From positions 1 to 64,000 of the IMG/VR virus record IMGVR_UViG_3300048583_000155: 64,000 bases of DNA; one strand, written 5' to 3'. Position numbers and translations under genes: made by a program. This stretch comes from a virus. This document shows positions 1 through 64,000 of this stretch, one piece after another; positions within the stretch are counted from its first letter, which is position 1, and each line of letters starts with the position of its first letter. The notes beneath the pieces are model-generated. The model did not search any database. It was not told the DNA's origin and worked only from the letters and a program-made list of their open reading frames with translations.

Positions 1-99
1 TAGTGACCCGAAAGCGTATGCAAACGAAGAATTTATAGGCTACTATTGTGAAAAATGCGATGAAGTCTACTGCGGTTCGATTTAAAATTACTGCTAACG
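1..99 (+). repeat. 99-bp direct repeat, copy 1 (partner 1478-1576)
   Basis: Bases 1-99 are identical to 1478-1576. The identity covers the end of the 71-aa cassette gene and its TACTGCTAAC end, and stops exactly after the AACG core. Base 100 is t, whereas base 1577 is a. The left limit is set only by the window edge, so the real repeat may be longer. Confidence 0.95.
2..85 (+). pseudogene. 3' end of a Cys-rich 71-aa cassette protein, first copy, cut by the window edge
   Basis: Only the last 27 codons are visible. They are identical to the end of the complete gene at 1347-1562, including the C-x2-C motif (YCEKC) near the stop codon. The rest of this copy lies outside the window, so it may be intact rather than broken. 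No function is known; a small zinc-binding protein is possible. It is followed directly by a TACTGCTAAC cassette end at 89-98. Confidence 0.75.
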
Positions 100-191
100 T
101 TTGGTGGCTTGGCGAAGTACCGCCTAGCACAAATGTTGAATTATAGTACAAAGGCTTATGGCGGTATTTTGCCAAACCACTGTTATAAGCC
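89..191 (+). repeat. attC-like palindromic spacer 1 between cassettes
   Basis: The left boundary is the cassette end TACTGCTAAC (89-98). The inner arms 104-124 and 160-180 form an imperfect 21-bp inverted repeat (18 of 21 positions match) around a 35-nt loop. The right boundary is GTTATAAGCC (182-191), which begins the next cassette and is complementary to that cassette's own end at 515-524. Bulged arms between an AAC box and a GTT box resemble integron attC sites, although GTTATAA does not fit the classical GTTRRRY core. Confidence 0.65.
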
Positions 192-232
192 GTTTTTTTC
201 TTGGTTTGGTGTAACAATTTAATTTAAAAACA

Positions 233-511
233 ATGTCAAAAAAAATCTTCAAGTATCAATTAGAAACAACAGATGTTCAACAAGTAGAAATGCCACAAGG
301 TGCAGAGATACTTTGTATTCAAACTCAAAACGGAACGCCTTGTATTTGGGCTTTAGTTGAACCAAACGCAACTATAACAAAACGAGCTTTTGAAATATTT
401 GGAACTGGTCATAATGTGCCTGAAAATGGAAACAGAAAATACATTGGCACATATCAATTAAATGGTGGCAGTTTAGTGTTTCATTGCTTCGAGTTGTTTG
501 GTCTGTCCTAA
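233..511 (+). CDS. DUF7352-like small protein in a mobile cassette
   Basis: This 92-residue soluble protein resembles the DUF7352 family, small proteins of unknown function found in many phages, plasmids and genomes. Recognisable segments are KIFKYQLETTD at the start, QGAEILCIQTQNG near residues 22-34 and FEIFGTGH near residues 53-60. There is no signal peptide or membrane segment. It is the only gene of its cassette, which runs from GTTATAAGCC (182) to GGCTTATAAC (524). The ATG follows an A-rich leader without a Shine-Dalgarno sequence. The family assignment is from memory of the motif pattern. Confidence 0.7.
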   Translation: MSKKIFKYQLETTDVQQVEMPQGAEILCIQTQNGTPCIWALVEPNATITKRAFEIFGTGHNVPENGNRKYIGTYQLNGGSLVFHCFELFGLS

Positions 512-514
512 AAT

Positions 515-574
515 GGCTTATAACGGCTGCGTATAGGCGGTCGTTTTAATGCCGCCTATACGTTGTTATGGGCA
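515..574 (+). repeat. attC-like palindromic spacer 2 between cassettes
   Basis: The cassette end GGCTTATAAC (515-524) is followed by a perfect 11-bp inverted repeat, CGTATAGGCGG (530-540) with CCGCCTATACG (552-562), and then GTTATGGGCA (565-574), the start of the next cassette. The loop is 11 nt. The outer AAC and GTT boxes are partly complementary. The architecture matches spacers 1 and 3 while the arm sequence is unrelated. Confidence 0.7.
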
Positions 575-606
575 GTAGCGGTTTATTAACGGAAAATTTA
601 ATTAGA

Positions 607-1200
607 ATGAAGAAATACAAAACAATCATAGCCGACCCACCTTGGAAATATGAAGGACGTGGCCCAGCTTCGGCAAAAGAACACCGACCAAACAGTTACG
701 GAGCAGCACCGAGTAGTGAAGAACGCTATGGGGCAATGACAATGGAAGAACTGAAACAACTGCCTGTAAAAAATATGAGTGAAGATAAAGCACATTTATA
801 CTTATGGGTAACAAATGCTTTTATTGAACGTGGGTGGCAGTTGTGTAAGGATTGGGGATTTGAGCCCAAAACAGTGGTGACGTGGGGCAAATTAAGACGT
901 GCTGATGGTAAGCCAAGTATGAAAACAGGATACTACTTTAGGGGTGCAACGGAACACTTCATATTTGCCACAAAGGGGAATTTAAGATTGAAAGATAAGG
1001 CAGTTGAACCTACACTGTTTTTGAGCGAAAGATTGCCCCATAGCGTAAAACCCGAATGGTTTTATGAACTTGTTAATCGGTGTTCTTTTGACAATAAGTT
1101 GGAATTATTCGCAAGGAAAGAAAGAGAAGGCTATGATTGTTTTGGCAATCAAGTTACGAACTCTGTCAACTTGGAGCAGTATCGTAGCTATTGCCCATAA
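607..1200 (+). CDS. MT-A70 family DNA adenine N6-methyltransferase carried by a cassette
   Basis: This 197-residue protein is a stand-alone MT-A70-type methyltransferase that transfers a methyl group from S-adenosylmethionine to adenine N6. The catalytic motif D10-P-P-W13 follows the N-terminal strand, and YFRGATEHFIFATKG in the middle and DNKLELFARKEREGYDCFGNQ at the end are family-typical. The ATG at 607 aligns the N terminus with the phage's own MT-A70 enzyme at 56552-57097; an upstream ATG at 568 lies next to the cassette boundary. The stop codon lies inside the inverted cassette end TGCCCATAAC. No restriction partner is adjacent. A role in self-protection or anti-restriction is inference. 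Confidence 0.88.
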   Translation: MKKYKTIIADPPWKYEGRGPASAKEHRPNSYGAAPSSEERYGAMTMEELKQLPVKNMSEDKAHLYLWVTNAFIERGWQLCKDWGFEPKTVVTWGKLRRADGKPSMKTGYYFRGATEHFIFATKGNLRLKDKAVEPTLFLSERLPHSVKPEWFYELVNRCSFDNKLELFARKEREGYDCFGNQVTNSVNLEQYRSYCP

Positions 1201-1328
1201 CGGAAAAGCTAAACGATGGTTGGGATAGTCACAAACCCAAACTTCGATTAAAGACTGATTAAAAAAGTACAAACTGAACTTTAAATTTAAAAATTAACCC
1301 AACTATTGTTTAGCGAATGTTAGCAGTA
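1192..1328 (+). repeat. attC-like palindromic spacer 3 between cassettes
   Basis: The cassette end TGCCCATAAC (1192-1201) overlaps the methyltransferase stop codon. The inner arms 1208-1224 and 1298-1314 match at 15 of 17 positions as an inverted repeat and enclose a 73-nt loop. The right boundary GTTAGCAGTA (1319-1328) is the exact complement of the end of the following cassette (1566-1575). Like spacer 1 it is an imperfect hairpin. Confidence 0.65.
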
Positions 1329-1346
1329 GTTTTTATTCCACTAAAT

Positions 1347-1562
1347 ATGAAAAATAGAGAAAAGTTAGTAAAACAATTATTTGTTGGTAAAGTTTCTGAA
1401 ATTTTAGGATTTGATAAAACATTAGAATTACTAAAAGAAGCAAACGATGCTTTTAAAAAATGCGAACACAACGAAGATAGTGACCCGAAAGCGTATGCAA
1501 ACGAAGAATTTATAGGCTACTATTGTGAAAAATGCGATGAAGTCTACTGCGGTTCGATTTAA
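1347..1562 (+). CDS. Cys-rich 71-aa cassette protein, complete copy
   Basis: No family was recognised. The N-terminal half is helical and charged; the C-terminal half carries C-x-H near residue 39 and C-x2-C plus one more Cys in YCEKCDEVYC, consistent with a small zinc site. The ATG at 1347 is preferred over one at 1317 because 1317 lies inside the spacer palindrome, upstream of the GTTAGCAGTA cassette start. A second copy, at least 3'-identical, ends at 85. It is the last cassette before phage-type sequence. Confidence 0.65.
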   Translation: MKNREKLVKQLFVGKVSEILGFDKTLELLKEANDAFKKCEHNEDSDPKAYANEEFIGYYCEKCDEVYCGSI

Positions 1563-1576
1563 AATTACTGCTAACG
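1478..1576 (+). repeat. 99-bp direct repeat, copy 2, ending at the array/phage junction
   Basis: This copy is identical to 1-99. It ends at TGCTAACG (1569-1576), after which the sequence changes to phage-type sequence with no matching right palindrome arm seen downstream. The junction therefore falls exactly on the cassette core box. Confidence 0.9.
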
Positions 1577-1591
1577 ATTGTATGTACGCAA

Positions 1592-1604
1592 TTAACAATG
1601 TTAA
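1592..1604 (+). promoter_or_regulatory. TTAAC-N3-GTTAA operator-like palindrome, site 1
   Basis: TTAACAATGTTAA lies 6-18 bp upstream of the ATG at 1610 of the first phage gene. It contains an in-frame ATG at 1598, which is therefore unlikely to be the start. Seven or more sites of the same pattern occur upstream of other early genes. The position suggests autoregulation if the 1610 product is the regulator, which is inference. Confidence 0.55.
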
Positions 1605-1609
1605 CCACT

Positions 1610-1843
1610 ATGAAAAACAGCGAAAAAATCAAAAACAGGCTGATTCAGTGCGTTGAAGAAGGTGAATTAAGTCTTGGTGACATTATTGAAATCATTCAGT
1701 ATTTGGTTAGCAAAGTTAACCTTACTACTCAGGCAAAATACGCAAAGAATCACGGCATCAGTCGGGCGGGAGTAATTAAAAGATTGAAAGGCGGAAAAGA
1801 AGCATTTATAGAAATAATTGGAAACAGATTTATAATTGACTAG
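1610..1843 (+). CDS. small helix-turn-helix DNA-binding protein
   Basis: This 77-residue protein has an acidic helical N-terminal half and a C-terminal HTH resembling excisionase or MerR-type modules: QAKYAKNHGISRAGVIKRLK around residues 45-64, followed by a short beta hairpin. The genes at 48634-48789 and 48986-49195 share this layout. It is the first gene of the left + operon and has a palindromic operator immediately in front. It is a candidate phage regulator; the target is not shown by the sequence. Confidence 0.6.
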   Translation: MKNSEKIKNRLIQCVEEGELSLGDIIEIIQYLVSKVNLTTQAKYAKNHGISRAGVIKRLKGGKEAFIEIIGNRFIID

Positions 1844-1854
1844 ACGAGAAAACA

Positions 1855-2100
1855 ATGTTAATACCAAGCAAAGGAAAAGCAATTGAATTACTGAATAGAT
1901 CACTTCCGTATCCTGACCAAATGAAGGATTTTGATTTAGAAAAAGATGGGGCGATTTATTTCACTTGGCGGCAGGTCAGGTACAAACTTGATTTAAATTA
2001 TTGCCGTGTAGAGGAGTCTGAAGGTTCTTTTTTAACAGGTACAGACGCTTCGATTTTGATGGGACATCTTTTGAAATCCCAATTAGGGTCAGTACTGTGA
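1855..2100 (+). CDS. unknown 81-aa phage protein
   Basis: No family was recognised. The protein is soluble, with a central segment KDGAIYFTWRQVRYKLD that suggests a beta-rich core. It starts 11 bp after the HTH gene, and its stop overlaps the start of the next gene (GTGA type), so it is part of a tightly coupled early operon. Confidence 0.6.
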   Translation: MLIPSKGKAIELLNRSLPYPDQMKDFDLEKDGAIYFTWRQVRYKLDLNYCRVEESEGSFLTGTDASILMGHLLKSQLGSVL

Positions 2101-2507
2101 AACTTGATCTTAAATCAGAAATGGACCGAAATAAGGCTCAGTTCTACTTGGATAAACTGATCACAAAGAAAGCTAAGATAGAGCTGAAGGAGGTTAAGAA
2201 AGCGGTAAGTGTAGATCAGTTCGCTTATTTGCACATCTGCCTTGGGTATTTTGCTTTACACACAGGTTATTCAATTACCGAGGCTAAAGACATATTCGCC
2301 GGACTTCTACCTGAATTGTTTTACTATAAAAAGAACGAGTATCAGTTTCGGAGATCAACCACTTCTTTTGACTCTAAAGAATGTACTGCGCTTATTGACT
2401 ATGTTCGCGCTTTTTGTAATGACAACTTAGGTGTATATGTCCCAACGAGTGAAGAGTATTTGGTATCAAAATTTGAAATAGAAAGAGAACTTGAATCTGT
2501 GAAATGA
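2097..2507 (+). CDS. possible NinB/Orf-like recombination-associated protein
   Basis: The 136-residue product has an arrangement reminiscent of NinB/Orf proteins, which assist phage recombination by modulating SSB-coated DNA. A lysine-rich start is followed by a helical middle, then SFDSKECTALIDYVRAFC near residues 90-107 and GVYVPTSEEY near residues 112-121. The similarity is weak and rests on pattern only. The start is GTG at 2097. Its neighbours are an HNH-like protein and SSB, which fits a recombination module. Confidence 0.45.
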   Translation: MKLDLKSEMDRNKAQFYLDKLITKKAKIELKEVKKAVSVDQFAYLHICLGYFALHTGYSITEAKDIFAGLLPELFYYKKNEYQFRRSTTSFDSKECTALIDYVRAFCNDNLGVYVPTSEEYLVSKFEIERELESVK

Positions 2508-2830
2508 AAAGATACAAACCTTACTTCCACGAAGAGTCAGGAATCACATTTACTGATTTCATGCAAGTCCGAAAATTTATTTGGGAAAATCGTCAACATA
2601 AATCAGAGATAAGCGGAAAACCGTTGGTGTACCCAAACAGTCATTTATTCCATCATCAATTCGCTCATTTGCTCGGAAGGAATTACACTTATTTTGTTTT
2701 GAACCCAGAGAATATCATGTTGATTACAGCGGATGAACACACCAACCAAGAACAATATCCCGAATTTATCAAACGTCAGGAAGAGATGAGACAGAAATAC
2801 TATCAAATTTATTATAACAAACAGTTTTAA
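2504..2830 (+). CDS. HNH-like (NinG-type) small nuclease
   Basis: This 108-residue protein has SEISGKPL near residues 34-41, FHHQFAHLLGRN near residues 48-59 and NPENIMLITADEH near residues 67-79. These are the typical order of an HNH fold: an entry strand, the histidine pair, and an Asn-containing helix ending in His. No Cys zinc knuckle is seen. It overlaps the preceding gene by four bases (ATGA) and precedes ssb, suggesting a recombination or repair role. Confidence 0.5.
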   Translation: MKRYKPYFHEESGITFTDFMQVRKFIWENRQHKSEISGKPLVYPNSHLFHHQFAHLLGRNYTYFVLNPENIMLITADEHTNQEQYPEFIKRQEEMRQKYYQIYYNKQF

Positions 2831-2842
2831 ACTAAAAATAAA

Positions 2843-3265
2843 ATGGTTAATACTCAAATTTTAGTAGGAAGATTAGGAAAAGATGTAGAATTTTCTACTC
2901 TACAATCGGGCAAATCAGTTGCAAAATGTTCTCTTGCGGTAAGCAAAAAATACAAAGTCAACGGGGAAACCAAGGAGGTGACATATTGGTTTAATTTGGA
3001 AGCATGGGACAAACTTGCTGAAATATTCAGGGATTGGACAAAAAAAGGGGATTTAATCTATGTTTCAGGGGAAACCTTAAATGAGATGTACGAGAAGGAT
3101 GGTGAGAAAAAATATACCTCCAAAGTTAGGGTCAATGAAATGAAAATGCTTGGATCAAAAAATGAGTCAGGACAATCTACTCAAGCCCAATCAGTTCCTC
3201 CTGCCATGCAATCTAGGAATCAGCCTGTTTATGAAGAGGATGAAGGAGATAGTTTACCATTCTGA
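2843..3265 (+). CDS. ssb: single-stranded DNA-binding protein
   Basis: This 140-residue SSB has an OB fold over residues 1-105. It starts MVNTQILVGRLGKDVEF and contains KCSLAVSKK and the WFNLEAWDKLAE core. A flexible linker is followed by an acidic tail ending DSLPF, equivalent to the DDIPF tip that recruits partner proteins. It coats single-stranded DNA during replication and recombination. Length and architecture are normal for the family. Confidence 0.95.
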   Translation: MVNTQILVGRLGKDVEFSTLQSGKSVAKCSLAVSKKYKVNGETKEVTYWFNLEAWDKLAEIFRDWTKKGDLIYVSGETLNEMYEKDGEKKYTSKVRVNEMKMLGSKNESGQSTQAQSVPPAMQSRNQPVYEEDEGDSLPF

Positions 3266-3276
3266 TATATTTAGTT

Positions 3277-3633
3277 ATGATACAACTACTACTTCATTTA
3301 TGGGGTGATTATATCACTCAAAATCATTGGATGGCGACAAAGAAAATTCTACCCACGAAAGAGGGATGGTTGGCGTGTTTGACACACTGCTTACTTTACT
3401 CGCTACCATTCGCATTCATCACTTCTCCCTTGGGTTGGTTTGTGATATTTTCCACGCACTTCCTGATTGATAAATTCAGGTTGGCGAAATATGTAAATCA
3501 GGTAAAAAATTGGTCTTTCACCGACACAGGATTTCCTTCACAAACACCGCCTTTCTTGGCTGTATGGTTGCTGTTTATTGTTGACAATATTCTTCATGTC
3601 ACAATAAATTATCTCGCTATAATGTATCTATGA
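3277..3633 (+). CDS. DUF3307-family membrane protein
   Basis: This 118-residue hydrophobic protein has three or four membrane segments. It begins with HLWGDYITQNHWMA and has FSTHFLIDKFRLAKY in the middle, the conserved pattern of DUF3307 proteins common in phages. The family's function is unknown. It starts 11 bp after ssb and overlaps the following nuclease gene by four bases. Confidence 0.8.
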   Translation: MIQLLLHLWGDYITQNHWMATKKILPTKEGWLACLTHCLLYSLPFAFITSPLGWFVIFSTHFLIDKFRLAKYVNQVKNWSFTDTGFPSQTPPFLAVWLLFIVDNILHVTINYLAIMYL

Positions 3634-4007
3634 AAGGTTGGTCCCAAAAACATCTATCGGGTAAAAAAGTCAGTGGCGACGTTGAGCCATACGGAGCATT
3701 TGCCAAAAAACTAGCTTTGATCGGTAATTTCGAGAAAGAGGTAAAGTTTCATCCGACTAGAAAATGGCGTTTTGATTTTGGAATAAGGGATATTCTTTTA
3801 GCGGTTGAAATAGAAGGAATAATGCCTGACTACAAAGGTAAATCCCGCCATACAACACTAGAGGGTTTTACTGAAGACAATTGGAAATATGCAGAAGCGG
3901 TATCTTTAGGTTGGCATGTCCTTCGCTTTACACAGAATCAAATCCATACTGAAAGATGTATAGAATTAATCAAAAAAACATTTGCTTTACTCAACATTGT
4001 TAAGTAA
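3630..4007 (+). CDS. PD-(D/E)XK-type endonuclease (VRR-NUC/DUF559-like)
   Basis: The 125-residue product has the core of a restriction-like nuclease: FHPTRKWRFDFGI near residues 40-52 (strand with catalytic Asp), LLAVEIEG near residues 56-63 (the E-x-E strand), then KSRHTTLEGFTEDNWKYAEA and LGWHVLRFTQNQI near the end. This is a single-domain phage nuclease, possibly a Holliday junction or repair nuclease. It overlaps the DUF3307 gene by four bases. The substrate is unknown. Confidence 0.75.
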   Translation: MKGWSQKHLSGKKVSGDVEPYGAFAKKLALIGNFEKEVKFHPTRKWRFDFGIRDILLAVEIEGIMPDYKGKSRHTTLEGFTEDNWKYAEAVSLGWHVLRFTQNQIHTERCIELIKKTFALLNIVK

Positions 4008-4012
4008 ATTTG
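3991..4012 (+). promoter_or_regulatory. operator-like site 2 next to a TAnnTTTG -7 box
   Basis: TCAACATTGTTAA (3991-4003) differs from the operator consensus at one base. It is followed by TAAATTTG (4005-4012), an exact match to the Bacteroidota -7 promoter consensus TAnnTTTG. Together they could form a regulated promoter for the genes from 4103 on. They overlap the end of the nuclease gene. Confidence 0.45.
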
Positions 4013-4102
4013 AATCATAGGAAATCATGGTTATTATGGGTTTATTACCTAATTAGTTTTGCCGCTGTCTTACAACGGCAATTTTACTTTAACGCAATCA
4101 AT

Positions 4103-4306
4103 ATGATCTCACTCAAAATATTCAGTGTCGAAAACAAAGAGTTCAGAGTAGATGCTGTGGTTAATGACAGCGAAGCTACAATTATGGAAAAGATCAGAAG
4201 TGATGCTGATTTTATGGTTCAGACTATCCATGATTCAATAATTATCATCCCGAATGAATTGAAGAAAAAACTCTACTTTAAATTACAGAAACATGCTCAG
4301 AGCTAA
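4103..4306 (+). CDS. unknown 67-aa phage protein
   Basis: No family was recognised. The protein starts MISLKIFSVENKEF and is acidic, with alternating strand and helix pattern. A longer reading from a TTG at 4010 is open, but that start overlaps a promoter-like box, so the ATG at 4103 is preferred. It overlaps the next gene by 14 bases. Confidence 0.5.
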   Translation: MISLKIFSVENKEFRVDAVVNDSEATIMEKIRSDADFMVQTIHDSIIIIPNELKKKLYFKLQKHAQS

Positions 4307-4892
4307 GAATTGCTTTTTTATCGAGTACCCGCAGATGCACAATGACAAAATCAAGTACGGAACTCTTGAATTACACGATTACACCCTGATTAAGCCTGAA
4401 TGGAAATTGATTCTTCACGGAGAGGTTGTTTCGGTTCCTGAAGGATTTACTTACGATTGGGATCAGGTTATCAGAACTGGGGACAGAATTTATTTCAAGT
4501 ACAACGTAGCCAATCCAAATAATATGACCGAAATCGACGGCAAGAAATATCTTCGGGTAGATGCTTTCGGTATTTTCGCTTATGTCCGGGATGGCAAAAT
4601 CTATCCATTTGGCGACTATTCGCTTTCAAAAGCAATGTTCGAGGAACACGATTCTGTAGAAATCGAAGGCAAAGAAGTGAAAGGTAAAATGGTTGGCGGT
4701 CTGTTTTTGGTCAAAGATGTTCAGCACGATAAAAGGCTGACCAAAATCGCCTACACAAACTCAGATGATTTTGGCGCGGACGATACTGTTGTGATGGATC
4801 GTGCGTGCGATCAGGAGTATTTGGTTGAAGGGCAAAAATTCTTTGTAATTGAAAATAGGGATATTTTAGGCGTATGGACAGAATCAGATTAA
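4293..4892 (+). CDS. GroES-like protein with two co-chaperonin-like halves
   Basis: The 199-residue protein reads like two GroES-type halves. Half 1 has LELHDYTLIKP (residues 25-35), GEVVSVPEG (43-51), TGDRIYFKYN (62-71) and GKKYLRVDAFGIFAYV (83-98), in the order of the GroES elements LHDRVLVKP, GEVVAVG, GDxVLF and YLIL-DILAV. Half 2 has VKDVQHDKR (140-148), DDTVVMDRACDQEYLVEG (163-180) and KFFVIENRDILGVW (182-195). A phage-encoded co-chaperonin could help the host GroEL fold virion proteins, as gp31 does in T4. The ATG at 4335 is an alternative start. The duplication is inferred by eye. Confidence 0.55.
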   Translation: MLRAKNCFFIEYPQMHNDKIKYGTLELHDYTLIKPEWKLILHGEVVSVPEGFTYDWDQVIRTGDRIYFKYNVANPNNMTEIDGKKYLRVDAFGIFAYVRDGKIYPFGDYSLSKAMFEEHDSVEIEGKEVKGKMVGGLFLVKDVQHDKRLTKIAYTNSDDFGADDTVVMDRACDQEYLVEGQKFFVIENRDILGVWTESD

Positions 4893-5155
4893 CCGAGATA
4901 ATTTCTGATGCCAGAGAAAAGTTCGTGGCAGGAATGGAAGAAAAGAAAGGAATGCGATTCAGGACAGATGATCGCATAATCCGTTTACTCAGAATGGATT
5001 TGTTTCATGAGAAGAATCTTAAACAACTTCCAACAGTAGAACAGTTTGTTGAAATGATTGACGAAATTTGGGTGAATAAAAATGTAAATAGGGCTGTAAA
5101 GACGGCGGCTGAAACGGATTATAATTATCAAAACAGAGAGAAATGGTATGAATAG
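4874..5155 (+). CDS. unknown 93-aa phage protein
   Basis: No family was recognised. The protein is charged and mostly helical, with no membrane segment. It overlaps the GroES-like gene by 19 bases, and its last codons overlap the start of a 35-codon ORF. Tight overlaps on both sides support it as coding. Confidence 0.55.
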   Translation: MDRIRLTEIISDAREKFVAGMEEKKGMRFRTDDRIIRLLRMDLFHEKNLKQLPTVEQFVEMIDEIWVNKNVNRAVKTAAETDYNYQNREKWYE

Positions 5156-5255
5156 AAAACAACGAAGAAACTACTCCAAGCATCTGCAAAAAGAAAAAGA
5201 GATAGTTGAGAATCGAAAAAAACAATCTGAGAAAACAGTACGGGCAGTTCTTTAA
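5148..5255 (+). CDS. 35-aa highly basic peptide
   Basis: The ATG at 5148 sits inside the last codons of the preceding gene. The product is rich in Lys, Arg and Gln (start MNRKQRRNYSK) and is probably helical or disordered. It overlaps the following ORF by 50 bases in another frame. The overlap pattern matches the rest of the operon, but a peptide this short could be chance. Confidence 0.35.
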   Translation: MNRKQRRNYSKHLQKEKEIVENRKKQSEKTVRAVL

Positions 5256-5496
5256 AGGTGATCCGTTTGAGCAAGTGAATGAATTTGACAAGTACGGCCC
5301 ATTGACAATCACAAAGAACGGATTGAAAAACGCACCGAGTATCACTTATAAAATTTGGGGTATGATGCTCCGGTTGAATTATAACTATATCGCTGTCGCA
5401 GCATTTGGGTATGTATTTAAGTTCAGAAAAAGACTAAAGAAGAATGAGAAGAGATTCGAGTTCACAAAATATAGACTGACTGAAAATGGAAGATGA
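5206..5496 (+). CDS. unknown 96-aa phage protein with non-ATG start
   Basis: The reading frame opens with TTG at 5206 directly after a stop codon, and no upstream ATG is available. The product is basic, with FKGDPFEQVNEFDKYGP near residues 16-32 and a hydrophobic stretch WGMMLRLNYNYIAVAAFGYV near residues 51-70. The C terminus is Lys/Arg-rich. The function is unknown and the exact start uncertain. Confidence 0.45.
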   Translation: MRIEKNNLRKQYGQFFKGDPFEQVNEFDKYGPLTITKNGLKNAPSITYKIWGMMLRLNYNYIAVAAFGYVFKFRKRLKKNEKRFEFTKYRLTENGR

Positions 5497-5647
5497 AAAT
5501 CTGTTAGCAGATAGGGATTTAATTTTAAGATTTCTATACTATGCCGACGATATTTATTGGCCTGAAAATGACTGTACGGATAGAAAACAATTAGTGGATC
5601 AATTTTTAAAAAGCCATGAATACTCAGGACTTAATAAAAAAATGTAG
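5486..5647 (+). CDS. 53-aa acidic peptide
   Basis: The ATG at 5486 overlaps the end of the preceding gene, and the stop lies 32 bases inside the following gene. The product starts MEDENLLADRDLIL and contains FLYYADDIYWPEND. It is acidic and aromatic, which is unusual for a random frame. The function is unknown. Confidence 0.4.
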   Translation: MEDENLLADRDLILRFLYYADDIYWPENDCTDRKQLVDQFLKSHEYSGLNKKM

Positions 5648-6215
5648 TTGCTGTAAGTTGGATTTCCCAAAAACGCATGAGTTCTTTTTTAAAAAAACAA
5701 TTAAACAAAAAAACGCGTCGGACAAAATAGCAATATACAATTCATTCAGGAGTGTCTGCAAAAAATGCCATGCGGCAAAGATGAAGATGAATCAGAGATT
5801 AAAGAGATGTGGAGAAATGGGTTGCGATTTAGTGAGTTATGAGGAGAATTGGAAAAAACAATACTCTAAAACAAGAACCTTAAATCCTGAAATATCCCAC
5901 TTACCAAATGGGACAATAACTTCGATAAGAAAAAGAATAAGAAAAGGATATACATATACTACTTATGAGCAATATAAATTGGATTGTAGGAAAAACATAA
6001 GTAAAGCTAAACGTAAATACGATTATGGAAACATTGATTTTGTACCAACGAGTGAAATAAACAAAATGAGAATACAATCCTTAACCGATTCTTACGTGGC
6101 GTTATCATTAGGAATATCTGTATATGATGATGTGTCAAAATCCGTTTTTGAAACAAGAAAATTGATAATAAGATTAAAGCGCGAATTAAAAGACAAGGGA
6201 ATTAAAATCAAATAA
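5616..6215 (+). CDS. zinc-ribbon protein, possibly endonuclease VII/HNH-like
   Basis: The 199-residue protein begins with a C-x-C-C pattern (KKCSCCKLDFP) followed by SVCKKCHAAK near residues 46-55. This four-cysteine knuckle is seen in phage HNH and endonuclease VII-like proteins. The rest is strongly basic. The C terminus, LTDSYVALSLGI then FETRKLIIRLKREL, resembles a recurrent C-terminal helix of phage proteins. The catalytic His-Asn residues of HNH nucleases are not obvious, so nuclease activity is uncertain. Confidence 0.5.
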   Translation: MNTQDLIKKCSCCKLDFPKTHEFFFKKTIKQKNASDKIAIYNSFRSVCKKCHAAKMKMNQRLKRCGEMGCDLVSYEENWKKQYSKTRTLNPEISHLPNGTITSIRKRIRKGYTYTTYEQYKLDCRKNISKAKRKYDYGNIDFVPTSEINKMRIQSLTDSYVALSLGISVYDDVSKSVFETRKLIIRLKRELKDKGIKIK

Positions 6216-6217
6216 TT

Positions 6218-6439
6218 ATGAAAACTGAAAGAGATTTAAATTTTGAAATCCACACAAGTGTTGATTTAAATAAAATGCTAACAGGGCTCTTGATGGACAT
6301 CAGAAGAGGCACGGTAGAAAGCAATGCGGCTAAAAGCATTACTTTAGTGGCAGACAAAATCAATAAAAATAATGTCAATGCCATTCAATATAAAAAAATA
6401 ACAAACCACCAGAGGGAATTGAGGTTCTTTGATGAGTAA
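6218..6439 (+). CDS. small conserved-type phage protein, last gene of the left + operon
   Basis: The 73-residue helical protein contains MLTGLLMDIRRGTVE near residues 19-33 and SITLVADKINKN near residues 40-51. This spacing recurs in small phage proteins often found near recombination genes, but no function is known. It starts 2 bp after the preceding stop and is followed by a terminator. Confidence 0.5.
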   Translation: MKTERDLNFEIHTSVDLNKMLTGLLMDIRRGTVESNAAKSITLVADKINKNNVNAIQYKKITNHQRELRFFDE

Positions 6440-6496
6440 TACACTAAAACCACCCAAGCAAATTAATCTCTCGCAAGCTAAAAATTGCTCACCCGG

Positions 6497-6527
6497 AATC
6501 CCGTCTAATCAACGGGATTTTTTATTT
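6497..6527 (+). terminator. rho-independent terminator of the left + operon
   Basis: The stem AATCCCG (6497-6503) with CGGGATT (6513-6519) has a 9-nt loop and is followed by T6-A-T3. It lies 58 bp after the last + gene and overlaps the stop region of the convergent - strand spanin gene. It insulates early from late transcription. Confidence 0.85.
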
Positions 6528-7007
6528 CAACAATTTGAAAGCTACGATTCCGACAATAGCCAATCCAAGCAAAATCAAAGTGTTTCTGACATACTTCCAA
6601 ATCTGTTTCAGTATATTTTCTCTTTGCTCTACCACGATTCTTTCAACTTCAAATCGGTAAGTGTCTTTTTCCTGCAATAGAAATTTAATCATTTCTTCCT
6701 GTTTACCGCAGTAAGCCGTCAGGTTTCCAAGTTCGTCAATAAGTATCCCGACTCTGGCTTTTGTTTCAGGGTCTTCTTTTATAAGAGTTCTCTGAATCGT
6801 TTCCCGACTTACTCCTGACTTCAATAGCTTCTGAAGGCTGTCTATGTTAATTGAATTGGATTGTGCCTCAAACGCGGGAATAAGCACGTCTTTTTCGACT
6901 TCCCTGATTACAACCGAGTCTCTTACGGTTTTACTCTCGGTGATTACTTTTTGGCTATTGCAAGAAGCGAATAGCAATAATGCGATAATGATTATCCGGT
7001 TATCCAT
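6522..7007 (-). CDS. unimolecular spanin (u-spanin)
   Basis: The 161-residue protein has a lipoprotein signal at the N terminus (LLFASC with Cys16), a helical periplasmic middle of about 115 residues with a coiled-coil character, and a C-terminal transmembrane helix (about residues 138-158). This layout of an outer-membrane lipid anchor and an inner-membrane helix in one chain is that of unimolecular spanins such as T1 gp11, which fuse the two membranes in the last step of lysis. It lies directly downstream of the endolysin, overlapping it by 16 bases. Confidence 0.75.
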   Translation of the reverse strand: MDNRIIIIALLLFASCNSQKVITESKTVRDSVVIREVEKDVLIPAFEAQSNSINIDSLQKLLKSGVSRETIQRTLIKEDPETKARVGILIDELGNLTAYCGKQEEMIKFLLQEKDTYRFEVERIVVEQRENILKQIWKYVRNTLILLGLAIVGIVAFKLLK

Positions 7008-7597
7008 TGATAGTATTTTTTGGTTAATTCTTCACGTTCTTTTAATCCGTTCAATCCTCCGTTTACAGCCTGACTTACTCTTTGGATTGACGTATTGTCG
7101 ATTCCTATGCAATGTCTCCAAACATTATTCTTGTCGAAGTAGAATTTAGCACTCTCTAGCGCGTATTGATCTTCCGCTAAGTCAGGATTGGTCACTATTT
7201 CGGGATTACTAATATACTGACTGAAAGCTATGTAATTTGATTTTCCTGTTAATTGGATTGCTCCACGACCTCTGTATTTCCATCCGTCGTTTGGGTCGGT
7301 ATTTCCCATCCGGTTCCCGTAAACAATATTAGCGATTTCCTGCGGTTTTTTCTGAAATTTCTCAGCAGATTCTTCATCGAAATACTTACCAAATACACGT
7401 AACAAGGCTTCTTTTGAGTAGTTTAGATTTTCTTCAAACATCCTCCAATGACCTGTCTCATGGCCGCATTGGGCTAAAAAATGTGCTGCATGGATTGGAC
7501 CCAATCCGAAATGTTTTTGGATTGCTTTTGCGGTATTTACCCCGAATATTCCGTCAGGATTTAAACCGACTTTACTTTGGATCGTTTTTAGGCTCAT
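6992..7597 (-). CDS. GH19 family endolysin (chitinase-like lysozyme)
   Basis: The 201-residue protein degrades peptidoglycan at lysis. Residues 1-32 resemble a short peptidoglycan-binding segment (NPDGIFGVNTAKAIQ). The GH19 core has HETGHW (Glu47) and FEENLNYS (Glu56 or nearby), the expected catalytic glutamates, then VYGNRMGN, GWKYRGRGAIQLTGKSNY and AVNGGLNGL. No secretion signal is present, so it should need the holin. It overlaps the neighbouring genes in the lysis cluster. Confidence 0.93.
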   Translation of the reverse strand: MSLKTIQSKVGLNPDGIFGVNTAKAIQKHFGLGPIHAAHFLAQCGHETGHWRMFEENLNYSKEALLRVFGKYFDEESAEKFQKKPQEIANIVYGNRMGNTDPNDGWKYRGRGAIQLTGKSNYIAFSQYISNPEIVTNPDLAEDQYALESAKFYFDKNNVWRHCIGIDNTSIQRVSQAVNGGLNGLKEREELTKKYYQWITG

Positions 7598-7745
7598 AAA
7601 ATCTAGGTTTTGAAGGCTTGTTATTGGATTTGCGTATTAACATTTCACCCAACGCTTTATAATATTCTGAATCTAAATGAATTGGATCATAAATACTCCT
7701 AAAAGCAGTTTTTGAATTTTTTAATTTAGCTTTTATTTTCATCAT
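7572..7745 (-). CDS. unknown 57-aa basic protein in the lysis cluster
   Basis: No family was recognised. It is a basic peptide containing RSIYDPIHLDSEYYKALGEM. The start could be 7745 or 7742 (tandem ATG codons); a longer reading from 7766 overlaps the holin more deeply. It overlaps the holin end by 20 bases and the endolysin start by 26 bases. Confidence 0.5.
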   Translation of the reverse strand: MMKIKAKLKNSKTAFRSIYDPIHLDSEYYKALGEMLIRKSNNKPSKPRFYEPKNDPK

Positions 7746-8373
7746 TTTTCTTTTCTTTAGTCTCACAGATATCCGAATCAGCTATTTTCTTTATGAATTT
7801 ATCCTCCACAACATCTATAATCTTCCCGGCTAAGATAAATATGTATGGTTTCTTACCAAACGTGATTTCGATATTCTCTCCGATGCTGATAAATTCCCTG
7901 AATACAAGGATTATAAAAATGAAATTACGGATAAAAGCGTTAATTAGCAACCCGTTTTCGTATGCCCAACCCGATTGATCGTCAAGCAGTTTGTTTACTT
8001 CAGCAAGCATCCAAAAAAAGAATACCGCCGAGAAGAATTTGTAAATCGTGTATGAGAATCCTTTGCTTGTACGTTTTTCACCTCTTGTTTTGGCAGCCAT
8101 TACGCCCGTCAAAAAATCAGTGGTCATGAGTATTACCAAAAGAAAAATAAATGTGATCGAAATACCTAGAAAACTGCTGTTTACAGCCATTTCTACCATC
8201 AAAGAAATCGGAAACCCGAGAATCATCAATGCGCCATGCTTATACGCAAAAGCGTTGTAAACCCATACAGATGAATACTTTAAAGATTCATAAATTCCAT
8301 GTCCGAAACCGTAAACAAATAAGCAGATATTAATTATTGCTTTGATGAATTTTGTGGTGAATGAGTTTAACAT
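7726..8373 (-). CDS. holin, phage holin 4 (Cp-1-like) family
   Basis: The 215-residue membrane protein has about four transmembrane segments. It carries the holin-4 signature MTTDFLTGVMAAKTRGEKRTSKG near residues 83-105, and ends with a charged cytoplasmic tail. It should form the membrane lesion that releases the endolysin. It is longer than many members of the family because of N-terminal hydrophobic segments. It is placed with the endolysin and spanin. Confidence 0.85.
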   Translation of the reverse strand: MLNSFTTKFIKAIINICLFVYGFGHGIYESLKYSSVWVYNAFAYKHGALMILGFPISLMVEMAVNSSFLGISITFIFLLVILMTTDFLTGVMAAKTRGEKRTSKGFSYTIYKFFSAVFFFWMLAEVNKLLDDQSGWAYENGLLINAFIRNFIFIILVFREFISIGENIEITFGKKPYIFILAGKIIDVVEDKFIKKIADSDICETKEKKNDENKS

Positions 8374-8698
8374 ACCTGATAAATCCGAATATTAGCCCTG
8401 TTGTTATGATAATCCAAGCATACGTGTGATAGTAGTCTAAAGATATAAAATAATATGTTAGGTTAAAAATATTCATTGCACCCAATGAGATTATACAGAC
8501 CTTGGAATACAAGCAAAATCTGTGAACAAAAGCATAAAAAAGCATATAAACAGTAGTTAGAATAGTACTTCCTGAAATTTGGCTTATCAAAAAATAATAT
8601 TCAGAATACCACTCTGATTCATGATAAAAAAGGCAAATCCCGTTCACCAACAAAATGATAAACGGGATATCCCTTACAAGCACACTAAACTTTCTCAT
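8330..8698 (-). CDS. unknown four-helix membrane protein
   Basis: The 122-residue protein has about four transmembrane segments spread over its whole length and short loops. No family was recognised. It lies just upstream of the holin, overlapping it by 44 bases, so it may be a holin accessory or antiholin; this is inference from position only. Confidence 0.55.
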   Translation of the reverse strand: MRKFSVLVRDIPFIILLVNGICLFYHESEWYSEYYFLISQISGSTILTTVYMLFYAFVHRFCLYSKVCIISLGAMNIFNLTYYFISLDYYHTYAWIIITTGLIFGFIRYVKLIHHKIHQSNN

Positions 8699-8793
8699 TT
8701 CTTAGGTTTTGGAAGTCCTCCGCCACCTCCGACGGGAGGAGGTGTTTCAGTGGTAGTGGTACTCACTTTCGGTTTTGTCTTTGGCTTTTTCAT
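8695..8793 (-). CDS. 32-aa Pro/Thr/Gly-rich peptide
   Basis: The product has a KKPKTKPK start, a TTTTE-PPP-V-GGGGG middle and a PKPKK end. Its stop overlaps the ATG of the next gene as ATGA, the coupling used throughout this module. It fills the only gap between the lysis cluster and the large internal protein. Such a low-complexity basic peptide could be a flexible linker or DNA-associated virion peptide. The function is unknown. Confidence 0.6.
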   Translation of the reverse strand: MKKPKTKPKVSTTTTETPPPVGGGGGLPKPKK

Positions 8794-8855
8794 GATTTTT
8801 TCTTCTAATATAATTATTTTTGAAGTGCTTCGCGCAATTTTTCCGCTTCTGACTT

Positions 8856-11800
8856 TTATTTTTTAGGCTTCTTATTTGACAAATACATTGCTTGCTTTAA
8901 AGTGTTATTCACATCACGATAAAAAGGGATAGCACCCAAGTTACCAACAAACTGTAAGCCGTTAAGTTTCATTCTGTTTAAATACTCCCTCTCTTTCTTC
9001 TCTGTATCTACCATAGTGTACATTTTTGTGTTCATTAGGATATCATGTGTAGCCTTCATTAAAGGAGAATATGGCCCTGCGGTTCGTGTAGCTATATTCA
9101 CCCACCAATTATCGGAGAACGTTGGTTCTCTTGTTGGAATAATCGGAAAAGTCACCCCGTCTTTATAATTGTTATAAGTTCCTGTGTATGTGATATCTTC
9201 CCCGTATTTCATGTTCAAAAATTCAACCCCTAAATCAGTCGGAATTTTGGCCCAACTTCCTAGGTTTCTCTGAATTGCCAATGTAACCAAGATACTTACT
9301 AATGAATTTCCGATACTTGTTGATAAATCAATCTTCTTTTCTTCATCGTCATCTTCTAACCCAAACATGGACAATACTGCTGAATAGACTAATGGAGGTA
9401 TGGTTTTGATAAGAAAACTATACACAGCCAATCTAGCCGACTGAGCTAACAATAATTTAGCGCCTTGTCCTCTAGTGAGTTTACCATTTCCGATAAGCGC
9501 ATTTACAGCCGTCAAAGCCGTGACGTATTCGCCTACAGTAAACTTGTTCATGAATCCGGTAAACGTCTTATAGTAGGTGTCCCAAGTTGATTTGGAAGCA
9601 TTCCTTTGGTTTCTAGGTATTCCCAAGAACTCATTTGATGAAGAAAACGATTCCTGAATCTGTTCGTCAGCCTCAAAACCTGCTTTTTCAAGGTTATTGA
9701 AATTTTCTTCCATATAATCTTGGTCAGCGTCGGCTATTTTCTGAAAGTCAATATCTTTTCCCGACAGCCTCTTAAATTCGGTTGCAAGCACTCCGAAATA
9801 AATAGACTGAGATACAATTTGGTCGGGAGAAGAAAGCGTAACGTCAGCAAGTTTATCCATTACTTGATAAACGTCCTTTAATTTTGAAATTTTGGTTTTT
9901 TCAAGTATTTCTGAAAGGTAGCTTTGATCTCCACGAAGCGGCGAGTATCCCGTGTTTCCTTTAGCGTCTCCAAACCTACTCGCAACGCCGGAAACATCAA
10001 ACATACGGGTAAGTTCTACCGACTTCATATTTTTAGCCACAGAAGCGAGTAAATCTTTATTTTTCATGTGTTTAAGCATGATATTCATACCCAAAACAGA
10101 CTCTTCCCATTTATTAAGTCCTGCGTAAGTCACGTTTGACGCAAAATCAACGATTGGTCTTGTTATACCGCCTAGCAATCCTTGATAAGCCTTCTTCTCT
10201 ATAAATGCAGATAATGAAGATGATTGATTTGCAAACGAATTGCCCAACACGTTTTCCATTACGTTGTTGTAAATATTCGTAATCGCGCCGACGGTCTGTT
10301 TTTCAGAGTCATTGGTAGCCATTTTTGCTAAATGCTTAATGGTATGATTCACTTCTCGTACCGTAGAACTCATGTGGTAGTCAAGTAAAGTCTCTCTTGT
10401 GGACCATAAAAGATTTTCAACCGAGTCAAATGTGATCGGGTGAGCCTGTTTTGTTTTGGCAATAAATGAACCTCCTTTTGTTGATGGGGAAGAATATCTG
10501 TTAATCAGGTCAAGCGCTTCTTTTTGAGCCTTGGATGAACCTTGCTTGTACTTTGATGGTGTAGGGAAATATTCGGGAGTTACCAGAACCCTGTTTCCGC
10601 GAACATTTGTTGTTCCCCAATCTACTTTTGGGCCAAGTTCGTTTCTGAAAGTATCAGTCATGTAATCAATCAGCGCGCGTCCTTCATTCGAAAGATTTGC
10701 GGTTGCTTTTTTTACATCCAGTTCACCGTCAGTAGAATTGGCATCGAATATCTTTTTGAGTCCGTTCAGTGCATCTTGGTCATAAACACTCTCTGTCACA
10801 CCTGCTTCAATAGTGGCTTCGAGATAGTCTTTGGCGCTTGGTTGGGAATTGTCGGCTTCATGTTGTCTTTGAAGTTTAATCATCGTAATCAAAGATGACT
10901 GCCTCCATTGATCGCTTGCCGAGATTTTGTCAAGAAGTCTTGTTGCTGCCCGTTCAATGCTGTTGAATTCAATATTTCTTTGCTCAATAGCCTGCCCGAG
11001 TTTCCAAAAGATTCCTTTTACAAGCTGTGAATCCTCGAAGTTACCCAACATTTTATCCATAGCGTAAAGCCCGGACCGTCTGATCTTTTCCTGAATTGTG
11101 GAGGTTTTTTTAAATTTAGCTTTAATGGCGCTTATCCATTCAATCCAACTTCCCTTATACTTTGGAATAATCCAAAAAGAGTCCTTGGCCGACCTTGTGC
11201 CGTTGATTTCCTCGGTAAGTTTTACATGAAGATGCCCGATTATTCCGTTGGTCATATTCTGCATCAATCCGGCAACCTGTTTTACTTTTTTGAGCGAAAG
11301 TGATTGTAAATCTCCTTCGGTAATAGAATTGAAAGTTCGTACTACTTTGTTTTCATCTGCCGAAAATTGCGATCCGCTTTTTGGAAGAAACTGTTTTAAA
11401 TCCATTGCATCAGCAATAGCGTCTTGTTTCATTTCTTCAATCTCAGCTTCGGTCAATCCTTCGTACTCGGTAGCGGTATTCAGTATCTCGGAACGCCTGT
11501 CTTTCATTAATTGGGCATCCTCGGACGTAATCATTCCATCCTGTAAAAGTTTCTCTACAGTCTTGGAATAACTCTCTCTAGTTGCGGGTTTTCCGTTTTC
11601 GTCTTTGTATTTTACAATTACTTTCGGGGTATTTGCATATAATTCTGAAAGCTCAGAGACTTTTGTAGCGTCAGCCTCCACTTCTATCATTAAATCAGTA
11701 GCGTCCTGAATCAAAGCTGTTTTGGCTTTTGTTGACAATACGGTTTTTCTTTCCCCTATCTGCTTCAATAGAGAAATGTATTTCTCATACACCCTGACAG

Positions 11801-13154
11801 GAATTATCCTTGGATTTACGCGCAAAAGTTGGTCAAGACTGCCGTTATGGTCAAGCAATCCGATTTTACCCTCTTTGATGTTGGTTTTAGCCTGAGCGAC
11901 AAGACCTTTTGCAATCTTAACCCTGTTTCTGCTTGCTGCCTTTCCAAGAATATCAAATATTTTGTCAATGGCGGTGTTTACAGTGTATTCGGTTTTGGCG
12001 TTTTTGATCTGAGAAAGGATTTTGTTTATCTCGGTTTTGGTGAACTCGTTTACCGGAAGGTCTTTTATGTCCATTTGGATAAATGAAATCATATTATCCT
12101 TTAGGTTCCTGAACGCTTCTTTTTCTGCTTTTGCCTTATCCTTCAGTCCTTTGATTGCTTTCGACGCCTCTGTTTTGAGAGAATTTAGTTTCTTTTTGGC
12201 TTCCCGGCTTTTGGCTTCGATTATTTCTTCCAATCCCTGCTTAACCTGCTCATCCTTGGTCATGGATTTGTTTTCAGACATCACATTCTTTTTAGGAATG
12301 GATTTTCTTACTTCCTTGCCGATTTCTTTCAGGTATTCAGTATTGGCTTTTCCGAGTGGTTTTCCAAGGTTTGTCTCAATCTGTTTGATGGCCTCGGAAA
12401 TCTGTAATCCTTTCAACTGGACATAATTACTCACCAAATCCACCAAGGTCTCATAGAATTTGATATCAGCTTCAGCTTTTGCCCGAAAATCGAACATGAT
12501 TCCTGACTTATCTTCCTTTAGCTGTGATTTAATGCTTGCAATCAGTTCTTTTTGCCTCTTCTTTTTGGCTTCAATTGGAGTCGCGTCTTTAATACTTGAA
12601 GCCCGATATTTTGTGCCATCGTCAGTTATGATAAATTCACCCTGTTTTGTACCGGTAATCTGTTCTCCGAATACTGAGAATATTACTTTTTCTCCTTTAA
12701 CTCCTTTATTTCCTTCTCCTGTTTTTCCACTGTCTGTTTCAGTATCTGAAGGTCGTTGAACATCTGTCTCAACAATAGTTTTTGATGCGGGTTTAGTATC
12801 GTTTGTTGGTTCATTCACTAAAGTTTCTTCTTGAATTTCTGTGACAGGACTTATTTTTTCGGCTTTGGCTTCGGTTTTTGGCAACCGCACTTCTTTGGTT
12901 TCATTTTTCTTTGGCTCTAAGATTGTTTCTTTTTTAACTTTAACCGATTCGATTATAGGCTTCGGGTCAAACTTTGTCTTTTTGTAAGACTTGCCCAAGA
13001 CTTCTCTTTTCAGAGATTCCATTTCTGAATGTATAGCTTGAAATTCAGTCAACGCAAGTTCCAAAGCAGCCGTTCTGTCCTGTTTTTCTGACTTACTGAA
13101 CTTTTCCGCTAAATGTGGTGCGTGTAACCTGATACAATCAATGGGGTTTTTCAT
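8856..13154 (-). CDS. very large putative internal/ejected virion protein (1432 aa)
   Basis: The protein has an N-terminal third rich in Lys and Glu with low complexity and coiled-coil segments (residues 50-350). The middle is helical with IDYMTDTFRNELGPKVDWG. Around residues 1230-1300 two hydrophobic stretches flank the acidic EDDDEEKKID. It ends KKPKK. Size, helical content and a membrane-active C-terminal region fit large ejection or polyvalent proteins packed in the heads of short-tailed phages. It lies at the distal end of the structural module. No enzymatic motif was recognised. Confidence 0.6.
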   Translation of the reverse strand: MKNPIDCIRLHAPHLAEKFSKSEKQDRTAALELALTEFQAIHSEMESLKREVLGKSYKKTKFDPKPIIESVKVKKETILEPKKNETKEVRLPKTEAKAEKISPVTEIQEETLVNEPTNDTKPASKTIVETDVQRPSDTETDSGKTGEGNKGVKGEKVIFSVFGEQITGTKQGEFIITDDGTKYRASSIKDATPIEAKKKRQKELIASIKSQLKEDKSGIMFDFRAKAEADIKFYETLVDLVSNYVQLKGLQISEAIKQIETNLGKPLGKANTEYLKEIGKEVRKSIPKKNVMSENKSMTKDEQVKQGLEEIIEAKSREAKKKLNSLKTEASKAIKGLKDKAKAEKEAFRNLKDNMISFIQMDIKDLPVNEFTKTEINKILSQIKNAKTEYTVNTAIDKIFDILGKAASRNRVKIAKGLVAQAKTNIKEGKIGLLDHNGSLDQLLRVNPRIIPVRVYEKYISLLKQIGERKTVLSTKAKTALIQDATDLMIEVEADATKVSELSELYANTPKVIVKYKDENGKPATRESYSKTVEKLLQDGMITSEDAQLMKDRRSEILNTATEYEGLTEAEIEEMKQDAIADAMDLKQFLPKSGSQFSADENKVVRTFNSITEGDLQSLSLKKVKQVAGLMQNMTNGIIGHLHVKLTEEINGTRSAKDSFWIIPKYKGSWIEWISAIKAKFKKTSTIQEKIRRSGLYAMDKMLGNFEDSQLVKGIFWKLGQAIEQRNIEFNSIERAATRLLDKISASDQWRQSSLITMIKLQRQHEADNSQPSAKDYLEATIEAGVTESVYDQDALNGLKKIFDANSTDGELDVKKATANLSNEGRALIDYMTDTFRNELGPKVDWGTTNVRGNRVLVTPEYFPTPSKYKQGSSKAQKEALDLINRYSSPSTKGGSFIAKTKQAHPITFDSVENLLWSTRETLLDYHMSSTVREVNHTIKHLAKMATNDSEKQTVGAITNIYNNVMENVLGNSFANQSSSLSAFIEKKAYQGLLGGITRPIVDFASNVTYAGLNKWEESVLGMNIMLKHMKNKDLLASVAKNMKSVELTRMFDVSGVASRFGDAKGNTGYSPLRGDQSYLSEILEKTKISKLKDVYQVMDKLADVTLSSPDQIVSQSIYFGVLATEFKRLSGKDIDFQKIADADQDYMEENFNNLEKAGFEADEQIQESFSSSNEFLGIPRNQRNASKSTWDTYYKTFTGFMNKFTVGEYVTALTAVNALIGNGKLTRGQGAKLLLAQSARLAVYSFLIKTIPPLVYSAVLSMFGLEDDDEEKKIDLSTSIGNSLVSILVTLAIQRNLGSWAKIPTDLGVEFLNMKYGEDITYTGTYNNYKDGVTFPIIPTREPTFSDNWWVNIATRTAGPYSPLMKATHDILMNTKMYTMVDTEKKEREYLNRMKLNGLQFVGNLGAIPFYRDVNNTLKQAMYLSNKKPKK

Positions 13155-13155
13155 C

Positions 13156-13389
13156 TTAGAATAATTCTTTTGCCCAAAATTTAAGGATTTCTGTCAAGAT
13201 TAACTCATTATCGCTACGTGTTTTTTTAATCTCAGGCTTTTGGTTATAAGTTCTGCCTGTTCCGTAGTCCTGAGTAGGTATTAAAATAGTCGTAGGATAA
13301 AACAGATGTCCCGACGTTGCCATAGTCAGAGACGGTTTTGATCCTCTTTTTAAAAGTCCATCAGTAGCGAGTGTGATGGGTTTTATCAT
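13156..13389 (-). CDS. unknown 77-aa structural-module protein
   Basis: No family was recognised. The protein starts MIKPITLATDGLL, contains GHLFYPTTILIPTQDYG, and ends with a helix. It overlaps the preceding gene as ATGA and ends one base before the start of the large internal protein. A minor virion component is likely from position. Confidence 0.55.
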   Translation of the reverse strand: MIKPITLATDGLLKRGSKPSLTMATSGHLFYPTTILIPTQDYGTGRTYNQKPEIKKTRSDNELILTEILKFWAKELF

Positions 13390-14258
13390 TGCCTAGTAGC
13401 GGTAGTTGATGCTTCTCCGTCGCCCGTGTATTGTATTTCTACCGAACCTGATACTCTTGAAGTAGGGGTTACGGTCATTGGATTAGCTATGTCAAGTCCC
13501 TGTATCTTGTGAAGTTCATCCACCAATATCCTGATCTGTTCCAATAAATTCCCTGCCTGCGTGCCGGTATAAGCAGCAGGAAGATTTGTACTCCAAGGAT
13601 CGCCCGCCGAACCTGCACTCAATAGTTTTGCTGCGGCACTGTCAGGATTGGAAGCAAACTGAGAAATCAAAGATTCCCAAACGGCCTGACCGACATTTGC
13701 AGTACTTAGTCCTGTGCCTGTCACCACAATATCAATGGACATATCACCGAATGCAGCAATAGTAGCATCCAAACTTCCCGTCCCTTCAAGATCAATAAGC
13801 ATGTTTGCAATCCCGAAAAGATTGGCTTCAAGGTCGCCAGATCCTTCAAAATCAATAGACATATCAAGCAACCCTACAATGTTTGCGGTCAAATCCCCAC
13901 TGCCCGACATTGCGCAAATCATGGAGATAACAAGCGCTGCATCTGCTGAAAAGTCGCCCTGACCTGTGAAGTCAATCGAACCAGATATGGTAGGGATAAG
14001 ATTTGAGGTCATTTGCCCGGAACTGAATGACCTTATTGACATTCCCCCTCCCGTTCTTGGAAGCATCCATCCATAAGGATGAAGGTTTCCGTTCGGAAAA
14101 GCCGTCTGTCTCTCGAAATGAAAACTTGCATTATGGATTTTGCCCGGCAAATATCCGTTCCTGAATGCGTGTCCTCCGTTCTGAATAGACAACAAAGCGC
14201 CGTTCCCCCATTTGAAAGGGGAAAAGGCGTTTCTGTGTCCATTAGATATCAACCCCAT
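13386..14258 (-). CDS. repeat-containing structural protein
   Basis: The 290-residue product has an N-terminal Gly/Phe/His-rich part, then four or five copies of a 24-26 residue unit around residues 80-195, recognisable by SIDFEGSGDLEANLFG-like sequence (MSIDFEGSGDL, MLIDLEGTGSL, MSIDIVVTGTGL). A helical C-terminal part follows (GNLLEQIRILVDELHKIQG). The repeats suggest a beta-solenoid-like fibre or decoration protein. The ATG at 14258 is preferred over 14333 because it gives a 10-base overlap with the upstream gene rather than 85. Confidence 0.6.
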   Translation of the reverse strand: MGLISNGHRNAFSPFKWGNGALLSIQNGGHAFRNGYLPGKIHNASFHFERQTAFPNGNLHPYGWMLPRTGGGMSIRSFSSGQMTSNLIPTISGSIDFTGQGDFSADAALVISMICAMSGSGDLTANIVGLLDMSIDFEGSGDLEANLFGIANMLIDLEGTGSLDATIAAFGDMSIDIVVTGTGLSTANVGQAVWESLISQFASNPDSAAAKLLSAGSAGDPWSTNLPAAYTGTQAGNLLEQIRILVDELHKIQGLDIANPMTVTPTSRVSGSVEIQYTGDGEASTTATRQ

Positions 14259-15154
14259 CCGTGTGCAGATTCTACAAGTAAAGGTGCGTTGGCTGTTGTT
14301 GCACCTGTATTCATCAATAACCATTGGATACATGCCCCGTCCCGAAGTCTAGCCATATTCGGAAGCATGTTCATAAATTCTGCGACATTGTGAATCCCTG
14401 AAGCGGGCAAAGGAATACCCCAAAGAGGCTTGACAAGGTGTAAAACCAATTGTCCTGAACCTGTGTAAGCTGTACCGCCTGTAAGGGTAAAGTTTGTAAG
14501 GTCGTTGATACCTGTTGAACCTGCTCTCATAGGAATAAAAGGAGCATATCTTGTGGCCGCTGCTCCTGAGTGTGGAACAGCGCCTATCACCGGGGTTGCT
14601 GCAAATCCCACAGTAACAGGGCATGTTGATGCACCTAGAACAGGATCGTTGTATCCGAATACCGTTAAGTTTGGACCGCCCGCCGTTGGTGCTACTTCTG
14701 TGGAGAAATAAGCCCTAAGCCCTACACCGTTTGGATATCTGTCAACCTTGGCTGCTGTTGCTGCAATAGGTGTCATAGTGATAGTTCTTGAACCCGTTCC
14801 TGTAACGTCTGCGCCTGTGATCGGAACATAGCCCACCTGATCGACTGCCATCAAAAACCAAGGTGCACCTGCTGCGGCCACAATGTTTGCGCCTGCATAG
14901 AGGTAATGTTTTGTGTCGGGTGATACGTCTCCGCCATGTTGCCAAGCTCCGTCCGCCCAAGTATCATCCGTTGGGACAAATGTCAATGAAGTACCCGGAT
15001 AAGCACTTGCAGGCTCACTCCCTGCGAAAACCCCCAAGTTTGTCCAAAATCCCGCTACCTGTGCGGTGGATATGGTCTTGAATCTGACATCGTACTGAAA
15101 TTTTCCGTTATTTGTAACCTCGTTTATGAGGTCGTCTTGACTTGTGAATCCCAT
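14249..15154 (-). CDS. putative virion protein, paralogue of the adjacent 299-aa protein
   Basis: The 301-residue, Gly/Ala/Thr-rich protein has few charged residues, typical of secreted beta-rich virion proteins. It shares its layout with the product of 15165-16064: a YPNGVGLRAYF block, an APTAGGPNLTVFGYND block and an AATRYAPFIPMRAG block correspond to YENGVGVNIMV, APTVGGGSFTVKYID and GISPFVPLNTG in the neighbour. The two probably arose by tandem duplication. The role is unknown; a surface or decoration protein is plausible. Confidence 0.6.
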   Translation of the reverse strand: MGFTSQDDLINEVTNNGKFQYDVRFKTISTAQVAGFWTNLGVFAGSEPASAYPGTSLTFVPTDDTWADGAWQHGGDVSPDTKHYLYAGANIVAAAGAPWFLMAVDQVGYVPITGADVTGTGSRTITMTPIAATAAKVDRYPNGVGLRAYFSTEVAPTAGGPNLTVFGYNDPVLGASTCPVTVGFAATPVIGAVPHSGAAATRYAPFIPMRAGSTGINDLTNFTLTGGTAYTGSGQLVLHLVKPLWGIPLPASGIHNVAEFMNMLPNMARLRDGACIQWLLMNTGATTANAPLLVESAHGWG

Positions 15155-15164
15155 ATCTTTTTAT

Positions 15165-16064
15165 TTATTCTGTCCAAACTGTTTCAATCATTCCTACCAA
15201 TGGCGCTGAGGCCAAAGAACCTGCCACACCTTTTCCAATCCATCCAAGGAAAGCATCAGGCTTTATTTCGTCTGCTCCTGCCCTCATTCTTATCTGTTCA
15301 ATCTCGGAAGCATCACCAAAACTTTCCGTTGGGGATGATGTTGGCCGTCTTGATTCTTCCCTGACATAAGTCATTTGGAACGGCTTAACCAATACAAATG
15401 CCGCAAGTCCACCGTTTGCACCGACAACCGTTACACTTATGATTCTCTTTACTCCACGTACACCTGTATTCAATGGCACAAAAGGGCTTATCCCTGCTAC
15501 GTTTGCAACGGAAGTAACCAATGCTCCCGAAGGCTGTGCCGCAGGGCAAAACGCAAGTTCTGTGGTTCTTTCTACCTCGTTTGTGTCGATATACTTTACA
15601 GTGAATGAACCGCCTCCGACAGTCGGAGCTTGTGCTACAACCATAATGTTTACCCCTACACCGTTTTCGTACCTGTCAAGTGAAACTGTGTTTTCAAATA
15701 CCTGTTCTTCACCTGCCGCATCCAAATCCACAAAGGGATAGTAAAGCAGGTAATCAAGTAGCATTAATGACTGATTTTGGTTTGTCGTGCCTGTCACTGA
15801 AGCTGCCGCAGACATTATCACTGACTTTTTGATGTGCCTTTTAGTCAGTTGTTCCGGGACATAGATTCCGTTGGCAGGATCAAGTTTTGCCGAAATCAAA
15901 GGAGAAGATGCATAGTAATTCGGTACAGGAATACCCGAAGCGGTAGAATAATCAAACCACTGTCCCGTTACCGTAGCGGTACTTGCAGGAACCTTACGGA
16001 AGAAACTTAGCCAAGCCCTTCCATCATCCTCGCTTTGCGCCCATGCTCTTACTGTTTTGAACAT
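15165..16064 (-). CDS. putative virion protein, tandem paralogue
   Basis: The 299-residue protein starts MFKTVRAWAQSEDDGRAWLSFFRKVP, has a Thr/Ala/Gly-rich beta core, and ends with IGKGVAGSLASAPLVGMIETVW. It shares several blocks with the next gene (14249-15154). It overlaps the upstream zinc-ribbon gene by one base. A structural role is inferred from composition and from its place between internal and tail genes. Confidence 0.6.
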   Translation of the reverse strand: MFKTVRAWAQSEDDGRAWLSFFRKVPASTATVTGQWFDYSTASGIPVPNYYASSPLISAKLDPANGIYVPEQLTKRHIKKSVIMSAAASVTGTTNQNQSLMLLDYLLYYPFVDLDAAGEEQVFENTVSLDRYENGVGVNIMVVAQAPTVGGGSFTVKYIDTNEVERTTELAFCPAAQPSGALVTSVANVAGISPFVPLNTGVRGVKRIISVTVVGANGGLAAFVLVKPFQMTYVREESRRPTSSPTESFGDASEIEQIRMRAGADEIKPDAFLGWIGKGVAGSLASAPLVGMIETVWTE

Positions 16065-16315
16065 TATATGCTTCGGTTGGTTAGGTAAGACAAGAACTGC
16101 CTTACAGTAAGTTTTAATTTAATTGCACCCCTTTCTAATGGATTCATGTTTTCTAAGGCTCCTTTACCCCGCAATGTGACTTTTCTGTTTGCCCATATTG
16201 TAGCATCAGTATGGTCGCATGAGAATTTTTTGATAGGTTCTTGACCTTCTTCCCTGACAATCACTTTTACAGGTTTACCACAAACGGAACATTCGTATAA
16301 TGGAGGAAAACTCAT
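16064..16315 (-). CDS. small zinc-ribbon protein
   Basis: This 83-residue protein has CSVCGKPVKV (C-x2-C) near residues 9-18 and FSCDHTDA near residues 31-38, a probable zinc-binding site. The remainder is helical and basic. It sits inside the structural operon with ATGA and one-base overlaps on both sides. The function is unknown; an assembly factor or minor virion protein is possible. Confidence 0.55.
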   Translation of the reverse strand: MSFPPLYECSVCGKPVKVIVREEGQEPIKKFSCDHTDATIWANRKVTLRGKGALENMNPLERGAIKLKLTVRQFLSYLTNRSI

Positions 16316-16743
16316 TGCTCTGTGATTGTGATACTTCCAATAGGAAATCTAGGCTGAATCTGGTTGCTTACAGCTATCGGGCTGTTGAGATCACCAAAAT
16401 GGAATATCTCACTTGCCCCGACTGCTTTACCTGTTGCGGCACTTGTGATTGTAGCGCCCGTTACCCCACACTGAGGATATTCAACCGCAACAACATTTGA
16501 AGTCGATCCACCTGAAGGAGCTGTCCATCCTCCTGTGGTCCTAGCCACCGATTGACGCACATAGTTCGTGTAAACCGTCTCGTTGCTACCCATATTCGAG
16601 GCCGCTGAATAACTCGCTGTCGCAAGAGCCATGAAGATATTAGCAATCGGAGAAGATGCTGCGTTGTCGGCTATGTTTGCCCAAGGCGTAGCGTTGTAGA
16701 TTAATGCAAGGATGTTATTGCATGTTGATGTTCCTTTTGGCAT
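16312..16743 (-). CDS. phage structural (tail-fibre-like) protein
   Basis: The 143-residue protein has TCNNILALIYNATPWANIADNAASSP at the start, VYTNYVRQSVARTTGGW near residues 57-73 and a beta-rich C terminus ending in FPIGSITITE. This order is recurrent in a widespread family of small phage virion proteins annotated as tail fibre or decoration proteins. The exact role is not established. Confidence 0.65.
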   Translation of the reverse strand: MPKGTSTCNNILALIYNATPWANIADNAASSPIANIFMALATASYSAASNMGSNETVYTNYVRQSVARTTGGWTAPSGGSTSNVVAVEYPQCGVTGATITSAATGKAVGASEIFHFGDLNSPIAVSNQIQPRFPIGSITITEQ

Positions 16744-16749
16744 GATTTT

Positions 16750-17118
16750 CTAATTTAAATCTGTGTTTTTATAGATTATGTTCACTGCTGTCATGTTACC
16801 GAATCTGTTTTGTTCTATCTCAAATTTAACAGGAATTGGTCGCTTATTAAACTTTTCGAGTTCTTTTAACAGGTTTTTACTCATTTCCATCACCGATTTT
16901 ACAACTTCTTGCTGATTTACCTCTACTTTTACCTCCGGTTTTTGAAGTTCTTTCAGCATATTCTCAAAAGAAGCTACTTTTCCTTCAAGTGATTTGTGCT
17001 GTGTGTCCGGCGAAGAAAGTATGTTTTTTATCTCCTGAAATACAGAAATAAGTTCTTTATGCCTCTTGTCGGCAATCAGTAAATTAAACTCTTTATCTTC
17101 TTTTTCCTGCTTTGTCAT
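16750..17118 (-). CDS. coiled-coil protein of the structural module
   Basis: The 122-residue protein is charged and helical, with heptad-like segments over residues 15-95 and a beta-rich end (NRFGNMTAVNIIYKN). It overlaps the start of its downstream neighbour by four bases. No family was recognised. It may be an assembly chaperone or minor internal protein. Confidence 0.55.
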   Translation of the reverse strand: MTKQEKEDKEFNLLIADKRHKELISVFQEIKNILSSPDTQHKSLEGKVASFENMLKELQKPEVKVEVNQQEVVKSVMEMSKNLLKELEKFNKRPIPVKFEIEQNRFGNMTAVNIIYKNTDLN

Positions 17119-19397
17119 GAATTCAGGCAGTCAATGAGTTGGAGTATTTTTTTGTGGCGCTGCTTAATGCTCTCCTGTTTGCTCTTAGAATCAATAGGAT
17201 CATTTGCGCCAACAAGTTCCTTGGCTGAAAGATACTGAATTTTTACCGCCGATTTAACTGTTTTCACCACTTCTTCACTCAGCTTTTCTTCGACTGCTTC
17301 TGATTGATTTTCAATATCAATCTGTGGCAATTTTACTTCATTGACTTCGGTTTTCTTAGGTTTTTTAAAGTTTGTCACATCAGATTTATCAATAGACAAA
17401 TCTATTAACTCCACATCATTATTCCCGTATCCACCATAAGCAGTTTCGATGATTACTTTTTTCGGGTTTATTTTTTTAACAAATCCTACAGTACGGTCTT
17501 TTGACATCACAATATCACCTACTTCAAGATAATTAGTATCTGTAAAGTTTTTATCTGCATCTATTTGTAGTGTTCTTTCTTCCCAAGAATCTAATACGGG
17601 CTTATTCCTTTCTTCTTTAGAGTACTCTCTTAACGGAACCTCAGTATCAGTTCCTTCAACAGTTGGTTCTTCTGATACATTTTCAACAACAGTTGGTTTC
17701 TCTCCTCTAGGTTCTTCGATGGTTGGTTGTTCTTGGATACTAGCATTTTCTACTGTTTCAGGTACAATCTCAGGCTCAACAACAGGCGTTTCTTCCGCTT
17801 TTACTTCTTCAACCGGTTTACTCAATTGCTTCACTTTGTTCTGCAAAGCACTTTGTAATTCAGAGTCATTTGTAATTGAAATCTCTTTGAGTTCGTCTAG
17901 GTTTTCGGCAGCATCTATTTTAACAGAAGCCATTTCTTTAGGAACCTCATTTCCTCCTATTCTATACTCGGAAACAGGCGCGTTTTTAGGCTTTCCTACG
18001 ACTTTGAAATCGGCTAGAGCATAAGTGTCTTCAGGAGTGTTATCAACCAACGAGAACTCAATATTCGGGTATTTTGTGGCTAATTTATTGATAATACCAT
18101 TTGCCGATTTTTCGTCAAGCCCGTCCTCAGTATATTCCAACCCATCTTCTGTTTCAATAAAGTCAAGATTTGAATCACCGTCGTTCAAAGTCCTGTATTT
18201 TGTCTTTTCGAGTTTTTCAACAGTCTCTTTTACAACCTCATTGTTCTTTTCGATTACTTCGATTTTATCCTCGGTTTCTTTGATTGCTTTGTCTAAAATC
18301 TCCTGCTCTTCAGGTATATTGGTTTTTGCTCTTTTACCGGTCAAAGCAGAAACAAGTACGTTCATAGCAAAACCCAAAGTGCCGCCGACTGCCGCCGCTT
18401 CACCTACGCCATCCAATATCGACCTGTTGGCTTCATATATCCGATTTGCAGACATATTCTCATAAGCCGTCTGAACACTTTCTGTAATGGCTTCCTGACC
18501 AAATCCGATTGCTCCGTTCTTAGCCATTTCAAGAACTTTGGCATCTGGAGTGAATTTTGCAAGCCTAGCAAACATTGATTGGATAGGCAACTGTTCAAAA
18601 ATAGACCCGACAACCGTATTTTCTACACCCGCTTGTTGTGCCTGCCATTCGGTAGCCCCTGATCTTATTGCTTCTTCATAATTTGAAGCACCCATCATAG
18701 ACCCGCCTATCACCCCCTGTCTTGAGCCCATTCCTTTTAGAAGGTCTTTACCCGCCTGAACAATCATTTCGGCTGTCTTAGCATTCTTAGCCATCTTAGG
18801 GATAGTGGACGGCGCACTACCTCCACCACTCATCAACATTCCTATAATTTGACCTGCGCCTGCTGACAACTGTCCTGCAAACGAGCCTTCAAAATCTTCG
18901 TCAATAGGAGTTAGTTCTTTTACTTTCTCTTTGTATTCCTGAGCAATTTTAAAAGGACTGACTCTAGCAGCGCCAATCGGCAAAACAATATCCTCTGCTT
19001 TTACGTCTTTTCCACCGGTTACTTTATTTGCAAGATTGGAATACCAAGCGGTTCCAACAGCAAGCATTTCAGTAAGGTCGGCAGGGATATTTAAAAGCGT
19101 TCTATTTACAGTAGCCAAAGAATTTGTAAAGCCACCTTGCGAATCTTTTTTTTTTGGCTGTTCTACTTCTTGCGGAACTTGCTCGGTAGGTTGTTCGATT
19201 GGTTGTTTTGGATTTTTACCAATCAATCCTGAAAAATCATCAATGGTTTTTTTATACCCTTTAGATTGAACGTATGAGTACATATCATTCAAAACCTCTT
19301 GATCCGAATGCAAGAGGTTTACGAATTGATCTCTGTCTTTCCTGTATCCTTTTGATACGGCACGACTATACAGGTCATTGATTACTTCCTCATCCAT
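17115..19397 (-). CDS. large internal virion (cargo/ejection) protein
   Basis: The 760-residue protein begins with two adjacent repeats of about 30 residues (INDLYSRAVSKGYRKDRDQF and LNDMYSYVQSKGYKKTIDDF). A Gly/Ala-rich amphipathic middle (residues 160-360) has hydrophobic stretches such as GGTLGFAMNVLVSAL. A Glu/Lys/Pro-rich low-complexity C-terminal half follows. Such proteins are packed inside podovirus capsids and ejected through the envelope. The order after the tail protein and two other helical proteins matches the cargo proteins of crAss-like phages, which is inference. Confidence 0.6.
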   Translation of the reverse strand: MDEEVINDLYSRAVSKGYRKDRDQFVNLLHSDQEVLNDMYSYVQSKGYKKTIDDFSGLIGKNPKQPIEQPTEQVPQEVEQPKKKDSQGGFTNSLATVNRTLLNIPADLTEMLAVGTAWYSNLANKVTGGKDVKAEDIVLPIGAARVSPFKIAQEYKEKVKELTPIDEDFEGSFAGQLSAGAGQIIGMLMSGGGSAPSTIPKMAKNAKTAEMIVQAGKDLLKGMGSRQGVIGGSMMGASNYEEAIRSGATEWQAQQAGVENTVVGSIFEQLPIQSMFARLAKFTPDAKVLEMAKNGAIGFGQEAITESVQTAYENMSANRIYEANRSILDGVGEAAAVGGTLGFAMNVLVSALTGKRAKTNIPEEQEILDKAIKETEDKIEVIEKNNEVVKETVEKLEKTKYRTLNDGDSNLDFIETEDGLEYTEDGLDEKSANGIINKLATKYPNIEFSLVDNTPEDTYALADFKVVGKPKNAPVSEYRIGGNEVPKEMASVKIDAAENLDELKEISITNDSELQSALQNKVKQLSKPVEEVKAEETPVVEPEIVPETVENASIQEQPTIEEPRGEKPTVVENVSEEPTVEGTDTEVPLREYSKEERNKPVLDSWEERTLQIDADKNFTDTNYLEVGDIVMSKDRTVGFVKKINPKKVIIETAYGGYGNNDVELIDLSIDKSDVTNFKKPKKTEVNEVKLPQIDIENQSEAVEEKLSEEVVKTVKSAVKIQYLSAKELVGANDPIDSKSKQESIKQRHKKILQLIDCLNS

Positions 19398-20917
19398 TAT
19401 TTTTCACTGTAGTTTAGTCCTCCTTGAGTATTAACAGTAGGTATTTTTTGCTTTGGTTTCGCGCCTGACATATTTAATTTCTCTAAATTTACAAAAGCCG
19501 TTTCCATATCTACGCCGTCAGCAAGAGAGAACTCTCTATCAGACCAATTATACATTCCGTCGGAAGTAGTTTCTCTTTCCTTGAACTTTACTACAGGTCT
19601 TGCCGCTGTTTTAGACATAGCTTCTTTTACCTTATCGTACCCTTCTTTGGTTAAAGGTTTTCCTACACCGAAATCGCGACTAAATTCAACACCTAAAAGA
19701 TCACCTATCTCCCTCCTTCTTTCAGGAGTCAATTTTTCCCACATCCATTTAGATGAAATGTCGTTTTGTATTTTTTCAAACTTTTTCTCATCTATTTCTT
19801 TATCGCCAACCTTAAAAGCATAATCCAAATCTTTAATTTTTTCCCCTGAATATTGGGCTAAGAATGACTTGTCTCTTTTGGTTACAGAATCAACAAATTG
19901 ATTGAAATAAGTCTGATACTCCTGTTCCTCATTACCCGTTGCTTTTGAACTCAATAAATCTGCATTTTTTAAAGCAATACTTAATCTTGTGTTTTGCCTG
20001 TCAAGTTTCTGATTTTCTTCTTCGTCGGCTAATTGCTGAGCGGTTTTTACAACAGAAACTTTTGCGTTACCGGTCATAGTGTTTTTCAAACCTTCCTGAA
20101 TAGCCATACCCATACCGACATCGGCAGGAAAATTGGAATAATTTTGCTTTCTCAATTTCTCGTATATCTCCAAAACTTCAGGTCTTAATTCACCGTTTAG
20201 CGCCTTTTGTAGATATTCAGGCGGCACGGTTACATTAATCCTACCGTCTTCTCCCCTTGGATTGTTAGGGTCTGTAAAATCATTCAAAAGTACACTCGTT
20301 CTTATCTGATTGCCGTTTTTGTCAAGACCGACAGTTTCGTAAGTTCCGTTTGTCTTGAACGAGTCGGCTTCGGTTTTTAGTATCAACTCAGGTCTTTCGT
20401 ATTTCTTACCGATTGACATAAAATCAACAGGGTTTCGGCTGATAAGATAATCAGGATTGGTAGCGAGAGTCATAACTTCCGCCAATACTTTCGGCTTATC
20501 TGCTTCCGGGATGTATGGGCTTGCTTTCAACATTTCAGCAAACGGCTTCAACTGTTTGAGATTATTGTCAGCCTGAGCCATCCCACCGCGTAATCTACCT
20601 GTCATTTCACCAAGTTTCATTCTGAATTCGGGATCGGTAGCTTTTCCTCCGTTTTTGTAATGTTCAGCCATGAAATTTTTGGTAGAATCGACCATTTGCT
20701 GATTGATTCCCGCGTATTGTTGCTGTAATACACCTTCAATTTCTCCGATATTAGAGTAAAGAGACATGAACTGCTGCTGCTGTTCCATGTCCCTGTCGTA
20801 CTGCTCGCGAATACCCTTTTCTAGTATGTTGCCGGTTCTTGCCAACGATCTTTCAATCCTGTCGGCAGGCTTATAAACATCCCCTGTTGGCGTGTTAAAA
20901 ATTTGGGTTTGTATCAT
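19397..20917 (-). CDS. putative internal virion protein (506 aa)
   Basis: The protein is almost entirely helical and Gln/Lys/Glu-rich, with MEQQQQFMSLYSNIGEIEG near residues 45-63. No enzymatic motif was seen. It overlaps both neighbours by one to four bases. Composition and position between the 225-aa and 760-aa proteins support an ejected internal protein. Confidence 0.6.
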   Translation of the reverse strand: MIQTQIFNTPTGDVYKPADRIERSLARTGNILEKGIREQYDRDMEQQQQFMSLYSNIGEIEGVLQQQYAGINQQMVDSTKNFMAEHYKNGGKATDPEFRMKLGEMTGRLRGGMAQADNNLKQLKPFAEMLKASPYIPEADKPKVLAEVMTLATNPDYLISRNPVDFMSIGKKYERPELILKTEADSFKTNGTYETVGLDKNGNQIRTSVLLNDFTDPNNPRGEDGRINVTVPPEYLQKALNGELRPEVLEIYEKLRKQNYSNFPADVGMGMAIQEGLKNTMTGNAKVSVVKTAQQLADEEENQKLDRQNTRLSIALKNADLLSSKATGNEEQEYQTYFNQFVDSVTKRDKSFLAQYSGEKIKDLDYAFKVGDKEIDEKKFEKIQNDISSKWMWEKLTPERRREIGDLLGVEFSRDFGVGKPLTKEGYDKVKEAMSKTAARPVVKFKERETTSDGMYNWSDREFSLADGVDMETAFVNLEKLNMSGAKPKQKIPTVNTQGGLNYSEK

Positions 20918-21591
20918 TTCTTCTTGAACATGTTACTGAACAAACTTCCTCCACCTGTCATTGGAGCCATACCGAGAGACAACCCTGTATTCACAATACC
21001 ATCACCAAACGCACTCCAAGAATCTCTTGTAGCGTTTCTTTGGTTGATAGCCGCCTCTTGGAAGTTTCTCTTATCAAATTCCTGCTGTTGCCAAGGCTGA
21101 TACTCATTCAGGTTGAACTGTTGATCTTTCAATCCTGACATTTCCATCAAAGCCCTGTTGAAATTATTCATTTGACCGACTTTAAAACCCTGATTCTGAA
21201 CATTGATGTCGTTCATGTTGTTTCTCTCTCCCTCTGTGATAATTCCAAGGCTACTAAGCAACGAAGAACCTGAATCAGCAAATTGTTGAGCCTGACCCAA
21301 TGAATTAGCGGTAGTTCCCTGAGCCTGATTGACCATTCTCCCGTAGCCGGGCATGTCTCCCTGAGCCATATTTTCAGTGTTGGCTAGATAATCTTTTGAC
21401 TCTTGGGTGATTTGATAGTCAGGTCTTACAGGGTTGATTGCGTCGGCTTTTGCCTGCAACTTCTTCGCTTCCTTACCTGAACCGATTGCTGAAATGAACG
21501 ATCCAAAGAACGCGACTTCTGTCTGTCCGTCGGAATAGTACCATGCAAGCAAGCAAAGTACACTAAATATGGCCTGAACTGCGATTTTCAT
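20914..21591 (-). CDS. putative internal virion protein with hydrophobic N terminus
   Basis: The 225-residue protein has a hydrophobic N-terminal segment (residues 5-20), a Gly/Ser/Ile segment near residue 30, then a Gln/Asn-rich helical body and a MTGGGSLFSNMFKKK end. The pattern resembles small ejection proteins such as those of T7-like phages. It overlaps the large tail protein by 29 bases. Confidence 0.6.
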   Translation of the reverse strand: MKIAVQAIFSVLCLLAWYYSDGQTEVAFFGSFISAIGSGKEAKKLQAKADAINPVRPDYQITQESKDYLANTENMAQGDMPGYGRMVNQAQGTTANSLGQAQQFADSGSSLLSSLGIITEGERNNMNDINVQNQGFKVGQMNNFNRALMEMSGLKDQQFNLNEYQPWQQQEFDKRNFQEAAINQRNATRDSWSAFGDGIVNTGLSLGMAPMTGGGSLFSNMFKKK

Positions 21592-24500
21592 TGAATATGA
21601 TGGTTTCTATGCCTATGTCTTCTTTTAAAGTAATCTCAACCGTGAATATATCATCTCTCATTTCATCACCCTGTAACAAACCTCCTGTTGAATTTTCGTC
21701 TCTTAAAATATGAGCATAAGCCACATCTTCATTGACTTCAAAATCGGAATTTATGAGGTTTGTTGACTGTCCTCTGTCGTTGGTAATGACTATTTCAATA
21801 CAATCTTCAAGTACCTGAACATTCTCTTCGTAGCAAAACGCATTGTCAGTCAGGTATAATCCGATGTTTTCTAGTATCTGTGGCGACGGAAACACCAACT
21901 TGAAGGTAAATATACCATTATTTTGCGTTCCAAAGTAGTTCGCATAGTTGGAATTATTTGACCTGTAAGGGATTCCGTTCTTAAAAGCTACAAGAAATTC
22001 ATTGATTTTCCCAAACCAATCGGGAACAAATTGATAAAAACTTCTCCACACGTTTTCATTTTCATCAAATGACACTACTGAGTCGAATTTTACGAACAAT
22101 AATTTATGAAAAGGATCATATCCAAGTATCGGTTCCGCCGTTCTTCCGTAGAAAAATGACTTCATTCCCAAATCAGAGATAGACCTTACTCCGTTTGAAT
22201 CATACCGGACAACCTGATAAGCGTAAACATCCCACCACCATACCCTTCCTTCGTGAGATACGACTGAATTTGTATGCTTGGTTCCGTATCCGCCTGATAA
22301 AACATTGATGGTTCCAATTACTTTTGCGCTGCTTCCGACTATACTCTGCCCTTGATTATCTACAAACTGAGTTTCGCCTAAATAAACGGAAAGCGCCTCT
22401 TGTTCACATATCGCAAGCATTACGGTTCCGAACTGCTGTGATTTACTTGCAAGCACAAGTCTGTTTATCTGACCGTTTTCTACACCGACAACTTCTTCAT
22501 CAAACGGATCAAAATTCGATATGCCGTTCACTTTTGTTCCTTGGACAAATTTATTCGAGAATCTTATTGCTCCTTCTTTTGTGACTTGATCGAAATCAAC
22601 GACTGCATTTGCCCGGCCAAGGTCTTTGATCCATCCTACATTTGGATTTAAATCGGGATTTCTAGCTTCTACCACGATGTCAACAGGAAGAACTTCTAGA
22701 TCATTTGATGTAAACGCACCTGAAGACACTGTTCTTGCGTCAGGATATTCAAATGTTTCAGTATCAACGACAGTCACATCACCTTTCAAGAACCCACTTA
22801 ATACTGAGAATGCCCTGTCAACCGTTCTTTTATTGATAACCTCAAACACTCTTGACACCTCATAGAAAACAAGATTTTCCGCAACTGATCTTGGGGTGTA
22901 TATTTCGTAGTAAAGTCTAATCGGGAACGGAGAAGCAATTGTTTCAAAATTCGAATTACTTACAGGATTGATTCTGAGTTTCGACCCTACAAATCCTGTG
23001 ATAGCATAAGTGAAGAAACTGCCTGCCGCTTCTATTTCGATCAAGTCGCCTTGGGTGAAATTATAGGCATTACCTGATTTTAAAGAACCAGACAAATCAA
23101 TCTCCACATACTCAGCGTCGGTTCTGAAAGCTCTACTGTATTTTGTTACACCCGCTTCAATGTAAACCCAATAGATATCAGTTGTCAATCCCTGTTGAAA
23201 AGTAACCCTTGACAGATTGTCTGTACGGACTATCTGATAAGCATCAGCCCAAATAGGAATATTTGTATCGTCTGTCTCGGAAATATCCCATCTGATAGCA
23301 GAAACAGCACCACTCCTGAAATCGTCATTGATTGTAGCAATGCAATTCGAGTTTGTGTAAACACCTTGGTTCCTAAGATACCGATCATAGAAAACTATCC
23401 CTATTCTGTATTGGCTTCGGTTCTTGAACTTTGAAGCGCCAACCGTGTCCGGTGATTGAAGATTTGTAGTAACAAGATGTTCGGGCAGCACTTTGGTAAG
23501 CGTTTGTGCCTCTGTTCTCCATAAAGGAGCAACGTCTTCAGTTCCTGTTTCTATTGAAAATACAAGCTGCGCTTCGGTTGAAAACACATTGATATCAATC
23601 GTAGCGGTAGTTTCAAGCCCTGTGTAGTCAGTCGGTCTGTTAAATGGAGAACTTGTTGTAAGATCGCCCGCCTTGAAGAAATAGAATCTATCACCGAACT
23701 TCAGATAGTAATTAGATTCAGTCTCAGTGTAGAAATAAGTATCAGGTGCAAATATCGTGTACTCTTCTTCATTCAAAGTTCTTTCAGCAACCCATACTTC
23801 CATTTCGGTAGGTTGTAAATCCTGAGTCTCAGTAGTCACTGTAGCGGAAAGAGTGGATATTTCGTACCTGTCGTACCCTTCGGTATTGTTGGCAAGAAAT
23901 ACCCTGTCTCTTGCGACCTCTAAGGTCTTGGAGATATATGGAACGCTTTCAAATGGTTTTACTGTTTCGTTTCTTGGTAATGCTCTACCTAGATTATCGC
24001 CCTTGTACGGAGTACCTAAGAACGGCGCTGCAAATGGATTTACCAAAGGAACACCATCATCTACCGAGTAAGTGTAAGACTGATAGTAATTGCCGGGTTC
24101 TGCTGTAAAGAAAATACTTATTGTTTCATCCTCGGTCACGACATCCACGACCCTTCTTTCCCACAATACTCCATTCCGGTAAAGGTCAATGTATAATTGA
24201 GGGTCTGTCGGACCTCCTGAAAGCGGTTCGATAATCCAATTTCTGATCTGAACCTGAGTGCCTGCCTCAAATGTAAACGGAACCGTTGATTCTGATTCTA
24301 CAAACTCATAAACCAACACAGTATCATTGGCGACTATCAAAGTATTTGCGTCCACATACGGAGTACCGATTTGTGTAGCTATGTAATCCAAGAAAATATT
24401 ACCAAGAAATTCCTGAACAGTAAGAGTTTCCCATACCTGCCAAAAATCCCAATCATTTCTTCTTACCAATAACTCAACAGCGCGAACATACTTTGGTAAT

Positions 24501-25138
24501 TCTTCTCTGCCGTCTTTGCTTAGATAGATCGCTTCAATAAAATTACCAGTAGTGTCTCCGTAAATACTCTCGGTGAACGGCGCGATTACACTGTTTTGAT
24601 TGTCCTCGTAAACATACCTGTAAGAAAATTGATATGAATATCCGTTAAAAGGACTATAATCAGCCACACTTGTTTTCACTTTGTAAACCAAAGGAAATAT
24701 CGGGGCGGGCCGAATAATAGTAATGTCGTCCTCAATTATGTTAGCGTACTCTCTAGTTACATTTATATACCTAGGCTGTTTTAGATCATCAGTCCACAAC
24801 AGGTAATCAGCAATAATCGAACCGTGTTTTTTAGCGGTTCCGAGTCCTGCCCATTCAAATATTTTGGTTCTTGTGCCTGCAATCTGATCGTAAACCCAAA
24901 TAGAGTCTGCTAAAAAGTAATAAACCTTGGAATTTGCTTTGTCTTCAATATGTCCGTAAGTCTGCCCTAGGTTTGTATCAGTACCGATTCGTAAAAACCC
25001 CGGATACATTCTCAAGAGACCGCCCTTACCGTCCTTGCCTGTCTGAAATATGATATTCTGGGCATCAGTATAGTTTTCACCAAGAAACTTCGGGGTGATA
25101 TCCCTGTTGATGCCCCCTTGGAAGAAAACCTGCTTCAT
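21563..25138 (-). CDS. very large tail (muzzle/nozzle-like) protein, 1191 aa
   Basis: The beta-rich protein starts MKQVFFQGGINRDITPKFLGENYTDAQN, a typical opening of podovirus tail proteins in which a Gly/Asn motif is followed by long beta-propeller-like sequence. LRMYPGFLRIG and many aromatic strand repeats follow. The gene succeeds three small connector-like proteins and precedes helical internal proteins, which matches the muzzle protein of crAss-like virions and the gp12/nozzle of T7-like phages. Assignment is by position and sequence style. Confidence 0.6.
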   Translation of the reverse strand: MKQVFFQGGINRDITPKFLGENYTDAQNIIFQTGKDGKGGLLRMYPGFLRIGTDTNLGQTYGHIEDKANSKVYYFLADSIWVYDQIAGTRTKIFEWAGLGTAKKHGSIIADYLLWTDDLKQPRYINVTREYANIIEDDITIIRPAPIFPLVYKVKTSVADYSPFNGYSYQFSYRYVYEDNQNSVIAPFTESIYGDTTGNFIEAIYLSKDGREELPKYVRAVELLVRRNDWDFWQVWETLTVQEFLGNIFLDYIATQIGTPYVDANTLIVANDTVLVYEFVESESTVPFTFEAGTQVQIRNWIIEPLSGGPTDPQLYIDLYRNGVLWERRVVDVVTEDETISIFFTAEPGNYYQSYTYSVDDGVPLVNPFAAPFLGTPYKGDNLGRALPRNETVKPFESVPYISKTLEVARDRVFLANNTEGYDRYEISTLSATVTTETQDLQPTEMEVWVAERTLNEEEYTIFAPDTYFYTETESNYYLKFGDRFYFFKAGDLTTSSPFNRPTDYTGLETTATIDINVFSTEAQLVFSIETGTEDVAPLWRTEAQTLTKVLPEHLVTTNLQSPDTVGASKFKNRSQYRIGIVFYDRYLRNQGVYTNSNCIATINDDFRSGAVSAIRWDISETDDTNIPIWADAYQIVRTDNLSRVTFQQGLTTDIYWVYIEAGVTKYSRAFRTDAEYVEIDLSGSLKSGNAYNFTQGDLIEIEAAGSFFTYAITGFVGSKLRINPVSNSNFETIASPFPIRLYYEIYTPRSVAENLVFYEVSRVFEVINKRTVDRAFSVLSGFLKGDVTVVDTETFEYPDARTVSSGAFTSNDLEVLPVDIVVEARNPDLNPNVGWIKDLGRANAVVDFDQVTKEGAIRFSNKFVQGTKVNGISNFDPFDEEVVGVENGQINRLVLASKSQQFGTVMLAICEQEALSVYLGETQFVDNQGQSIVGSSAKVIGTINVLSGGYGTKHTNSVVSHEGRVWWWDVYAYQVVRYDSNGVRSISDLGMKSFFYGRTAEPILGYDPFHKLLFVKFDSVVSFDENENVWRSFYQFVPDWFGKINEFLVAFKNGIPYRSNNSNYANYFGTQNNGIFTFKLVFPSPQILENIGLYLTDNAFCYEENVQVLEDCIEIVITNDRGQSTNLINSDFEVNEDVAYAHILRDENSTGGLLQGDEMRDDIFTVEITLKEDIGIETIIFNENRSSGHI

Positions 25139-25887
25139 ATTTTGACGGTCATTGTTTGGTGATCCCTTACTGTTTTGATATAATCTTCGTAACCGAATCC
25201 GTTTATCACAGAGTTCAGGTTCCTTTTTGAAACGTAATAAGCGCTTTTTTCATTCTGCTTTTCCCAAATACCTTTTTGTGTTCTCGCTTCTTTCCATTTC
25301 CAATCCATCCAAAGTTTCAAAGTTTCTTCGGCGTGCGGGTGAATCAAATTAACATCAGAAGTGACCCCTGAAGATGAATAAACCACAAGAATGCAGGTAG
25401 GTCTAGCACTTACGTCCAATTGGATTCTGTCTCCGATTCTCTTGTAGCCAAAAGGTTGTGCCGGCGGGTCGCCAAAAGCTCTCCCGACGTGTTCAAATTT
25501 GTCATTGAGTCTTGAAGTGAACAAGTACCCAATATCCAAGAAAGTAGTATTCTCCCAAGCCGAAACAGGAATATCTCTGATAATCGCGTTACCCTGATCG
25601 TCTCTCAACTGAATAGGGTTAATCCCGTCATTCTGAGGTATAGGTAGAATTTTATCTCCATTTGGTACACAGACTTTAATCAAGTCAATCGCGCCTGTCG
25701 GAAGTATTGCTGAATTTGTGTCGTCAACCGAAATCTCCTGAGCCTTTACGTTTTGATTGATGTCCAAATCTTTCGCCAAGTCTTTTAGTCCAGACAAAGC
25801 AATAGTAAGCAACCTGAAATAATCATGCAGCACCAATCCTCTTTCGTGGATATAAGTTCTTACAACGGAGTCAACGGTTATCAGCAT
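25135..25887 (-). CDS. connector/ring-like head-tail protein (250 aa)
   Basis: A helical N terminus of about 45 residues is followed by a beta-rich middle, and the C terminus LKLWMDWKWKEARTQKGIWEKQNEKSAYY is helical. The gene overlaps the neighbouring tail gene by four bases. Three consecutive proteins of 200-250 aa before the large tail protein resemble the ring proteins of crAss-like tails. No motif identifies it further. Confidence 0.55.
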   Translation of the reverse strand: MLITVDSVVRTYIHERGLVLHDYFRLLTIALSGLKDLAKDLDINQNVKAQEISVDDTNSAILPTGAIDLIKVCVPNGDKILPIPQNDGINPIQLRDDQGNAIIRDIPVSAWENTTFLDIGYLFTSRLNDKFEHVGRAFGDPPAQPFGYKRIGDRIQLDVSARPTCILVVYSSSGVTSDVNLIHPHAEETLKLWMDWKWKEARTQKGIWEKQNEKSAYYVSKRNLNSVINGFGYEDYIKTVRDHQTMTVKI

Positions 25888-26501
25888 CAGTCAAGTTGTC
25901 TTTCGTTTGTTTTTCTTTCATTCTTTGCACTGGCGGCATTTGCCGACATTTGAGCTAAACCAAACTGCTTCAACACAAATTCGATTACCTGAGCTTCCAT
26001 TTCAGGCGGAATAGGTAGAATATCAGTATCGTTTACAGGATCGTAAACTACAAGTTTTACCGTTACCGTAGTGGCAACTGTTTTTGTGAATGAGATTCTG
26101 TGTCCTTCATAAAAGTACCCAACCTGACCTTCGATATACATGGAAGGAGTGCCTTGGACTATCTGAAAATCGTTTGTCTGAATCGGTATGTAAGCCTGTG
26201 TAGAACATCCCTGTGGGTGTACTCTATGGATTCCCTGTTCTTTTGGAAGTGACACCGGCACAACAGGAAGAATAATGTAATCACATCCGCCTGAAGTTTG
26301 CTTTACAATATCATAAGAAGCAAGAATACACCCCGAAATATCTCCTCTTTGGAAAATCTCAGGTTTAATCAGAAAGTTGACCGCTTGGGTAATCAGTAAT
26401 TTAATCTCGCGCACATCCAACCTAGAAACATCTTCTCTGTCGATATTTCTCGAATAAATTCTCTGAATCTGTTCTGCGAGTAAGTTTCTATTGGTTGCCA
26501 A
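25887..26501 (-). CDS. connector/ring-like head-tail protein (204 aa)
   Basis: It has a helical N terminus (LLAEQIQRIYSRNIDRED), a beta-rich middle with several Gly-Tyr-Phe turns, and a helical C terminus ending in charged residues. It overlaps its downstream neighbour by one base. The role is inferred from the syntenic set of three similar-sized proteins. Confidence 0.55.
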   Translation of the reverse strand: MATNRNLLAEQIQRIYSRNIDREDVSRLDVREIKLLITQAVNFLIKPEIFQRGDISGCILASYDIVKQTSGGCDYIILPVVPVSLPKEQGIHRVHPQGCSTQAYIPIQTNDFQIVQGTPSMYIEGQVGYFYEGHRISFTKTVATTVTVKLVVYDPVNDTDILPIPPEMEAQVIEFVLKQFGLAQMSANAASAKNERKTNERQLD

Positions 26502-27090
26502 CTTGCTTTTCCATTAATAGTGATTCTTCGTTTAAAGCAATCCCGAGATAAGGCATTGTATTTATCAAAACCCTATTTAAAGCAGACGCATCTACATCTA
26601 GGTCAACCGATCCTACTTCTTTGAATACAATATCCCTTACTACCACATCATAAGCGAAAACAGGCTTAATTACTTCTCGGTAGTAAGATAGGATAAAATT
26701 CCCGTCAGTAGGTAAATATGTAATCTGACTTCCCCTGATTCTAGCAATCGGTCTTTCGTAATCCGGTGCAAGAATAAAGGAATTTCTTCTATCAGAAAAT
26801 TCTTGCTCCGTCAACAGATCACCTTCATACTCTTTTCCTGCGTACAGCGCGAATATCTGAACTTCTCTCTGAAAATCCGCGGGTAAAGTAAAGGTTCCTG
26901 TTGTGTTGTGAGCGACTGTTTTGAGATACCTGTTCAGTTTTTGGACGTTATCAGTGGTTTTGAACAGAGAAGTGTAATAATCTAGCAATCCACGATATAA
27001 AGCGCGATCAATCTGCTGAGGAGTCTGATAGGCTCCTTTGAATTTACGAATTTGATCCCGAACTATGCTGTGCGCCTCTTCGATTAACAT
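26488..27090 (-). CDS. connector/ring-like head-tail protein (200 aa), first of the set
   Basis: Helical N terminus (EEAHSIVRDQIRKFKG, then QQIDRALYRGLLDYY), a beta-rich centre, and a helical C terminus. This resembles head-completion or adaptor proteins that bind under the portal. It is the first gene after a 43-bp gap containing a promoter-like sequence. Confidence 0.55.
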   Translation of the reverse strand: MLIEEAHSIVRDQIRKFKGAYQTPQQIDRALYRGLLDYYTSLFKTTDNVQKLNRYLKTVAHNTTGTFTLPADFQREVQIFALYAGKEYEGDLLTEQEFSDRRNSFILAPDYERPIARIRGSQITYLPTDGNFILSYYREVIKPVFAYDVVVRDIVFKEVGSVDLDVDASALNRVLINTMPYLGIALNEESLLMEKQVGNQ

Positions 27091-27094
27091 ATCT

Positions 27095-27125
27095 GCAAAT
27101 TATAGCTTATTTATAGAATTTCAAA
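27095..27125 (-). promoter_or_regulatory. possible Bacteroidota-type promoter for the connector/tail genes
   Basis: On the - strand TTTG (27122-27125) is separated by 18 nt from TATAATTTG (27095-27103), close to the TTTG/TAnnTTTG consensus. It lies just upstream of the ATG at 27090, so a transcript would be nearly leaderless. The match is approximate. Confidence 0.3.
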
Positions 27126-27133
27126 GTTAAATG

Positions 27134-29377
27134 TTAATTCACTCTTCTCCATTTGGTGTTGGTGTATTTGGTTTTTAGCATTTCCCCTGCAAGCAAGGTA
27201 TAAGTGAACGCTGTCCTATTCGCGGCATCGGAAGAACCGCTATCTGCTGTAAATGCGATAGATACCGTATTTCTATTTTCTATAATCAATTCCCTTCCTT
27301 CAAATCCTGAGATTATCCCGGTTAAAGAAGTTGCTAAAGTCAAAATCAAATGGTCTGTGGTAGCTCCGACAGCAAGGTTATTGAGCGCTCCGGCAGTGGT
27401 AACAGTCTGTGTCTCTCCAATAGTTTTTTGCGCTCTGTGCCAAATATTGTCCGAACCTGTGGTAAGAGTTCTATACCAAAGTGTTCCTGTGGTATTGGCA
27501 AAATATTCTAATATCCTTGAATTGTCAGATTTTATGACAAATGAAATACCTGTATTTTCAGGATAATTATTGGCTAATCCTGCTGAAATGGTAGTATAAT
27601 GGATACCATTTTTAAATGCGTTTCCTGAATTTGCCGTTCCATCGACATTTAAAGTAACTCCACTTGGTTGCAAAGTAGCTGTTGATCCTGCAATTCTTAA
27701 TATCCCACCCGCAATATCAATTGTCTTGGCGTTAAATCCAACCCATTCAAATTGACCGCTTCTTGGAGCAAAGTAAACCGTTGTGTTTGCCCTACCAACT
27801 AACCAAAAAGATACCGGGTCAGAAACATTTTGACCACCCGCATTGTCGGCATAAAAAGAGAATCCCTCGTTAAAAAGGATTTGCTGATTAGATGAGGATG
27901 AGGTTTTATTGATCCGTAAAGTGGCATTATGGTAGTTATCCTGAATAATGTTTACACTCAAAGGAATATTGGTATTTAAAACAAAATTATTGGGGTTATT
28001 CCTGATAATAAGAGTATTGTTATTTGCGGTAGCTACATTAATCCCTCTGTCTGCAACTTTTGTATTCAGTGCCGGATTTCTTCTATACATCACGTTACCC
28101 ATTATGGTTCCTGTATTGTATTGGGAAGAAACTTGAATCCCGATAGCGTTTAATCCTGCATTTGAGGTATTTGGGTCCTCAATAGCATTGTTTGTTACTG
28201 AGAAATTGTAATTGGTATTTTGAATGAGAATAGCGTTCAAAATAGCCTTATCAATAGTATTTCCTGAAATTACTGTATTGATCGTATTTCTAAACCTTAT
28301 CGCTCCTTCATTGGCATTGTTTTCCATGCCATACCCAATCAGGGTATTGCCTATTACGGTGTTATTGTAAGCAAAGTCAACGGAAGTAGAAAGGTCAGCA
28401 TCAACAACCCCTGCAATAGCTATACCGTAAGCCCCTCCTGTATAAACAATGGTTCCTCTTGTGGTCACAAGAGTATTGTTTATTACTTTACAGTTCCTAG
28501 ATGCAAAATTACCGGAAGCGACTAAACCAATCCCCTGACGGCAGTTTACAGCCCTATTGTTAATGAAATTGATATTGTCTCCACCGTGAGTATCGTATGC
28601 TTTCCATTGGAGAATATTTTCAACCAAACAATTTTCAACAGTACAATTTACCGACCTTGGATTTGCTTCTAAAGTATCTACAATGGTTTCCCTTGTAAAT
28701 GAAATACCATAACCACCCTCTACATAATCAATATCTTTGATATGGCATTCTTGGACATATTGATTGGTCACTGAAAGACCAAAGATTCCCCCGTACCCAA
28801 CACCAAAAACTTTGGATCTTTTTATTGAAATATCACTTGCGAATTGGGTGTAAATACCATAAAATCCAATATCATGAATATAGCAATCTTCAATTTTTAG
28901 CCCTGACTTGTAGGTTCCTACATTTCCAACAAAACTGATTGCCCTTGCGCTTGAACCAGCATCCGCCCCAAATCCTTCCAATTCAACACCTTTAATGATA
29001 TTATCGTCATTGGCATTGATTAAGGTAATATGAGAAACAGTATTAAAAATTCTTGCCCCATAACCATTTATTTTTGTGCCTACAGGAAGGTTTAATGAAG
29101 CGGTAATCCGGTAATTACCAAAAGGGAAAAAAAGCCATTTACCTGCGGCGGCGGCGGCATTTGCGGCGTTTTGGATAAAAACCGTGTCGTCTTGAATTCC
29201 ATCCCCTAAAGCCTGATAGTTTTTTACATTGATATAATCATTTGAAGGAGCAGTTATTCCACTCATATAGGATGACAACAAAAGCTGTTTTATAGGCACG
29301 GGATTAACCTCAACAATACCATTGTCTCCGCCTCCTATAATCAGACTTGGTGATTGCGATTCAGATGATAAAATCAC
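27134..29377 (-). CDS. tailspike with right-handed beta-helix (pectate-lyase-like)
   Basis: The 747-residue protein has a short N-terminal anchor, then INVKNYQALGDGIQDDTVFIQNA near residues 45-67, the typical entry to pectate-lyase-like beta-helices. A long run of Asn/Val/Ile-rich coils follows (residues 100-440), then a beta-rich C-terminal part including GFEGRELIIENRN. Such proteins bind and often cut surface polysaccharide, so it is the best candidate for host recognition. No catalytic residues are asserted. Confidence 0.78.
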   Translation of the reverse strand: MILSSESQSPSLIIGGGDNGIVEVNPVPIKQLLLSSYMSGITAPSNDYINVKNYQALGDGIQDDTVFIQNAANAAAAAGKWLFFPFGNYRITASLNLPVGTKINGYGARIFNTVSHITLINANDDNIIKGVELEGFGADAGSSARAISFVGNVGTYKSGLKIEDCYIHDIGFYGIYTQFASDISIKRSKVFGVGYGGIFGLSVTNQYVQECHIKDIDYVEGGYGISFTRETIVDTLEANPRSVNCTVENCLVENILQWKAYDTHGGDNINFINNRAVNCRQGIGLVASGNFASRNCKVINNTLVTTRGTIVYTGGAYGIAIAGVVDADLSTSVDFAYNNTVIGNTLIGYGMENNANEGAIRFRNTINTVISGNTIDKAILNAILIQNTNYNFSVTNNAIEDPNTSNAGLNAIGIQVSSQYNTGTIMGNVMYRRNPALNTKVADRGINVATANNNTLIIRNNPNNFVLNTNIPLSVNIIQDNYHNATLRINKTSSSSNQQILFNEGFSFYADNAGGQNVSDPVSFWLVGRANTTVYFAPRSGQFEWVGFNAKTIDIAGGILRIAGSTATLQPSGVTLNVDGTANSGNAFKNGIHYTTISAGLANNYPENTGISFVIKSDNSRILEYFANTTGTLWYRTLTTGSDNIWHRAQKTIGETQTVTTAGALNNLAVGATTDHLILTLATSLTGIISGFEGRELIIENRNTVSIAFTADSGSSDAANRTAFTYTLLAGEMLKTKYTNTKWRRVN

Positions 29378-29691
29378 GATATTGTCAGGTTTAAAGCAAT
29401 ATTTACCGCATCTCCAAATACTTTACTCACAGTATCAATCAACCCGGTCACTTTATTTCCAACAGGATCAACTTCGCCTAGATTCCAAAATACTTTAAAC
29501 CCGGTAATAGTAAGTCCCGACCCTACCGTAAATACAGTCGTAGGGTCTAAGGTCCAATTATTCAGAGTAATCCGAATATCGGCAGGAGGAGTTACATCAA
29601 CGAAATCAAGAAACAAATCCGAGTAGATTATACCTCTCGTAAGTCGTATTTCAGCAACTTCATTTAATCTAAGGTCAAGTACATTGCTCAT
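29374..29691 (-). CDS. small beta-rich fibre-associated protein (105 aa)
   Basis: No family was recognised. Alternating strands such as RITLNNWTLDPTTVF and a final NIALNLTIS suggest a beta sandwich. It overlaps the tailspike start by four bases, so it may be a baseplate or fibre adaptor. The role is inferred from position. Confidence 0.5.
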   Translation of the reverse strand: MSNVLDLRLNEVAEIRLTRGIIYSDLFLDFVDVTPPADIRITLNNWTLDPTTVFTVGSGLTITGFKVFWNLGEVDPVGNKVTGLIDTVSKVFGDAVNIALNLTIS

Positions 29692-29729
29692 GGTATAAAT
29701 TAACGGAATTATTGGTGTTTTACAAAATG

Positions 29730-31148
29730 TTAGACGATTGGTTCACTTTCAAATCTTGCAAAGAATCTATCTCCTGTTGCTATTACAGGAGGAATTGGTT
29801 CTTCGTCTTCTATAAATACCGCTACCAATGTGACTGCACTCGCTCCTGTGGTGTAAGTAAAACTCTGACTTGAACCGGGGACTATTGCGCCTCCTACTGT
29901 TCCAATTCTCCATGACCCAAAGATATAACCAGTTGAAGGTGTTGCTACCAAAGAGACAGATGTTCCGTTTGGAAAATTCCCACCTGCTGTATTTACTGTT
30001 CCCCCTGTCGCTGCTGTAACTGTCAATGGGTATGTTGTCACTACGGGAGGGGTGTCTGTCCCAAAGTAATCCGGAGCATCTATTGGGCTATCTCCATTAT
30101 TCAATAATCTGAAAATATCAAAATATGTTTCTCCCTCATCGAATGTAGCTACTTCAATATGCGAATACATGGTCAATTGCCTTAATCCCGGAGCCAAATA
30201 ATCAGGTCCCGCAGGATTGGAAGGATTTATTAATACAGCATCTTCAGCAGTGTCACCATCCTCAAAATTCGCTATTGAAACCGCAGCGCTATTTACAAAA
30301 TCAGCATAAGTCCATTTATACCACCCCCATTTTAAACTTAAATCAGCTAAAACAGAAAGAGGATCAGTGGTCAACGTCCATCCTCTAAAGTCTAATTTTG
30401 CTACTGTTGTTCCTTCTATTACCGTTGTGTTCGGTAATGTTCCCTGTGTGGCATTTACTGTTCTCAATCCCCTCGAATAAGTATAAGAACCCACACTGCC
30501 TGACCGTAAATAAGAAGTTGCTAATGAATTACCATAATACATCGCACAAAGTCCCGATAGACTTTTTGACCAAGTAATAAAAAAAGTAAGGTGATGCCAT
30601 GTATTTCTTGTTGCTGCTGCAAAGTTGAATGGAACGCTTTCAGAACCTGACTTATATAGTCTTAAAGTCAAGAACCCTCCTGCACTTAGATATAAAGATA
30701 TTGAAGGCGTACCATAGCTATGACACTGCATCAATATTGCAGGGTTGACCTGATCTGTATCAAAGGTATCAGGCAAATAAAAACTGTATTTGATTGCAAT
30801 CCTATTTTCACGAACCCAAGGACTTCTTGTGTAATCCTCTACCCTTCCCAATCCACCAAGTGGATATTTGGCATATAGATTATATTCATTTGAGTAATCA
30901 TAACCCGAAAGTTTGGTGACTGTATTTTCTTTATAAAATGTTGGAACTTGTGCAGGATAGAAATCCCTTGACCCAAACCATTCTCCTGACCTTGAAGGAG
31001 GTATAGACCATCCTTCACCTACTCCCACCCCTGAATCTACTCCTTGGACTACATTGTCCTGAAAAGTCCCCACAGGATTAAAGTCCTGAGAATTACTTCT
31101 TAGGATTGATCCTGTTCCTGTTCTTCCGTATCTAAGTCTTATCGGCAT
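29730..31148 (-). CDS. lectin-like fibre protein with an InlB B-repeat-like module
   Basis: The 472-residue protein has a central region resembling a polysaccharide-lyase/concanavalin-type fold (IAIKYSFYLPDTFD, NTWHHLTFFITWSK). Near residues 380-450 is one module of the divergent InlB B-repeat type (YPLTVTAATGGTVN, GTSVSLVATPSTGYIFGSW, VTLVAVF), a surface-adhesion unit of bacteria. The ATG at 31148 starts two bases before the end of the upstream gene. It probably binds host glycans. Confidence 0.65.
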   Translation of the reverse strand: MPIRLRYGRTGTGSILRSNSQDFNPVGTFQDNVVQGVDSGVGVGEGWSIPPSRSGEWFGSRDFYPAQVPTFYKENTVTKLSGYDYSNEYNLYAKYPLGGLGRVEDYTRSPWVRENRIAIKYSFYLPDTFDTDQVNPAILMQCHSYGTPSISLYLSAGGFLTLRLYKSGSESVPFNFAAATRNTWHHLTFFITWSKSLSGLCAMYYGNSLATSYLRSGSVGSYTYSRGLRTVNATQGTLPNTTVIEGTTVAKLDFRGWTLTTDPLSVLADLSLKWGWYKWTYADFVNSAAVSIANFEDGDTAEDAVLINPSNPAGPDYLAPGLRQLTMYSHIEVATFDEGETYFDIFRLLNNGDSPIDAPDYFGTDTPPVVTTYPLTVTAATGGTVNTAGGNFPNGTSVSLVATPSTGYIFGSWRIGTVGGAIVPGSSQSFTYTTGASAVTLVAVFIEDEEPIPPVIATGDRFFARFESEPIV

Positions 31149-31149
31149 A

Positions 31150-32625
31150 TTACACGTATCTAGCCGCCACTTGTGCAGGTGACATTGCAAAATCCAAAAC
31201 CTGTAAATTGATTAATTCCCATCCGGGATTTGAACCAAGTGTAGCGGAATCTCTTGTCTTTCCTATACTGAAATCAAGCCCTGAACCTCTATTGAGTAAC
31301 CTACCTGCAAATTTTGTTTTTGAAGAACTTGTCACATCAACACCCTCTTTATAAATAATAGTCTCATCACTTGAATCGAATGTTACTATAAATTCCGCAA
31401 TAGTTCCGTCCAATCTCCCCCCTGAACTCCCCCGTATTTCATTATTGACAGCTAAACCATCTGCTATTTGGGTTGCGCTATTACTTTCAATCAGTGCAAA
31501 TCGGAAATCTCCTGAGCTTGAAAAATAAACTCCCCATCCTCCCTGTACTCCTGACCCTGTTAAATTTATGTTGGATATAGCCGTTACTGCCCAAGCAGTA
31601 GAATTATACCTTGCTTTTAAAATGATGGTCAATTTATCCCTCAAAACAGGCATAGAACCAATTCTTAAAATACCATAAGACCTACCACCAGTTGTCGCTC
31701 CGATGCCTAACCTATATCCTGGTGAAAGTTTTACGGTATCAGCAGTTACCTGAAGTATTTCGGCACTATTGAGAAGTGGGTTATCTATCTCAAATTTTGA
31801 GGCCAAATATCCTGTGTTTGTTAATTGCTGTACGGGCATTTGAAGTGCTTCCACTTCATCACAAGCAAGCCCAATGACAGTGCTTAGGTTTGTTGGAATC
31901 GTCAAATCAGCATTACCTCCTGTTCGTTGGGTAATGACAAGCTCTACAAAGTCAAAATCAGTAGTATTTGATGGCTTTGATTTGTAGTAAGTAAAATCCA
32001 GATAATTGATATTAGCAGAACCGACAAGATAAGTTCCTGTAATTTTTAGCCATGTAGGAACAAAGTCATTATGTGGCATAGTACCCCATTCCTTCCATCC
32101 CGACACCTCTAACCTTTCGGTGTAATTTCCTATAACACCGCCTGACATTCCATTCCATTTCCAAGCACTTGTACTTCCTGTATAAAAATAATACTTATCA
32201 ATTACTTGACCTGCTTGTCCTGCTAACATTGCAGCTTGATCTGTATAAGGTAAAGCTATTGGACTGACAGGTTTAGCAGGTATAAGAATACTTGGTATAA
32301 TTGGGCTTGAATGGATAGCTAACACGTTGTTTTTATGGTTAGCTTCATCTTTTGTAACAGTCAAAAGATTATAAATAGGATCGGTTTCCTCTCCATGAAT
32401 ATTTGACAAAATGAAATCGATATTAGGATTTGTTTTATAATCGTAAACAGTTTTAATGTCTGCCTTTCCTAATTCATTAAGTAAGACTTGGCTTGTGTTG
32501 ATGCCTGGAACCTGATCTGTTTTCAAAACCTTATTCCCCGGTGTTTCAGCGCCTAAATAAATGTCATCAAAATCCCATGACATATTTTTTAAAGCATCCG
32601 ATATTCTTTTAAATAATATTCCCAT
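31150..32625 (-). CDS. tail fibre with C-terminal LamG/concanavalin-like domain
   Basis: The 491-residue protein has an N-terminal coiled segment, a Tyr-rich linker with AAMLAGQAGQVIDKYYFYTG and a C-terminal half that looks like a lectin jelly roll. Evidence is FRFALIESN, ATQIADG, RLDGTIAEFIVTFDSSDETIIYKEG and SIGKTRDSA, ending WELINLQVLDFAMSPAQVAARYV, which is typical of LamG-like proteins. It lies among the fibre genes. Confidence 0.65.
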   Translation of the reverse strand: MGILFKRISDALKNMSWDFDDIYLGAETPGNKVLKTDQVPGINTSQVLLNELGKADIKTVYDYKTNPNIDFILSNIHGEETDPIYNLLTVTKDEANHKNNVLAIHSSPIIPSILIPAKPVSPIALPYTDQAAMLAGQAGQVIDKYYFYTGSTSAWKWNGMSGGVIGNYTERLEVSGWKEWGTMPHNDFVPTWLKITGTYLVGSANINYLDFTYYKSKPSNTTDFDFVELVITQRTGGNADLTIPTNLSTVIGLACDEVEALQMPVQQLTNTGYLASKFEIDNPLLNSAEILQVTADTVKLSPGYRLGIGATTGGRSYGILRIGSMPVLRDKLTIILKARYNSTAWAVTAISNINLTGSGVQGGWGVYFSSSGDFRFALIESNSATQIADGLAVNNEIRGSSGGRLDGTIAEFIVTFDSSDETIIYKEGVDVTSSSKTKFAGRLLNRGSGLDFSIGKTRDSATLGSNPGWELINLQVLDFAMSPAQVAARYV

Positions 32626-32628
32626 GAT

Positions 32629-34929
32629 TTATACGGTTGACCAAGTTGAAGTGTCTATCGGGGTTCTCTCCCAAAGATTTGTTGCGTAGCAATAGTAAAT
32701 AAAGTCAGCATCCCTAGCGAATTGCCCTACCGTTCCTGTTGCGGTTTTGTTTGCCGGTACAGTTGTCCAAGTAACCCCTGTAGGTAAAGCTATGTTTCCT
32801 GAGCCAAGAACAGAAGTTCCACCTACCGTCTTAATATTCGTTCCGCTTATAAGAACTACCTGATACAAAGTATCGAAGTAAGTCTTTAGAGTGGCTTTTA
32901 TATTTAACCAAGACAGTTTTTTGAGCAAATTAGAATCTGCCGAATCAATCAAAGCAACTGTGTCAGCATCTACCGGAGTTGTTTTTGAAGTTGCTCCATG
33001 TATTGACGCTCCTACATTTACCCCATCGGTTACATCTGCTCCCGCTTCAATTCCTGCTAGTTTTGTTTTTTCAGTATCAGAATACTGTTTGTAAGTAGCA
33101 CCATCAGGAACTTCGTCTTGGTTTAGAGTTACAACCGAACCTGTTTTACCATTTAATGTTTTAATACCAAACGATGCTCTTTTTATCCAAACAGTTCCGT
33201 TAAAAACAACTTCATCTCCCTCTACCCAAGAAGAAATCCCATCAAGTGTTGTGGAACCCGCAACACTCACTTGATAATAATGACCCGTAGTTCCTACCGA
33301 AGATACTAAAGTAGGCGTATTTGTTGATGCGTTCCACGTTCCTCGGTAAGACTCTCCCGCGATAACATCTTCTAACGCAATAGCTATCAAAGAATTAACC
33401 TGTCCAAGCGTGGCGGATTCAGCAGGATTTACAGCGTCAGCATGTTCTACTTTACCAAACACTTTTAAAAGAACAGTGGTCAAAGGAACTGCACTTCTAC
33501 CTATTTCAGTGTATCCATCAGTCCCGATTACACCAAATACCCTTGTTCTTACCGAAGCATTGTTTTCGAGTTCTAAAATGTAATAAGAAGTAAGCGAATC
33601 ACCCCTAGCGCGAACCCTTAACGACCCTCTACGCTGTAAAAACAATCCTCCTCCGTTAGTGTTACTTATACTGACCACATTACTGGAAGCAGAGCCATCT
33701 TCAAGAGTGTTTATAATCAAAGCGATTGCTTGATTGATAGTCATTTGCCCGTTTACGGTCAATGCTCCGTTTTGGGCAAGCGTTCCTGTATGGGTATCGG
33801 CAACATCCCTAGCTAATGCCTGAATGTTGGTTCTTGCGTTTTGTCTTTGGGTTGCGTTAAGCCCCTGTGCCGCCGTATCGTATCTGACATACAGAGTTTC
33901 AGAAATACTTCCTATAATTATTGTTCCTGTAGCCGGGTTAAAAGTTACTGAGTTTGACCCTGTACCTTGGAATCTTAAAACATTATTCGTCTCTGAGGTG
34001 AATTGGACTACTCCATCCGAATTTGCCACAGCAAGAAACCCATCATAATCAGATAATGGCGACGCGGTTAATGGTTGGTCTGAATATTCATAATCATCCG
34101 AATTACAGCATAAACTTGTCTCGTAAGCGACTTGTTGCATTTCCAACACCAAATCATTGATCGGTTCTCCCGACCTGATATTGGAAAGAATATTCACATA
34201 CAGAGACGAAATCTGCCAATAAAGTCTTTCGTATCTTGCTTTTGAAGCCGAAGCGTCTAATCTTTCTTTGACCAAATTAATCAAAGCACCAATTTCAGTC
34301 CAACTTGGAAATCTTCGAATATCAAAAGTTGTGGTAGTTTGGTTTTTGTAAACAAGCGTATAATCAGGGGTAGTATATTCAGTTTCAACCTGAATAAGTA
34401 CCTCATAAATTCCTTCGTAATAATCTCCCGCGTCCACCATTTCTAAAGGAGCGCCGGTTGATGTCTCTGATCCCGCTACTCCGGTTGACGCAGGCCAATC
34501 GCTTTCTAGTGTGTAAGTGTGGGATACAAACGTATGGTTATCAACCAAAGTCACACTCGCGTCATCAAATTGGATTATCGGAGTGAGTGTGTTGGATTGG
34601 TTTTCTATCGCAGGGGTAAATTCTGCGAAATCAAAAGTAAATACTGATTGTTCTTGGACGTATCCGGTATTTCTGTTGGATTGCTGAATAATGGTATAAG
34701 TACCGAACATCAGCCGTCCATTACTTGTTCGTAAGGTTATTTCCGTTTCACTATCAACAATGGTAAAATCAGGATTAAGCGCATCTGTATTCTCACGGAA
34801 TATTCCGTCGGGATAAATCACTTTATAAAAACCCACAACAGAAGATACCCCCGTATAATCGGAGGTATCTGTCAGTATGAGTTTGAGCGTTCCCGCTATC
34901 CTGTCTATGGAAAACCTTACGTCAAACAC
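32629..34929 (-). CDS. long tail fibre protein (766 aa)
   Basis: The N terminus is beta-rich and may attach to the virion. The centre has a helical segment (LINLVKERLDASASKARYERLYWQ). The C-terminal half carries modules recurrent in phage fibres: TLNGKTGSVVTLNQDEV, KTKLAGIEAGADVT, ADTVALIDSADSNLLKKLSW, and a final TVPANKTATGTVGQFARD. These are known from many long tail fibres. It is followed by two lectin-like proteins and the tailspike, making a host-recognition cluster. Confidence 0.72.
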   Translation of the reverse strand: MFDVRFSIDRIAGTLKLILTDTSDYTGVSSVVGFYKVIYPDGIFRENTDALNPDFTIVDSETEITLRTSNGRLMFGTYTIIQQSNRNTGYVQEQSVFTFDFAEFTPAIENQSNTLTPIIQFDDASVTLVDNHTFVSHTYTLESDWPASTGVAGSETSTGAPLEMVDAGDYYEGIYEVLIQVETEYTTPDYTLVYKNQTTTTFDIRRFPSWTEIGALINLVKERLDASASKARYERLYWQISSLYVNILSNIRSGEPINDLVLEMQQVAYETSLCCNSDDYEYSDQPLTASPLSDYDGFLAVANSDGVVQFTSETNNVLRFQGTGSNSVTFNPATGTIIIGSISETLYVRYDTAAQGLNATQRQNARTNIQALARDVADTHTGTLAQNGALTVNGQMTINQAIALIINTLEDGSASSNVVSISNTNGGGLFLQRRGSLRVRARGDSLTSYYILELENNASVRTRVFGVIGTDGYTEIGRSAVPLTTVLLKVFGKVEHADAVNPAESATLGQVNSLIAIALEDVIAGESYRGTWNASTNTPTLVSSVGTTGHYYQVSVAGSTTLDGISSWVEGDEVVFNGTVWIKRASFGIKTLNGKTGSVVTLNQDEVPDGATYKQYSDTEKTKLAGIEAGADVTDGVNVGASIHGATSKTTPVDADTVALIDSADSNLLKKLSWLNIKATLKTYFDTLYQVVLISGTNIKTVGGTSVLGSGNIALPTGVTWTTVPANKTATGTVGQFARDADFIYYCYATNLWERTPIDTSTWSTV

Positions 34930-35792
34930 TATTTTTTCGGTTTAAGTCGTTCTTTTAATTCATTGTAAAACGCAACACCTTCTTCACTTTTCACAAACTC
35001 AACGAATTTCTCGTATGGTTTTGCGTTTGCCTGTGGAGGCCAAGTAAATACCGTGTTTCCGTTTGAGATAATCTTTCTAGCCTGCATGTCAATGGTAACG
35101 AAACCCTTCTTGACTGCCTGATCCGCGATCTCCATGATGTTAAGGTCGGTATTTTCAACCATTGCAAGGAAATCTTTTGGATTGTCTTCTGCAAACTGTT
35201 CGATCTGCATTCTCAACTCATCCTCATCCGGGCTTGCTGTTCCAAACAATCCGATGGAAATCTTTCTCAACATGGAAAGGCTTAATTCCTGAGACTGTTT
35301 AACTGCGTCAACCCGAAGGTTTCTTGACGCTCTTTCAGCAAGTCTTTCCTTCTTAAAGTCTTTTCTTTTGAATATGACCGGCTGATCCGTGTCTCTGTAC
35401 TCATTAGACTCATTCCAATTACACATCTCCATGTAGAGATACTGCCTGTCATGATCCTTTCTTCCGCCTACCAATGTGATTGAACCGGCATCTTTACTGT
35501 GGAATATCACCTCTCCGAATATCGGAACCCCGCCAACCCCGTTTCCTGTAATAAAAGCAATATCAACCCATTCAGCGTCTTCTCCTTTACCCCAAGAAAC
35601 CCTGTCCTGTGGAGGAATACCTAGCTGAAACGGAATCTGCAATCTCTTTTTCCTTGGGTCTTTTTCAGGGTCCGTAGGATCAGGCTGAAGATTGAATAAT
35701 TCATAAGTCACCTTTTCTCCTTTTTTTAGTTTTGGCAAGGGAAACTTCTTTTGGCAAGCGTCGCTTACCTCATAGAATTTGATTTTGTTCAT
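34929..35792 (-). CDS. unknown structural protein (287 aa) after the capsid gene
   Basis: No family was recognised. The N-terminal part is beta-rich with ITGNGVGGVPIFGEVIFHSK. The C-terminal half is helical and charged. It is separated from the major capsid gene by a strong terminator, so its level should be lower. A head-completion or head-surface role is possible. Confidence 0.5.
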   Translation of the reverse strand: MNKIKFYEVSDACQKKFPLPKLKKGEKVTYELFNLQPDPTDPEKDPRKKRLQIPFQLGIPPQDRVSWGKGEDAEWVDIAFITGNGVGGVPIFGEVIFHSKDAGSITLVGGRKDHDRQYLYMEMCNWNESNEYRDTDQPVIFKRKDFKKERLAERASRNLRVDAVKQSQELSLSMLRKISIGLFGTASPDEDELRMQIEQFAEDNPKDFLAMVENTDLNIMEIADQAVKKGFVTIDMQARKIISNGNTVFTWPPQANAKPYEKFVEFVKSEEGVAFYNELKERLKPKK

Positions 35793-35799
35793 AAGTATA

Positions 35800-35828
35800 A
35801 ATTTAAAAAGAGGGGGTCAGGCCCCCTC
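35800..35828 (-). terminator. strong rho-independent terminator after the major capsid gene
   Basis: On the - strand GAGGGGG and CCCCCTC form a 7-bp GC stem with a 5-nt loop (35810-35828), followed by TTTTTAAATTT. It starts 4 bp after the capsid stop codon. It should end or attenuate most capsid transcripts before the fibre genes. Confidence 0.85.
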
Positions 35829-35831
35829 CGG

Positions 35832-37157
35832 TTAGAATGTGTTGATTCCGAAATGCTCAAGACCAACGAACTCAGTTCCTTGCCATGTAGTGAACGTGGT
35901 GTTCAACTCCATTACATCAGAAGTAGGCGTTGGGGCCAAGCCACCTGTCAATACTTCATGGTATTGATCGGTTCTGTTTACAGTCAATCCTTTTGCGGCA
36001 GGAGCCTCAAAGTACCTGATTCTGAACCTGTCTTTCTTCTCAGCGTCATACTGGGTTTTAACCTTGTCTCCGGGGATAAAGAATACAGTAGAAGGATAGG
36101 TAAATGAAGTAGCGGCAGTGATCTGTGGATTGTCAAGGGCAGCCATTTTCTTCTTGTGGAAGGTTCTGTCGTAGATTCTGAATGAATCAAAACCCAATTG
36201 GATTGCTCTTTTCTTTCCATCCATTCCGTTGAATGAATTATAAACCACACCACCTGCTTTTACACCTTCAAGCTCAGTCAACCAATCATCGAAGAAGTTG
36301 CCCATATCAGGACCGCAAAGCGCCCAATATTCCATAGGTCCCCTAGCTTGGTCAAAAGCTCTGTTGAAAGCTCTAAAATCAGTTCTAAAGTTAGCAGTAG
36401 TATCTGTTCTCAATCCCAAAGAAGTACCTGACCCTCTAGTGGCTTTTTCAAGACCTTGAGTAGTGTAAACTGTTGCTCCGTTCGCATCGGTGAAAGAACC
36501 TTTCTCGCCCAAAAGGATCGCATAAGCAATATCCATTTTAAATCTTCCAAATACATCATTTACTCCTTTGATGTAGTAGTAAGGCTTACCTTCAAACATA
36601 ACTTCCACTTTCTCGAAAGCCGCGATATCAGTTACAGAATACTTCTGCTTGATGATCTGCACGTTGTTTTCATACTGAATAGTCGGATACTTGTAGCCGA
36701 TATTTGCTCCTGTTCCTTCTGCGTAAGCATTGGAGAAGAAGGTCACTTTATCAGTAGATACCAAAGCAGCGTGGGCGATACTACCTGCCGCAAGCGGTTT
36801 TACAGTAATGTTGTTTCCTGATACTGCGGTTACAACTGACCTATGTCTTCCTGCTGTCAACATCATCATTCCAACAATAGGCTTAACTGAACCTGCTGTC
36901 AATGGAATAACTGATTGAGCGCCGGCTGCCGGTTGTGCTGCTCCTGCGGCATCAACAATAGCTGCTGAGTGCAATCTTGTGTTGGCATGGTAAACATACT
37001 CTTTTACGGCTGTTGGCACGTACCTGTCGCAAAGGTCCATGATGTCAACGATGGTTTCTTCCTCGTTGAACAAATCGACGACCTTGTTCATAATCTCGCG
37101 CTGCTTCATAAAGTTGATAGCAGACACGTATGTTGAATTCATTTGTCCGGGTGTCAT
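35832..37157 (-). CDS. major capsid protein
   Basis: The 441-residue protein follows a scaffold-like gene and carries features of HK97-fold capsid proteins: an N-terminal helix (residues 15-60), an E-loop-like Ala/Gly-rich region and a long mixed core. Near residues 240-290 LGLRTDTTANFRTDFRAFNRAFDQARGPMEYWAL matches the spine-helix region of Bacteroidota podovirus capsids. Its own terminator and position after portal and scaffold support this call. The exact family is not confirmed. Confidence 0.8.
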   Translation of the reverse strand: MTPGQMNSTYVSAINFMKQREIMNKVVDLFNEEETIVDIMDLCDRYVPTAVKEYVYHANTRLHSAAIVDAAGAAQPAAGAQSVIPLTAGSVKPIVGMMMLTAGRHRSVVTAVSGNNITVKPLAAGSIAHAALVSTDKVTFFSNAYAEGTGANIGYKYPTIQYENNVQIIKQKYSVTDIAAFEKVEVMFEGKPYYYIKGVNDVFGRFKMDIAYAILLGEKGSFTDANGATVYTTQGLEKATRGSGTSLGLRTDTTANFRTDFRAFNRAFDQARGPMEYWALCGPDMGNFFDDWLTELEGVKAGGVVYNSFNGMDGKKRAIQLGFDSFRIYDRTFHKKKMAALDNPQITAATSFTYPSTVFFIPGDKVKTQYDAEKKDRFRIRYFEAPAAKGLTVNRTDQYHEVLTGGLAPTPTSDVMELNTTFTTWQGTEFVGLEHFGINTF

Positions 37158-37160
37158 TTT

Positions 37161-38150
37161 TTATCTTTTTTGTGAGAACGCGTTCATGAGTCCTTCCTCA
37201 AATGTGGAATATCCGGGATTCTGTGGTTGCGGATTGGAATTGCTAGGATTTTTCAAGTCCTGTACCAAATCTTTTCTGCCAAGGCTCTTTCCAAAGTCGA
37301 TCCATGACTGTCTCATTTGATCGGGGTTTTGTTCATAAGCGGCCACATCAATCCATTTTTGGACATTTGGTTTACCGTTTTCAACGAATCCGTTCAGGAA
37401 ACTGTTGATGTCGACTATGGATTCTGCGATTGCGTTCACGTCGTTGACCTTGAAAGCAAACTCACCGTCCGGTGTCTGATAAACTAATTTACCCTTTTCC
37501 GTGAGGTTTTTGATCTCAGGTAAACTGTTCACTGTTTTTCTTAATGAATCCAAATCAACAGGTTGTTCCTGTCTTTTTGGTTGCAGGTATTGTTCCCTTT
37601 CGGAAAGTTTTGCCTGTCTGTATTTAGAGGCTTCCATCTCCCTTTTTGCATTGTAAATTACAAGCTCATCCTCATCCAAATCCTCTGGGTCGAATTTTGC
37701 GACCTCTTTGTTCCACATTTTTTCAACAATCTTCGGGTCGTACTCGGCGTTTTCCTCGAAGAATTTTTTCTTCATAATCTCATCAGTTGACATTCCTTCC
37801 CAATTGACCGCGTATGCCTTGAAAAATGGATCAAGGTCGCCGTTTGAATTGTAAGTATCAACTACTTTTTTAATGAAATCATCCTTAAAAGCGGGTTCTG
37901 ACGGTTTATTAATGAAGTCGTTTACCTCATCCCAAGATTTGAATTTCCCACCGAATTTATCAGTAGGAAAGTCGTTTACAGGCTCCTGTTCAATAGGTCC
38001 TTGTGATACGGGTTCTTGGGTTATTTCTTGCTGAATAGGTGTTTCAGCGACCACTTCCTGAACAGGTTGCTCCTGTGGAGCTTCTTGTTCCATTACTGCT
38101 CCCCCTTGGGAGACTTTACTGAATTCTGCGGCTAATCCTGTGAAATCCAT
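37161..38150 (-). CDS. putative scaffolding protein
   Basis: The 329-residue protein has a Gln/Glu/Pro-rich disordered N terminus (residues 20-60), charged helical regions in the middle, and a helical C terminus with a short basic end (FSQKR). An acidic, helical protein directly upstream of the major capsid gene is typical of phage scaffolds, which shape the procapsid and then leave. There is no sequence motif to prove it. Confidence 0.7.
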   Translation of the reverse strand: MDFTGLAAEFSKVSQGGAVMEQEAPQEQPVQEVVAETPIQQEITQEPVSQGPIEQEPVNDFPTDKFGGKFKSWDEVNDFINKPSEPAFKDDFIKKVVDTYNSNGDLDPFFKAYAVNWEGMSTDEIMKKKFFEENAEYDPKIVEKMWNKEVAKFDPEDLDEDELVIYNAKREMEASKYRQAKLSEREQYLQPKRQEQPVDLDSLRKTVNSLPEIKNLTEKGKLVYQTPDGEFAFKVNDVNAIAESIVDINSFLNGFVENGKPNVQKWIDVAAYEQNPDQMRQSWIDFGKSLGRKDLVQDLKNPSNSNPQPQNPGYSTFEEGLMNAFSQKR

Positions 38151-38169
38151 GCCCTAATTTAAGTTTAAT

Positions 38170-40413
38170 TTATGAATTATTTGAATTTTGCTCCATTTGT
38201 TTTACTACCTGCTTACCTTGGTTCTCAACTTGCTTGGTAATAATCCTACCCTCTTCGCGTTGGGTTCCTTCTGCGTATCTAGCCTGCAACTCCATTGCTT
38301 TGAGTTTTTGCTTCTCTTGGCTTTCAGTAAGCATGTATTGGGTTTTCAATTGATAATCCAACTGCATAGTCTGTTGTTTAGCTTGTTCCGCCATCAAAGC
38401 GCTTTGCTGTTGAACCTTTCCGTTCTCCTGAATAAGCATTTGCTGATTCTGTTGTTCGATTTGCTTGTTCTTTTTTACGAAGTAAGCGAGTACCGCAGAA
38501 CGTTCTTTGAGGTTGTCGATTGTGTCGAGATAGACTTTATCAGCAATAGTAATTTGCCCCGCTTGTAATGCGATCTGCATGTCAGCGATATAGTTCTGTT
38601 TTTCTTCATCGGATGGCAAATCTTCTAGTTTAATCGAAAGCTCATGTACGCTTATATCGGCGAGTGTCTGCCAAAATCTCTGAGTATTTACCCCGAGAGA
38701 AGTCATATAAGGCTTCATTCCTTTTGCAAAAGCGTCCTGCATTCTGATACATAGCCCCGAAGCGACGCTTTCGTTGATGTGTTTGGCTGCCTTGGTGATA
38801 TGATAAAGCGCATTTGAAGTACTTTGTAAAGCAATATTCGCTACACCGTTCAGCATTCTAGGATCAGGCGTACTTCCATCGGTAACTTCGTTGAATCCGA
38901 TGTTATCCCTCAACAACTGCATATAACCATTAATAAGCCCGACCAACTGATTCACCTCTCCCATTACCTGAGATTGGATATTTTGAATCGGTACATTGGC
39001 AAACGGCTCCCCATCCTCAGTTCTTGACCGGTAAGGAAAATCACCTCTCTGTCTATAAAGTTCTAGGATTTTCAAAGGTTTCCATTTCTCACCGGCACTT
39101 CCGAGATTGACGTTATCGAGCGCTGACAAATCAAATGCAATCCCCGGAGGCACTATGTTCAGTATAAGGTTTTGAAGTTTCAACCAAGCAATCTGAATTT
39201 GGTCAGCAACCGGAATCATTGACTCCACAACTCCAAAGAATCTCATCTGATCTTGTGAGGGAGCAAAAGCATGGAATGAAGATTGGGTATCCCTGAGCGA
39301 GTTTTTAGCCCGTTTCATATCAGTCTCTAGCCCATAATCATAAATAAAATCAGTACCAATAATCCACTTTGCTTTATAAATCACCTTGTATTCGGCAGAT
39401 TCATACTTTTCTCCTTTATCTTTTTTCCAAAAATCTGCTTTCCTGACATCAAGGTTTCCTGCTGAATTGACTCTTTTTTCAAAAACTTTTGTATTAATAC
39501 TATCGAATTCAATATCAACAACATTAATCTTATCGTCATCCCAAGGTCTTGACGGTCTTTGGTAAGCACTTTCTTCCCATCTTCCGCGAGTTTTTGACTT
39601 TTCTACAATTTGAGCCATCTCCTCCTCATTAAACCCACCTTCTCTTCGTACATCCTCTGCTGTTTTTGGAAGTACTTCATACCTGTACTTCGCATCTGAA
39701 AAATCATATTCTTCCGAATAAGAGCAAGCAAAAGCATAAGGTTTTACGTGCCGGACTTTGATTTTTCCGTTCTCATCGAAGTATTCTTTGACTATCGCAT
39801 AACCGAAATTAAAAATATCCTCTTTTATCCTCTCTTCAATCTGCTCGTATTTATTGTTATCAAACACAAGTTTCAAACCGTGTTCGACCTCGATTGCTGC
39901 TTGGTGCTTATAAGAAAACTCTCTTTTGATTCTTAACTCTTCCAATGACTGCGGTTCACCTTCTTCCATCCCGAGCATCTGAGCGATATTTGGAATGTCA
40001 CCCAACTGATCCATCAAATCAATTTTGGCTTTCTGTTCAGCGAAGTAACTTTCTTCCTGATCTCTCGCGAGTGAATCAATCGCTTTTGCCGTGATGTTGT
40101 ATTTTACTTTATTCAGTTTCCCGAGAGCTATTTTCTTGAACTTTGGGATAAAAGGAACTATCGTGTAGTCAAGCTGAATGAATCTTTCGGTTCTGTCGTT
40201 TGCGTCCTTTGGCTCAAATCTGGTCTGATAAGGAGTGATTGACTGATTTCCATTAGAGTAATCTATGAGTTTTCTCAGGTTTTCCCTACCGTGATAAAAA
40301 AAATTCCTGCCGACACCTCTACTTTCCTCATACGCCGCTTTAACGTACTGAAGAATCCATTTACTATCCTTTTTTGCAGGATCAATATCGTGCCTCGGAA
40401 ATATTTGTTTCAT
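38170..40413 (-). CDS. portal protein
   Basis: The 747-residue protein lies between terL and the scaffold gene. It has an N-terminal helical part, an alpha/beta core (VKPYAFACSYSEEYDFSDAKYRYEVLP), a long central helix region and a Gln-rich C-terminal coiled coil (residues 650-745) that could form the barrel. Length and layout match portals of crAss-like and Cellulophaga podoviruses. It forms the ring through which DNA enters the head. Confidence 0.82.
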   Translation of the reverse strand: MKQIFPRHDIDPAKKDSKWILQYVKAAYEESRGVGRNFFYHGRENLRKLIDYSNGNQSITPYQTRFEPKDANDRTERFIQLDYTIVPFIPKFKKIALGKLNKVKYNITAKAIDSLARDQEESYFAEQKAKIDLMDQLGDIPNIAQMLGMEEGEPQSLEELRIKREFSYKHQAAIEVEHGLKLVFDNNKYEQIEERIKEDIFNFGYAIVKEYFDENGKIKVRHVKPYAFACSYSEEYDFSDAKYRYEVLPKTAEDVRREGGFNEEEMAQIVEKSKTRGRWEESAYQRPSRPWDDDKINVVDIEFDSINTKVFEKRVNSAGNLDVRKADFWKKDKGEKYESAEYKVIYKAKWIIGTDFIYDYGLETDMKRAKNSLRDTQSSFHAFAPSQDQMRFFGVVESMIPVADQIQIAWLKLQNLILNIVPPGIAFDLSALDNVNLGSAGEKWKPLKILELYRQRGDFPYRSRTEDGEPFANVPIQNIQSQVMGEVNQLVGLINGYMQLLRDNIGFNEVTDGSTPDPRMLNGVANIALQSTSNALYHITKAAKHINESVASGLCIRMQDAFAKGMKPYMTSLGVNTQRFWQTLADISVHELSIKLEDLPSDEEKQNYIADMQIALQAGQITIADKVYLDTIDNLKERSAVLAYFVKKNKQIEQQNQQMLIQENGKVQQQSALMAEQAKQQTMQLDYQLKTQYMLTESQEKQKLKAMELQARYAEGTQREEGRIITKQVENQGKQVVKQMEQNSNNS

Positions 40414-42437
40414 TTATAAGTATAAAATACGTCTTGGATGTCAAGATAATCCTCTTTTTTGGTTTTTTCAACTTTTGACATAAATCTATTTGCGGCAATC
40501 AGGTTATACCCCGATGTCATGCCTAAGTCAAACTTGGTTGTTTTGTTTATGTCAAACTTAATCCACTCCTCAATAAGATCAATACTGTCCTCGTTGTCGA
40601 TACAATCTTCTATATACTGAAGGGTGTGATTGACTATCTCCAAATGGGAACCGGGTGTTCCGGGAATACCGGGTTCTTTTCTACCATCCAAATGTATTAA
40701 AAATTTTGAGAAATTCATATCAAAACGATTTCTGCCGTCGCACCACTCAGCAAACCCCGGCTTGTTGTTTTCATAGAGTATGTCACCCCCAAAAAACCAA
40801 CATGCCATTATTATATCTTCATAAAGAATTGAAGGTGTTTTTGGTCGGTTGGCGTAGGTCAAGACAAACTTGTCTGAGTCAAACGGAAACCTGCTGTCAA
40901 ACTTTCTAAAAGCCGAAATACCGCCATTAGATTTTCTTCCGTCTTCGGTAGTTTTATGATCGAAAGGGTCAGTTGCCAAGCAGAATCTCATTTTGTTTCT
41001 CGGAATAGGCACTGTGGTTCCTCCGACTTGGTTCCATAAATTAGGGTCGCCCAAGTCAAGGCTTTTATGCAACTTGAACTTACCGTTTTTCTTTTCTACG
41101 AACACCACCCCTTTCCAAATATCATTCGGGTTTACTAATTTGAAATCTCCGGTTCGCCATTTTGATTCGATTGTCGTCAGTATGTCATATCTATCTTCCA
41201 ACAACTCCAAATTGTAATGACAATCCTTAGATTGAGGTCTGAACGCATCTTTTGGGGACAACGGGTATTTTCTTTTATAATCAGAAACAGCTTTCTGATC
41301 TCCACCTAACCCTTGGATTGTGTTTAAGATAGTCTGCTCGTTTTTTAACTTATCGCACTTCCCGTATTTATCAAGACCTCTAGTTTCGGCAGCACTGATA
41401 AAATACCTGTAAAGCCCTGATTTGGTATGCCCGTTACTATCTCTTTTCTCAGGGTCAGAATCATCCCATAAATCCATGTAACACTGAAGTTTACCTTCAA
41501 TTTCTTCTACAGTCGAGGTCAGAAGAGCTTTCCCTATTATTCTTTCGGTAATATTATCAACCAAGCACTCTTTTACAACCCTAAATCTTTCATATATATC
41601 TACCTCTTCAGTTTTAAACACCTCGTCATGGAGCATTGTAATCATTTTTTCGCCATCATACGCGTATAGTCCTGATGGTCGGAAATCAATAATAGATTCT
41701 AGTTCAACCTCCTGCTCCACAGACTTCCCTTTTTGAGAAGTATTAAAAAATCTTATTTCTGATTTAGGAATAGTACCGGAACTTGTGTCATAAACAGGCT
41801 TGAAAAAATGAGGCAGTTTCCTGAATTGAGATACTATCGCCTTGCCAAAAACCTTTTTACCGTCTTGGTTTGTTTTTGATTGTATTCCGGCGTTTGAATG
41901 TGGGGTACGGCTTGCGGGTTCGTATGTGAAAACACCGCCGACATACGTCTTTCCACAACGCCTAGGTCCCATCTCTACCCTTCCGTATGAGCGAGGGTCT
42001 TGCGCGCAGTATTCTAAATGGTAAAATCTTTTTCTATCATAATCAAAGTACCAAGGATATCCAACATCAATCGGCCACCAATTAAGATAAAACCAATGAA
42101 GCCCGGTAATGTAGGTCGGTTCACCATCGTTGTAAAACCAGAAGCCGTTCATTCTCTTAAACCAATGCTCCTTCCTTACTTCCTCACATTCAGATATTAC
42201 ATAATCCCTGTTTCCGGTTTCTTCGATTATCCTTTCTTCTTCCTTGCGCTTTTTGTCGTACCAATCCGGCAATGGTTGTCTTTCCCAAAATTGATTTTTC
42301 TTATTGGACGACCTTGAATAAACACCTGTTTTAACCCACTCACCTGAAAAATTATCATAAACCCAACCAACAGGAGGGATATTAACTATTAAACCTTGTA
42401 ATTCTAACTCCGATGAGTCTTTGTGCTTACGATACAT
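40410..42437 (-). CDS. terL: terminase large subunit
   Basis: The 675-residue packaging motor has an N-terminal segment YITGLHWFYLNWWP (residues 109-122) known from crAss-type terminases, a Walker A motif GPRRCGKT (157-164), a Walker B motif ITMLHDE (266-272) and a C-terminal RNase H-like nuclease domain starting near FCLATDPFDHKT. It cuts and translocates phage DNA. It overlaps the portal by four bases and the upstream HNH gene by 11 bases. Confidence 0.93.
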   Translation of the reverse strand: MYRKHKDSSELELQGLIVNIPPVGWVYDNFSGEWVKTGVYSRSSNKKNQFWERQPLPDWYDKKRKEEERIIEETGNRDYVISECEEVRKEHWFKRMNGFWFYNDGEPTYITGLHWFYLNWWPIDVGYPWYFDYDRKRFYHLEYCAQDPRSYGRVEMGPRRCGKTYVGGVFTYEPASRTPHSNAGIQSKTNQDGKKVFGKAIVSQFRKLPHFFKPVYDTSSGTIPKSEIRFFNTSQKGKSVEQEVELESIIDFRPSGLYAYDGEKMITMLHDEVFKTEEVDIYERFRVVKECLVDNITERIIGKALLTSTVEEIEGKLQCYMDLWDDSDPEKRDSNGHTKSGLYRYFISAAETRGLDKYGKCDKLKNEQTILNTIQGLGGDQKAVSDYKRKYPLSPKDAFRPQSKDCHYNLELLEDRYDILTTIESKWRTGDFKLVNPNDIWKGVVFVEKKNGKFKLHKSLDLGDPNLWNQVGGTTVPIPRNKMRFCLATDPFDHKTTEDGRKSNGGISAFRKFDSRFPFDSDKFVLTYANRPKTPSILYEDIIMACWFFGGDILYENNKPGFAEWCDGRNRFDMNFSKFLIHLDGRKEPGIPGTPGSHLEIVNHTLQYIEDCIDNEDSIDLIEEWIKFDINKTTKFDLGMTSGYNLIAANRFMSKVEKTKKEDYLDIQDVFYTYK

Positions 42438-42960
42438 GAGCCCAATTCCTTCTATTTACCACTAAAGTTACGCAAGTTTGCGAAACATTAAAGTGATCTG
42501 CTATTTGTTGCCTTGTGTATTTTTCAGCCATCTTTCTAATTTCCCTGACTTTTTCTTCATTTAGCTTTGCACCGCCATGAATTTCTCCTTTATATACCTT
42601 TCTTAAACTGTTTTCAAACGCGTGTATCGCATTAAGACTAGCATTACACCATTCTAAGTTTAAGTAATGATTGTTTTGTTTATTTCCATCAATATGATTC
42701 ACTTGATCCAAACCGTCAACTATATCTAAAAACTGTTCAGCTACCAACCTATGTACGGAAAAACTAACCCTATTATCATTTTTACTCAAACTCACGACCA
42801 GATATTTGTTTCCCCTATCACTCATTGCGAGAATCTTTTCCTTATGAACACTCGAAAACCCTGTTGCTCTCTTTATAACCCTATCTATCGACTTAACCCG
42901 ACCAAAACTACTTACTTGATACATTCCTTCGTACCCATTAATGTCTTTCCATATTTCTTC
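42427..42960 (-). CDS. NUMOD4-HNH homing endonuclease
   Basis: The 177-residue protein has a NUMOD4 motif at the N terminus (EIWKDINGYEGMYQVSSFGRVKS), an HNH core (HRLVAEQFL then VNHIDGNKQNNHYLNLEWC) and a C-terminal helix-turn-helix (KLNEEKVREIRKMA, QQIADHFNVSQTCV). This is the architecture of free-standing phage homing endonucleases. The ATG at 42960 puts NUMOD4 at the N terminus; a GTG at 42981 lies inside a hairpin. It is inserted between the late leader and terL. Confidence 0.9.
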   Translation of the reverse strand, partial: EEIWKDINGYEGMYQVSSFGRVKSIDRVIKRATGFSSVHKEKILAMSDRGNKYLVVSLSKNDNRVSFSVHRLVAEQFLDIVDGLDQVNHIDGNKQNNHYLNLEWCNASLNAIHAFENSLRKVYKGEIHGGAKLNEEKVREIRKMAEKYTRQQIADHFNVSQTCVTLVVNRRNWAHVS

Positions 42961-42977
42961 CATAAAACAAACCTGCC

Positions 42978-43054
42978 CCACATCAGAAGGTCAGAGGCTT
43001 CATCCGCGAGGCATTTGGTTTTTAAGTTCTTGTTATCGCTCTGACCCGATGTGG
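42978..43054 (-). ncRNA. structured leader RNA candidate upstream of the late operon
   Basis: An outer stem pairs 42978-42984 with 43048-43054 (7 bp) and an inner stem pairs 42989-42996 with 43039-43046 (8 bp, GGTCAGAG/CTCTGACC), both perfect. An inner hairpin at 42997-43012 is better paired when read on the + strand. The element lies between a terminator and the HNH/terL genes in what should be the 5' leader of the late transcript. It matches no ribozyme or riboswitch class I can recognise. Confidence 0.45.
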
Positions 43055-43087
43055 TAAATATATAAATAATTTTCATAATCGTGTAAT

Positions 43088-43121
43088 AAAAAAACCCCAA
43101 TTCAAAGAAAAGGGGATTTTT
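43088..43121 (-). terminator. bidirectional rho-independent terminator of the replication operon
   Basis: A7-CCCC (43088-43098) pairs with GGGG-A-TTTTT (43112-43121) around a 13-nt loop, with one internal A-A mismatch. T runs lie on both strands, so it can act in either direction. It lies just past the last - strand replication-side gene (stop at 43143) and before the late leader. Confidence 0.7.
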
Positions 43122-43142
43122 GATTGTGTATGTCCATTAACC

Positions 43143-43772
43143 CTACTTTAATTTCTTTGCCACTGACTCCGGTGAAAACCTCACAACCTCAACCACTTTC
43201 TCTTCCAAAACTTTATCTCCGTTGTAGAACTTTTCGTAGAGCATAGTCAAATCAGCATCTACTTTCATAATATTCTCACGGACTTTTTCTTTTAAATTAA
43301 GTGTGGTTACAAGGTCTTTATCGCCCTTTACATCAAACGTATTCTGCATTAGAATCGTGGAATATTGTAGAAATATTGATTCGTTCTGACAAATAATAAA
43401 CCAAGTTCTGTCGTTTTGAAATCTAAGAAACTCGATCACCATATTGATAAAAACAGGATCGGTCATTTCAGTTACAAGCTCTCGGTTTACTCCCGATTCT
43501 TCAATGGATTTTTCCCTTCTGATTTCCAAGTCGGAGAATTTCTTTAGGAATGGGCTAGATTTATCATACATGAACAAAATATAAAGCGCTTTCGAGTTGA
43601 ACACCTGAGCGTTGTTATCGTGTTTTTTCCAAGACGGCAATTCATTCATCTTTGGATTTGAAAGCCTCATATCCATTCCTGAGCCATCCAATTCAAAAGC
43701 AAACTTCGCTTCTAAAATCCAATTAGGAAATTCTAATTTTACCTTTGGGTCTTTGAATTCTTTTGTTTTCAT
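43143..43772 (-). CDS. unknown 209-aa protein upstream of the packaging genes
   Basis: No family was recognised. The protein is helical and charged, with LYILFMYDKSSPFLKKFSDLEIRREKSIEESG in the middle. The position one gene before terL would fit a terminase small subunit, but no DNA-binding motif is evident and a terminator lies between them. It overlaps the DUF6378 gene as ATGA. Confidence 0.5.
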   Translation of the reverse strand: MKTKEFKDPKVKLEFPNWILEAKFAFELDGSGMDMRLSNPKMNELPSWKKHDNNAQVFNSKALYILFMYDKSSPFLKKFSDLEIRREKSIEESGVNRELVTEMTDPVFINMVIEFLRFQNDRTWFIICQNESIFLQYSTILMQNTFDVKGDKDLVTTLNLKEKVRENIMKVDADLTMLYEKFYNGDKVLEEKVVEVVRFSPESVAKKLK

Positions 43773-44023
43773 TGTCCGTTCTCCATTTTTTCAATACACG
43801 CAGCATACCCACAGATATCTACCAAGTTGTCACGCTTTGGTTTATTCATTTGCCGGGCGACCTTCAGCTGAATCATGCACAAAACAACTTCTTCAGGAGT
43901 AACATCTTTTTTCAAAACAGCACTCCACAATTTAGCGATAGTCGTAAAACTTTCGGTTACAGAACCATAATCTTCCTGCCTGTCGCCGTAAACCAATTTT
44001 TGAGCCTCTTCGGTTATTGTCAT
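43769..44023 (-). CDS. DUF6378 phage protein
   Basis: The 84-residue protein matches the DUF6378 pattern: GDRQEDYGSVTESFTTIAKLWSAVLKK at the start, VTPEEVVLCMIQLKVARQ in the middle and KRDNLVDICGYAACIEKM at the end. The family is common in phages and distantly recalls MazG-type helical proteins, but its role is unknown. Its start lies 25 bp from the start of the divergent + strand gene. Confidence 0.85.
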   Translation of the reverse strand: MTITEEAQKLVYGDRQEDYGSVTESFTTIAKLWSAVLKKDVTPEEVVLCMIQLKVARQMNKPKRDNLVDICGYAACIEKMENGQ

Positions 44024-44037
44024 AATTTTAATTTATT

Positions 44038-44045
44038 TATATTTG
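44038..44045 (+). promoter_or_regulatory. -7 box TATATTTG for the lone + strand gene
   Basis: TATATTTG matches TAnnTTTG exactly and ends 3 bp before the ATG at 44049. No clear TTTG -33 box was seen at the right distance, so the promoter is tentative. Confidence 0.35.
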
Positions 44046-44048
44046 TCC

Positions 44049-44654
44049 ATGCCTGATAATAAAGAAGAAAAAGCCAAACGAAAGAAAGCTGTTGCTTTGG
44101 TTGAATACAAACCAAACGAGCTTGGTGTCCGGGATGAAGCATTCGTCACTGAAGGAAATAACCTTAAATCTTTCTATGCCAAAAACTATCCCGACACCGA
44201 TTTGGAAGTAATACCTTTTTATGGTCAAGATGAATTCAATTCCACTAAAGAGAAAATCAAAGGCGTTGAAGATGTGTATCTCATGGGCCATATGGGTTCC
44301 CGTATCGGTAACGTCCCTCATGAAGAAATGGCTAAAACCCTCAAGGACTCCGGCGCCAAGAACTGTACGATAGGCAGTTGTTCTTTCGAAGGTTACGCTG
44401 ATATATACAAGAGTCAAGGATTTCAAAACCTTAAATGGAGAGAAAAAGAACCTTGGCTTGGAGTTTGGGATAACGCCAAAGATATTGATTCCGCTTTCTT
44501 CGCTAAAAGACTCGTTCCTAATCCCGGTCCAACAGATCAACCCGCCAATGTCACCAAACCGGTTCAGGGAGTACACTTCAATCGAATCTTCAACAGACCC
44601 AAAGAAGAGGCTGTTCCGGTTCCTGCTAGACCAAACCCTGCTTTTTTCAAGTAG
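44049..44654 (+). CDS. lone + strand gene: clan-CD-like (caspase/C80-type) cysteine peptidase candidate
   Basis: The 201-residue protein has a Lys/Glu-rich start, then VEDVYLMGHMGSR near residues 76-88 and AKNCTIGSCSFEG near residues 103-115. A strand ending in His-x-Gly and a second strand ending in Ser-Cys about 25 residues later is the dyad layout of clan CD peptidases (caspase, C25, C80, CHAT). The C-terminal 40 residues are Pro-rich. It is the only + gene inside the - strand replication module and ends tail-to-tail with its neighbour, so it looks like an independent insertion (moron). The - strand ORF opposite is considered its shadow. Confidence 0.5.
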   Translation: MPDNKEEKAKRKKAVALVEYKPNELGVRDEAFVTEGNNLKSFYAKNYPDTDLEVIPFYGQDEFNSTKEKIKGVEDVYLMGHMGSRIGNVPHEEMAKTLKDSGAKNCTIGSCSFEGYADIYKSQGFQNLKWREKEPWLGVWDNAKDIDSAFFAKRLVPNPGPTDQPANVTKPVQGVHFNRIFNRPKEEAVPVPARPNPAFFK

Positions 44655-44877
44655 TCTCATACCTTTTCGCGTGTTTTCTACAGAAATGTTTATTAGTCGG
44701 CATTTTTTCAGCACAACACACCACACATCCAAATCCTTTTACATCTACTTTTCTTTTCAGTTGGTGTAAAATCGCAAGTGTAATTCCCATTTGCTTTCTC
44801 ACAGACTGAATCGAATACCCTGACTGAAGAAGCTCAGTCGCATGGATTAGATTTTCAGACCTCATCGAAAATATCAT
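44647..44877 (-). CDS. HTH and zinc-finger small protein
   Basis: The 76-residue protein has an N-terminal helix-turn-helix-like part (SIQSVRKQMGITLAILHQLKRK) and a C-terminal metal site, CVVCCAEK then HFCRKHAKRY (Cys-x2-Cys-Cys and His-x-Cys-x2-His). It is probably a small DNA-binding protein. Its end overlaps the end of the convergent + gene by eight bases. Confidence 0.6.
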   Translation of the reverse strand: MIFSMRSENLIHATELLQSGYSIQSVRKQMGITLAILHQLKRKVDVKGFGCVVCCAEKMPTNKHFCRKHAKRYETT

Positions 44878-45082
44878 CTACTATTTCAACTATTTCTTCA
44901 AGTTCCTGAATCAACGCGTCATTCGAAGCTAATCCTTTGTATTCGAATTTTGCGTTACCGAGTCTTGCTCTGAGTGAAGCCTGTAAATCTTCAACCCCGT
45001 TCCGATAACCCTTGATTCTTTTCGACTGAAGCGCTATTGTCAGGATCAACAAACCTATTATTACGACTATGATTAATTCCAT
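44855..45082 (-). CDS. small membrane-anchored protein
   Basis: The 75-residue product has one N-terminal transmembrane helix (residues 3-20) and a charged helical tail ending in an acidic stretch. An AGGAG sequence lies just before the ATG. A palindromic operator (45096-45108) lies 14 bp upstream. The function is unknown. Confidence 0.55.
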   Translation of the reverse strand: MELIIVVIIGLLILTIALQSKRIKGYRNGVEDLQASLRARLGNAKFEYKGLASNDALIQELEEIVEIVDDIFDEV

Positions 45083-45095
45083 CTCCTAAAGTTAA

Positions 45096-45108
45096 TTAAC
45101 ATTGTTAA
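45096..45108 (-). promoter_or_regulatory. TTAAC-N3-GTTAA operator-like palindrome, site 3
   Basis: TTAACATTGTTAA is a near-perfect palindrome 14 bp upstream of the gene starting at 45082. It overlaps the stop codon of the gene ending at 45105. It belongs to the recurrent operator family. Confidence 0.55.
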
Positions 45109-45305
45109 TCTATCCAATACCTCTTTACTTTTTTTTGATTCGGAAGGGTTACAAATTCCGACTTAATCTGAACACCTTTAGCTTTAAGTTCAAAGCAACG
45201 CGCACCAAGCCTAAAACACCCGAATAAATTCAGCGCTTCCAACGGTGTTATGCTCTTCCCTGATTTCATGTAAGCAAGGATCATTTGGTTTTGCGATTCT
45301 TTCAT
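45105..45305 (-). CDS. HTH-domain small phage protein
   Basis: The 66-residue protein carries a winged-helix-like pattern: NQMILAYMKSGKSITPLEALNLFGCFRLGARCFELKAKG. This is a common small helix-turn-helix family in phages and prophages. It overlaps the preceding gene by four bases. Confidence 0.75.
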   Translation of the reverse strand: MKESQNQMILAYMKSGKSITPLEALNLFGCFRLGARCFELKAKGVQIKSEFVTLPNQKKVKRYWID

Positions 45306-45736
45306 GGTTCGAATTTTATAGTCACATCATCATTCCAATTCGGATTCTTGAATCCTGCGAATTTTTCATTCCAGTAGTTCTTGATTTCTTTCAGAGTCTC
45401 TTCCGGTAACAGACTTTTCAGCGCGGGAGGCAGACTTACTTTCTTTGGAGGCTTGTCGCCTTTGAGTTTGTCTGAGACATAATCGTGCAAAATCCATTTC
45501 TTAAACGCCGGACGTTTGAGTGAATTTTCCTGAATATCTTTGACTGCCATTTGAATATCGGCATTCACTTCTTTCGACACTACTTCGATATCACAGATCA
45601 CTTCCTCCAAGAATTCCCAATCGGTTTCCTGAGCGACTTCCCCGTTTTTTCTTTTTGCCCGGAGCATAATCTTCATCGCGTCTTTATGACTGACTGATAA
45701 AATGTAAGCAAGCTGTTTTGATGTGATTGTTTTCAT
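45302..45736 (-). CDS. unknown 144-aa protein with HTH-like N terminus
   Basis: The first 25 residues (TSKQLAYILSVSHKDAMKIMLRAK) look like a helix-turn-helix. The rest is charged and helical, with a Pro/Lys-rich segment near residue 95. It lies immediately downstream of dnaB and may be a replication accessory protein, which is inference. Confidence 0.5.
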   Translation of the reverse strand: MKTITSKQLAYILSVSHKDAMKIMLRAKRKNGEVAQETDWEFLEEVICDIEVVSKEVNADIQMAVKDIQENSLKRPAFKKWILHDYVSDKLKGDKPPKKVSLPPALKSLLPEETLKEIKNYWNEKFAGFKNPNWNDDVTIKFEP

Positions 45737-45748
45737 AGTTTTTGTTGT

Positions 45749-47194
45749 TTAAAATGGCGAAGGTTTATCGAAATTGTCTATTCCTGAGCTATGAAAGCGA
45801 TCAGGATGATACACTTTAGCAGGCTCTACTTCAGGTATGTTTGGTTTTATCCAATCAGTCATTTTTCCGAACTTACCCAAATATCTAGCGTCAACCGTCT
45901 CAACCGAACCGTTTCTGTGTTTTGCTATATCGACTTCCATCAATTGATGTGTGCTAGACCCGTCTTCCCTAGTATTAAATTCATAATATTCAGGTCTGTA
46001 TGGAAAAATTACTATATCTGCATCCTGTTCGATACTGCCTGAATCTCTAAGATCAGACAATACAGGACGTTTGTCGCCACCCCTAGTTTCAACTGCTCTT
46101 GACAACTGAGACAGTGCGATAACAGGGATATTTAACTCTTTCGCCATCAGCTTTAGACTCCTAGAAATTTCAGAAACTTTATCATTTGTTGTCTTTCCTT
46201 TCCCTAATGTTTCTACCAATTGAAGATAATCCAAAACAATCATGTCAATTTTTTCTTTCAGCTTTAACTTCCTAGCACTGCTTCTCATGGTGATATGATT
46301 GATACCCGGATCATCTACGACTATCGCGTTGTTGGCTACTTTTGAAGAAAACATCGAAAGACTTTCCCAATCATCCTGATTAAAATTACCCGACCTGATT
46401 TTTAACCTTTCAATTTCCCTATCAACCGATATCATTCTGTTCACAAGTTGAATAGAACTCATTTCAAGAGTGTATAAGGCTGTTTTAAACCCTGCTTTAG
46501 CCGCATTCAAAACCAAGTTTACCGCCAAATCAGATTTACCCATTCCGCTTCTTGCTCCAATGATTATCAAATCGGAATTCTGCCATCCTCCCGTCACCTT
46601 ATCCAATGCGTAAATCCCGCTAGGTATTCCCGTTACACCACTCGGTTTTTTAGATGCTGACTCAATTGCCTTTATAGCTTCAGGCAATATATCTTTCACA
46701 TACTTTGATTTTCCTGAATTAAAATATCCTGAATTGATATCAATAATGGCCTTCTCTGCTTTTTCAACCAAAATAACCCCGTCAGAAGTGTCATCGTAAG
46801 CATCTCTCAGTAATGCTCCTGCCATTGAGATTATATCCCTCTTAATCGCCATCTCAGCTATTATCCTAGCATGAACCTGAATATTGGCTGCCGAAGATAC
46901 CCTTGATGTCAATTCAGTGATTGTAAATGCCCCACCCGCTTTCTCTAGGTTCCCTGCCCTTCTAAGTCTGTTTGTTACAGTGAGCAGGTCAATCGGCTCA
47001 CTATCGCAAAACAATTGAACTATCGCCTCATAAATAACCTTGTGAGACTCTTTGTAGAAACTATCCCGGCTAAGTATTTCAGAAATTTCATTTATAGCAT
47101 CTTTTTCGAGCATCAAAGCTCCCAAAACCGCTTCTTCCAATTCAGTTGCTTGTGGGGGCAATTTTCCAATACCTTCTACTTTTTTATCTCTCAT
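45749..47194 (-). CDS. dnaB: replicative DNA helicase DnaB
   Basis: This 481-residue replicative helicase has the DnaB N-terminal domain (LPPQATELEEAVLGALMLE, residues 12-30) and a RecA-like C-terminal domain with Walker A GARSGMGKS (213-221), Walker B IDMIVLDYLQLV, PVIALSQLSR, and SDLRDSGSIEQDADIV. It unwinds the fork and interacts with the primase. It follows a DUF4373-type loader/initiator with a four-base overlap. Length is normal. Confidence 0.95.
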   Translation of the reverse strand: MRDKKVEGIGKLPPQATELEEAVLGALMLEKDAINEISEILSRDSFYKESHKVIYEAIVQLFCDSEPIDLLTVTNRLRRAGNLEKAGGAFTITELTSRVSSAANIQVHARIIAEMAIKRDIISMAGALLRDAYDDTSDGVILVEKAEKAIIDINSGYFNSGKSKYVKDILPEAIKAIESASKKPSGVTGIPSGIYALDKVTGGWQNSDLIIIGARSGMGKSDLAVNLVLNAAKAGFKTALYTLEMSSIQLVNRMISVDREIERLKIRSGNFNQDDWESLSMFSSKVANNAIVVDDPGINHITMRSSARKLKLKEKIDMIVLDYLQLVETLGKGKTTNDKVSEISRSLKLMAKELNIPVIALSQLSRAVETRGGDKRPVLSDLRDSGSIEQDADIVIFPYRPEYYEFNTREDGSSTHQLMEVDIAKHRNGSVETVDARYLGKFGKMTDWIKPNIPEVEPAKVYHPDRFHSSGIDNFDKPSPF

Positions 47195-47979
47195 TGCGGG
47201 TTCCTGTTTAATCTTTTTGGCATTGAGACTACATTGCTTGCTTTAGCATCATCTTTGGACCAATCCTGTTTATTCCAAGAACCGTCCTCATAACTTTTTT
47301 CAACACTGCCAATGTAGGTTGTCCAAGAATGTTTGTACCCGTTTTTATCTTTGAATTTTTTATAAGCCAAAAATTGCTTTTTAAAATACTCAGTCTTATT
47401 TGAAATCTCCATGTACCTGCAAAAATTGCCTATCTTGATAAAATGTGCCGGATGATACATTTCTGAAATACCGAAATACTCAGCAACCATTTTTGTTGTA
47501 TTTTGAAGATCGTCAGAATCAGAAGGAAAAACGAATGTTTCTATTTCATTTTCTTTACTTTCCTTTACTTTCCTTTCCTTTATAGCATTGCCTTCGGATT
47601 GCTTTTGCAATGCGTTCGCATCACTTTCGCTTTCAATACCCTTATTCCATCTATACAAGGCACTTTCTCTTGCTTTTTTTGACTTCTGATCTCTGAAATC
47701 CATCCTCCTTAAAAGGCTTTCTGACCAAAATAAATCTGCTTCAACCACGAATAAACCAAAGTCTTGTATTACACTTTTTATAGTTTCGATATCCTCATGC
47801 AATTCAAACGCTATGCGTTCGCATTGCAATCGCATCTTATAATTGCTTTCATCCCTAAGCATTTCTATTATAGCCCAATAGATTCCATATCCCCGCATTC
47901 CGTATTTCATTCTAAGATTGATGATTTTACTGTCATTCCTAGAGTTACTGTCATGAGAAAAATAATAGGCGTCCTTCAT
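47191..47979 (-). CDS. DUF4373-type replication initiator or helicase loader
   Basis: The 262-residue protein has an N-terminal winged-helix DUF4373 domain (HDSNSRNDSKIINLRMKYGMRGYGIYWAIIEMLRDE at residues 9-43). This is followed by a charged linker and a C-terminal helical part with HSWTTYIGSVEKSYEDGSWNKQDW. Such proteins occur next to DnaB in Bacteroidota phages and prophages and are thought to act in replication initiation, like DnaD/DnaI. It overlaps dnaB by four bases. Confidence 0.82.
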   Translation of the reverse strand: MKDAYYFSHDSNSRNDSKIINLRMKYGMRGYGIYWAIIEMLRDESNYKMRLQCERIAFELHEDIETIKSVIQDFGLFVVEADLFWSESLLRRMDFRDQKSKKARESALYRWNKGIESESDANALQKQSEGNAIKERKVKESKENEIETFVFPSDSDDLQNTTKMVAEYFGISEMYHPAHFIKIGNFCRYMEISNKTEYFKKQFLAYKKFKDKNGYKHSWTTYIGSVEKSYEDGSWNKQDWSKDDAKASNVVSMPKRLNRNPQ

Positions 47980-48590
47980 GATTTCTGAGTTTCTGGCTTT
48001 GGTAAGACATCAAAATCAACGATCCTATTAACCATTAAAGACCTTGATTTATGGTCGAAATGATGGATTTTATGTGTAAAATACTGAGGGTTAAACAGTA
48101 TGTCTTTTAAAGATTGGGTGAATCCATAAGCTGTTTCACAATAGAATTGACTATACAATTGCTGAACTTCAGGATCGTCTTCAAAAGAATCATCAAGCTC
48201 TTCTATTTTTTCAAGAACAGCGTAATGATCTGCATTTATTTTTTTACCTGTAAGCCTGAATATTTTGTAGCCCTGATTTTTTAAAACAGTATCCCTTATT
48301 TTATCCTTTTTTACATCGTGAAATTTTTCCCCGTCACACTCAATGATTATTTTTGTCCTTGGATTACAAAAATCAGTCATATAATTCAACACCGGATACT
48401 GTGGGTAAAAAACCAATCCTTGAATGTATAGATTGTCCCAAACAATTTCTTCTATCGGAGACAATCCGCCATGATCTAAAATAAACTCCCGAATCACATT
48501 CTTGTAAGACCACCTAGAATCTTTTAATATCTTCGGGGATAAATCTTCGTAAAATTCTCGGTAAGCGTTTAATTTTTCTTTCCAGTCCAT
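47976..48590 (-). CDS. DUF559-like PD-(D/E)XK nuclease
   Basis: The protein has SPIEEIVWDNLYIQGLVF, then QYPVLNYMTDFCNPRTKIIIECDGEKFHD and a downstream GYKIFRLTGKKI, the core strands of DUF559/Vsr-like nucleases with Asp and the E-C-D acidic pair. The ATG at 48590 is chosen because the upstream GTG at 48641 overlaps a small HTH gene; the longer form (221 aa) remains possible. It starts the DUF4373-dnaB cluster. The role is probably DNA repair or host DNA degradation. Confidence 0.72.
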   Translation of the reverse strand: MDWKEKLNAYREFYEDLSPKILKDSRWSYKNVIREFILDHGGLSPIEEIVWDNLYIQGLVFYPQYPVLNYMTDFCNPRTKIIIECDGEKFHDVKKDKIRDTVLKNQGYKIFRLTGKKINADHYAVLEKIEELDDSFEDDPEVQQLYSQFYCETAYGFTQSLKDILFNPQYFTHKIHHFDHKSRSLMVNRIVDFDVLPKPETQKS

Positions 48591-48633
48591 TCGGGTGAAT
48601 TTTAAACTTTGTTTAACTTTTTGAGAAAATTTT

Positions 48634-48789
48634 TTAACCACAGTAAACTAACGTAGCTCCGTTTATCTTAACGGTAGTGAGTTCGCCTGCTTTTACTTTT
48701 TGACTTATTCTTCCTTTTGAAAGCCCGACTTTCTTAGCGTACTCTGTTTGGGTGTAGAGTTTGCTTCTGTCGATTTTAAGTGAATCCAT
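48634..48789 (-). CDS. 51-aa helix-turn-helix protein
   Basis: The product MDSLKIDRSKLYTQTEYAKK continues with VGLSKGRISQKVKAG and a two-strand wing (TTVKINGATLVY). This is the excisionase-like HTH layout also seen in the genes at 1610-1843 and 48986-49195. The peptide is too short for a default gene search. It is likely a DNA-binding regulator. Confidence 0.65.
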   Translation of the reverse strand: MDSLKIDRSKLYTQTEYAKKVGLSKGRISQKVKAGELTTVKINGATLVYCG

Positions 48790-48831
48790 ATTTCAATATT
48801 AAACAAAGTTTATGTAACGACAAAACATTTC

Positions 48832-49062
48832 TTAAAGATTTTCTTCATACTCATGGGTAATCTCACAAGCGTGTCCGGTGTTTCGGATTGCCTGCATTAC
48901 TGCATTGAAGAAATTCAGTCTATCGACAGGATTCGGGATATCAAAAAAGAACACGCGCCCTTTTTTATAGAGATACCCATTGGTGTCATTTAGACTTTTT
49001 TCTAGTCTTCGAAACTGCGCTCTTTCTGCTTGAAAATTCTTTAGATTCAGGAACACCTTCAT
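48832..49062 (-). CDS. unknown 76-aa protein
   Basis: No family was recognised. The product contains YKKGRVFFFDIPNPVDRLNFFNAVMQAIRNTG. It overlaps the upstream HTH gene by 77 bases in another frame; the overlap is larger than usual here, so the start may be later than annotated. Confidence 0.45.
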   Translation of the reverse strand: MKVFLNLKNFQAERAQFRRLEKSLNDTNGYLYKKGRVFFFDIPNPVDRLNFFNAVMQAIRNTGHACEITHEYEENL

Positions 49063-49195
49063 ATTCGATCATTCTCCCTCCTTTTGTTTCGACTAATTTT
49101 AGCATTCCTTTGTTGGCAAGCTGAGTAATCCAGCTTCTCGATTTTCCGATTGCACGCGCAAACTCGGCAAATGTCCATAAGTTCTCTTTTTTCAT
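48986..49195 (-). CDS. excisionase-like HTH protein
   Basis: The 69-residue protein has LWTFAEFARAIGKSRSWITQLANKGMLKLVETKGGRMIEYEG, a helix-turn-helix followed by a wing as in excisionase/MerR-type modules, and a basic Ser/Lys-rich tail. An operator-like palindrome lies 11 bp upstream (49206-49218). It is a candidate regulator. Confidence 0.65.
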   Translation of the reverse strand: MKKENLWTFAEFARAIGKSRSWITQLANKGMLKLVETKGGRMIEYEGVPESKEFSSRKSAVSKTRKKSK

Positions 49196-49205
49196 CCATC
49201 AAAGG

Positions 49206-49218
49206 TAAACAGTGTTAA
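49206..49218 (-). promoter_or_regulatory. operator-like palindrome, site 4 (imperfect)
   Basis: TAAACAGTGTTAA matches the TTAAC-N3-GTTAA pattern except at the second base. It lies 11 bp upstream of the excisionase-like gene. Confidence 0.45.
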
Positions 49219-49226
49219 TGATTAAA

Positions 49227-49478
49227 TCAACGATTTTTCTTACTTTCCTGATACTTTAAAAATCCCATAACCAAAGCGGTCATTGATTCTTCGCTCAATC
49301 CGATGTTTGTGTAAGCGACACCCCGGATATTAAATGATTTCGATGTTACAATCCCTTTTCCGACAAAGTTTTTAAACTCCATCTGAAAAGCTCCGTTTTC
49401 TTCGACTACCGTAAACCCTTTGTTATGTGATCGGTACTTAAACCCGTTTTTATAAAGAATTGATTTTGGTTTTTTCAT
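49227..49478 (-). CDS. unknown 83-aa protein
   Basis: No family was recognised. It is a basic protein with alternating strands (GFTVVEENGAFQMEFKNFVG) and a helical end. It lies between two short membrane or HTH genes in the - operon. Confidence 0.5.
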   Translation of the reverse strand: MKKPKSILYKNGFKYRSHNKGFTVVEENGAFQMEFKNFVGKGIVTSKSFNIRGVAYTNIGLSEESMTALVMGFLKYQESKKNR

Positions 49479-49492
49479 AAATCAATAAATTT

Positions 49493-49585
49493 TTATGATA
49501 AGAAAAATATTGAAATGTAACACGCTACGACCAATATTACAACCACAATAAGCATTATGTCCCAAACCCCATCTTCAGTTTCCAT
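49493..49585 (-). CDS. 30-aa single-span membrane peptide
   Basis: The product METEDGVWDIM is followed by a strongly hydrophobic stretch (LIVVVILVVACYISIFFL). Its ATG overlaps the stop of the upstream gene in the coupling style of this operon. The function is unknown. Confidence 0.5.
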   Translation of the reverse strand: METEDGVWDIMLIVVVILVVACYISIFFLS

Positions 49586-49904
49586 AAACATCTCCCAATT
49601 TAAATCCATGTCCAGCCGGCAAATAGAAAGCATTCACAGCCCTTTTATCAGTCGGGACGTACTTGTAGATACCATTCTTCTTTTTCTTCTTATACGTGTC
49701 AAATTCAACTGTAACGCTGTTTGCATCATAGTGAATTACCCTACCATGTTCCGATGTGAGGATTTCACCCGGAGAACAGGAAAACAGAAGTATTACAATC
49801 AATACCCAAGCAATAATTCCCAAAGGAAACATTGCCTGAATACCTATTTGCTTTTTCGTGTAATTGTACCGCAAGTAGCGGTAGTAGAGGTTAAGGAGTT
49901 TCAT
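49575..49904 (-). CDS. membrane-anchored protein of unknown function (109 aa)
   Basis: A basic N terminus is followed by a hydrophobic segment ending in a lipobox-like sequence (VILLFSCSPG near residues 36-45). The C-terminal part is beta-rich with RVIHYDANSVTVEF. It could be a lipoprotein with a long n-region or a type II membrane protein. It overlaps the upstream gene by 14 bases. Confidence 0.5.
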   Translation of the reverse strand: MKLLNLYYRYLRYNYTKKQIGIQAMFPLGIIAWVLIVILLFSCSPGEILTSEHGRVIHYDANSVTVEFDTYKKKKKNGIYKYVPTDKRAVNAFYLPAGHGFKLGDVYGN

Positions 49905-50106
49905 TTTGCATTAGTTTTTCGTGCAGTGATTCCCAATATACATGTCCCTGTTTTGTTTCTTTCCAAACAAAAGCGTCTCCAAGAGCATCAGATAAGAATT
50001 CCGCTTCTTTATTCCCTGTATAGGGAGTGTCTTTTTTACAATTCTCAATAGCCTCACTTCTATAAGGTTCATCAAGTTCTTTAAGCCATTCAATTACTTT
50101 TTTCAT
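49891..50106 (-). CDS. small conserved-type phage protein (71 aa)
   Basis: The product has IEWLKELDEPYRSEAIENC at the start, LSDALGDAFVWKET in the middle and GHVYWESLH at the end. This pattern is common in small phage proteins of unknown function. It follows a DnaB-unrelated group of membrane peptides. Confidence 0.6.
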   Translation of the reverse strand: MKKVIEWLKELDEPYRSEAIENCKKDTPYTGNKEAEFLSDALGDAFVWKETKQGHVYWESLHEKLMQNETP

Positions 50107-50107
50107 C

Positions 50108-50362
50108 CTACTTCCTCTTAAATATACCCAAAAACTTTCTTTTCGGACAAGTGGAACATTGGAACCTTTTGTTGTTCGCTTTGTGATATTTCCGAACGTT
50201 GTCGTTCTTGTACTTTGGTATTTCCGTTACCGTAGTGGCTTCCAAAGTACTCGCATGAGATGGTTGGGTGTTACACATGAACACAAGCGCAAACAGGATA
50301 TATACAAGCCATGTAGCGTTATCCCATGCTGATTTTTTCGATACTTCTATTTTTGTTTTCAT
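50108..50362 (-). CDS. small membrane or secreted protein with a CxxC motif
   Basis: The 84-residue product has a hydrophobic segment (residues 18-32: TWLVYILFALVFMC) that may be a signal or anchor, and a basic C terminus with FQCSTCPKRKF (C-x2-C). No family was recognised. Confidence 0.5.
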   Translation of the reverse strand: MKTKIEVSKKSAWDNATWLVYILFALVFMCNTQPSHASTLEATTVTEIPKYKNDNVRKYHKANNKRFQCSTCPKRKFLGIFKRK

Positions 50363-50374
50363 AGTTTTGGTTCG

Positions 50375-50749
50375 TTAATATTTTTTACCGTGTTTGTGAG
50401 GTCTTAATTTGTTGTACCTTACCTTGGCCCGAATATGCCTTTCAAGATCAATTCCTTTGAATGCTGCCAAATCCATGACTCTAATCATGATGTCAGCGAG
50501 TTCATCTTCAAAAGTATCTTTGCATTGCTCGGTAAAGTTTTGCTTAAAATCTTCCCCGCTTACCCATCCTAGCAATACATTGAATTCAGAATCATTCAAG
50601 TTTGCGTGTTTACCATGTCTATCTGCCTCAAGAGCTTCGCTTGCTTCCGAATGGATTAAAGCAATCATTTCGCCGATGTTTTTTGGACCATCGTAAAAAC
50701 CTTTTTCTTTGTTGTTTTGATGGATTTGTTTTGCTAGTTCGTTTATCAT
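50375..50749 (-). CDS. MazG-like nucleotide pyrophosphohydrolase
   Basis: The 124-residue all-helical protein has HSEASEALEADRHGK near residues 37-51 and FEDELADIMIRVMDLA near residues 83-98, the E-x2-E and E-x2-D metal-binding helices of MazG-type enzymes, which hydrolyse nucleoside triphosphates. Phage MazG-like proteins may alter nucleotide or alarmone pools. The ATG at 50749 is preferred to 50842, which would overlap the upstream 55-aa gene. Confidence 0.78.
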   Translation of the reverse strand: MINELAKQIHQNNKEKGFYDGPKNIGEMIALIHSEASEALEADRHGKHANLNDSEFNVLLGWVSGEDFKQNFTEQCKDTFEDELADIMIRVMDLAAFKGIDLERHIRAKVRYNKLRPHKHGKKY

Positions 50750-50913
50750 TTTTGAATACTTTTTAATAGTTCCTGTTTTTTGGATTCTAGTACTCGCTTT
50801 ACTTCGCTTGCCGTAAATGGCAATCCATGTAAATAAGTACATATACCTAATTCCAAATCCTCAGATATCTCCTCAATTTTTTCAGGTGTTAAAACTGCGT
50901 AGTTGCCTTTCAT
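50746..50913 (-). CDS. 55-aa acidic protein
   Basis: The product MKGNYAVLTPEKIEE continues with ISEDLELGICTYLHG and ends in a helical Lys-rich tail. Its stop overlaps the MazG-like start codon as ATGA, which supports coding. No family was recognised. Confidence 0.55.
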   Translation of the reverse strand: MKGNYAVLTPEKIEEISEDLELGICTYLHGLPFTASEVKRVLESKKQELLKSIQK

Positions 50914-50923
50914 ATCTGTTTTG

Positions 50924-51286
50924 TTAAATTTTCCAGTCTAAATCAACTACGCACATCCCTATTCTTGGATGATATTGAATAGCGCATTTGTATTTGTCTG
51001 CAAGTTTTAAAAATTCATCATAAAACTCCTTATGCCTATCATTTTGCATATTGGAATTAATATTTATTCTTTGACCGTCTAAGCTGGCTATTCTTAATCC
51101 TTCCAACATTCCAATCTCAATACCTTGAAACCAAATTTCCCTTACTGTTTTCTGATTGTATTTAGGTGTAAGTCTAAAAAAACCTTTTGTGGTAAAACTT
51201 GTGTCAACTCTTTTTAACCTTTGAATTTCATCAAATACCCTTGGATCATCTGGGTATTCACTTTTTAAGCATTTATTTCCTTTCAT
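50924..51286 (-). CDS. unknown 120-aa protein
   Basis: No family was recognised. A basic N terminus (MKGNKCLKSEYPDDPRVFDE) is followed by EIWFQGIEIGMLEGLRIASLDG, and the C terminus has CAIQYHPRIGMCVVDLDW. It lies just downstream of a 304-bp non-coding region. Confidence 0.5.
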   Translation of the reverse strand: MKGNKCLKSEYPDDPRVFDEIQRLKRVDTSFTTKGFFRLTPKYNQKTVREIWFQGIEIGMLEGLRIASLDGQRININSNMQNDRHKEFYDEFLKLADKYKCAIQYHPRIGMCVVDLDWKI

Positions 51287-51590
51287 ATCTTAATTATTAA
51301 TGGGTTAGAAAAATACCGTCTTTCCGGCTGTCACGATTTTACCATTGTCAGACAATTGTTTTGCCTCTCATTACCTCAATGGTTTTGGGGGACGTTTACC
51401 TGATTATCCGTCACCATTCCACTATGCAGGGGAAAATATTTTAAAACAAGACGGCTGTTCAATAAATAACGATCCTAAATTTGTTTAAGGTTAGAGATTT
51501 AAACCGTCCTGTTTTGGTGGAGGAAGTAGGCTACGACCCTACGCACATATCCACTTACATATTGACTGTATTTATAAACCCTAATCAATA
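51287..51590 (-). other. 304-bp non-coding region with several inverted repeats
   Basis: No convincing ORF is present. Five inverted repeats lie in series: 51344-51356 (13-bp palindrome), GACG/CGTC 51391-51412, a two-part stem 51443-51515 (AAAACA and GACGG with their complements), a nested stem 51517-51554 (GTGG plus GTAGG with a 7-nt loop), and ATATTGA/TCAATAT 51559-51591. On the - strand the fourth resembles a tRNA T-arm followed by CCACCA, but no matching acceptor 5' strand is found. A structured RNA or replication element is possible. Confidence 0.4.
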
Positions 51591-52070
51591 TTATTCTGAT
51601 TTCACTTCCCTTAAAGGTTCTAATCCTTCGTCGATTTCTTCTTCCTTCTCGTAAGGAAATACCTCTACAATCGGGCTTTCAATAACAGAAGGAACCCTGA
51701 ATGAGACAAGCATATTGGAAAGACTCTTATGGATTCTTTCATAAGCCTCTTTCACATCATGCGCGGTAACAAGCATAAATTGATTCACCTTTTTTTCTCT
51801 ACCTGAATCACCGTCTGCGACTATGTAAGTCACTTTGCATTTGTGCCAGATATCAATGTCTTCATAATTAAAAACATCAACCAAGTTGGACTTTATAAGT
51901 CTAGTGACCTGAAAATCTCCCCGAATTACACTTCCTAGAATATTGTACATTCTAGCCTCTGCTTCAGTGTGCGAAACCGCGTCCACTAAATACTTTTCGC
52001 TTACGTTTCTTAATAAGCCTTGTTCTGTTTCTTTTGCATACTTTACAGTTGCTTCAAACCAAATTCTCAT
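51591..52070 (-). CDS. DUF4494 family protein
   Basis: The 159-residue protein matches DUF4494, found in Bacteroidota genomes and phages: MRIWFEATVKYAKETEQG at the start, SEKYLVDAVSHTEAEARMYNIL near residues 24-45, and KVTYIVADGDSGREKKVNQFMLVTA near residues 79-103. The tail is acidic. The function is unknown. It overlaps its upstream neighbour by four bases. Confidence 0.85.
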   Translation of the reverse strand: MRIWFEATVKYAKETEQGLLRNVSEKYLVDAVSHTEAEARMYNILGSVIRGDFQVTRLIKSNLVDVFNYEDIDIWHKCKVTYIVADGDSGREKKVNQFMLVTAHDVKEAYERIHKSLSNMLVSFRVPSVIESPIVEVFPYEKEEEIDEGLEPLREVKSE

Positions 52071-52252
52071 GCTGATTTTTGTTTTTTAGTGATGTATTTA
52101 TTTAAATTCTCAGGTATCGGAACGCCTTTTTCAATCGCTTCCGATATAAGATCGTAACTTTCTTTTACCAAGTATCTTCCGGGATAATCTTCTTTTGAAA
52201 GTTCATCTAATTTCTCGATGATTTTTTCTCTTTCTGATTTAGTTTCTTTCAT
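52067..52252 (-). CDS. unknown 61-aa helical protein
   Basis: This is a charged, helical protein starting MKETKSEREKIIEKLDEL. A perfect palindromic operator lies 9 bp upstream (52261-52275), so it is probably the first gene of a regulated sub-operon with the DUF4494 gene. No family was recognised. Confidence 0.5.
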   Translation of the reverse strand: MKETKSEREKIIEKLDELSKEDYPGRYLVKESYDLISEAIEKGVPIPENLNKYITKKQKSA

Positions 52253-52260
52253 ATTCCAAA

Positions 52261-52275
52261 CTTAACAATGTTAAG
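52261..52275 (-). promoter_or_regulatory. operator-like palindrome, site 5 (15-bp, perfect)
   Basis: CTTAACAATGTTAAG is a perfect 15-bp palindrome around one central base, 9 bp upstream of the gene starting at 52252. It is one of the best examples of the recurrent operator. Confidence 0.6.
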
Positions 52276-52322
52276 TGATTTATCAAAATATTTGCCGAGA
52301 TATTTTAAATCCCGGCAGATGG

Positions 52323-52928
52323 TTATTTATTTAAGTATTCTTCCATTACTTTCATCAACTCCCTAATTTCGTTAGGTGTGATGTCGGGCATTTTACTGAA
52401 TGTGAAAACTATTTCATTACCATGAATTGTTTTCCAATCAACCTTGATCCTTTCAGGTAGCTTTGTAGCCCATTTGCCTTGTTGGTAAAACAACACTCCC
52501 TGATAGAATAAAGAATCTGTTTTTTTGTCGTAATCAATATAGTTGCTTTTACCGCAGTGCTGTGGGATTTCATTGATAGAATCGTTAATTGAGAATTTAT
52601 CTCCTTTGTTTATTACAGGAAACTTCTCAAAAGCAATCCTTTTCAGTTGCTCGATGTAGGCTTGTTCGTTGGATGGTTTTATGTCTTTTTTATACATAAA
52701 AACAACCGATCCGTTTTGATTGAAATATCGAACCTCATCATCTGTGATTCTGTGAACTTTGCAGATCGGCCAATTTGTACCACCTCTATCAATAAATTCA
52801 ACTCCATCCCAAGTATCCTTTTTCTTCACCGCGAATACAGTTTCATTATTAAACGAAACATTGGTAATAACCTCAAATTCGGTTCCGTCAAGCATTTTTT
52901 TAAGTGTTTCTAAGTCTGATCTTTTCAT
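52323..52928 (-). CDS. unknown 201-aa protein
   Basis: No family was recognised. Mixed strand/helix sequence with WDGVEFIDRGGTNWPICKVHRITDDEV in the first third and FTFSKMPDITPNEIRELMKVMEEYL at the end. It is cytosolic by composition. It overlaps its upstream neighbour by four bases. Confidence 0.5.
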   Translation of the reverse strand: MKRSDLETLKKMLDGTEFEVITNVSFNNETVFAVKKKDTWDGVEFIDRGGTNWPICKVHRITDDEVRYFNQNGSVVFMYKKDIKPSNEQAYIEQLKRIAFEKFPVINKGDKFSINDSINEIPQHCGKSNYIDYDKKTDSLFYQGVLFYQQGKWATKLPERIKVDWKTIHGNEIVFTFSKMPDITPNEIRELMKVMEEYLNK

Positions 52929-53170
52929 TTCTTTTCAAGTTTAGATTTTAACCATTCGATTCTGTATGAAATCTCGCCGGACGGCCATAAATATTCCAAC
53001 GGGCTTTTATTCATAATCCTAGCCTCTTCTTCAAGTAGGTTATCCAAGTAGTTGTACTCATCTTTGGAAATAACCCTTTGCTCACATAAATAAAAAATCC
53101 ACATACAAAGTCCGTAAGGGAACGAGTCCTGTCTTTCCAATATTACCTCAAGCAGATTTTCCCGGATCAT
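52925..53170 (-). CDS. unknown 81-aa protein
   Basis: The helical protein has QDSFPYGLCMWIFYLCEQRVIS in the middle and LEYLWPSGEISYRIEWLKSKL at the end. It has the look of a small phage protein that binds a partner. No family was recognised. It overlaps both neighbours by four bases. Confidence 0.5.
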   Translation of the reverse strand: MIRENLLEVILERQDSFPYGLCMWIFYLCEQRVISKDEYNYLDNLLEEEARIMNKSPLEYLWPSGEISYRIEWLKSKLEKK

Positions 53171-53706
53171 ATTGGGTTTCCTTCTACGTTATTTTCTTCA
53201 ATATTCCCGAAAGGACCGAATGTAAAAAACGGACTTCTGTACTTTGGATTGTCGAATATTCCTTTGGATTCGTTTTTATTGGTTTTGTCCACCCATTCCT
53301 TCCAAATTTCGGCAGATGATTGTTCTTTTGGCTCCGTTGATTTTGCAATCAGATTCTTTTGTCTTTCGTGCTGATCCTGCATGAGTTTTGCATGACTTTC
53401 AGGAGTCAATCTTTCTGCATTCAAGTAAAGATCAATAGGGTGTTCGCTTTCTATATCGGTTACGAACCTATTTTCAGATTTTACTTCAGTTACAAGAGGA
53501 CGTTTACCGCCCGCCATTGCTTTAAGCATAGATTCGGGAGAACCTTTTTTAACCTCTATTTTACCAGACACACTAACGCCTGTATTCAGAAGATCGTTAA
53601 ATCCTCTTTCCAATTCTTCGGATAAGCCTTGTTTGTTCAGTTCTGTCAATCGAGCGTTTTCCATTTTCAGCGCCTTGATGATTTTACGCAATTTTTTCTT
53701 TTTCAT
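53167..53706 (-). CDS. unknown 179-aa charged protein
   Basis: The N terminus is strongly basic and helical (MKKKKLRKIIKALKME), and the rest is charged with no membrane segment, ending with Phe-rich SPFFTFGPFGNIEEN. No family was recognised. Confidence 0.5.
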   Translation of the reverse strand: MKKKKLRKIIKALKMENARLTELNKQGLSEELERGFNDLLNTGVSVSGKIEVKKGSPESMLKAMAGGKRPLVTEVKSENRFVTDIESEHPIDLYLNAERLTPESHAKLMQDQHERQKNLIAKSTEPKEQSSAEIWKEWVDKTNKNESKGIFDNPKYRSPFFTFGPFGNIEENNVEGNPI

Positions 53707-53948
53707 AATTCAACTTCTTTAAAATTCAGTTTTCCGTTTACTTTTCTGTCACAAATCCCGACATGCAATTCAGGAGTTTCTAGGAACCTGAGCAATACAA
53801 TTCCCTTTTCCCGGCATTCAGGATTCGGGTGCATGGATATCTGAGAAACTGTGAGGACCTGATTCTTTTTTGGATATGTAAATCCATAAATCTTTTTGAG
53901 TTTTTTAAACCCTGTCTGTGTAATTACTTTACTTCCGATGTGTATCAT
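53703..53948 (-). CDS. unknown 81-aa beta-rich protein
   Basis: The protein starts MIHIGSKVITQTGFKKLKKIYGF and has short strands with a Cys/Pro segment (MHPNPECREKG), resembling small SH3- or OB-like proteins. No family was recognised. Overlaps of four bases occur on both sides. Confidence 0.5.
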   Translation of the reverse strand: MIHIGSKVITQTGFKKLKKIYGFTYPKKNQVLTVSQISMHPNPECREKGIVLLRFLETPELHVGICDRKVNGKLNFKEVEL

Positions 53949-54370
53949 TTCAATTTATCAATTATCAATCCTTCCTCGAAATAGCTTTGATCGAATACCC
54001 AAAAGTGCCATTCGAATAGTTTTTGTATGTTATCCCACGTAAAACCATTTATACCATAATTTAATGACATTTCAAGATGATCTTTTGAGGTTATTCCTAA
54101 ATCTTTTTCAAAATCAGTATCAATCGGATATAACCTTTCAGCAGGCACAAACCCCAATTCAGGAATGAACTTGTCAAGGTCGGATAAGCGGTACATGATT
54201 GGTTTGATGTAATCATAGGATTTATTCATCGTTAAATACATGACTGTTGCTTGATCCAATGATGTAACTCCTATATCAGTTCTACCGTTTCGATAAGTAT
54301 ATGACTTTTCAATCTTCAACCTTGTGCCCAAATAATTCTTTAACTGTGCTAATTCTAGCTTCTTTTGCAT
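53945..54370 (-). CDS. conserved-type phage protein (141 aa), unknown function
   Basis: It contains LAQLKNYLGTRLKIEKSY, SLDQATVMYLTMNKSYDYIKPIMYRLSDLDK and a C-terminal FEWHFWVFDQSYFEEGLIID. This combination is familiar from Bacteroidota phages and prophages without known function. The ATG at 54370 is preferred over 54418, which would start inside the operator 54383-54399 region. Confidence 0.6.
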   Translation of the reverse strand: MQKKLELAQLKNYLGTRLKIEKSYTYRNGRTDIGVTSLDQATVMYLTMNKSYDYIKPIMYRLSDLDKFIPELGFVPAERLYPIDTDFEKDLGITSKDHLEMSLNYGINGFTWDNIQKLFEWHFWVFDQSYFEEGLIIDKLK

Positions 54371-54382
54371 ATTAATTAATTT

Positions 54383-54399
54383 ACTTAACAAAGTTAAGT
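54383..54399 (-). promoter_or_regulatory. operator-like palindrome, site 6 (17-bp, perfect arms)
   Basis: ACTTAAC-AAA-GTTAAGT has perfect 7-bp arms around an AAA centre, 13 bp upstream of the gene starting at 54370. Confidence 0.6.
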
Positions 54400-54431
54400 G
54401 ATTTGAAATAGAATGCAATAGGGGATGGGGA

Positions 54432-54635
54432 TTATTTTACAAAAGATATTCTAATCTTTTCCAATATCTCATCGAATTCTTCCTGAGATACGTGTTTGGG
54501 CTTGCTGATATAAACCAAAGGAGAAATTGAGTTGATTTTTCTCGAATGTCCCCAAATGATCCCGGACTTAATCCCGAATATCTTATTTTTATTTCTGTCA
54601 AATTCAAAATCGCGGTATTTGTCAAAGATGGTCAT
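54432..54635 (-). CDS. unknown 67-aa protein
   Basis: The protein starts MTIFDKYRDFEFDRNKNKIFG and is basic with mixed strands. The ATG overlaps the stop of the upstream membrane gene as ATGA, so it is preferred over the longer ORF beginning at 54767. No family was recognised. Confidence 0.5.
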   Translation of the reverse strand: MTIFDKYRDFEFDRNKNKIFGIKSGIIWGHSRKINSISPLVYISKPKHVSQEEFDEILEKIRISFVK

Positions 54636-54898
54636 TTGTCTGTGATGAAGTTTTTTATATCCCGAAGAACAACCATAATCTCTCTTTTCCCAACGCCGTA
54701 GAAAAACATAATGATTGATGACGCAAGCAATATATAGAAAGCTGACAGAAAGGCAAATTCTTCCCAATCATATAACGCTCTGTTCCCGACAAGAATGTAG
54801 ACAAACGTCGAGTACAGACCGAAAACAACAAAACTCAAAAACGAGGTTATAAATAAAAACCTCACACATTGCATAAAGAATTCTCCTATCTTTTTCAT
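54632..54898 (-). CDS. two-span membrane protein (88 aa)
   Basis: Two transmembrane segments are visible (FLFITSFLSFVVFGLYSTF near residues 13-31 and FLSAFYILLASSIIMFFYGV near residues 51-70), with basic ends. The ATG at 54898 is chosen over 54925, which would overlap the upstream gene. No family was recognised; a superinfection or envelope role is possible. Confidence 0.5.
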   Translation of the reverse strand: MKKIGEFFMQCVRFLFITSFLSFVVFGLYSTFVYILVGNRALYDWEEFAFLSAFYILLASSIIMFFYGVGKREIMVVLRDIKNFITDK

Positions 54899-54911
54899 AT
54901 TCCGGCAAGTA

Positions 54912-55454
54912 TCATAAATCCTCACTCAAAATATAAGGCATCAACACCCCAAACTGACCATCCTCGGCGCTAGGTGTGATATGGATTCCCGCCCTTTCCT
55001 GAAACCTCATCCTCAAAGCACCTCCGTGATGAAAACATTTCGAAATCTGATTGAATTTATTCGCATCTATCCCGATTCTGTTGATGTCAGCAGATTTATA
55101 CCCGATTACATTCTCATATTCAGGATAACCGTTACCTTCAATTTCATAAGCGGTTTTCAGTTTGTAATCAACCGAATACTCCTCGCTCACGCAGGTAATC
55201 ATTCCTTTTGAGATTTTTATCACAGGATGCTTTATAATCTCCCGATACTGCTTTGGATGGACTAAATAACCTTCCAAATCTTCGGAGTACTGCTCAAAAC
55301 CACTCAATGACAAAGGTATTTTTACCAATATGTGTCCATCGGTGGCTACCATATTCCCTTTGTGGAAATAGATGTAATTCATAATCGGCCTCAATCTGTC
55401 CGTGCTACACGCATAATCAGGGCGTCCCTTGAAGTTAATTTTTAATTTTCCCAT
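54912..55454 (-). CDS. sliding-clamp-like protein
   Basis: The 180-residue protein has LRPIMNYIYFHKGNMVATDGHILVKIPL (residues 21-48), closely recalling the beta-clamp motif in which a strand is followed by VATDGHRL. YLVHPKQYREIIKHPVIKISKGMITCVSE follows. It could be a phage DNA polymerase processivity clamp or a decoy. It is about half the length of a bacterial beta clamp, so it probably has fewer domains. No polymerase gene is visible in the window. Confidence 0.6.
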   Translation of the reverse strand: MGKLKINFKGRPDYACSTDRLRPIMNYIYFHKGNMVATDGHILVKIPLSLSGFEQYSEDLEGYLVHPKQYREIIKHPVIKISKGMITCVSEEYSVDYKLKTAYEIEGNGYPEYENVIGYKSADINRIGIDANKFNQISKCFHHGGALRMRFQERAGIHITPSAEDGQFGVLMPYILSEDL

Positions 55455-55459
55455 AGTTT

Positions 55460-56260
55460 TTATATTCCGGTAAATGATAATTGTTGTCCTTCTTTTGGTT
55501 TTTGATCTTCATGCCATTTTGCTACCCGATCAAGAATAATATCGTAATACTTCTCTTCTTTTTCCATTACAATAAAACCCCTTTCTTCTTCGAGTGAAGC
55601 GATAGCCGTAGTACCCGATCCTCCACAGTTATCAAGAACCACATCTCCTTTGTTTGTATAGGTCCTGATAAGATATCGAAAAAGATCAACGGGTTTTTGG
55701 GTAGGGTGTAAGGCTGATTTCTGTTTGTCGGATTTAAATACCTGAACACTTCTCGGGAATCTCTCTGTTGAGTCGTAATCCGGGATAGATTCCAAAATCT
55801 CCTTTCCATATAACCTATCATCCTTCTCGTTTGATCTCTTAGCGCAGTCTCTTCTATTCTTAGCGGAAGACACTTTTCTGACGTGCCCAAATGTTTTCTG
55901 AGGGTTATATGTCGGCAAATGTTTATAGAACACCAATACGTTCTCATGGGACTTCATCGGCATCTTCTTTGAATTCAAAGCACCGGTAGCGCTAGTTTTC
56001 TCCCAAATCCACTCATACCTGAATAATTTAGGCTCAGCCAAAACCAACATAGATGAAAAAGGCTGCTCTGCAGTCAGTACAATAGCCCCGTTTTTCTTGA
56101 TTATCCTTTTGTAGTGATCCCAAAGCGGGACCATATGGATCATTTTATCCCACTTCGCCCTAGTTTTTTCATAAGGCAAATCACAAAGAATCATATCTAC
56201 ACTCCCATCAGGAATATCCTTCATTAATTCCAAACAGTCACCAAGCAGGATTTTATTCAT
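55460..56260 (-). CDS. DNA methyltransferase, beta class (DLPY, N4/N6-type)
   Basis: This 266-residue methyltransferase begins with DLPY (residues 27-30) preceded by GDCLELMKDIPDGSVDMILC. The target-recognition region follows, then the SAM-binding part near the C terminus, GDVVLDNCGGSGTTAIASLEEER. The order with the catalytic motif before the SAM motif is that of beta-class enzymes. It probably methylates phage DNA to evade restriction; the site is unknown. Confidence 0.88.
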   Translation of the reverse strand: MNKILLGDCLELMKDIPDGSVDMILCDLPYEKTRAKWDKMIHMVPLWDHYKRIIKKNGAIVLTAEQPFSSMLVLAEPKLFRYEWIWEKTSATGALNSKKMPMKSHENVLVFYKHLPTYNPQKTFGHVRKVSSAKNRRDCAKRSNEKDDRLYGKEILESIPDYDSTERFPRSVQVFKSDKQKSALHPTQKPVDLFRYLIRTYTNKGDVVLDNCGGSGTTAIASLEEERGFIVMEKEEKYYDIILDRVAKWHEDQKPKEGQQLSFTGI

Positions 56261-56439
56261 AGCCTACAGATCAGTTCTTTGAGTTTGTCAGTGATTATTT
56301 CAGCGAATACACCATCAGTATTTCTCGAGGCTATATCAAGAACCTTTGTCAGCACAGCTATTTCATGAGCCGTTTGATTTCTTTCTCTGAGTTTATTTTC
56401 ATAAAGCTCAGCTTCCGTAAATTTTGTGTTATTTTCCAT
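56257..56439 (-). CDS. unknown 60-aa helical protein
   Basis: The product is helical with no family. It overlaps the methyltransferase start by four bases, so the two are probably co-translated. An operator-like palindrome lies 16 bp upstream. Confidence 0.5.
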   Translation of the reverse strand: MENNTKFTEAELYENKLRERNQTAHEIAVLTKVLDIASRNTDGVFAEIITDKLKELICRL

Positions 56440-56454
56440 AGTTGTTAAAGTTGA

Positions 56455-56467
56455 TTAACAAAGTTAA
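56455..56467 (-). promoter_or_regulatory. operator-like palindrome, site 7
   Basis: TTAACAAAGTTAA has perfect 5-bp arms, 16 bp upstream of the gene starting at 56439. Confidence 0.55.
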
Positions 56468-56551
56468 GTAAATATGTTCTGTAAATACCAATGATTATGA
56501 AAATAAATCTGAAAAATGGTGTGGTAAATACTAGAACCGGGCAAATGAGAG

Positions 56552-57097
56552 TTAAAGAATTATATCACTCTCTACCTCATTTCCCCATACATCCCAACCA
56601 TCATGTTTCTCTCGTGCAAATAGTTCAATTTTACTCCCAAAAGAAACCGCTTCTATCATTTTACGGAAATCATCAGGCTTTTTACTATGCTTCTCTACAG
56701 GTAGTTTTTTAATGTTATGCTCCAATGAACGAAATGCTTTTACCTTTCCCTTTACACCAACCAAAATATGTTCAGTATGCCCACGAAACCAATATCCCAT
56801 TCCTTTACACCTTTCTTTGTGCCAAGTAATCGTCGTCTTGTATTTGAAGCCCCATTGCTTCATTGTTTCTAATGCTTCAGGCAATAGAGGATTGGTAGCC
56901 CAAAGGAAAAGCACACAATCTTTCTCACAAATTTCTTTTACGGGCAGACTCATAATATCAGTCATGGACATTGTTTTATAGTAATAATCAACACCTGACG
57001 AATACCCACTTCCCTTTGATCCACCCTTAGATGCGGTTGGTTCTTTAAAATTATAACTCCAAGGAGGATCAGCGTAAATCACATTATATTTTTTCAT
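56552..57097 (-). CDS. phage MT-A70 family adenine N6-methyltransferase
   Basis: The 181-residue protein carries D10-P-P-W13 in the N-terminal motif MKKYNVIYADPPW. It continues with DCVLFLWATNPLLPEAL, WHKERCKGMGYWFRGHTEH and KIELFAREKHDGWDVWGNE. It matches the cassette-borne enzyme at 607-1200 in motif order and spacing. It probably protects phage DNA. The ATG at 57097 is preferred to 57124, which lies inside an operator. Confidence 0.9.
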   Translation of the reverse strand: MKKYNVIYADPPWSYNFKEPTASKGGSKGSGYSSGVDYYYKTMSMTDIMSLPVKEICEKDCVLFLWATNPLLPEALETMKQWGFKYKTTITWHKERCKGMGYWFRGHTEHILVGVKGKVKAFRSLEHNIKKLPVEKHSKKPDDFRKMIEAVSFGSKIELFAREKHDGWDVWGNEVESDIIL

Positions 57098-57117
57098 TCG
57101 GTAAATATAAGAATTAC

Positions 57118-57130
57118 TTAACATTGTTAA
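57118..57130 (-). promoter_or_regulatory. operator-like palindrome, site 8
   Basis: TTAACATTGTTAA lies 21 bp upstream of the MT-A70 start and overlaps a non-preferred upstream ATG at 57124. Confidence 0.6.
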
Positions 57131-57201
57131 TTGTATTTAATTAAAATATTTATTGAAGACTGAATGTTTTGAAAAAGTGGTATATAGATAATAATGTGGG
57201 G

Positions 57202-57672
57202 CTAAGTCAATCTTTTGAATATCGTTTCTCCGGCATACCCTTTACTCATCTCCAATATACAGGTTTGGACCCGACTACCTTTAAAAGCACTTCTCGGCAA
57301 ATGGGTTATCGACTTCAGCCCGAAAGCCATAATATCCCTAGTTCTTCGCTCCCCGTTTATAATGGTCAAATAAGGCATCAGAGCAATGATATTATCACTC
57401 ATTCCCATACACCTGTAAAGAATATCATAACCCTGTTTCATAGGTGTAAATGGAGGATTCATTACAATCCAATCAAACCTATCGTCAGGCATAGAATTAA
57501 GGTCGTCAGGACATATTACCTCTCCGTGTGATTCCAATTCTTTTACGAGATTGCCCCTGCCCGGCGTAGGCTCCAATATTAATCCCGCTTTCTCAGGCAA
57601 CAAAGAAGCCATATACCTACATATCCCTACAGGAGTCTGAAACTGATCTCCCCAATCTTTGAATTTTTCCAT
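57202..57672 (-). CDS. N6-adenine methyltransferase-like protein (NPPF)
   Basis: The 156-residue protein has a SAM-binding motif LEPTPGRGNLV near residues 33-43 and the catalytic motif N72-P-P-F75, followed by PYLTII and PRSAFKGSRVQTCILEMSKGY. It is shorter than full adenine methyltransferases and lacks a separate target domain, so it may need a partner. It is the first gene of the - replication and modification operon, next to the divergent control region. Confidence 0.75.
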   Translation of the reverse strand: MEKFKDWGDQFQTPVGICRYMASLLPEKAGLILEPTPGRGNLVKELESHGEVICPDDLNSMPDDRFDWIVMNPPFTPMKQGYDILYRCMGMSDNIIALMPYLTIINGERRTRDIMAFGLKSITHLPRSAFKGSRVQTCILEMSKGYAGETIFKRLT

Positions 57673-58246
57673 ATCCGAAAGATATCAAATTTTAATGTAT
57701 TGTAATAACTACTTTTTTGGTATTTAATTGGTTTGTTTATGTCTTTTTTGTTATAAAAAATGGTATATGGATTAGGGTTTGGGGTTCTAACCACCAGCCA
57801 ACCGAACCGATCCCGAAAGGAAAACGGATTTTCTTTCTCCGGTGGGTCTGGTTTTCAAACTTTGGTTTTTGTTTTCAATCCTGTTTATTATCGAAATACA
57901 GATTAACTGCCATTAAAATACATTTGTAGTCCGATTGAAATTTAATAGTGTGTTAATTATCATAATTACCAATGATAAACCGTGTTCAGTAGAAAACAAA
58001 TGCAACATCATTGCAGATTATAAATAAAGTACAATTTTCAGGCTATTTATGCAACACTATTGCAAATACCAAAGTGTTTTGTCGGGGATTTTCGAGACTT
58101 ATGCAACATTGTTGCAAATAGATATTGATTGAATCTTTGATTAATCTAATTACTTTGTTAAGTACTTTGTGTTTCAAAGTTCTTTTTGTTTATATTTATG
58201 GCTTAACCCCACATAAAAACAATCTATTTTCCAAATTCTTTAAACT
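57673..58246. other. 574-bp divergent control region, possible origin
   Basis: The region separates the - operon (first gene 57202-57672) from the right + operon (first gene 58247-58603). No convincing ORF is present. It holds the three TGCAACA palindromes (58001-58116), a degenerate operator-like ACTTTGTTAAGT (58152-58163) and an imperfect hairpin near 57818-57841 (GAAAGGAAAA/TTTTCTTTC). Divergent early promoters, and perhaps a replication origin, are the obvious interpretations. Confidence 0.5.
58001..58116. repeat. three TGCAACA-N3-TTGCA palindromic repeats
   Basis: Sites at 58001-58015 (TGCAACATCATTGCA), 58050-58064 (TGCAACACTATTGCA) and 58102-58116 (TGCAACATTGTTGCA, a perfect palindrome) are spaced 49 and 52 bp apart, about five helical turns. 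They lie 131-246 bp upstream of the gene at 58247. Iterons for an initiator or operators for a dimeric regulator are both possible. Confidence 0.65.
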
Positions 58247-58603
58247 ATGAAAAAACCCGATAATACATTTGATATCATATTTAATTGGGTTGGTACGAGT
58301 GAATTATTTAAACAATACGGAATGAACAAAGGTAATATTATAGTGTTTATTTTGATTCTAAGCTTATTTGAACAAAATACGATAGTAAGTAAGTATGACG
58401 TAATTAAAGCTAACAGAAGTAAAAAAATGACGTCACACGCAAATATTTATCAATTGATTAACCTTGGTCTATTATCAGCTAATAAATCAAACCAATTTTT
58501 TTCTAAATCTTACCTTTCGTTAACCCCTAAAGGACTTTTGCTTAAATCTCAGCTTAAGAAAGTTCTTAATTCCCCCATTGCGGGGAATGGTCCTAAACAA
58601 TAG
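58247..58603 (+). CDS. winged-helix-like protein, first gene of the right + operon
   Basis: The 118-residue protein has a hydrophobic middle helix (NIIVFILILSLFEQN) and a C-terminal part with ANIYQLINLGLLSANKSNQF and YLSLTPKGLLLKSQLKK, the pattern of winged-helix (MarR-like) DNA-binding proteins in which a recognition helix is followed by a wing and T-P-K-G. It may bind the TGCAACA palindromes upstream; this is inference. Confidence 0.5.
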   Translation: MKKPDNTFDIIFNWVGTSELFKQYGMNKGNIIVFILILSLFEQNTIVSKYDVIKANRSKKMTSHANIYQLINLGLLSANKSNQFFSKSYLSLTPKGLLLKSQLKKVLNSPIAGNGPKQ

Positions 58604-58643
58604 TCTATTTCTTTAATCTTTTCCTTTGTTCGGGTATTAATTC

Positions 58644-58650
58644 ATTTGCC
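58644..58650 (+). promoter_or_regulatory. ATTTGCC box 1 of the right + arm
   Basis: TTCATTTGCCGAAATTC is shared in spirit with five other sites upstream of + genes. It lies about 120 bp upstream of the gene at 58769. Confidence 0.3.
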
Positions 58651-58768
58651 GAAATTCAATATTTACCGCTTATCAGGGATTTTTACCGCCAGTGTAAATT
58701 CTATTTGATTAAACCTGTTTTTAAACTTATTTCAATCATTCATTCAAACAATCTAAATATTATCAACC

Positions 58769-59011
58769 ATGAAAGCAACAATCAGCGAACTTTGGGAAAC
58801 AAGAAGAGAATTAATCACTTTCAATAATAGTGATACAGACAGGCCACAAACATTTGCAGAATTGAAAAAATGTGAAAATGTACTAATAGGCGATAAGATA
58901 CCCTATACAAGAATGTACGAGGTCCTTATAGATAACAGTTTGGTAATGGTTGAAGCCGTTAAAGTTCATCACCCAATGGGGGGAATTATGAGTATTTTGG
59001 AAGTAATGTAA
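58769..59011 (+). CDS. unknown 80-aa protein
   Basis: A soluble protein of mixed composition starting MKATISELWETRRELITF. No family was recognised. It is a single-gene unit, preceded by an A/T-rich leader and followed by a strong terminator. Confidence 0.55.
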   Translation: MKATISELWETRRELITFNNSDTDRPQTFAELKKCENVLIGDKIPYTRMYEVLIDNSLVMVEAVKVHHPMGGIMSILEVM

Positions 59012-59031
59012 ATTATCTTATCCCAAACTTT

Positions 59032-59057
59032 AAACCCTACTAGATAGGGTTTTTTTG
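59032..59057 (+). terminator. rho-independent terminator
   Basis: AAACCCTA (59032-59039) pairs with TAGGGTTT (59045-59052) around CTAGA, followed by a T run to 59056. It ends the transcript of the 80-aa gene 21 bp after its stop. Confidence 0.85.
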
Positions 59058-59097
59058 TGCATTATTGATTCTGGGATTGAAATTTTTAAAATGAGTA

Positions 59098-59103
59098 TTT
59101 GCC
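59098..59103 (+). promoter_or_regulatory. TTTGCC box 2 of the right + arm
   Basis: TATTTGCCGGATTTTACCG lies about 105 bp upstream of the gene at 59204, just after the terminator, where a new promoter is needed. The -7 box is not clear. Confidence 0.3.
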
Positions 59104-59203
59104 GGATTTTACCGCTCATGTAATTATGCTGCCGTTCATGTAAGTTCGATAGCTATTTTTTGCGCTGACTGCGATATTCGGGTATAATTTAAATCAAATA
59201 ACC

Positions 59204-59404
59204 ATGACACAGGATCAATTTAACTCCGCATTAAATGAAGTAATAACCACAGGTAAAACAACTGTATTTATTCAATACAAAGAAATTGTTGACACTATGT
59301 ATAAAGTTCCTTTTTGGACTGAAAAAGAACAGATTGAAATTTATTCAACTGAATTGCTTTTACATGTTGTTAGCCATACTTCATATTATAAAATATCTAT
59401 TTAG
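59204..59404 (+). CDS. unknown 66-aa protein
   Basis: A mixed-composition protein starting MTQDQFNSALNEVITTGKTTVFIQY. No family was recognised. It starts after a terminator and a promoter-like box. Confidence 0.5.
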   Translation: MTQDQFNSALNEVITTGKTTVFIQYKEIVDTMYKVPFWTEKEQIEIYSTELLLHVVSHTSYYKISI

Positions 59405-59426
59405 TCCATACTTAAACAACAAACCA

Positions 59427-59642
59427 ATGAAAACTTTAAAATGTAGCCTTGATCCAAAAAACAGCGGGATTATCTACCAAACAAACGGAATTCCAATAAA
59501 TGAAAATATGGGATTCAACGATTTTGAAAAAGTTTACCATGCAAAAAGGGTTTATCCTAAAAATTGGGGAATTGATCCTCAGGAACTTGTAATTAGACTT
59601 GTTGATATTGAAGGTGAAAGACCTTACTATTTCGAGGTTTAA
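59427..59642 (+). CDS. unknown 71-aa protein
   Basis: A soluble protein starting MKTLKCSLDPKNSGIIYQ, with KRVYPKNWGIDPQELVIRLVDIEG at the end. The ATG at 59427 is preferred over an upstream ATG at 59286 that overlaps the previous gene by 119 bases. No family was recognised. Confidence 0.5.
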   Translation: MKTLKCSLDPKNSGIIYQTNGIPINENMGFNDFEKVYHAKRVYPKNWGIDPQELVIRLVDIEGERPYYFEV

Positions 59643-59694
59643 CCACTCATCAACTTATTAAACCATTCACATAAAATCAATTCATTTGCCCGAT

Positions 59695-59700
59695 TATCAA
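59695..59700 (+). promoter_or_regulatory. TTTGCC box 3, with a TAAATTTA -7-like box
   Basis: TTTG at 59695 is followed after about 18 nt by TAAATTTACTC, one base from TAnnTTTG, just upstream of the gene at 59735. This is the most promoter-like of the six sites. Confidence 0.4.
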
Positions 59701-59734
59701 AAGTAAATTTACTCAACATTAAAATTTAGAAATT

Positions 59735-60082
59735 ATGAAAGGCATAACAGAAATTACAGTTGTTGACTATGAAAATAATGAGATTATGGTCAATGTTGAT
59801 TTGGAGAAAAAGAAAGTAATACGGGTTTATTGCTATTCTGACTCAATACCTCAATTAGAATCGGGTAGATATTTGAAAAATTCACCGACAAAAAACAGTC
59901 TTTTTAGTAACCTCAATTTGTCTGATTTTAAAAAGTATGTCAAAGAGTCTCTAAAAAACAGTTACGGGATTATAGCAGTCTTAAACAGTCCTGAAGAAGA
60001 AGGTTATAGCGAATTAGAAAACAGTATTGTAATTGAATCCTTGCAAAATTTCGGATTTGATACAGAATATCAAATAGGTTAA
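59735..60082 (+). CDS. unknown 115-aa protein
   Basis: An acidic protein starting MKGITEITVVDYENNEIMVNVD with alternating strands, then a helical C-terminal half. No family was recognised. It is followed by 233 bp without a convincing gene. Confidence 0.5.
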   Translation: MKGITEITVVDYENNEIMVNVDLEKKKVIRVYCYSDSIPQLESGRYLKNSPTKNSLFSNLNLSDFKKYVKESLKNSYGIIAVLNSPEEEGYSELENSIVIESLQNFGFDTEYQIG

Positions 60083-60315
60083 TCAAAACTAACTTTAAAC
60101 CAATAAACTCAAAAGCAGACAGAAAAGAATTTGCAGTCCTATTGTACAACTACAGGTTAGCAATGCCACAGGCAGAAATTTATCCAAGCTCAAGACCTTG
60201 CAAAAATTGGAAAGACTAAACATTATATCCCTTATCGGCTAGACCGTTGCATTTGATTGCAGTAAGGGACAAAAAAGGGCATTTGCCCAAATTTCAAATC
60301 TAAACTATAAAAACC
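60083..60315 (+). other. 233-bp intergenic region with a start-less reading frame and a hairpin
   Basis: A frame is open from 60061 to a stop at 60217-60219 and reads like protein (KEFAVLLYNYRLAMPQAE), but it lacks an ATG except at 60163. A TTG at 60142 is possible. A 6-bp stem CCCTTA/TAAGGG encloses 60229-60268. TTTGCC box 4 is at 60282. It could be a decayed gene plus a promoter. Confidence 0.35.
60282..60287 (+). promoter_or_regulatory. TTTGCC box 4 of the right + arm
   Basis: GGGCATTTGCCCAAATTTC includes the box and lies 34 bp upstream of the ATG at 60316. The leader AAACCATGAAA recurs in this arm. Confidence 0.3.
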
Positions 60316-60450
60316 ATGAAAAATTTAGGAATTCAAATTGCATTATTAATCGGTTTAGTCTCAGGTGCGGGATTATTCGCATTAATCATTTTCACAGGCT
60401 ACAAATTAGCCGTCTCTAATGTATCAATTGATTTATTTTCAGGAATTTAA
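60316..60450 (+). CDS. 44-aa single-span membrane protein
   Basis: The product MKNLGIQIALLIGLVSGAGL continues as one long hydrophobic segment with a short polar end. It is too short for a default gene search but has a good ATG, a 12-bp gap to the next gene and strong hydrophobicity. Confidence 0.55.
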   Translation: MKNLGIQIALLIGLVSGAGLFALIIFTGYKLAVSNVSIDLFSGI

Positions 60451-60462
60451 AAGGGAAAAGCC

Positions 60463-60693
60463 ATGAAAAAGCAAGAAATTAAAAAATCAGAATACCGAAA
60501 ATTAATGCAAAATGCAGGATTTAAGGTAAGTTTCAAAACTATTGGATTCTCAGACCTTTTGAGAAAATCCTCAGAAACTCAAATAATCAAAAACGAAAAA
60601 GGTCAGGAAATGCCATCTATTTTTTGCGGAGAAGAGCATTTGAACCAATGGAAAAAAGCAATCGAATTAAAAAACACCTTTCAGCCAGTTTAA
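60463..60693 (+). CDS. unknown 76-aa basic protein
   Basis: A basic protein starting MKKQEIKKSEYRKLMQNAGF with a Cys-containing EMPSIFCGEEHL segment. No family was recognised. It lies 3 bp before the next gene. Confidence 0.5.
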   Translation: MKKQEIKKSEYRKLMQNAGFKVSFKTIGFSDLLRKSSETQIIKNEKGQEMPSIFCGEEHLNQWKKAIELKNTFQPV

Positions 60694-60696
60694 GCC

Positions 60697-61002
60697 ATGA
60701 AAACGAGCAAAAACACAATCTTAGAACCTGTTTTGATGGTAGATAGCCATCACGGAACTTATTCTCCAAAGATATTTTTGGAGACTGTAAACGCAGAAAT
60801 TAAAAAGCAAATTCCAGCAAATCTCAGGATTGAATTAAGGAATCCAGAAGGAGAAAATTATTGGGATGCTTGGGATAAAGTTTTGGATATTGTATTCAAG
60901 GTAGGAAGACAAAAATTCTTTTTGGATTCTGTAGATGGCGATATATGGCTAATTCCTTTTTGCTACACTCGAACAAAGGAATACAAAGAAAACTGGCTAT
61001 GA
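60697..61002 (+). CDS. unknown 101-aa protein
   Basis: A mixed protein containing PVLMVDSHHGTYSPKIFLE near residues 12-30 and FFLDSVDGDIWLIPF near residues 74-88. No family was recognised. Its stop overlaps the next start codon (ATGA). Confidence 0.5.
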   Translation: MKTSKNTILEPVLMVDSHHGTYSPKIFLETVNAEIKKQIPANLRIELRNPEGENYWDAWDKVLDIVFKVGRQKFFLDSVDGDIWLIPFCYTRTKEYKENWL

Positions 61003-61163
61003 AAACCCTAAAAAGAATAATATCGGTCAATTGGAATGATTTAAAATCAATCCAGAAAGCAGAATTGAAAAAGTCACGTTTGGAAAACCTTGGGTATAAT
61101 TTAGAACATACCCAAATTTCCGGAAATATCACAATTTTAACCTATTCACCGTCTATCAAATAA
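60999..61163 (+). CDS. unknown 54-aa protein
   Basis: The product starts MKTLKRIISVNWNDL and is basic. Its start overlaps the preceding stop (ATGA), so the internal ATG at 60999 is preferred over one at 60945. No family was recognised. Confidence 0.5.
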   Translation: MKTLKRIISVNWNDLKSIQKAELKKSRLENLGYNLEHTQISGNITILTYSPSIK

Positions 61164-61196
61164 TAATACCATCCATGTAAGTTCACTATTTTCTCA

Positions 61197-61203
61197 TTTG
61201 CGG
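61197..61203 (+). promoter_or_regulatory. TTTGCGG box 5 of the right + arm
   Basis: CATTTGCGGATTTACG resembles the other TTTGCC boxes and lies 47 bp upstream of the ATG at 61244. Confidence 0.3.
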
Positions 61204-61243
61204 ATTTACGAAATTTACTTAAACATTAAAACACATAGAAACC

Positions 61244-61504
61244 ATGACAGCGAAAGAATTGAACCGAGATATTAAAAGACTAGGGGCAGAAATTTACAGA
61301 ATGAGCTTTGAAGACCAAACCAAGTATTTTGAATACTTGGAAAAGGTTGCAAAACCTGAATTTACAAGGCTTTATTTAGCCGATGGAAGTTTCGAATATA
61401 TGAATTTATCGAGTGTTAAAATTATGCTTCGCTTGAATGTTGCACACAGGTTTTATCCTCTTCATTTGTTCGGTATCAATATCAATTATTCAAAATTAGT
61501 ATAA
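61244..61504 (+). CDS. unknown 86-aa protein
   Basis: A soluble protein starting MTAKELNRDIKRLGAEIYRM with a helical N-terminal part. No family was recognised. It ends one base before the next gene. Confidence 0.5.
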   Translation: MTAKELNRDIKRLGAEIYRMSFEDQTKYFEYLEKVAKPEFTRLYLADGSFEYMNLSSVKIMLRLNVAHRFYPLHLFGININYSKLV

Positions 61505-61505
61505 C

Positions 61506-61724
61506 ATGGAAAAGATACAAATCGGCCAAAAATACAGGCTTAGAAACGGCTTAGAAACCTCAGAAATCAGACTTGCAAACAATGGCACAAATTATATTTT
61601 TGAATCTGAAGTAATTGAACCCGAACATGAAACGCCATCAATAATGGCATGGAATAAAAACGGCAGATTTTTAGCCGATGGAATAGAAAGCAGACTTGAT
61701 ATAATTGAACAGACAAAACCATGA
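61506..61724 (+). CDS. unknown 72-aa protein
   Basis: A mixed protein starting MEKIQIGQKYRLRNGLETSE with a beta-rich N-terminal part. No family was recognised. It overlaps the next gene by four bases. Confidence 0.5.
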   Translation: MEKIQIGQKYRLRNGLETSEIRLANNGTNYIFESEVIEPEHETPSIMAWNKNGRFLADGIESRLDIIEQTKP

Positions 61725-61999
61725 AAGCTAAAATCAAAACACAAAACTATCATTTGCTAAAAGATATCGGTATTCACGGAATCGAAAGCAGAAAAGAAGT
61801 GCAAGGGGATAAGCTAAAAGCAATTTACAGGCTTATCCAAAAGAAAGGCAAACCAATACAGACAACTGAAACAGGTTTGAACGGGGTAAAAGCCTTGGAA
61901 TTTGGAGATGGGGAATTTATCGCAATGAAAAGAACGGGATATAAAACAGGCTGTTTTTATCCTTGCGCAATCAAAACAATTTTACTGACAGTTTTATGA
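61721..61999 (+). CDS. unknown 92-aa protein
   Basis: A basic protein starting MKAKIKTQNYHLLKDIGIHG with LKAIYRLIQKKGKPIQTTETG near residues 32-52. No family was recognised. Overlaps of four bases occur on both sides. Confidence 0.5.
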   Translation: MKAKIKTQNYHLLKDIGIHGIESRKEVQGDKLKAIYRLIQKKGKPIQTTETGLNGVKALEFGDGEFIAMKRTGYKTGCFYPCAIKTILLTVL

Positions 62000-62409
62000 A
62001 ACCGACAATTTCAGAAATACAAACCGAAATACTGACACAAACAGGTTTAAAAACCTCAGTAAGTAAAGGGAAAGGAAGCATGAAAGGATATTTCCGTATT
62101 ATGCCAATATTCCAAAATGGCACTTACCCAAACATGCCCCACGATTTTATTGTTCAGATGCGGGATAAATTATCAGTATTCGGGACGGAGGAAAAGCCAA
62201 TTTTTTGCACAATATCAGATATTTATGTATTCGATTTTGCGGACGATAGACAGATTCACAAAAAAGAAAGTAAAGGAAAGGAAATTTCAGAAATGAAAGT
62301 AAAGGAATGGGGAAGTAAAAATTCTCAAATGAGATTGGATAAAACAGCCTTAAGATATGCCAAAAAAAGGAAAGGGAAGAACGGGGACAACATGGTTAAA
62401 TACTGGTAA
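61996..62409 (+). CDS. unknown 137-aa protein
   Basis: A basic protein with a helical C terminus (SQMRLDKTALRYAKKRKGKNG). It contains GYFRIMPIFQNGTYPNMPHDF near residues 31-51. The ATG at 61996 overlaps the preceding stop (ATGA), so it is preferred over 61963. No family was recognised. Confidence 0.5.
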   Translation: MKPTISEIQTEILTQTGLKTSVSKGKGSMKGYFRIMPIFQNGTYPNMPHDFIVQMRDKLSVFGTEEKPIFCTISDIYVFDFADDRQIHKKESKGKEISEMKVKEWGSKNSQMRLDKTALRYAKKRKGKNGDNMVKYW

Positions 62410-62437
62410 CAAAAAACAACAATTTAAAAACAAGACT

Positions 62438-62743
62438 ATGAAAGGACTAATTGCAGATATTTATCGAAGTGGTTATGATTGTCCCATAAATGTAATGAAC
62501 GGGAAAAAATGGGTGACAATTATAGACAATCAAATTGCCGAAGTATTCGAAGCAAAAGAAGATTGTCCACCTGTTCGAATTGTAAGGAGACAATTAAATG
62601 GAAGTGAATACATTCATGCTGAACCAATGGAAAAAGGTTTTTACGCATTTGGAGGGACTTATATAACATGCTCGGACAGTAGGGTAAAAGCATTAAATAA
62701 ATATCCAATCCCTCTACATGACAGGGATATGAGCAGAGAATAA
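62438..62743 (+). CDS. unknown 101-aa protein
   Basis: A soluble protein starting MKGLIADIYRSGYDCPINVMN with a beta-rich look. The ATG at 62438 is preferred over 62357, which overlaps the previous gene by 53 bases. It is followed by a 9-bp stem hairpin at 62752-62784. Confidence 0.5.
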   Translation: MKGLIADIYRSGYDCPINVMNGKKWVTIIDNQIAEVFEAKEDCPPVRIVRRQLNGSEYIHAEPMEKGFYAFGGTYITCSDSRVKALNKYPIPLHDRDMSRE

Positions 62744-62751
62744 CCTCTTAT

Positions 62752-62784
62752 CACTCCATTCTACCACAAATGTAAAATGGAGTG
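62752..62784 (+). terminator. hairpin without T run (weak terminator or RNA stabiliser)
   Basis: CACTCCATT (62752-62760) pairs perfectly with AATGGAGTG (62776-62784) around a 15-nt loop. No T run follows, so factor-independent termination is uncertain. Confidence 0.4.
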
Positions 62785-62798
62785 CTTAAACCAAATCA

Positions 62799-62804
62799 TT
62801 TGCC
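62799..62804 (+). promoter_or_regulatory. TTTGCC box 6 of the right + arm
   Basis: CATTTGCCGAAATTTCAAATATAAATC includes the box and lies 33 bp upstream of the ATG at 62832. Confidence 0.3.
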
Positions 62805-62831
62805 GAAATTTCAAATATAAATCATAAAGCC

Positions 62832-63359
62832 ATGAAGACTATACAAATCAATACTTACAAATTCAACGAATTAAGCGAAGAAGCCAAACAACAAGCATTA
62901 GAAAACCTTTGGGATATCAATGTTGATTATGATTGGTGGGAAGGAGTTTACGAGGATGCAAAAAATGTAGGTTTAAAAATACTAGGCTTCGATATTGATC
63001 GGGCAAGCTATGTAAAAGCTAAATTTCTTTGGAGTGCTGAAGAGACGGCTGAAAAAATCCTCAAAGAACATGGGGAAATGTGCGAAACGTACAAAACCGC
63101 AAAGGAATTTTTAAAAGACAGGGATTCTTTGGTTGAAAAATACTCAGACGGCATTAATAAAAATATTGTTGCAGAGGATAACGAGTACGATTTTGACAAC
63201 GATATCGAAGAATTGGAAGATGAATTTTTGAAAAGTATTTGCGAAGATTATCGGATTATGCTTAGTAAAGAATATGATTGGAGGACAAGCAAAGAAGCTA
63301 TTATTGAATCAATCGAAAGTAATGACTATGACTTCACTGAAAACGGAAAAATCTACTAG
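62832..63359 (+). CDS. conserved mobile-element protein (175 aa), unknown function
   Basis: The N terminus IQINTYKFNELSEEAKQQALENLWDINVDYDWWEGVYEDAKNVG is a familiar pattern in Bacteroidota mobile elements and some prophages. It is followed by GEMCETYKTAKEFLKDRDSL and a strongly acidic C terminus (near residues 115-145). It is often annotated as antitoxin-like or unknown; no activity is asserted. It is preceded by a promoter-like box and hairpin. Confidence 0.6.
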   Translation: MKTIQINTYKFNELSEEAKQQALENLWDINVDYDWWEGVYEDAKNVGLKILGFDIDRASYVKAKFLWSAEETAEKILKEHGEMCETYKTAKEFLKDRDSLVEKYSDGINKNIVAEDNEYDFDNDIEELEDEFLKSICEDYRIMLSKEYDWRTSKEAIIESIESNDYDFTENGKIY

Positions 63360-63361
63360 CC

Positions 63362-63454
63362 ATGAAACGCAAATTAAATTTACTCCAGATCACCTTTGTA
63401 TTAATTCCTTTTGGGATTGTCATTTGGTGGAAAATTATTCAAAACTTATTTTAA
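63362..63454 (+). CDS. 30-aa membrane peptide
   Basis: The product MKRKLNLLQITFVLIPFGIV continues with IWWKIIQNLF; one hydrophobic segment follows a basic start. The ATG lies 2 bp after the preceding stop. It is short and therefore tentative. Confidence 0.45.
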   Translation: MKRKLNLLQITFVLIPFGIVIWWKIIQNLF

Positions 63455-63480
63455 AACATAAAACCAAAAAACAGACGGTA

Positions 63481-63744
63481 ATGAGAGAGTCCGAAAAATT
63501 AACAATCGAATGGCTTATCGAAGTCGTTTTGGATTATAGAGAAAAACTTAATATGAATGGAGGAAATGTAAATTCAATCCAATCAATAGACGATTCAATA
63601 GACTTGGTTCAGGTGGCCTTTTTGGGACAAATCCCAAGCGGAGACAGACAAGAGGAAATATTCGAAGATGGAACAGAATTAACCTTCAAAGAAGCATTGA
63701 AAGAGCTATTTGTTAGACTTGAAAATTCAGATTATTTCAATTAA
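63481..63744 (+). CDS. unknown 87-aa acidic protein
   Basis: A helical acidic protein starting MRESEKLTIEWLIEVVLDYRE, with GQIPSGDRQEEIFEDGTELTFKEAL in the second half. The ATG at 63481 is preferred over the upstream 63274, which overlaps the previous gene. No family was recognised. Confidence 0.5.
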   Translation: MRESEKLTIEWLIEVVLDYREKLNMNGGNVNSIQSIDDSIDLVQVAFLGQIPSGDRQEEIFEDGTELTFKEALKELFVRLENSDYFN

Positions 63745-63757
63745 ACAAACAAACAAA

Positions 63758-63985
63758 ATGGTAACGAAAAAAGACATTAAAGATTATGACTTCAAAAACA
63801 TGGATCAGTATTTCGATTATGTACTTGAAAGCATTGTAAACGGACAAAGACAACAAGCGAAGAATTTAATCTCTTGCTTTTCCCAAAGACAACGAAACCA
63901 ATTTGCCATGTATTTAGAAAATGGCTGTTTCTTTCCTTTGGAGCACAAACAAGAAGCAAAACAAATGGCATTTGCCGGAAATTGA
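63758..63985 (+). CDS. unknown 75-aa protein
   Basis: A mixed protein starting MVTKKDIKDYDFKNMDQYFDY and containing NLISCFSQRQRNQFAMYLENG, a pattern recalling small plasmid and conjugative-element proteins of Bacteroidota. The ATG at 63758 follows the previous stop by 13 bp. Confidence 0.5.
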   Translation: MVTKKDIKDYDFKNMDQYFDYVLESIVNGQRQQAKNLISCFSQRQRNQFAMYLENGCFFPLEHKQEAKQMAFAGN

Positions 63986-63986
63986 T

Positions 63987-64000
63987 ATGGAAAACTTCAG
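63987..64000 (+). CDS. start of a further + strand gene, cut by the window edge
   Basis: An ATG at 63987, one base after the previous stop, opens a frame reading MENF before the window ends. Nothing can be said about its product. Confidence 0.4.

Follow-up and report, generated by a model that had tools for sequence, protein, structure and literature searches.

The window analysed here comprises bases 1 to 64,000 of the IMG/VR record IMGVR_UViG_3300048583_000155 (70,414 bases, classed as linear), and at its left end lie three small plus-strand genes, each enclosed by its own exact 10-bp inverted ends. Cassette C1 (182-524) is bounded by GTTATAAGCC at 182 and GGCTTATAAC ending at 524, cassette C2 (565-1201) by GTTATGGGCA at 565 and TGCCCATAAC ending at 1201, and cassette C3 (1319-1575) by GTTAGCAGTA at 1319 and TACTGCTAAC ending at 1575. 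The boundaries described in an earlier note on this sequence are thus exact to the base; the three-cassette chain was obtained in none of 500 dinucleotide shuffles of positions 1-1700, where even two-cassette chains were absent, and the 64 kb contain no other chain with 10-bp ends, even of two cassettes. C1 carries an ORF at 233-511 with a match to DUF7352 (PF24043, E 2.7e-29), C2 an MT-A70 DNA methyltransferase at 607-1200 (PF05063, E 4.2e-27) and C3 an ORF at 1347-1562 with no confident family.

Three attC-like hairpins, read on the plus strand from AAC to GTT, accompany these genes. Hairpin A (96-184), which together with C1 forms one unit, has spacers of 5 nt on the left and 1 nt on the right, and its assignment draws on the recurrence of its core and on the structure of close copies at loci L004 and L006. 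Hairpin B (522-567) is of a short type with the conserved loop TCGTTTTAATG, a recurrent loop type, and spacers of 5 and 2 nt, while hairpin C (1199-1321) is of a long type with spacers of 6 and 4 nt; both are supported by their predicted folds. A scan against Rfam gave no match, and a near search of window positions 1-25000 against INPHARED gave none either. The first phage gene past the array (1598-1843, plus strand) is an ORF that appears helix-turn-helix-like and takes the position occupied by a recombinase gene in relatives; no relative of it was found in the viral contigs searched. The sequence AACAATGTTAA lies just ahead of phage genes at window 1594-1604 and 1851-1861, and at about 7265-7276 in L003, and is possibly a phage promoter or operator.

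The ends of the record help to place the array. Positions 1-99 are an exact duplicate of 1478-1576, so that the window opens with a second copy of the 3' end of C3 (...TACTGCTAAC/G, plus strand), joined to hairpin A and not to phage DNA. Window 95-221 is repeated without change in the final 127 bases of the record, whose right end reads, in order, a phage integrase of 303 aa, a small gene X, GCTTATAAC/G, hairpin A and the first bases of C1. All the junctions, namely GCTTATAAC/G from X to hairpin A, and TACTGCTAAC/G both from C3 to phage DNA and, at the record start, from C3 to hairpin A, fit a rule by which the sequence switches after AAC. The simplest path through these sequences is a circular phage genome running X - hairpin A - C1 - hairpin B - C2 - hairpin C - C3 - phage, on which the first 94 bases of the record would be an extra C3-to-hairpin-A junction. 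Such a junction is what would be expected of an excised 1,477-bp circle of C1, C2 and C3, and a tandem or reordered array would fit equally well.

Since both record ends run into the array, it is simpler to suppose a circle that includes the array than a host array that served as the phage attachment site and lay outside the phage, and the latter was rejected. The array apparently lies within the phage genome, at an attI-like site, and nothing points to the suggestion of the earlier note that it was the integration site of the phage itself. That the array was wrongly joined to the phage at the record end during assembly would accord with terminal repeats of exactly 99 and 127 bp, lengths that look like typical assembly k-mers. 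Such an artefact is nevertheless very improbable, as both phage ends run into the array and close a circle around it, the array/phage boundary is the best attI match, and comparable arrays are embedded within other phage contigs and within complete isolate genomes.

The core of hairpin A was found in eight IMG/VR contigs, where the left-hand sequence and genes differ in each case and switch exactly at AAC/GTTTGG; it is also present in a Ferruginibacter chromosomal contig and in a Chitinophagales MAG. In several of the hairpin A contigs, 3-7 cassettes are chained together, whereas shuffled sequence gave nearly no such chains. Most copies of hairpin A at L004-L011, as at window 182-235, are followed by a leader of about 50 bp (GTTATAAGCCGTTTTTATTCGTGTTTGG...AAAAACAATG) and then by different genes; the leader is possibly a portable promoter with a translation start. 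In one contig a tyrosine recombinase, P0001 (266 aa), directly follows the array. Relatives of P0001 were located at 32 viral loci, and most have a same-strand cassette chain directly upstream, the longest with 10 cassettes (L035). The chains beside recombinase genes far exceed those in shuffled sequence, and a strict chain detector reported none at the recombinase loci L016, L026 and L040. Carriers include isolated flavophages and records of 100-465 kb, and a terminase match was obtained for 10 of 26 carrier records (7 above the cut-off). For the Polaribacter phage P12002L, the cassette-array detector gave no clear array of the phage type.

An unbiased selection was made by choosing viral loci solely by the short hairpin ATAAACAA-TCGTTTTAATG-TTGTTTAT, which has the same loop type as hairpin B, giving at least 80 loci. 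In these, AAC and GTT both flank 88 of 90 short-type hairpins at fixed distances, and wherever a P0001-type recombinase was present (9 loci), the hairpin lay upstream of it and on its strand. Stem folding was predicted by the fold model for 57 of 60 phage sites. The C2 protein has a 90%-identical copy in another contig, preceded by a different hairpin and box. The sites thus recur beside different genes in many IMG/VR phage contigs, and the coincidence reading, which the earlier note had allowed for, falls; its suggestion of an undescribed family of integron-like cassettes in Bacteroidota phages, lacking IntI, is borne out.

The crossover point could be read from seven near-identical isolates of Polaribacter phage Freya (one host, 44.0-48.9 kb), which differ from one another by whole cassettes. 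Among 20 distinct indel comparisons, 16 had junctions that were resolved, all of them after ...AAC, and the script could not place the other four. The junctions read AAC/ACCCCTATAAC; one 902-bp difference is internal to the array, while most insertions adjoin ACCCCTATAACAAC, and this site, which precedes the integrase gene by about 50 bp, is for that reason taken as the Freya attI. The isolates gain or lose cassettes, gain and loss not being distinguishable for a given difference. In metagenomic contigs, cassettes of 477 bp (shared by L009 and L011) and 410 bp (L010 and L026) start at or just before the AAC with its hairpin and end within a base of AAC, and L007 and L016 diverge at AAC/G where a common upstream gene ends. 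The earlier note had placed the crossover at the GTT after the hairpin; it lies instead at the AAC before it, as seen in Freya, in the shared metagenomic cassettes and in the spacer geometry. As the resolved junctions fall after ...AAC, each cassette consists of a hairpin, then its gene, then AAC ([hairpin-gene-AAC]); the hairpin is on the 5' side of the gene, and the genes run toward the attI/recombinase end.

The associated recombinase is Xer-like and does not have the IntI-specific insertion. From the lysine region to HxxR, 13 IntI have 91 residues and nearly all members of the P0001 family 43-44, as compared to 55-57 in XerC/D-like proteins and 49-52 in other Bacteroidota relatives. P0001 scores 150 bits on the integron integrase model TIGR02249 (cut-off 265), in a match that falls into two pieces, and 174 bits on XerA_Arch (cut-off 220); the catalytic R, K, HxxR, H and Y are legible in its sequence. 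All 27 viral family rows form one group in the tree (support 89) and IntI another (100). As the Freya and Ingeline recombinases lie on a branch separate from the P0001 clade, two related recombinase types seem to serve one type of array. The P0001 and Freya proteins are the proposed catalysts of cassette recombination.

The observation in the earlier note that no integrase was visible holds for IntI, though relatives of the array do carry the Xer-like recombinase, and it is missing only from the window record. No P0001-type recombinase was found in this record of 70 kb, and it would follow that the recombinase acted in trans or was lost. The 303-aa integrase of the record, remotely related to P0001 (E 1.9e-4), was considered for the role and rejected, as it has no close relatives in viral contigs and its kinship to the P0001 family is remote. 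Chromosomal relatives of P0001 in Bacteroidota (about 45% identity) were likewise set aside; almost none had arrays in their 1.5-kb flanks or in the larger regions examined, and they probably have another function. An exception is L066, in a complete 5.4-Mb genome (G354), where a longer, LFEGQ-type Xer-like recombinase has a cassette-like array downstream (GTTACCAGTA...TACTGGTAAC), possibly a third arrangement.

Nearly every P0001-type gene is preceded by AAC/TATNATATAT(C/A)AACA or a variant of it. A matrix built from 15 distinct recombinase-adjacent sites, one of which (L020) was probably mis-picked, was applied to the 70-kb record, and the site AACGATTGTATGTACGCAAT at the array/phage boundary (1573-1592, plus strand, with the crossover in AAC) ranked first among 2,584 20-mers with AAC and second among all 140,788 20-mers. 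Its score of 10.1 bits lies under those of all training sites except one. The Freya attI differs from that of the P0001 clade. Relatives of the phage with an unoccupied attI were sought, and none was found. Between the last cassette and attI, L035 (4892-4928) and L025 (ahead of the recombinase) have a very small hairpin (e.g. GTTATGGCA-TCGTTTTAATG-TGCCATAAC), which resembles an empty cassette.

The presence of integrases in Freya, Leef and Ingeline, which has been taken as temperate potential (PMC8776804), together with the hairpin A copy in the Ferruginibacter chromosomal contig, could suggest that the Xer-like protein is a temperate integrase that uses an attC-like site of a host array as attB, cassettes being gained when a prophage excises at a different site. 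Prophages would then carry a close relative of P0001, but none was found at E <= 1e-75 in any of 399 genomes of the Chitinophagales-type host order. Moreover, the carriers include the 100-465 kb records, and the Freya arrays vary by discrete cassettes within the phage genome, mainly at one attI. Such a lysogeny device is accordingly held to be quite improbable.

True IntI from the same phylum provide a control for the geometry of these arrays. Within Bacteroidetes proper, complete integrons are reported from Salinibacter only in the IntegronFinder 2.0 paper; in the present survey, 57 of 198 Bacteroidota genomes (e.g. L120, L122, L123 and L126) had a true IntI above the curated cut-off, with canonical arrays. 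In the latter the genes are divergent from intI, whereas in the phage arrays they lie on the strand of the recombinase, with the array upstream. The phage spacers measure 5 nt on the AAC side and 1-2 nt on the GTT side (n=57), as against 2 and 6 in the IntI arrays (n=25); the window sites have 5-6 and 1-4, in addition to the attI-like boundary. In the fold model, mean unpaired arm bases are 1.05 (left) and 1.28 (right) for phage sites and 4.68 and 2.08 for IntI arrays; the phage hairpins as modelled have no consistent asymmetry of extrahelical bases, while the IntI-array sites have left-arm bulges. On the opposite strand, a phage site shows canonical G^TT polarity and its gene is reversed. The longest ORF runs toward the recombinase in 43 of 76 cassettes and away from it in 8; the remaining 25 have no ORF of at least 45 codons, or neither strand has the longer one. 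The boxes do not fit GTTRRRY, as had been remarked earlier, and those of true Bacteroidota IntI arrays are equally loose (GTTATAAGT, GTTAGCAGT). IntI was rejected as the cognate enzyme, since the arrays next to true IntI have the opposite polarity.

The same control bears on the view that these are ordinary host Bacteroidota cassettes, made and moved by a true IntI and passively picked up by phages as CALINs, the Xer-like gene being an ordinary phage integrase. True IntI are common in the phylum, with arrays having similar AAC/GTT boxes, and CALINs in phages, including a Polaribacter phage, have been published, IntI1 recombining 5 of 6 such attC tested (PMC9892861). However, the crossover side, gene orientation and spacers are all mirrored with respect to the IntI arrays, and the phage arrays keep a constant position upstream of the genes of one recombinase clade, with an attI motif of their own; we consider passive carriage unlikely.

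Taking these lines together, we give a probability of about three in four to the reading that the array belongs to a phage-borne, integron-like cassette system with an Xer-like recombinase and a 5' AAC crossover. In such a system each cassette would take the form [AAC/ hairpin - GTT - gene - AAC/], and the Xer-like tyrosine recombinase, whose gene in most relatives comes directly after the array, would have as its substrate the coding strand of the hairpin, folded and presumably single-stranded, with that strand reactive. Strand exchange would take place between the 5' AAC box and an attI-like site (in the main family AAC/TATNATATAT) that precedes the recombinase gene by about 40-70 bp, and thus cassettes would be added or removed beside the recombinase, with their genes running toward it. 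In the window phage, C1-C3 would have entered the attI-like site at 1573 through a recombinase supplied in trans, by a co-infecting phage or the host, or since lost.

Integrons in phages are already known, either as CALINs or with IntI, and the phage system shares with them inverted-box cassettes, hairpins bounded by AAC and GTT, change mainly at attI beside the recombinase, and a cargo of small, mostly unknown genes and DNA methyltransferases (PMC9892861). The two differ in that the integron site lies 3' of the gene with its crossover at GTT, while the phage hairpin lies 5' of the gene with its crossover at the 5' AAC; the integron integrase is typically divergent, while phage cassette genes point toward the recombinase. 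The phage recombinase also does not have the IntI-specific additional domain near patch III, and the phage sites have mirrored spacers and, in the fold model, no consistent extrahelical-base asymmetry. Treponema integrons (PMC3607928) likewise have recombinase and cassette genes on one strand; however, in these the intI gene reads toward attI, with the array beyond it, whereas the phage array precedes and runs into the recombinase. The pdif modules of Acinetobacter (PMC6449649) are also gene modules with movement proposed through Xer-type recombinases (XerCD), but they are Xer-site modules that depend on host XerCD, unlike hairpin arrays with a dedicated recombinase and an attI.

A further parallel is the integration of CTX phage, an Xer reaction on a folded single-stranded site without extrahelical bases and with a recombinase that has no I2 domain (PMC4792948). 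It differs in involving a single phage site and host XerCD, with no cassettes and no array, and by this analogy the phage system resembles a cassette version of the CTX reaction. In the same work, crossover is placed at the AAC of the attC bottom strand, and strand selectivity is attributed to extrahelical bases. We lean slightly towards the view that phages evolved a second, mirror-image form of cassette capture from an Xer-like recombinase without the I2 domain and hairpins without extrahelical bases. If so, cassette recombination would either have been solved independently here or be seen in a living form that is intermediate between the Xer recombinases and integrons. A search of the open-access literature, with subscription papers and preprints beyond its scope, found no description of such a mirror-image system, and the Freya paper reports the genome size range and an integrase, the word integron being absent from it (PMC8776804). 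Integron function has been held to need the IntI-specific domain, and attC extrahelical bases to set strand choice; the phage arrays, in contrast, show no consistent extrahelical bases and are associated with an Xer-like recombinase that has no such domain, and whole cassettes distinguish isolates that are otherwise nearly identical. How cassette recombination arose thus becomes testable in a culturable pair, Freya and Polaribacter.

Such arrays give Bacteroidota phages a widespread route for trading small genes, e.g. DNA methyltransferases. A scan of 45 cargo ORFs, including the window cassette genes and gene X, identified four DNA methyltransferases (three N6_N4 and one MT-A70), one GNAT, one YopX-like and one ParB-like protein, and most of the 45 matched no known function. 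Outside the array, the window encodes two more probable DNA methyltransferases on the minus strand (55460-56260 and 56552-57124), one of them MT-A70-like as in C2 on reading of its sequence. Elsewhere, a 203-aa ORF on the plus strand (44043-44654) stands amid minus-strand genes, and its GHMGSRIG and IGSCSFEG motifs recall, by eye, a caspase-like cysteine peptidase.
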